DNA of 5,667 nt, taken from the NCBI GenBank assembly GCA_014729315.1, contig WJKD01000604.1, positions 1 through 5,667 of the forward strand, written 5' to 3'. The stretch's first letter is position 1, and each line of letters begins with the position of its first letter. Origin of the DNA: Promethearchaeota archaeon (GTDB lineage: Archaea; Asgardarchaeota; Lokiarchaeia; Sigynarchaeales; SOKP01). The notes under the pieces are model-generated. The model was not told the DNA's origin and ran no database searches. It worked only from the letters and a program-made list of their open reading frames with translations. Made by a program: the position numbers and the translations under genes. Shown here piece after piece: positions 1 to 5,667 of the stretch.

Positions 1-27
1 ACTTCATGTATTTTACCGTTTGAGGCG
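1..27 (+). repeat. Right half of a hairpin repeat, cut by the window edge
   Basis: The first 27 bases match the right arm of the complete hairpin at 885-942: TTCATG then TATTTTACCGTTTGAGGCG here, against TTCG then TATTTTTCCGTTTGTGGCG there. The left half would lie before the window. The following sequence is also shared: CATAAAATAAAATAGCATCC at 55-74 resembles 954-974 just after the complete copy. The two are therefore copies of a longer unit, not chance hairpins. Confidence 0.6.
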
Positions 28-142
28 CTTTTTTTTACCCGCTTGCTGCGCACTCATAAAATAAAATAGCATCCATCTCCAACGATGCACTCCGTCGATT
101 AAATCAGTCTTTTCTTTTAGTTTGTTTTTTTAATACGTTCCT

Positions 143-424
143 TTGCCTCTGTACTGTTATATAGGAGCCTTGCCCTGTAGAGCTTTCTTCTGTCTTCGTG
201 CTTTGCATCGGGTCGGGTGGGTGGATCGTGTGGTGAGATTAAAAAAAGGCAGCGTCAGTGCAGTCGAACACAAAGGGAGCTTCACAGGCGGGAGCGGGAA
301 AGATTCAAGATTTACTGAAAACTTTTTTTATCTTCCATATCAGCATCGGGCGGAGTGGGTGGATCGGGAGGTGAGATCAGAAGAAAGCGGCACAGGGCAC
401 GGCGACGATGCACTGGATGTGTGA
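143..424 (+). CDS. Doubtful 93-codon reading frame with an internal 46-residue duplication
   Basis: The frame opens with TTG at 143, has no clear ribosome binding site, and runs to a TGA at 422-424. It contains a duplicated block: residues around 22-31 read HRVGWVDRVVR and those 46 positions later read HRAEWVDREVR. The DNA copies at 205-240 and 343-378 agree at 30 of 36 bases and are 138 bases apart, a multiple of three, so the repeat stays in frame. The N-terminal part is Cys/Phe/Leu-rich (about residues 3-20) and the rest is charged. I recognise no family. It may be a non-coding repeat that happens to stay open: composition is far more G-rich than the genes at 2755-5162 and there is no promoter or start signal. 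It is kept because the in-frame repeat is suggestive. Confidence 0.22.
   Translation: MPLYCYIGALPCRAFFCLRALHRVGWVDRVVRLKKGSVSAVEHKGSFTGGSGKDSRFTENFFYLPYQHRAEWVDREVRSEESGTGHGDDALDV
205..378 (+). repeat. Two imperfect direct repeats 138 bases apart
   Basis: The 36-base blocks at 205-240 and 343-378 both begin GCATCGGG and contain GTGGGTGGATCG and GGTGAGAT. They differ at six positions. The 102 bases between them are not obviously repeated. The blocks lie inside the doubtful reading frame at 143-424. Confidence 0.7.
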
Positions 425-884
425 ATGTTTTTGACTTATAGACCGGGGTTGGGGAAATGGAGAGAAGCCAACGAGAGGCGGCGGGACTGCGGGTGGGTAG
501 AGCGAGGGGACGGGTGTGGCAGATGGGAGAGCGGACAACCGAAGGGGTTGGGTTGTGAAGTGTTGGGGGCTACCTTATGTGCCGCCGAACGATCCTGAAC
601 GTAATTTCCCTGATTGAGCGCATTGTACTGGCATTATTCGGGGGTGGTTAAATTAAACGATATTTAATATATATATCCTGACTTTTCTTAGTCCCTAAAA
701 AGAAAGTCATTTGCGGTTTATCCTGCTTTTCCGGCTACCTAAAAAAAGGAAAAATGCATGTTTTTAAATGTATTATAGAGAAACGCAGTTACACCGCAGT
801 TACTACGATTTTTCAGTTTAGATAGAAAAAGAAAAGCTAACCAGGCGGGAGGCTGAGGCGATGTTCATGCGAACTTATGAACTA
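425..884. other. Gene-free stretch: G-rich patch, then AT-rich sequence with small inverted repeats
   Basis: Positions 440-580 are strongly G-rich on the + strand, with GGGGTTGGGG at 445-454, GGG runs at 483, 491, 495, 506 and 512, and GGGG or longer runs near 545 and 565. The cluster at 483-514 approaches a four-tract G-quadruplex pattern, but one loop is 8 bases. After 645 the sequence turns AT-rich. TGACTTTTCTT (679-689) pairs with AAGAAAGTCA (700-709) with one bulged T, and CGCAGTTAC occurs twice at 784-792 and 795-803. A 33-codon ATG frame at 458-559 has no supporting signal. I see no convincing gene or RNA. Confidence 0.5.
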
Positions 885-942
885 CGCCTCTAACGGAAAA
901 AATTCTTCCTTGCACTGCTTTCGTATTTTTCCGTTTGTGGCG
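885..942 (+). repeat. Hairpin element, copy 1 (complete)
   Basis: The left arm CGCC-TCT-AACGGAAAAA pairs with the right arm TTTTTCCGTT-TGT-GGCG. That gives a 4-bp outer box, a 3x3 unpaired spacer and a 10-bp inner stem. The apical segment at 904-923 is TCTTCCTTGCACTGCTTTCG, in which GC-ACT-GC can form a tiny nested hairpin. The apical segment is the part shared with the other copies. The stem sequence is its own. Confidence 0.8.
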
Positions 943-987
943 TTTCGGCGGACCATAAAACAAAATATAGCACCACTGAATATTCCA

Positions 988-1047
988 CGCTTTAACCAGT
1001 AAAACAATCTTGCGTGTCGGCATTCGTTGTTTTACTGGCTTAAGGCG
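988..1047 (+). repeat. Hairpin element, copy 2 (complete)
   Basis: The left arm (988-1007, CGC…CCAGTAAAACAA) pairs with the right arm (1027-1047, TTGTTTTACTGG…GGCG), with one bulged base near the outer end. The inner stem CCAGTAAAACAA/TTGTTTTACTGG is perfect over 12 bp and unlike the stem of copy 1. The apical segment at 1008-1026, TCTTGCGTGTCGGCATTCG, fits the family. Confidence 0.8.
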
Positions 1048-1105
1048 TACTTTCGATTCACCTGATGACGAGAGAAAATCAACGTTCACTTTTACAGAAA
1101 CCAAA

Positions 1106-1164
1106 GAGCGCTATAGAGGTCAACATCTTCTCGCTCGGCTTTCGTGTTGACCTCTTTTGCGCTC
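1106..1164 (+). repeat. Hairpin element, copy 3 (complete)
   Basis: The outer box GAGCGC/GCGCTC pairs over 6 bp. It is followed by a partly unpaired TAT/TTT spacer, then the perfect 11-bp inner stem AGAGGTCAACA/TGTTGACCTCT. The apical segment is TCTTCTCGCTCGGCTTTCG at 1126-1144, with a possible GC-TCG-GC mini-hairpin. This is the clearest example of the three-part build: outer box, short mismatch, inner stem. Confidence 0.85.
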
Positions 1165-1205
1165 AGGTGATCCTCTCCCCTTTCCAGAACGCATCATAAC
1201 CTGCT

Positions 1206-1261
1206 GCGCTTTGACCAGCAGGGCTTTCGTGTTGGCTTGCCATGACTGCTGGTCAATGCGC
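1206..1261 (+). repeat. Hairpin element, copy 4 (variant apical segment)
   Basis: The arms GCGC-TTT-GACCAGCAG and CTGCTGGTC-AAT-GCGC give the same build: 4-bp outer box, 3-base spacer and 9-bp inner stem. The 24-base apical segment at 1222-1245 does not begin with the usual TCTT. It opens with GGCTTTCGTGTTG, which is 13 bases identical to the middle of copy 3 (1137-1149). The copy looks like a rearranged or differently phased member. A decayed relative of its left side lies at 2185-2204. Confidence 0.65.
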
Positions 1262-1313
1262 ACCTGCACGGAGTGGATAAAGACAGAATCTAACTGCCTA
1301 TTCCATCGCATAA

Positions 1314-1372
1314 GCCATTAAATGCCGGAATATTCTTCCCGCTTTGCAATCGTATTTCCGGCGTTCATGGCG
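1314..1372 (+). repeat. Hairpin element, copy 5 (complete, one bulge)
   Basis: The left arm GCCATTAAATGCCGGAA pairs with the right arm TTCCGGCGTTCATGGC apart from one bulge and two mismatches. The apical segment at 1334-1352 is TCTTCCCGCTTTGCAATCG, with a possible GC-TTT-GC mini-hairpin. Soon after it comes GGATTAATCTGCCATCG (1383 on), which resembles GGATTAAATTGCGCCGTCG after the copy at 5388-5443. Flanking sequence therefore travels with the hairpin. Confidence 0.75.
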
Positions 1373-1481
1373 GAAGGCTTCTGGATTAATCTGCCATCGA
1401 TTAACTTAAAATCCTTGAGACCATGAAAAAAACGTTCGGCTTTGGATGTAGACCAATGCTTCCTGATGTGGAATTGACGGG

Positions 1482-1537
1482 GCGCAAATGGAGGTCAAAT
1501 TCTTCTCGCTGAGCAATCGTATTGACCTCCATTGCGC
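1482..1537 (+). repeat. Hairpin element, copy 6 (complete, one bulged A)
   Basis: GCGCAAATGGAGGTCAA pairs with TTGACCTCCATTGCGC, leaving one extra A in the left arm. The apical segment at 1501-1519 is TCTTCTCGCTGAGCAATCG, with a possible GC-TGA-GC mini-hairpin. This is the last member of the closely spaced row that begins at 885. Confidence 0.8.
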
Positions 1538-1705
1538 ATTATAAACTGAATGAATCGTCTCATCACCTTTACGTAGCTTTTTCTGTTTCTTCATTAGATT
1601 TTTTAATGACAAATTCCGCCATTATAATTTTACCGGTAGACTAGCTTAATATATTCGCTTTTTCTTTTTGGGTGTTGTGTGGCCTTTTATTTTTCTTCTT
1701 GGTGG

Positions 1706-1732
1706 CGCCTTTATCAGTATTTGATAAAGGCG
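1706..1732. repeat. Perfect 11-bp hairpin
   Basis: CGCCTTTATCA (1706-1716) and TGATAAAGGCG (1722-1732) pair perfectly around the 5-base loop GTATT. Neither strand has a T-run directly after the stem, so an ordinary intrinsic terminator is unlikely. It opens the series of regularly spaced palindromes that continues to 1932. Confidence 0.7.
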
Positions 1733-1765
1733 GCTCCCATTCACTATATTGATTCTTGCAAAATC

Positions 1766-1932
1766 CAAATTCTGCAATTTGCGGAATTTGACTAAGTGTC
1801 GAATTTAAAATTTTTGGTAAATTGGACAAATTGTCCAATTTGAAAACTCCGGCAATTGTGAAAAATTCAAAACGTGCAGATCCGCACGATTTGAAAACTT
1901 TTTAGCAAAATTCAAAGTCAACAAATTGTTGA
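1766..1932. repeat. Series of palindromes about 45-60 bases apart with shared linkers
   Basis: Four inverted repeats follow one another: CAAATTCTGC/GCGGAATTTG (1766-1790), AAATTGGACAA/TTGTCCAATTT around one base (1819-1841), TTCAAAACGTGC/GCACGATTTGAA around AGATCC (1866-1895), and TCAACAA/TTGTTGA around one base (1918-1932). With the hairpin at 1706 their centres are about 59, 52, 50 and 45 bases apart. The palindrome cores differ, but linkers recur: ATTTGAAAACT follows two of them and AAATTCAAA precedes two. This suggests a decayed tandem array of roughly 50-base units, each with its own palindrome. The minus-strand frame at 1641-1838 is open across part of it but has no start signal. Confidence 0.55.
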
Positions 1933-2099
1933 ATTTAGAAAAAATATTCATCATTACATTTAGACAAAAAACGAACTGCCGTAGATACTATATATTGACA
2001 TTTCACTAATAACGCCATTTAAACAACCTGTTCACAATTTATGCAGAGCTTGAAAATTGTGTGAATGAACTACACTCAAAGAAACCTTCAATATACTAC

Positions 2100-2126
2100 A
2101 GCCTTTGGCAACATTTGCCAAAGGCT
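2100..2126. terminator. 12-bp hairpin, weak terminator candidate
   Basis: AGCCTTTGGCAA (2100-2111) pairs perfectly with TTGCCAAAGGCT (2115-2126) around a 3-base loop. On the + strand it is followed by GAGAATC and then CTTTGGCTTTTTG. The T-run is therefore about 14 bases late for a standard intrinsic terminator, and part of the stem (CTTTGGCT) is repeated at 2133-2140. It could instead be another repeat unit. No gene ends just upstream. Confidence 0.3.
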
Positions 2127-2184
2127 GAGAATCTTTGGCTTTTTGTAAATTATTTATATAGTATTCTTTACCTTTTCCCGGACT

Positions 2185-2204
2185 CATCATAACATGCTGC
2201 GCTT
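2185..2204 (+). repeat. Decayed relative of the left flank of hairpin copy 4
   Basis: CATCATAAC-A-TGCTGCGCTT matches CATCATAAC-C-TGCTGCGCTT at 1192-1211 with a single difference. In the earlier copy this leads straight into the hairpin arm GCGCTTTGACCAGCAG. Here the arm reads GCGCTTCATTTGCGAACAG and no partner arm follows, so this is a broken member of the same family. Confidence 0.55.
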
Positions 2205-2207
2205 CAT

Positions 2208-2235
2208 TTGCGAACAGTTTTGAGACAGGTATAAT
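2208..2235 (+). promoter_or_regulatory. Possible sigma70-type promoter
   Basis: TTGCGA (2208-2213), a 16-base spacer and a perfect TATAAT (2230-2235) resemble a housekeeping promoter. No gene starts soon after. The nearest start is about 520 bases on, beyond the 134-base repeat. It may be fortuitous in AT-rich sequence, or may read through the repeat into the gene block. Confidence 0.3.
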
Positions 2236-2322
2236 TTTATGTAATTTGATGCGTTTATGGAATGGTTAATTTTAATGAAACGGACAGAACTGAAACACAA
2301 GTGAACACAATCAAAATAAAAA

Positions 2323-2456
2323 GATGGCAAAAGTTGTACAAAAGCTGCAACGATTTTCCGGTTTAAAGATTGCAATTTATTGTGGAAAATATTGGAAATA
2401 ATCCGGCGTAATAGAGGTCAAAATCTTACCTGTAGGGCATTCGTTTTGACGTCTAT
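2323..2456 (+). repeat. 134-base direct repeat, left copy, ending in a hairpin element
   Basis: This block aligns with 5306-5438 with one gap and about 80% identity by eye. The best-kept stretches are AGCTGCA, ATTGTGGAAAATA, TGGAAATAAT and the terminal hairpin. The two copies lie on either side of the four-gene block in the same orientation. Confidence 0.75.
2411..2456 (+). repeat. Hairpin element, copy 7 (outer box lost)
   Basis: The arms ATAGAGGTCAAAA and TTTTGACGTCTAT pair over 13 positions with one G-G mismatch. The apical segment at 2424-2443 is TCTTACCTGTAGGGCATTCG. The right arm continues CGAATAT instead of the expected TGCGC, so the outer box no longer pairs. Its sister at 5388-5443 has an intact outer box, which suggests this copy has decayed. 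Confidence 0.75.
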
Positions 2457-2754
2457 CGAATATATTTTACAAGAAAGTTTTCGGGCTAAAATTTTAAGGG
2501 CTGCAATAATACGATTTTGTAAGCTAACCAATTTAAGAATTTGATAAGCTAAGTGCCAAGTTTATTTATATTTTATCCATAAAAAAGTTAAAACGTTAGA
2601 CAGCTTAATATAAGGAATGTTCCATAAAAATAACATTATATAGATAGAAATTTCTTGCATTCGATGATTTTAGTTCTTAACATTCATAAGATTGAAACTG
2701 TAAATACTTTATGAATATTGATTTTACATTAGAATATTATTGGAAGGCGCAGCT

Positions 2755-2925
2755 ATGAGCTCATCAATTTCATATTACAACAGATCGCCACGAATATTAG
2801 CAAAAGATTTATATAATTTATGTTCAAGTAGAGATAGTATCGAAAGTGATTTCCAGAGAAATTTTAACGGTATTAAAATAACAAACAAAACATTAAATAT
2901 AAAGCAGCGTGGAAAAAATGGTTGA
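2755..2925 (+). CDS. Small 56-residue protein of unknown function
   Basis: I chose ATG at 2755 because GGAAGG at 2742-2747 sits 7 bases upstream, the best ribosome binding site of the block's first two genes. An in-frame TTG at 2740 would add five residues but overlaps that site. The product is hydrophilic and mostly basic at its C-terminus, with no signal peptide or membrane helix. A helical stretch (about residues 12-36, RILAKDLYNLCSSRDSIESD) is followed by a short strand-like part. This loosely recalls the start of small tRNA_anti-like OB-fold proteins, in which case the gene would be a truncated member, but the likeness is weak. It ends inside the next gene: its TGA overlaps the ATG at 2918 by eight bases, so translation is probably coupled. 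No clear promoter is visible in 2457-2754. Confidence 0.55.
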   Translation: MSSSISYYNRSPRILAKDLYNLCSSRDSIESDFQRNFNGIKITNKTLNIKQRGKNG

Positions 2926-3727
2926 CCAAAAGAAGATTCAATTTGAGTGTTCAAAATGTCATACAAAATATAATGCATTGGCTAAACAAGCAGGCAAAGT
3001 GGGATCATGCAAAAAATGTGGTACGAAAATAGTAGTTCCTAATCTCGAACCAGATTATTCAGATCAGGATTTAGATGATCATTATAAAATTGAGTCCTAC
3101 GCAACAAAAATTGGTGGGCAAGTATTTGCCATTGTTTATGAAAATACTAAAAGTTGGGTTGATGAATTCAAAATGCTAATGAAAAGAAAAATTGCTCAGT
3201 CAGCTATTGATATGATGGTTTTAGAGAGTGTATATTTAGGGCATTTTATTTCGCTGCAAAAAATTGAGCCTATTTTATCCAAAGAAGAAAACAATCTATT
3301 TGAAATTAATTTCAAAGAAGTTATGATCGTTGCTCTGAGTGCATATTTCAACTCGCCTTATAAAGAAAAAGATTTGATTAAACATAACGAACTGATCAAA
3401 GAATTATATCATGAATTTTTAGATGATAGAATATCGGCTTTCAATAACACAAATATTACAACGGTTAATATGTTTAAAAACTTGTTAGTGCATAATGCCT
3501 TTAATAACAACAATTATGTTGATATAAAATTTATGGAAATGAAGTTTAAAAATAAATTAAGAATTAAGCTCGCTTATTTTTTTAATAATCTTGCTGATGA
3601 TTCTGATTCGAATATTGATAAATCGGCATATTTCGATATACGACTTTTAGATAGTTTTATATTAAACGTTTGGAATTCAATAATGAGTATTGATATTAAG
3701 AAGATATCTTCAGAGATTTCAAATTGA
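2918..3727 (+). CDS. Zinc-ribbon protein with an uncharacterised helical domain
   Basis: The N-terminus is a clear zinc ribbon. Cys11-x2-Cys14 and Cys31-x2-Cys34 are embedded in the pattern F-x-C-x2-C … AGK-x3-C-x2-C-G-x-K-I-V-V-P, as seen in MJ0042-type zinc ribbons that precede many unrelated domains. An acidic linker (about 42-60) leads to a mostly helical domain (about 60-269). This has no membrane helix, no enzyme motif I recognise, and an Asn-rich stretch near 176-199. The protein is probably cytosolic. A GTG at 2909 would add three residues. I prefer ATG 2918, preceded by GGA only four bases away; both starts are poorly signalled, which fits coupling to the 56-residue gene it overlaps. 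The next gene begins 50 bases after its stop. The zinc ribbon may bind nucleic acid or a partner protein; the main domain's role is unknown. Confidence 0.85.
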   Translation: MVDQKKIQFECSKCHTKYNALAKQAGKVGSCKKCGTKIVVPNLEPDYSDQDLDDHYKIESYATKIGGQVFAIVYENTKSWVDEFKMLMKRKIAQSAIDMMVLESVYLGHFISLQKIEPILSKEENNLFEINFKEVMIVALSAYFNSPYKEKDLIKHNELIKELYHEFLDDRISAFNNTNITTVNMFKNLLVHNAFNNNNYVDIKFMEMKFKNKLRIKLAYFFNNLADDSDSNIDKSAYFDIRLLDSFILNVWNSIMSIDIKKISSEISN

Positions 3728-3756
3728 TTGTAAGATATTGTAAACTATAGTATAAT
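3728..3756 (+). promoter_or_regulatory. Promoter for the 167-residue membrane protein gene
   Basis: TTGTAA (3728-3733), a 17-base spacer and a perfect TATAAT (3751-3756) fill the 50-base gap right after the zinc-ribbon gene's stop. Transcription would start near 3763, leaving a leader of about 15 bases before ATG 3778. AGGG at 3761-3764 is too far (13 bases) to be a good ribosome binding site. The third gene may therefore be expressed separately from the first two, with poor or leaderless-like initiation. Confidence 0.5.
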
Positions 3757-3777
3757 CATTAGGGCTGTTAAAATAAA

Positions 3778-4281
3778 ATGAAAGAATTAATATTTCAAAT
3801 AACCGCAGCTTTGATACCAGCAATATTAATTGCATTATTAACATCATATTTGACTGTAAGATTATCAATAAAACAATTTTATTCTCAAAAGTGGTGGGAA
3901 AAGAAAGCAGAAATGTATTCAAAAATTATTGAGTACCTATCATATTTGGAAGTCGAATATAATAATGTACTTGGACTTTATTTAGATATCGATGATAATT
4001 TTAGAAATGATAATGATTTTAAAGCAAAATGCCATGAATCATACAAATTTCTTCAATTATTAGTCGCACAAGGAACTTTTATTGTTACAAATGAAACTGT
4101 GAAGGTACTAAAAGAGAATCTAAAGCTGATTGATAAATTTGAAAATCATCTGGATGAAGTAAAATGCGTATCTGGAAGCGACGGAAATGCCATTAAAATG
4201 TTAAAGGATATTATTGAAAACATAAAAGATGGAATCGATGAAATTCGAGGACAAGCCAAACACGATTTAAATGTAAAATAA
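3778..4281 (+). CDS. Single-pass membrane protein with a cytosolic helical domain
   Basis: This 167-residue protein has one N-terminal membrane helix at about residues 4-27 (hydrophobic, few charges). It is followed at once by Arg28, Lys32, Lys38, Lys42 and Lys43, so the C-terminal part should lie in the cytosol. After the helix comes the segment QFYSQKWWEKKAEMYSKII (about 33-51). From memory, a similar aromatic/basic FxSxKWWExKxExY segment recurs right after the membrane helix in many uncharacterised bacterial proteins; no function is attached to it. The remainder is charged and helical, with coiled-coil-like stretches near 105-128 and 138-160. ATG 3778 is the only sensible start, since it begins the membrane helix. 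It has no strong ribosome binding site but follows a good promoter. Role unknown; it may work with the next membrane protein. Confidence 0.85.
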   Translation: MKELIFQITAALIPAILIALLTSYLTVRLSIKQFYSQKWWEKKAEMYSKIIEYLSYLEVEYNNVLGLYLDIDDNFRNDNDFKAKCHESYKFLQLLVAQGTFIVTNETVKVLKENLKLIDKFENHLDEVKCVSGSDGNAIKMLKDIIENIKDGIDEIRGQAKHDLNVK

Positions 4282-4499
4282 TAATTATAAGGAAGATTGT
4301 CTCCAGAATTTATTTTAGCAAGACATATATAATTACTTTGCTTTACCAGAGTAATCCTGTATTGCTCGATTGCCAATCGTATTTGCAGCGAAAACAAATT
4401 TAAGGTATCTTGAAAACCTTCCATTTCTCTTGACTGTTTTAGCAAGTATAAAGAAACTATAGAAATGGTTATTGTAGTTGCGTAAAAGGAGTAAGCAAA
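4282..4499 (+). other. 218-base gap between the two membrane-protein genes
   Basis: The gap holds half of a hairpin element (4360-4390) and the weak inverted repeat AAGGT/ACCTT (4402-4406 and 4416-4420). TTGACT (4430-4435) and TATAAA or TATAGA boxes lie nearby, but with spacers of 11 or 22 bases that do not make a standard promoter. The gap is long for an operon, so the last gene may have its own transcript or may have been joined to the block by recombination. Confidence 0.45.
4360..4390 (+). repeat. Hairpin element, copy 8 (right half only)
   Basis: TATTGCTCGATTGCCAATCG at 4360-4379 fits the family's apical segment with few changes. TATTTGCAGCG follows as a typical right arm ending in GCG. 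The preceding bases (CGCTGCAAATA expected, AGAGTAATCCTG seen) do not pair with it, so the left arm has been lost or replaced. Confidence 0.55.
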
Positions 4500-5162
4500 A
4501 TGTCAATTCAAGAAGTCATACTTGAACCTGATAAAAATCCGGACTATTTTGATATCTTGCGACAATACAACGAATTGATGGATATATGGAATAAATGTAA
4601 TAATGAAATTATTGGTTTTAAAATACCCAAAATATGGTTAGTTAAAACAAAGAAAAAGATTATCAAAATTGGCCTGAAATGCAAGAAATTACAGGACGAT
4701 TTTCTGCAATGGAATATTAAAGCGACCAATTTTGCTATGGAGCCACACTATTTTATGGAAGAATCTAAAGAAAATAAGGAATTAGTTTATTTACATTTTA
4801 CAAATAATTTACGTTATTCCATCAATTACATGAATAACTTGATGACACTGTTAACAGAAAATTATAATAAAAAATTTGTGCAAATAGATGAACAGCGTAA
4901 TTTTAATATTGCAATAACGGCTTTCCTTATCGGATTAGTCAGTTTTATTGTGGCAGTGTATTCTTTGTACAATCAACCAAATTTAGAGAAAAAGTTTGAC
5001 ACAATTGGTGCCAAAATGAATTTAAAGAAAATAGAATCAAGAATAGGAATATTGGATAGTATGGCAAACGCAAATAGTGAGAAACTTAATTATATTAAGA
5101 GCGAGTTGGACAGTCTTTCAAAAACAGAATCAACAATTAGTAAGTCCAGCAGGATTAAATAA
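4500..5162 (+). CDS. Single-pass membrane protein with a C-terminal coiled coil
   Basis: This 220-residue protein has the best start in the window: AGGAG at 4487-4491, eight bases before ATG 4500. Residues 1-134 are hydrophilic and helical, with a very basic patch at about 49-63 (KTKKKIIKIGLKCKK). One membrane helix lies at about 135-157. Residues 162-213 look like a coiled coil (IESRIGILDSMANANSEKLNYIKSELDSL shows spaced Ile/Leu). There is no signal peptide and no catalytic motif. By the positive-inside rule the large basic N-terminal part should be cytosolic, placing the coiled coil outside the inner membrane, although Lys164-165 make this uncertain. I recognise no family. Its AT-rich codon use resembles the two preceding genes. 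Half a hairpin element lies before it and a decayed one after it, so it may have been acquired as its own unit. Confidence 0.88.
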   Translation: MSIQEVILEPDKNPDYFDILRQYNELMDIWNKCNNEIIGFKIPKIWLVKTKKKIIKIGLKCKKLQDDFLQWNIKATNFAMEPHYFMEESKENKELVYLHFTNNLRYSINYMNNLMTLLTENYNKKFVQIDEQRNFNIAITAFLIGLVSFIVAVYSLYNQPNLEKKFDTIGAKMNLKKIESRIGILDSMANANSEKLNYIKSELDSLSKTESTISKSSRIK

Positions 5163-5196
5163 CATAATTGATAGCGCACACTATTACAATGGACGA

Positions 5197-5262
5197 GCCA
5201 TACAATATAGGACAATTTTTTAAATGCTTTGCCTTTCAATCGTATTTCCCGTATTTATGGCG
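5197..5262 (+). repeat. Hairpin element, copy 9 (decayed)
   Basis: The right arm TATTTCCCGTATTTATGGCG (5243-5262) is typical of the family and resembles that of copy 5. The apical segment (5225-5242, TGCTTTGCCTTTCAATCG) keeps only the CAATCG end clearly. The left arm GCCATACAATATAGGACAAT (from 5198) matches the expected partner only with several gaps. It begins about 35 bases after the last gene's stop. Confidence 0.5.
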
Positions 5263-5305
5263 TTAAGTTTTTGACCACAACTCACCAGCGGATTTGAAAC
5301 ATAAA

Positions 5306-5438
5306 GTTGACCAAAGTTATACAGAAGCTGCAGCAATTGTAAACATTTAAGATTTAAATTATTGTGGAAAATAGTGGAAATAATGCAGTGCAATAGACGT
5401 CAAAATCTTACCTGCCGGGCAATCGTTTTGACGTCTAT
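5306..5438 (+). repeat. 133-base direct repeat, right copy, ending in a hairpin element
   Basis: This is the partner of 2323-2456, with about 80% identity by eye and one gap. Upstream similarity fades quickly, with TGAAACATAAA here against TGAAACACAA at 2291-2300 followed by extra sequence there. The two copies enclose about 2.85 kb containing all four credible genes. Confidence 0.75.
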
Positions 5439-5443
5439 TGCGC
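5388..5443 (+). repeat. Hairpin element, copy 10 (best preserved)
   Basis: The left arm GTGCAATAGACGTCAAAA and right arm TTTTGACGTCTATTGCGC pair over all 18 positions, with only one G-T wobble. The apical segment at 5406-5425 is TCTTACCTGCCGGGCAATCG, in which TGC-CGG-GCA can form a nested mini-hairpin. The near-perfect stem suggests recent origin or active maintenance. Confidence 0.85.
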
Positions 5444-5667
5444 ATAGGTTGCCGGATTAAATTGCGCCGTCGTTTCAATGCGCTTTCCACTTAATTCGAT
5501 AATGTTGCATTTTAAATATAGTAGAATTTAGTAGACAATATTCACTTGCTAAAAAGGGCTAAAAAGTAAAACGAATTGTCGGCTTCTGCAAATAATTAAT
5601 TTTTAATGTTGACATATTTAAATGAATTTCATATATTTTGCTATACTTTCCTACATGATTTCATTTC
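5444..5667 (+). other. AT-rich sequence leading out of the window
   Basis: GGATTAAATTGCGCCGTCG just after the last hairpin resembles the sequence after copy 5 (1383 on). GCTAAAAAG occurs twice at 5548-5556 and 5558-5566. Apart from the promoter at 5609-5637 I see no gene start. The next gene, if any, begins beyond the window. Confidence 0.45.
5609..5637 (+). promoter_or_regulatory. Strong sigma70-type promoter at the window end
   Basis: A perfect TTGACA (5609-5614), a 17-base spacer and TATATT (5632-5637) give the best promoter in the window. A second possible -10 box, TATACT, lies at 5642-5647 but is too far from this -35. It points out of the window, presumably to a + strand gene just beyond. 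Confidence 0.6.

Follow-up and report, generated by a model that had tools for sequence, protein, structure and literature searches.

Covarying hairpins with a conserved apex on one strand of an archaeal metagenome contig, possibly folded-DNA sites of a cassette-like array

The 5,667 bases analyzed here (the window, apparently a whole metagenome contig) contain seven hairpins that share a tip of 19–20 bases, starting at 904, 1008, 1126, 1334, 1501, 2424 and 5406, and whose stems change on both sides yet stay paired, which supports the view that something preserves their folded shape. A sequence-only reading had proposed such a repeated hairpin with a conserved tip and variable, self-complementary stems, and this proposal holds for the seven copies. 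What the hairpins do is less certain. The explanation favored below, with less than even confidence, is that the array is cassette-like and that the hairpins serve it as folded-DNA sites, in the manner of integron attC sites. The elements of the window, all on the + strand, are as follows.

c0, 7–30, at the contig edge: possible copy, only a c1-like 3′ arm, tip unrecognizable
c1, 884–943: hairpin, tip 904–923 (DNA folding, arm pairing, covariation)
c2, 987–1048: hairpin, tip 1008–1026 (DNA folding, arm pairing, covariation)
c3, 1106–1164: hairpin, tip 1126–1144 (DNA folding, arm pairing, covariation)
c4, 1205–1262: hairpin with near-perfect stem; of the tip, its loop retains the 3′ half alone (GGCTTTCGTGTTG)
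c5, 1314–1371: hairpin, tip 1334–1352 (arm pairing, covariation; DNA folding z only −1.7)
c6, 1482–1537: hairpin, tip 1501–1519 (DNA folding, arm pairing, covariation)
c7, 2411–2456: hairpin, tip 2424–2443, inner stem with one G.G mismatch
2909–3727: open reading frame of 272 aa from a GTG start (269 aa in the protein collection)
3778–4281: open reading frame of 167 aa, member of a family of unknown function
c9, 4360–4390: stemless copy, reduced to the tip's 3′ half and the beginning of the 3′ arm
4500–5162: open reading frame of 220 aa, no relative found
c10, 5214–5263: copy retaining the tip's 3′ half with a 3′ arm
c8, 5388–5443: hairpin, tip 5406–5425 (DNA folding, arm pairing, covariation)

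Eight copies had been listed from the sequence, of which seven have stems (the one at 2424 pairs at 11 of 12 positions with a single G.G) and the one at 4360 is stemless (2 of 12); fully complementary arms were found at six of the eight places, as stated. The proposed 20-base tip pattern is matched exactly at 904, 2424 and 5406, that is in three of eight copies only, since the tip is 19 bases long in four further good copies. Missing from that list were the near-perfect hairpin c4 and the copy at 5236. The 3′ half of the tip alone is retained at 1223, 4373 and 5236, and the tip remnant in the loop of c4, GGCTTTCGTGTTG, consists of the same 13 bases as in c3. In c10 an outer GCCAT...ATGGC can be seen by eye, a pairing that folding does not predict. 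GCG recurs, again by eye, at the 3′ base of the hairpins.

The evidence for a preserved fold comes foremost from the stems. Watson-Crick pairs occupy 74 of 84 inner-stem positions in the seven copies, and when arms were swapped between copies only two of 5040 permutations, the true pairing included, reached this value. In the seven-copy alignment 85.7% of cells are paired, and 11 of 14 stem pairs changed on both sides, which none of 500 shuffles equaled. The covariation score is 0.738 as compared to a shuffled mean of 0.199 (0/500) and falls to 0.05–0.18 on shifting the partner strand by 1–3 positions; none of five measures was reached by any of the 500 shuffles. The GAGGTC subfamily, which comprises four closely related copies, has compensatory changes at 3 of 14 positions, and at one of these c7 shows a G.G intermediate. 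Selection on the folded form, or a copying process that retains it, had been suggested from the sequence, and preservation as such is thus supported by covariation both in the seven copies and in one subfamily. Conservation is distributed the other way round: invariant columns make up 11 of 20 in the tip and only 3 of 28 in the arms, and outside the GAGGTC group the 12-base 5′ arms match between copies at only 2–6 places. Decayed insertion-sequence ends or a MITE would be expected to have conserved terminal arms, a variable middle and target duplications; variable arms around a conserved middle are the opposite as far as arms and middle go.

Shuffled sequence provides a further comparison. Perfect arms of at least 10 bases enclosing loops of 17–26 occur in seven position bins of the window as compared to 0 or 1 per dinucleotide shuffle (n = 20). 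With DNA energies none of 200 shuffles folds as well as c1, c2, c3, c6, c8 or the extra hairpin at 1205, the result being weaker for c5 (12/200) and c7 (4/200), and the regions of c9 and c10 are matched by 52/200 (4340–4400) and 149/200 (5205–5265). The predicted hairpins span some 46–62 nt, with internal loops or a bulge in c1, c2, c3, c5 and c6 at no constant position. Intrinsic terminators, with their G+C-rich stem, short loop and T run, were rejected: of six terminator-like sites only one (1208–1224) overlaps a hairpin, c4, and none overlaps the seven.

Are the hairpins read as RNA or as DNA? It could be imagined that 884–1537 encodes a noncoding RNA, that the later copies belong to untranslated regions and that the tips bind a regulatory protein, an alternative that we regard as somewhat unlikely. 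It would fit the position of every copy on the gene strand, the succession of six hairpins at intervals of about 100 bases where long open reading frames are lacking, and the folding of 860–1560 as RNA, which beats 20 of 20 shuffles (z −7.1). The mini-hairpin proposed within the tip also appears in the minimum-energy RNA fold of five of the seven copies (c1, c2, c3, c7 and c8), c5 having none and c6 another small pairing; with DNA energies it is retained in c2, c7 and c8 and absent from the remaining copies. Sponge RNAs of the CsrB/RsmZ type likewise consist of consecutive hairpins that share a tip but differ in their stems, the tips of which bind a regulatory protein, and the Csr binding-site motif is GGA. 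The window tips, however, contain no GGA on the + strand and there is no Rfam match at gathering score in the window, a search of 850–1600 giving one chance-like sub-threshold match to a snoRNA family (E 0.89). Moreover, there is one G.U among 84 standard inner pairs, which has a probability of 0.0015 at an assumed G.U share of 10% and of 0.07 at 5%. Measured against the G.U content that is usual in RNA stems, so few G.T pairs lean toward pairing or copying at the DNA level rather than RNA.

Copying without selection is one such possibility. Template switching during replication could re-perfect palindromes, so that the stems are kept by copying and the tip is a leftover of common descent. This process can create and maintain hairpin stems (PMC8794818), and in the window the scarcity of G.T pairs, several G-C to C-G swaps among stem pairs and the near-perfect new stem of c4 despite loss of half its tip are consistent with it. 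It fails to explain the invariant tip columns amid dissimilar 5′ arms, however, and does not fit the uncorrected G.G mismatch of c7, and we consider it improbable as an explanation.

The arrangement of the copies provides further constraints. All ten best matches to the 3′ half of the tip lie on the + strand, as do the three long open reading frames; if copies are independent, such a one-sided arrangement has a probability of 0.016 for the seven complete hairpins and of 0.002 for ten. Sequence shared by c3 and c6 stops at the hairpin edge on both sides, and c7 and c8, which in addition share an upstream block of about 90 bases, diverge past the 3′ arm. These features bear on whether the hairpins are palindromes of the REP or small-dispersed-repeat type, spread around the genome through copying by a nuclease-transposase that acts on single strands, the neighboring genes being irrelevant. 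REP and REPIN elements, which have the TnpA-REP nuclease, are short intergenic palindromes present in several copies (PMC6006769). The window hairpins resemble them in this respect, and a shared unit that is the hairpin alone in c3 and c6, placement in intergenic DNA and the presence in one contig of two subfamilies that differ in their stems would all be expected. On the other hand, ten copies on one strand are unexpected for scattered insertions, a GTAG or GTGG foot is found in none of the seven hairpins (13–30 bases 5′ of the tip), and 19–20 unpaired or weakly paired tip bases contrast with the short loop of REPs; a loop of 2–5 nt, or a second stem across a bulge of 1–3 nt, is not seen, as the mini-hairpin leaves more than three unpaired bases on each side. 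Small dispersed repeats (21–27 nt) of Nostoc-type cyanobacteria show compensatory stem changes and are nested in other repeats. The window hairpins would resemble them in being conserved over a very short length and in compensating their stem changes, but differ in having a conserved tip on long stems and one orientation. An origin of this kind seems unlikely to us.

A close known parallel is the attC site, at which the integron integrase IntI recombines. attC palindromes are 57–142 nt long, and their conservation is confined to boundary AAC (R″) and GTT (R′), the top being a variable terminal structure (PMC2727003). Such sites also have extrahelical bases and an unpaired central spacer, whereas the internal loops and bulge of the window hairpins keep no constant position. 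The window hairpins resemble attC sites in being palindromes of roughly similar length with variable yet pairing arms in one orientation, arrayed with same-strand genes of unknown function, one of which, that for the 167-aa protein, has a relative between attC-type sites. They are nevertheless not attC, because their conserved part is the apex and not the base. Paired AAC/GTT triplets occur in three of seven copies, at 12, 5 and 4 bases from the tip in c1, c2 and c3, hence at no fixed basal place, and are absent from c5, c6, c7 and c8.

For the 167-aa protein, four relatives turned up in genomes. One (L022, 1501–1938) is flanked by two of six attC-type copies ending in TAACAA/GGCGTTA in an integron-like array, and a second (L017) is separated by about 1.65 kb from an attC-type site, its genome also having an integron integrase above the curated cut-off. 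The other two, L016 (at a contig end) and L023, showed no attC-type site in simple scans that also missed visible sites: the first home-made finder matched nothing anywhere, and the second missed the L017 site, which had been recognized by eye. Applied to the window, this second finder returned three rows, one being c1 on the minus strand, as compared to a shuffled mean of 1.35; neither finder is counted as evidence on the window. The 167-aa protein matches phrog_17948, of unknown function (E 6.9e-11), and its AlphaFold model has a mean pLDDT of 89.1; no relative was found for the 272-aa protein, whose N-terminus is weakly zinc-ribbon-like, or for the 220-aa protein. No integrase or nuclease gene was recognized among the three long open reading frames and no recombinase in the window. 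PADLOC returned nothing, NCBIfam only weak matches under cut-off, and a PDB profile search a single weak match (6egc, molecule SC_2L4HC2_23). Protein alignment A1 matched in 0/8, 2/198, 0/198 and 2/249 genomes; a protein-side scan of IMG/VR gave 17 pattern stretches with none confirmed; and against plasmids and phages protein P0003 had no match and protein P0011 two distant plasmid matches (25–27% identity).

For the hairpin itself, the sequence-only reading had named many hits in related genomes as the supporting outcome, but pattern and covariance-model searches brought no convincing match in the parts of the collections covered, an absence that carries little weight. Covariance model R1 gave 0/247, 0/345, 0/349, 0/132 and 0/39 across genome sets, with candidates scored in part for most genomes listed and no positive genome to calibrate sensitivity. 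Three patterns fitting 2, 4 and 2 window copies had no match in IMG/VR. The sole IMG/VR match to another pattern (L013) is unconvincing, with 6 of 12 stem positions paired, where window hairpins have 8–12; it scores 24.4 bits under the covariance model (E 0.013 within the set preselected by the pattern). The pattern fitting four window copies matched genome contigs 12 times in scattered phyla, with 5–9 of 12 positions paired, of which the pattern itself dictates about four, and the best match (L005, Erysipelotrichales; stem of 8 pairs, 17.3 bits) is taken as chance. The tip pattern in 228 genomes yielded 59 matches in 51 genomes, at most four per genome, the backwards control giving 32; four of the 59 loci were examined and pair at only 1–5 of 12 stem positions. 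Window DNA had no match among plasmids and phages, and only chance ones once the E-value limit was set at 10; no description of the hairpin was found in the open-licence papers searched.

Taken as folded-DNA sites, the hairpins would act as single-stranded DNA in attC fashion, and the window would be a piece of a cassette-like array. The tip would be bound by an enzyme that reads structure, in all probability a recombinase or nuclease whose gene lies elsewhere, and that recognizes the apex sequence TCTTnC ... GCwwTCGT together with stem shape, each stem being free to drift while pairing holds, and cassettes may move. We favor such sites because the apex is conserved while the stems covary, because all copies lie on the strand of the long open reading frames, because the 167-aa family occurs between attC-type sites in another genome, because G.T pairs are few and the GAGGTC subfamily has compensatory changes, and because c3 and c6 have nothing but the hairpin in common and c7 and c8 diverge after the 3′ arm. 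This reading is weakened by the lack of a recombinase in the window and of hairpin relatives in the collections searched, by AAC/GTT triplets without fixed place and by the absence of attC-type sites from the scans of L016 and L023. Cassettes in particular are harder to reconcile with the hairpins between 904 and 1501, whose spacing of about 100 bases without a long open reading frame is very short for cassettes, and with open reading frames that start 110 and 450 bases past the preceding hairpin copy as compared to about 25 bases past the site in L022. More doubtful is that the hairpins represent a class of apex-read recombination sites that gathers cassettes analogously to integrons with a different recombinase and with stems free to change.

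Should the hairpins prove to be folded-DNA sites, storing and moving genes via the shape of single-stranded DNA would have a second solution, with recognition at the hairpin end opposite to that of attC; if they act as RNA, they would mark an undescribed RNA-binding motif. Whichever reading holds, the tip with its covarying stem provides a concrete signature with which to search for the host and for the protein that reads the tip.

The sequence-only reading had described a hairpin family in which a conserved tip is carried by stems that vary in sequence but stay paired, and this description was borne out. The seven complete hairpins (c1, c2, c3, c5, c6, c7 and c8, with tips at 904, 1008, 1126, 1334, 1501, 2424 and 5406) share a 19-20-base tip, their stems keep a common register, and strong covariation together with the preserved tip identifies them as a genuine structural family. 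Watson-Crick pairs occupy 74 of 84 inner stem positions. In the seven-copy alignment 85.7% of the stem cells are paired, both partners have changed in 11 of the 14 stem pairs, and 11 of 20 tip columns are invariant as compared to 3 of 28 arm columns. None of 500 shuffles, which ignore the relatedness of the copies, matched any of five covariation measures, and the signal was lost when the partner strand was slid out of register. Within the GAGGTC group (c3, c6, c7 and c8) compensatory differences are found at 3 of 14 positions, at one of which c7 retains a mismatched G.G state, and at least one copy is unpaired at 5 of 14. A 143-base block (2314-2456 and 5297-5438, 80% identity) enters c7 and c8 and stops within the 3' arm.

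The window appears to be an entire metagenome contig, as its three proteins are each recorded a single time, on a contig of 5,667 bases. Its G+C content is 0.41-0.50 before position 1500 and about 0.24-0.35 thereafter (500-base windows, by start position), and no ORF longer than 93 codons is found in the first 2.7 kb. The long ORFs lie downstream:

2909-3727, + strand, ORF 1, 269-aa protein
3778-4281, + strand, ORF, 167-aa protein
4500-5162, + strand, ORF, 220-aa protein

The G+C-richer start also contains 69-base direct repeats (185-253 and 323-391, 72% identity, 138 bases apart) with a weak third echo at 490, and a 26-base inverted repeat (167-192 and 378-403, 85% complementary, arms separated by 185 bases). 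A 42-base repeat outside the hairpins (1170-1211 and 2163-2204, 81% identity) has no hairpin after its second copy. At 2099-2139, perfectly complementary 13-base arms enclose a loop of 3 bases, and this inverted repeat overlaps a terminator-like site that has a T run at its end.

The near-perfect hairpin c4 (1205-1262) retains the 3' half of the tip alone, and copies at 4373 and 5236 have this half without a predicted stem. A scan of the window with a 5'-half profile gave no convincing 5'-half-only copy, the best extra matches, 11.3 (+ strand, inside ORF 1) and 13.9 (- strand), being noise-sized. Template switching is reported to be able to keep stems paired (PMC8794818), and c4, with half a tip on its near-perfect stem, resembles a product of this process, which however leaves the invariant tip unexplained. 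Template switching combined with descent is considered quite improbable as the origin of the family.

The ten best matches to a 3'-half profile, itself derived from seven of them, all lie on the + strand (scores 12.2-19.1; next 7.3), an orientation compatible with both a DNA and an RNA reading. Only one G.T is found among 84 standard inner pairs, which for RNA stems has a probability of 0.0015 or 0.07 at assumed G.U shares of 10% or 5%; the count is below RNA expectation at about 10% and not decisive at 5%. RNA hairpins are considered somewhat unlikely.

Many hits in related genomes had been named as what would support the reading. No convincing copy was found in IMG/VR, in genome contigs (one pattern scan) or in the genomes of the sampled phyla (at most 349 from each), with scans that were narrow (one stem group or strict tip) or of undefined sensitivity. 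An Erysipelotrichales locus (L005, 6826-6872) with the tip pattern, an 8-pair stem and 17.3 bits under the model was judged a chance match. That the family represents dispersed palindromes, such as REP elements or small dispersed repeats, is considered unlikely.

Among 5.8 billion proteins searched, the 269-aa and 220-aa proteins matched nothing but themselves. The 167-aa protein, whose model is largely helical and has a single long helix at the N-terminus, had 31 relatives; 653 genome searches yielded four genomic relatives. L022 carries six copies of a repeat about 120 bases long, two of which flank the relative (1480-1950). The repeat starts TAACAA and in its five complete copies finishes GGCGTTA, the pattern of attC, the recombination site of integrons. 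At L017 about 1.65 kb separates the relative (8717-9172) from an attC-type site, and that genome encodes an integron integrase (356 bits, cut-off 265), which exceeded the cut-off in none of 14 control genomes. Therefore, the 167-aa family can travel as a cassette. No attC-type site was recognized near the relatives at L016 and L023.

Conservation in attC, as described in parts of two papers (PMC3607928, PMC2727003), is confined to the boundary AAC and GTT and the top is variable, whereas in the window hairpins the top is the conserved part. Three of the seven have a paired AAC/GTT, at distances of 12, 5 and 4 bases from the tip, and the remaining four have none. The identity of the hairpins as attC was rejected. 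The window array has in common with attC arrays its direction, arms that pair without sequence conservation and a cassette-type gene. Tentatively, we favor folded-DNA sites within a cassette-like array. By analogy the hairpins may act in an attC-like manner though they are not attC, and the 167-aa gene of the window would itself be carried in a cassette.
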